Position numbers and translations under genes: made by a program
Assembly (NCBI GenBank): GCA_027021085.1
Contig: JALUVB010000299.1
Span: 1 to 5,210 of the forward strand
DNA length: 5,210 nt
Source: a bacterium
Lineage (GTDB): Bacteria; CAIJMQ01; JAADFP01
Direction of reading: 5' to 3'
Shown here: in pieces, positions 1 to 5,210 of the stretch
How the letters are laid out: every line of letters begins with the position of its first letter
How positions within the stretch are numbered: the first letter of the stretch is position 1
Notes under the pieces: generated by a model
The model's database searches: none
What the model was told of the DNA's origin: nothing
Seen by the model: only the letters and a program-made list of their open reading frames with translations

Positions 1-50
1 TGGCAGCGAATAGCACGAATATCATTTATCCTGACCTCGTTCTTTTCTAA
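1..50 (+). pseudogene. Truncated 5' end of a second GxxExxY gene
   Basis: Bases 1-38 match 3795-3832, the start of the intact GxxExxY gene, at 37 of 38 positions; the only difference is C at 7 against T at 3801. The window opens on the second base of the ATG that corresponds to 3794. The frame reads (M)AANSTNIIYPDL, then leaves the family sequence with VLF and stops at 48-50. Similarity ends sharply after base 38, so the gene was cut by a rearrangement after about 13 codons and is not simply diverged. The conserved motif and the nuclease core are absent, so this piece cannot function. Sequence left of the window would show whether the promoter region of the intact gene was copied too. Confidence 0.85.
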
Positions 51-74
51 GTTTAAGTGGAACAATGCGATATC

Positions 75-104
75 TTGACTTATATACAAAAATCATACTA
101 AAAT
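75..104 (+). promoter_or_regulatory. Candidate sigma70-type promoter of the ATPase gene
   Basis: TTGACT at 75-80 matches the -35 consensus at five of six bases. TAAAAT at 99-104 matches the -10 consensus at five of six, with an 18-bp spacer. Transcription would begin near 111, only a few bases before the ATG at 114, giving a leaderless or nearly leaderless mRNA. This agrees with the lack of any Shine-Dalgarno sequence before that ATG. It is prediction from motifs only, and AT-rich DNA produces such matches fairly often. Confidence 0.45.
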
Positions 105-123
105 TGTATAGTTATGTATACAA
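104..123. promoter_or_regulatory. Perfect inverted repeat over the ATPase start codon
   Basis: TTGTATA at 104-110 and TATACAA at 117-123 are exact reverse complements separated by six bases that contain most of the ATG. A third copy of the half-site, TATACAA, lies at 83-89 within the promoter spacer. The arrangement could be an operator for a dimeric regulator, or an RNA hairpin that hides the start codon. AT-rich composition lowers its significance. Confidence 0.4.
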
Positions 124-1421
124 AAATTGGTAATTTCCTACCCAGAGAAGTCCTCCACCGCATTGAACCATTTGTTGAAAGGGATGAGATTGTGCTCATT
201 CTTGGGGCAAGACAGGTTGGTAAGACGTGTCTGCTTCGCTATATTCAGGAGAAGATTAAGGAGGAGGGTAAATCCACTTTCTTTATAGATCTGGAGGATA
301 TAGAATTAAGGGGAGCGATTAAATCACCTCAAGATTTGCTCTCTTATTTAAGGGCTGGAGGATACGAGGGGAAGCGTGCCTATGTGTTTCTTGACGAGGT
401 GCATTATATGCAGAATGCCCCCAGTATACTTAAATATTTACATGACCACTATCCAGCACTGAAATTCTTTGTAACAGGGTCTTCAAGCCTTAAACTGCGG
501 TTTAAACTTGGAGAACCTTTGACCGGGAGAAAAGTAGTCTTCAATCTATATCCGCTTAGTTTTGAGGAATATCTTGTATTTAGTGGTAATGAAAGATTGA
601 AAGAGGTTTTGAGGACTTTTAAAGATAAAAAAATACCAGAACCTTTTCTGACTCACATCTCCAAAGCCTATGAGGAATATATTATCTGGGGTGGTTATCC
701 AAAGGTGGTAATCACTCCATCCTTTGAGGTGAAGGGTGAAATATTAAAGGAAATATTTACAACATACCTGGAAAAAGAAGTAAGAGGCCTGGTTAAGGAG
801 GATAAATTTGAGCATTTTAGCCGTTTCGTTAGATTCCTTACCGTTCAGAATGGTAACCTTTTAAAGATTCTGGAAGTGTCAAAGGAACTTGGTATCCAGA
901 GAAGCACGGTTCAGAGATATCTGAGTATCCTTGAGGAAACTTTCGTGGCAAAAAGACTGCTCCCTGTGGCTAAAAATCGGCAAAAGGAACTCACGCGAAC
1001 CCCAAAGTTTTACTTTTTTGATACAGGGTTTATCAATTTTCTCAACAAGGATTTCAGGACACTTATAATACGTTCAGATGCTGGTTTTCTAATTGAAACT
1101 GCTGTTTTCACTTCTATTTTAAGAGGGTTATCTCCTCTGGAAGAGATTAATTTCTGGAGGACAAAAAGCGGACAGGAGATAGATTTCATAATTCGTAGCA
1201 GAGGAGAGCATGTTCCTGTGGAAGTTAAATGGCACAACAACCCAAGAATTACTACTTCATTAAAAAATTTCATCGGAGATTATGAATCTACTAAGGCAAT
1301 TGTATTAACAAAATCTATGTGGCAGAAGAAGAAATTCGGTTATTGCAAAATCCAATTTTTACCAGCTTTTATGGCTGATAGATTCAGGGAATTAAATTGG
1401 AAAAAATCACCGGCACTTTAA
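114..1421 (+). CDS. AAA_14/DUF4143 family ATP-binding protein
   Basis: This is a 435-residue ATPase of the widespread AAA_14 plus DUF4143 architecture, full length for the family. The N-terminal P-loop domain has Walker A GARQVGKT (31-38), Walker B YVFLDEVH (90-97) and a sensor-like TGSSS (121-125), followed by the family signatures TGR (137-139), YPLSFEEYL (146-154) and GGYP (193-196). A winged-helix-like segment lies around 245-282. The DUF4143 C-terminus contains DTGF (303-306) and a restriction-endonuclease-like core: E328, D357 in QEID, and E370/K372 in VEVK. The biological role of these proteins is poorly defined; they are common in accessory regions of bacteria and archaea. ATP binding is strongly supported. 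Nuclease activity is only suggested by the retained D-ExK residues. The ATG at 114 lacks a ribosome binding site, but the protein starts as relatives do. The last four codons (SPAL) and the stop lie inside a 25-bp repeat that recurs at 3658. Confidence 0.95.
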   Translation: MYTKIGNFLPREVLHRIEPFVERDEIVLILGARQVGKTCLLRYIQEKIKEEGKSTFFIDLEDIELRGAIKSPQDLLSYLRAGGYEGKRAYVFLDEVHYMQNAPSILKYLHDHYPALKFFVTGSSSLKLRFKLGEPLTGRKVVFNLYPLSFEEYLVFSGNERLKEVLRTFKDKKIPEPFLTHISKAYEEYIIWGGYPKVVITPSFEVKGEILKEIFTTYLEKEVRGLVKEDKFEHFSRFVRFLTVQNGNLLKILEVSKELGIQRSTVQRYLSILEETFVAKRLLPVAKNRQKELTRTPKFYFFDTGFINFLNKDFRTLIIRSDAGFLIETAVFTSILRGLSPLEEINFWRTKSGQEIDFIIRSRGEHVPVEVKWHNNPRITTSLKNFIGDYESTKAIVLTKSMWQKKKFGYCKIQFLPAFMADRFRELNWKKSPAL

Positions 1422-1429
1422 TCTGGTAT
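1405..1429 (+). repeat. 25-bp direct repeat, left copy, at ATPase 3' end
   Basis: This segment is identical over 25 bases to 3658-3682; both flanks diverge immediately. It contains the last four sense codons and the stop of the ATPase gene. Internally ACCGG (1409-1413) can pair with CTGGT (1423-1427) through one G-U pair around a nine-base loop, so it may form a small hairpin. No poly-T follows, so it does not look like an intrinsic terminator. A shared block ending a gene and repeated 2.25 kb away resembles a recombination or integration scar, but no integrase lies in the interval. Confidence 0.9.
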
Positions 1430-1477
1430 CAGTATATTTGGGTATATTAAAGAAAAAAGAACAAGTAAGAGTTTACA

Positions 1478-1546
1478 ATGAATTTGTTAACTAAAGAACT
1501 AATAAAGAAGATGCAGGTTCATCGGGGATGTATGCAAAAGGAGTAG
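1478..1546 (+). other. Frameshifted N-terminal segment of the SWIM gene
   Basis: An ATG at 1478 opens a 22-codon frame beginning MNLLTKELIKKM and ending at TAG 1544-1546. In the next frame the codons from 1513 read AGSSG directly before the M of the annotated SWIM protein at 1528. Joining the two gives LIKKM-AGSSG-MYAKG, the kind of N-terminus expected for SWIM proteins. The join needs one extra base, for example a G turning ATGCA at 1511-1515 into ATGGCA. A real one-base deletion or a sequencing error are both possible. No classical -1 slippery heptamer is visible. Only weak purine-rich sequence precedes 1478, with no clear ribosome binding site. Confidence 0.7.
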
Positions 1547-2949
1547 ATTATTTTAAGAATGGACGGGTTAGAAATATTTTGAAGATGGGGGATACAGTAA
1601 AAGCTGAAGTTATAGGTACAATGCCTCAACCTTACGGAGTCAAAATAATCTTCGATGGGGAAAGGATAAGATATTCCTGTTCCTGTCCTTATGGAGAGAC
1701 ATGTAAGCATATTATTGCTGTTTTACTGGCTCTGGAAAATAGAAAAGATAGGTTAGGTGAGGAAGTTATTGACTGGAAAGAAAATCTTTCTCGCTTTAGT
1801 AAAGAGGAACTTATTGAAATGTTGATTCCTTTTTTACATTTAGATAAAGACTTAAAAGTTACTCTTCTTAGAGGAGTATCTGATAAAGGGAAGGATACTT
1901 CGTTGGAGACATATCGTGAATACTGGGATGAAACGAAGTCTCTACTGGAGGAATTCCAATCTTACGGTGGGGGAGCCGAAGAAGATGAGGATACAATATA
2001 TTACAACTTGGAGAAGATTACAGAATTGTTTAAAGGAGGTAAACTTTCTACTGAAATAAAGAAAGAGTTCATAGATAGTATGCTTGATTACTATCTTGGT
2101 GGAAATACCGGTCTGGATGATCTTCTTATCGACTCTGTTTTTGAAATAGCTGAGAACAGGGAAGACTGGCTCCATATTATCGAACGGCTGAGGGAAACAA
2201 ATGACAGTTGGGATAAGAAGTTGATAATGGACATATACCGTGACCATCTGAATGATAAGGAGAAGTATCTGGAAGAAAGGATGAGGGAACTGGAATATGG
2301 AATGGATTACTATGACCTGGCAGAGTTTTATAAGGAGAATGGTGAGGAAGAAAAGGCAGTAGAGATTGCTCAAGAGGGTGCGATAAAGGGTAAGGGGAGA
2401 AAAATAGAGCTGTATGAATTGCTTTTTGAGTATTTTAAGGGAAGGGATTATGAAAAAGCATTGAAATACTTGAGAGAAATATTCCAGGAGAAAATGTCTC
2501 TGGATAATTACAAAAGGCTCATCGGCTTTTCTGGAGAAAAAGAAAGAGATTTAGCCTGGGCATTATCTTTGTTGAATAAGCGGAGAGAATGGGGTGTTCT
2601 GGCTCAGATTGATTTGCATGAGGGAAGGTACGAAAATGTTCTAAAGTACGTGATGGATAAGAATTATGATAGCTTTTTTCACAGCAAGGAAGGTTTTGCT
2701 GAGGAGATAAAAGATAAGTACCCCTTAGAGATTATCAAATTTTACAAGGAAAAAGTTCTTAGATTTATAGAACAGAAAAGTAGGAGAAGTTACCGGGAGG
2801 CAGTATTCTATCTGGGAAGAATTAAACGGATATATTTGGAAATACTCAAAGACAAAGTTTCCTTTAAAAAATATATCCAGGAGTTAAAACAGCAATATGC
2901 AAATCGGCCGGCTTTTCTTGATGAGGTAAAGAGAATAGATAATACATGA
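1528..2949 (+). CDS. SWIM zinc-finger protein with helical C-terminus
   Basis: The open frame encodes 473 residues. The N-terminal part has the SWIM zinc-binding signature CxCx5CxH, with C51, C53, C59 and H61 in the segment CSCPYGETCKH. This domain is known from other proteins to bind DNA or mediate protein contacts. Residues from about 75 onward are strongly charged and predicted helical. The region around 262-330 (DLAEFYKENGEEEKAVEIA, then YEKALKYLREIF) resembles tetratricopeptide-like helical pairs. The C-terminal YIQELKQQYANRPAFLDEVKRI-like ending is also typical of bacterial SWIM proteins of this type. No enzyme domain is recognisable and the function is unknown. The start at 1528 is the first in-frame ATG after a stop at 1492-1494 and has only GGGG directly abutting it, so it is weak. 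The original start was probably 1478, now separated by a frameshift. The gene lies within the segment bracketed by the 25-bp repeats, 22 bp before the toxin-antitoxin promoter. Confidence 0.88.
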   Translation: MYAKGVDYFKNGRVRNILKMGDTVKAEVIGTMPQPYGVKIIFDGERIRYSCSCPYGETCKHIIAVLLALENRKDRLGEEVIDWKENLSRFSKEELIEMLIPFLHLDKDLKVTLLRGVSDKGKDTSLETYREYWDETKSLLEEFQSYGGGAEEDEDTIYYNLEKITELFKGGKLSTEIKKEFIDSMLDYYLGGNTGLDDLLIDSVFEIAENREDWLHIIERLRETNDSWDKKLIMDIYRDHLNDKEKYLEERMRELEYGMDYYDLAEFYKENGEEEKAVEIAQEGAIKGKGRKIELYELLFEYFKGRDYEKALKYLREIFQEKMSLDNYKRLIGFSGEKERDLAWALSLLNKRREWGVLAQIDLHEGRYENVLKYVMDKNYDSFFHSKEGFAEEIKDKYPLEIIKFYKEKVLRFIEQKSRRSYREAVFYLGRIKRIYLEILKDKVSFKKYIQELKQQYANRPAFLDEVKRIDNT

Positions 2950-2964
2950 AAAGCTTTGCTACAT

Positions 2965-2980
2965 TTGTGCCTTGACACAA
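2965..2980. promoter_or_regulatory. Inverted repeat over the -35 of the toxin-antitoxin promoter
   Basis: TTGTG (2965-2969) and CACAA (2976-2980) are exact reverse complements with a six-base spacer, and they cover the -35 element. A second pair, ACATTT (2961-2966) and AAATGT (2987-2992), flanks the same region. Ribbon-helix-helix antitoxins usually repress their own operon from such operators, so this is a plausible autoregulatory site. The arms are short and the call is inference. Confidence 0.4.
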
Positions 2981-3000
2981 TTAAGTAAATGTGGCATTAT
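2972..3000 (+). promoter_or_regulatory. Promoter of the toxin-antitoxin operon
   Basis: A perfect -35 TTGACA (2972-2977) is followed, after an ideal 17-bp spacer, by CATTAT (2995-3000), which matches the -10 consensus at four of six bases. TG at 2992-2993 sits at the extended -10 position. Transcription would start near 3007, right at the ribosome binding site, giving a leader of about 16 bases. This is the best promoter in the window. It also argues against translation starting at the ATG at 2972, which lies inside the -35 element. Confidence 0.7.
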
Positions 3001-3006
3001 CATAGT

Positions 3007-3015
3007 GGAGGAGGT
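3007..3015 (+). promoter_or_regulatory. Strong ribosome binding site of the antitoxin
   Basis: GGAGGAGGT ends seven bases before the ATG at 3023. It fixes the antitoxin start at 3023 instead of the longer possibility at 2972. It is the only strong Shine-Dalgarno sequence directly ahead of a gene start in the window, so the antitoxin is probably translated much more efficiently than its neighbours, as expected for an unstable antitoxin. Confidence 0.88.
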
Positions 3016-3022
3016 AATAAGG

Positions 3023-3271
3023 ATGAAAACAAAGGCTAAAGTGAAAAGAGAAAGGTTAAGTATTGATGTATCCCCCGAGGAGCACAGAAAGATAAAAGCA
3101 TATTCTGCTATTTACGGTAAAACCATGCGGGAATATGCTCTTGAAATAATACGGGAAAGATTGAGACAGGAGGAAGAGAGATTACAGCTTTTAGGCATAA
3201 CTACCAATGTAGGAGAAGTGTTAAAGGAGGTATGGGATAACGAAAAGGATGCAGAGTATGACAGAATATAG
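3023..3271 (+). CDS. Ribbon-helix-helix (CopG-type) antitoxin
   Basis: This 82-residue protein fits the ribbon-helix-helix antitoxin pattern. A short strand RLSIDVSP (11-18) follows a basic N-terminus (KTKAKVKRER). It is followed by helix A (18-32) and helix B (KTMREYALEIIRERLRQEEER, about 33-53). The acidic tail containing VWDNEKDAEYDRI (70-82) resembles the toxin-binding end of antitoxins paired with MazF/PemK toxins. Known relatives bind their operator as dimers and wrap the tail over the toxin to block it. The start at 3023 is preferred over an upstream ATG at 2972 because of the strong ribosome binding site and because 2972 lies within the promoter. The gene overlaps the toxin gene by 14 bp, a coupling typical of such pairs. 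It is not an AbrB-fold MazE, so the pair is a MazF toxin with a ribbon-helix-helix partner. Confidence 0.92.
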   Translation: MKTKAKVKRERLSIDVSPEEHRKIKAYSAIYGKTMREYALEIIRERLRQEEERLQLLGITTNVGEVLKEVWDNEKDAEYDRI

Positions 3272-3596
3272 GCCTGGAGACGTAGTTCTTGTGGAGGTGG
3301 TTTTTTCTGAAGGGATAGGGAGCAAAAAGCGTCCGGCTTTAGTAATTAGCAGTAACCATTACCATAGAAATAGAAATGAAGTAATTATTGCCGCTATTAC
3401 CAGCAATATAAAAAGAGAGTTATTTGGGGATACTAAGATAGAAAACTGGAAAGAAGCGGGTTTAATATATCCTTCTCTGGTGACAGCAATTGTTCAAACA
3501 ATAAAAGCAAGTATGATAGCCAGAAAGTTAGGCGCTCTTCCTCAAGAAGATTTTAGGAAAGTGAAAAACAACCTGCAAAAATCAATGTGTTTTTAA
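3258..3596 (+). CDS. MazF/PemK-family endoribonuclease toxin
   Basis: The product is a 112-residue toxin of the MazF/PemK fold, which cleaves RNA at short sequence motifs and halts growth when the antitoxin is degraded. Family features are the opening YRPGDVVLVEV, the block KKRPALVIS (23-31) with the conserved Arg-Pro, and AAITSNI (45-51). R25 and T48 fall where the catalytic Arg and Thr of Bacillus MazF (EndoA) lie. The C-terminal KLGALPQEDFRKVKNNL is the usual family ending, so the gene looks intact. An ATG at 3249 in the same frame would add three residues. 3258 is chosen because AAAAGG at 3243-3248 is then correctly spaced and the product begins like its relatives. Translation is probably coupled to the overlapping antitoxin gene. 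Confidence 0.93.
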   Translation: MTEYRPGDVVLVEVVFSEGIGSKKRPALVISSNHYHRNRNEVIIAAITSNIKRELFGDTKIENWKEAGLIYPSLVTAIVQTIKASMIARKLGALPQEDFRKVKNNLQKSMCF

Positions 3597-3604
3597 CATT
3601 ATCC

Positions 3605-3631
3605 AACGCCATTTAGTGTTTTTCGCTTTTT
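3605..3631 (+). terminator. Weak possible terminator after the toxin gene
   Basis: AACGC (3605-3609) can pair with GTGTT (3616-3620), with one G-U pair and a six-base loop. It is followed by TTT, CGC and then TTTTT up to 3631. The stem is short and the T-run interrupted, so termination would be inefficient at best. Its place just after the toxin stop at 3596 is the main support. Confidence 0.25.
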
Positions 3632-3657
3632 GATTTGAAGAAATAGATGTCACATAT

Positions 3658-3682
3658 AATCACCGGCACTTTAATCTGGTAT
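3658..3682 (+). repeat. 25-bp direct repeat, right copy
   Basis: This is identical to 1405-1429, where the same bases form the 3' end of the ATPase gene. Here the copy lies in non-coding DNA, 61 bp after the toxin stop and about 100 bp before the GxxExxY start. The preceding bases show no ATPase coding sequence, so only the last few codons were carried over. Together the copies bracket the SWIM gene and the toxin-antitoxin operon. Confidence 0.9.
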
Positions 3683-3726
3683 TATTATGTCTGTAAAAGG
3701 GAAGTGTGCTTGGTGTCCAGATAGAG

Positions 3727-3745
3727 ATTACTGAAGAACAGTAAT
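3727..3745. promoter_or_regulatory. Perfect inverted repeat upstream of GxxExxY gene
   Basis: ATTACTG (3727-3733) and CAGTAAT (3739-3745) are exact reverse complements around AAGAA. The repeat ends six bases before the candidate -10 and would cover the -35 region, an ideal place for a repressor or activator dimer. As RNA it would form a seven-pair hairpin. No T-run follows, so a terminator is unlikely. Confidence 0.5.
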
Positions 3746-3751
3746 TGTGCT

Positions 3752-3757
3752 TATAAT
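3752..3757 (+). promoter_or_regulatory. Candidate -10 element for GxxExxY (and cas1)
   Basis: TATAAT at 3752-3757 is a perfect -10 hexamer, 27 bp before the ATG at 3785. No good -35 lies 16-18 bp upstream; the position is taken by the inverted repeat at 3727-3745, which suggests activator dependence if the promoter is real. With only 39 bp and no obvious terminator between GxxExxY and cas1, it could drive both genes. Confidence 0.4.
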
Positions 3758-3784
3758 GATTTTTGCTGGGCGTGAGTTAATCTA

Positions 3785-4180
3785 ATGAGCGAAATGGCAG
3801 TGAATAGCACGAATATCATTTATCCTGACCTCTCATACAAAATAATGGGGGCGATATTTGAGGTGCATAAAACCTTAGATCCTGGGTTTAAAGAATCTAT
3901 TTATGAAAAAGCATTGATTAAAGAATTTACACTTCGTGGATTTAAAATAGAAGTACAGAAATCTATTCCTGTAATTTATAAAGGAGAAAAAGTTGGCTTG
4001 CATAAGTTAGACTTAGTCGTTGAAGATAAACTTGTCATCGAATTGAAAGCTGTTGAGGCTTTTTCTCCTCATCATAGAAACCAGCTTTTGTCTTACCTAA
4101 AAGCAGGTGGGTATAAACTTGGCATTTTAGTAAACTTCTCAAAAAGTAAAGTGGAGTATTCCCGTGTTGTTGTTACTTAA
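3785..4180 (+). CDS. GxxExxY family PD-(D/E)XK-like protein
   Basis: The 131-residue product carries the motif that names the family, GFKESIY (34-40), after the characteristic NIIYPDLSYKIMGAIFEVHKTL. The nuclease-like core is visible: D76 in LDLVV, and E86 and K88 in IELKA. Q100 and the YLKAGGY stretch lie in the next helix, and the usual ending LGILVNF (112-118) is present. The length is normal. Relatives are small proteins of the PD-(D/E)XK superfamily with unproven function. The core residues are compatible with catalysis but do not demonstrate it. Either ATG 3785 or ATG 3794 could start the protein; neither has a good ribosome binding site. The broken copy at the left edge is conserved from the second ATG, which hints at 3794. 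The gene lies 39 bp before cas1 in the same direction, where a cas4 nuclease gene is often found. Confidence 0.93.
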   Translation: MSEMAVNSTNIIYPDLSYKIMGAIFEVHKTLDPGFKESIYEKALIKEFTLRGFKIEVQKSIPVIYKGEKVGLHKLDLVVEDKLVIELKAVEAFSPHHRNQLLSYLKAGGYKLGILVNFSKSKVEYSRVVVT

Positions 4181-4219
4181 TTCGGTTTTATTTGTCTTTG
4201 TTCGTGTAATCCTAAAAAC

Positions 4220-5210
4220 ATGAAAAAAACCATCTATATCTTTTCTAACGGAGAACTGCACCGTAAACAAAACACCCTTTATTTTGAGAATGAGCGGGGA
4301 AAGAAATACATCCCGGTGGAGAACACAGGGGAGCTGATGATATTTGGCGAGGTTACCATAAACAAAAAGCTCCTGGATTTCCTATCGCAGAAGGAGATAA
4401 TCTTACATTTCTATAATTATTATGGCTATTATTCCGGAACCTTTTATCCAAGAGAACATTACAATTCGGGATTTATGATACTCAAGCAGGCAGAGTTCTA
4501 TCTTGACGAGGGGAAAAGACTTCTCTTAGCCAGGAAGTTTGTGGAGGGTGCAATCTCAAATATCTTGAAAGTTCTCTCCTATTATAGAAACAGAGGAAAA
4601 GATTTGTCCCGGAAGATAGGAGATATAGAGCATCTTACTTCTTCTCTGGGGAGTTGTGGCTCGGTGGAAGAGCTTATGGCAATTGAGGGGAATTGCAGGG
4701 ATTACTATTACGATACTTTTGACACTATAATTGATAATGAGGAGTTTTCCTTCTCCCGCAGGACAAAGAGACCCCCGCGGAACAGGCTCAATGCTCTTAT
4801 AAGTTTTGGGAATAGTCTTATTTACACTACTGTGCTTTCAGAAATTTATAAAACACATCTTGACCCGCGCATAGGCTTTCTACATACTACAAACTTTAGG
4901 AGATTCACCCTGAACCTGGATGTGGCAGAAATTTTTAAACCTATTATTGTAGATAGAATAATCTTCACTCTCCTGAATAAAAAAATGCTTTCTGCTAAAG
5001 ATTTTATGAATAGACTGGGTGGGATTTACTTGAAAGAAAAGGGACAGAAGGTGTTTGTGGAGAAATTTGATGAAAGACTAAGAACTACGATTGCTGATAA
5101 AGGGTTAGGAAGAAATATATCCTACAGGACAGTTATCCGGAGGGAACTTTACAAGCTGGAAAAACACTTGATGGAAGACAGAGAGTATAAACCTTTCGTG
5201 GCGAAATGGT
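4220..5210 (+). CDS. cas1b: CRISPR-associated integrase Cas1b, 3' end cut by window
   Basis: The frame stays open from ATG 4220 to the last base, giving 330 residues. The start MKKTIYIFSNGEL and the following RKQNTLYFE match the Cas1b subfamily, associated mainly with type I-B CRISPR systems. Cas1 with Cas2 inserts new spacers into the CRISPR array. The N-terminal beta domain covers roughly 1-85. The helical catalytic domain keeps the metal-binding residues E156 (LMAIEGNCR), H222 (GFLHTT) and E237 in LNLDVAEIFKP, corresponding to E141, H208 and D221 of E. coli Cas1. Other typical blocks are NALISFGNSLIY (191-202) and PIIVDRIIF. The ending YKPFVAKW is close to the usual family terminus, so only a few residues should be missing. 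No ribosome binding site is seen, but the N-terminal match supports the ATG. No in-frame stop or frameshift was found, so it is probably functional. cas2 and the repeat array would be expected downstream. Confidence 0.95.
   Translation, partial: MKKTIYIFSNGELHRKQNTLYFENERGKKYIPVENTGELMIFGEVTINKKLLDFLSQKEIILHFYNYYGYYSGTFYPREHYNSGFMILKQAEFYLDEGKRLLLARKFVEGAISNILKVLSYYRNRGKDLSRKIGDIEHLTSSLGSCGSVEELMAIEGNCRDYYYDTFDTIIDNEEFSFSRRTKRPPRNRLNALISFGNSLIYTTVLSEIYKTHLDPRIGFLHTTNFRRFTLNLDVAEIFKPIIVDRIIFTLLNKKMLSAKDFMNRLGGIYLKEKGQKVFVEKFDERLRTTIADKGLGRNISYRTVIRRELYKLEKHLMEDREYKPFVAKW

Follow-up and report, generated by a model that had tools for sequence, protein, structure and literature searches.

Type I-B CRISPR loci normally carry the adaptation genes in the order cas4–cas1–cas2. 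Cas4, a protein of about 165 amino acids (aa), combines a RecB-type nuclease core with four conserved cysteines that form an iron-sulphur cluster, and its representative SSO0001 (PDB 4ic1) is a 5′–3′ exonuclease (PMC3466216). The GxxExxY family (TIGR04256; PF13366) is abundant and uncharacterised; one member, found beside a CRISPR-like reverse transcriptase, was called cas4 by another program (PMC8934634). Here we analyse a window of 5,210 nucleotides that forms the whole of contig C299 in a draft bacterial genome of 1.93 Mb (307 contigs, 93.9% complete). Its six genes all lie on the forward strand (Table 1). The window agrees with the type I-B module in having a Cas1b that scores above the curated cut-off and falls in the same cas1 clade, but the gene preceding cas1 is a GxxExxY gene, not cas4. 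We consider it most probable, at roughly 0.7, that this gene is a passenger inserted in the gap between cas4 and cas1 of a type I-B locus, and not an adaptation gene.

Table 1 Features of the 5,210-nucleotide window
Feature	Position	Strand	Remarks
38-bp copy of GxxExxY 5′ end	1–38	+	truncated by contig end
AAA_14/DUF4143 ATPase gene	114–1421	+	PADLOC candidate PDC-S01; cargo
36-bp direct repeat, first copy	1405–1440	+	3′ end of the ATPase gene
SWIM zinc-finger protein gene	1528–2949	+	weak PADLOC PDC-S62
ParD-like antitoxin gene	3023–3271	+	in-frame ATG at 3023 within ORF 2972–3271
PemK/MazF-like toxin gene	3249–3596	+	pairs with the ParD-like gene
36-bp direct repeat, second copy	3658–3693	+	91 bp 5′ of the GxxExxY start codon
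GxxExxY gene, PD-(D/E)XK nuclease family, 131 aa	3785–4180	+	D76/E86/K88/Q100/Y104 intact
Partner of 38-bp direct repeat, within GxxExxY gene	3795–3832	+	contains CACGAA at 3808–3813
GxxExxY–cas1 spacer, 39 bp	4181–4219	+	contains TTCGTG at 4201–4206
cas1b (type I-B CRISPR integrase)	4220–5209	+	complete except stop codon

The GxxExxY protein and its cas1b neighbour

The window protein matches Pfam PF13366 (PDDEXK_3; E = 1.8e-38) and scores 139.5 bits against NCBIfam TIGR04256 (cut-off 35), covering positions 2–116 of the 116-position model. It is a full-length family member with every invariant residue present: G34, E37, Y40, D76, E86, K88, Q100 and Y104 are the same in 18 relatives. The core residues D76, E86-x-K88 and Q100-x3-Y104 are common to Cas4 (TIGR00372; SSO0001), and in a profile comparison the D, E-x-K and Q-x3-Y motifs of the two families align (E = 1.7e-5, probability 79%). 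The Cas4 comparison set retains C16, C154, C157 and C163, whereas the window protein is shorter and contains no cysteine at all, and therefore lacks the iron-sulphur cluster. The Cas4 profile TIGR00372 does not match it at E = 0.001, and a sequence search of the PDB returned no relative. An AlphaFold2 model (pLDDT 93.3) has Cas4 SSO0001 as its best match among solved folds (Z = 10.2 over 99 residues, rmsd 3.4; next match 8.1), with a Foldseek E-value of 8.8e-5. Such a likeness, seen in a predicted model, is no proof of shared function. The description that suits it best is that of a GxxExxY-family protein with a RecB/Cas4-type nuclease core, and it is probably a metal-dependent nuclease.

The cas1 gene scores 476 bits against the Cas1b model TIGR03641 (cut-off 304) and spans the full model, positions 1–324, in 330 codons; its catalytic E, H and D regions agree with those of five relatives. 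The contig, which ends at position 5210, stops with the last cas1 codon; this leaves the gene without its stop codon and puts cas2, cas4 and the array off the contig. In the draft genome, nothing exceeded the cut-off for cas2 or for cas4 (TIGR00372), although one weak match to cas4 below the cut-off lies elsewhere, and a search confined to ATTGAAAC-type repeats found no CRISPR array. The remainder of the locus therefore lies outside the bin and, as cas2 is missing too, the missing cas4 is uninformative.

A sequence-only reading of this DNA had described a GxxExxY gene 39 bp before cas1b, with D76 and E86/K88 preserved, no Cas4-type cysteine cluster and a second, broken copy nearby, and all of this holds. 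The broken copy is the sole other GxxExxY trace in the draft genome and is 97% identical to its partner inside the intact gene (BLAST E = 6e-11). The pair encloses the ATPase gene, the SWIM gene and the toxin–antitoxin genes, and within it the 36-bp repeat pair (89% identity) encloses the SWIM and toxin–antitoxin genes. This nesting suggests that the cargo block may have been built stepwise, with the GxxExxY gene already beside cas1 beforehand. The window has no Rfam match.

Gene order at cas1b loci and kinship of the GxxExxY proteins

We fetched 62 cas1b loci for comparison, 60 of them with enough upstream sequence, and corrected the cas4-position counts for five loci in which stop-to-stop open reading frames overlapped. 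The cas4–cas1–cas2 order that the sequence-only reading took to be usual in type I-B is confirmed across this set. At 58 of the 60 loci cas4 lies upstream of cas1 on the same strand, in about 50 of them immediately before it; the exceptions are L035, with cas4 downstream on the opposite strand, and L063, in which no cas4 was found. The distance from the cas4 stop to the cas1 start is between −4 and 113 bp in 41 of the 48 loci measured.

Within the fetched flanks, a GxxExxY gene occurs in only one of the 62 loci, L068. It belongs to a genome of an unrelated phylum (G112), in which one cas1b occurs in 7 genomes, and reads cas3–cas4–GxxExxY–cas1–four-helix bundle–cas2. Its cas4 is intact, cysteines included. 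When the places of GxxExxY and Cas1 genes were compared by hand, no third adjacency was found among those listed, which came from up to 386 genomes for GxxExxY and 343 for Cas1; the position of the window gene directly 5′ of cas1b is thus matched in one further genome.

GxxExxY genes are scattered, occurring in 90 of 386 genomes, sampled at roughly one per family, with up to 11 copies in a genome; a congeneric genome (G001) has none. Eight records turned up in 72,556 plasmids, all below 60% identity, and carriage of the window lineage on plasmids is therefore not evident; viral contigs scanned with a two-sequence GxxExxY alignment held no relative. The window protein was compared with more than 150 listed GxxExxY genes, from 83 of the 386 genomes; its best match is that of L068 (60% identity, E = 7e-44; next best E = 2e-36), with which it forms a clade supported at 100/99. 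None of the remaining 28 close-match loci has a cas gene within 1.5 kb.

That the protein most similar to ours is the only other one adjacent to cas1 invites the reading that this lineage is linked to cas1b, having entered once and moved with the module from one phylum to another, either tolerated as a hitchhiker or weakly helpful as a neighbour. A Cas1 clade of window and L068 is not rejected (p-AU = 0.136). The best Cas1 tree, however, groups the window with L038 and L043 (support 85/79), its closest Cas1 relatives and both without a GxxExxY gene, and places it with L068 in 0% of bootstrap trees; with families represented by about one genome each, there may also be closer GxxExxY relatives that lie elsewhere than beside cas1. 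We regard such a linkage as unlikely, though the strongest of the alternatives.

Less probable still is that the protein replaces or assists Cas4, using its Cas4-like core without an iron-sulphur cluster to trim prespacers for Cas1–Cas2. An accessory role in the place of cas4 had been raised in the sequence-only reading, and the position directly before cas1 on the same strand, the predicted fold, the aligned motifs, the lack of a visible cas4 in the genome and the sisterhood of the two cas1-adjacent copies would all suit it. Yet the only other GxxExxY gene found directly upstream of cas1b, that of L068, lies in a locus that keeps a normal cas4. A single occurrence in 62 loci, and two adjacencies among the listed genomes that were cross-checked, also argue against a substitute, and with cas2 missing from the bin the absence of cas4 is no sign of its loss. 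The accessory idea is therefore unsupported, because the L068 cas4 is intact and because relatives carry unrelated cargo in the same gap. Two points keep a link to adaptation alive: the sister relationship of the GxxExxY genes and a Cas4-like fold, as predicted, that dispenses with the cysteines.

An assembly artefact joining unrelated pieces through repeats is very improbable: the contig is short (5.2 kb), with the 38-bp repeat exactly at its start and the 36-bp repeat internal, but the join itself holds no long repeat present elsewhere in the contig, and the same gene order occurs in an independent genome (L068).

Inverted stutter repeats around GxxExxY genes

Upstream of many GxxExxY genes we found runs of short repeated motifs, for example CACGAAT, CCACAGA or ACGCGAAT, with their reverse complements downstream. 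We compared the upstream flank of each gene with its own downstream flank for 61 GxxExxY genes (from L068, L148–L202, L233–L272 and the window), counting local scores of at least 26. Inverted repeats at this score flank 39 of the 61, compared with 4 of 157 other genes from these loci (Fisher p = 8e-23), and the four include immediate neighbours that have the arm in common. At distant positions within these loci the signal appeared in 2 of 35 cases, and the corresponding counts are 2 of 103 for cas1, 3 of 90 for cas2 and 1 of 84 for cas4. Near-perfect arms occur in L170 (TTTAGCCACAGATGCAGGGGATACA and TGTATCCCCTGCATCTGTGGCTAAA) and in L167 (30 bp). Matches between the flanks in direct orientation occur as well, in 13 of 38 cases, so the stutter motifs can occur both ways round on one side. 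Arms vary between the GxxExxY copies of a single genome, which sets these units apart from a classical transposon with fixed ends. A description of this enclosure was not found in the literature searched.

In L068, one of the 39, the cas4 stop codon is followed immediately by the first base of the first arm, and the cas1 ATG marks the end of the last complementary copy (TATTCGCACC). This arm-to-arm layout looks like a unit inserted into an otherwise near-zero gap. In the window, flank comparison gave a score of 19 (p = 0.21), which is not a significant inverted repeat; the copy there retains only CACGAA and TTCGTG (Table 1), whose pairing is not significant. The TTCGTG may be a remnant of a downstream stutter arm, in which case the arms of this copy would have decayed.

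Probable passengers in the cas4–cas1 gap

Other cas1b loci hold unrelated genes in the same gap. In the two closest Cas1 relatives of the window it contains a pair of four-helix-bundle genes flanking a VapBC-like pair (L038) and a transporter gene (L043). An AAA_14-like ATPase gene occupies it in L075, and AbrB/PIN genes in L078.

These observations lead us to favour the passenger reading, which accounts for most of the evidence: cas4 is present in L068, relatives carry cargo in the gap, the inverted-repeat statistic is strong for the family as a whole, and the family is multicopy and patchy. Chance landing of a mobile gene, the other possibility raised from the sequence alone, thus comes out better supported, with adjacency to cas1 in two genomes only. 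Against it stand the window flanks without a significant inverted repeat, the lack of a cas4 on the contig or in the remaining draft genome, the GxxExxY clade of window and L068, which is unexpected under random insertion, and stutter arms that are specific to each copy, unlike classical transposon ends. The clade could stem from a single shared insertion that was carried along with the module, or from two separate ones out of one donor lineage.

GxxExxY copies usually sit between imperfect inverted-repeat arms made of short stutters (for example CACGAAT ... ATTCGTG). In the course of events that we propose, the whole unit of arm, gene and arm would drop into intergenic positions. The window copy would once have had such arms, and its gap would later have gained the ATPase, the SWIM gene and the ParD–MazF pair between direct repeats. 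An ordinary cas4 is predicted just to the left of the contig start. A role of the GxxExxY protein in moving its own unit is conjectural.

Four-helix-bundle (S23) genes are known as 23S rRNA intervening sequences. Like GxxExxY genes they occur in cas loci and within inverted stutter repeats (arms around 4 of 6), but the proteins are unrelated; a mobility mechanism common to both may be suspected from this shared setting. More broadly, and as a tentative idea that we hold to be doubtful, GxxExxY genes and probably four-helix-bundle genes could be cargo or mobility genes of undescribed small elements with locus-specific inverted stutter repeats, the GxxExxY nuclease, with its Cas4/RecB-like core, having its own hairpin arms as substrate and such units settling in CRISPR adaptation modules among other places. 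The regular position of an abundant family inside such repeats offers a handle on its spread and on a possible nuclease substrate. It also calls for caution: a nuclease gene that adjoins cas1 need not be an adaptation gene, and the cas4–cas1 gap gathers passengers.

Several smaller observations concern the same loci. Four-helix-bundle genes lie in the cas operons of L037, L038, L061 and L068, in the cas1–cas2 or cas4–cas1 intervals. Homologues of the SWIM zinc-finger gene lie between cas3 and cas4 in L061 (7613–9076) and beside cas1–cas2 and an array in L129 (8230–10077), so that three unrelated genomes, including that of the window, carry the gene in or beside a cas locus. We rejected it as a constant cas neighbour, as it is cas-linked in just 3 of about 23 places. 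L096, from Candidatus Aerophobetes, contains a cas1 relic (10001–10087) of 29 aa, 79% identical to the window Cas1 and then interrupted by a stop, which is followed by a single CRISPR-like repeat. In L068, a repeat of about 48 bp (GTATTCGCACCATGAGAATAAATTTG...) stands in tandem in the cas1 leader (9855–9960), up to the cas1 start codon.
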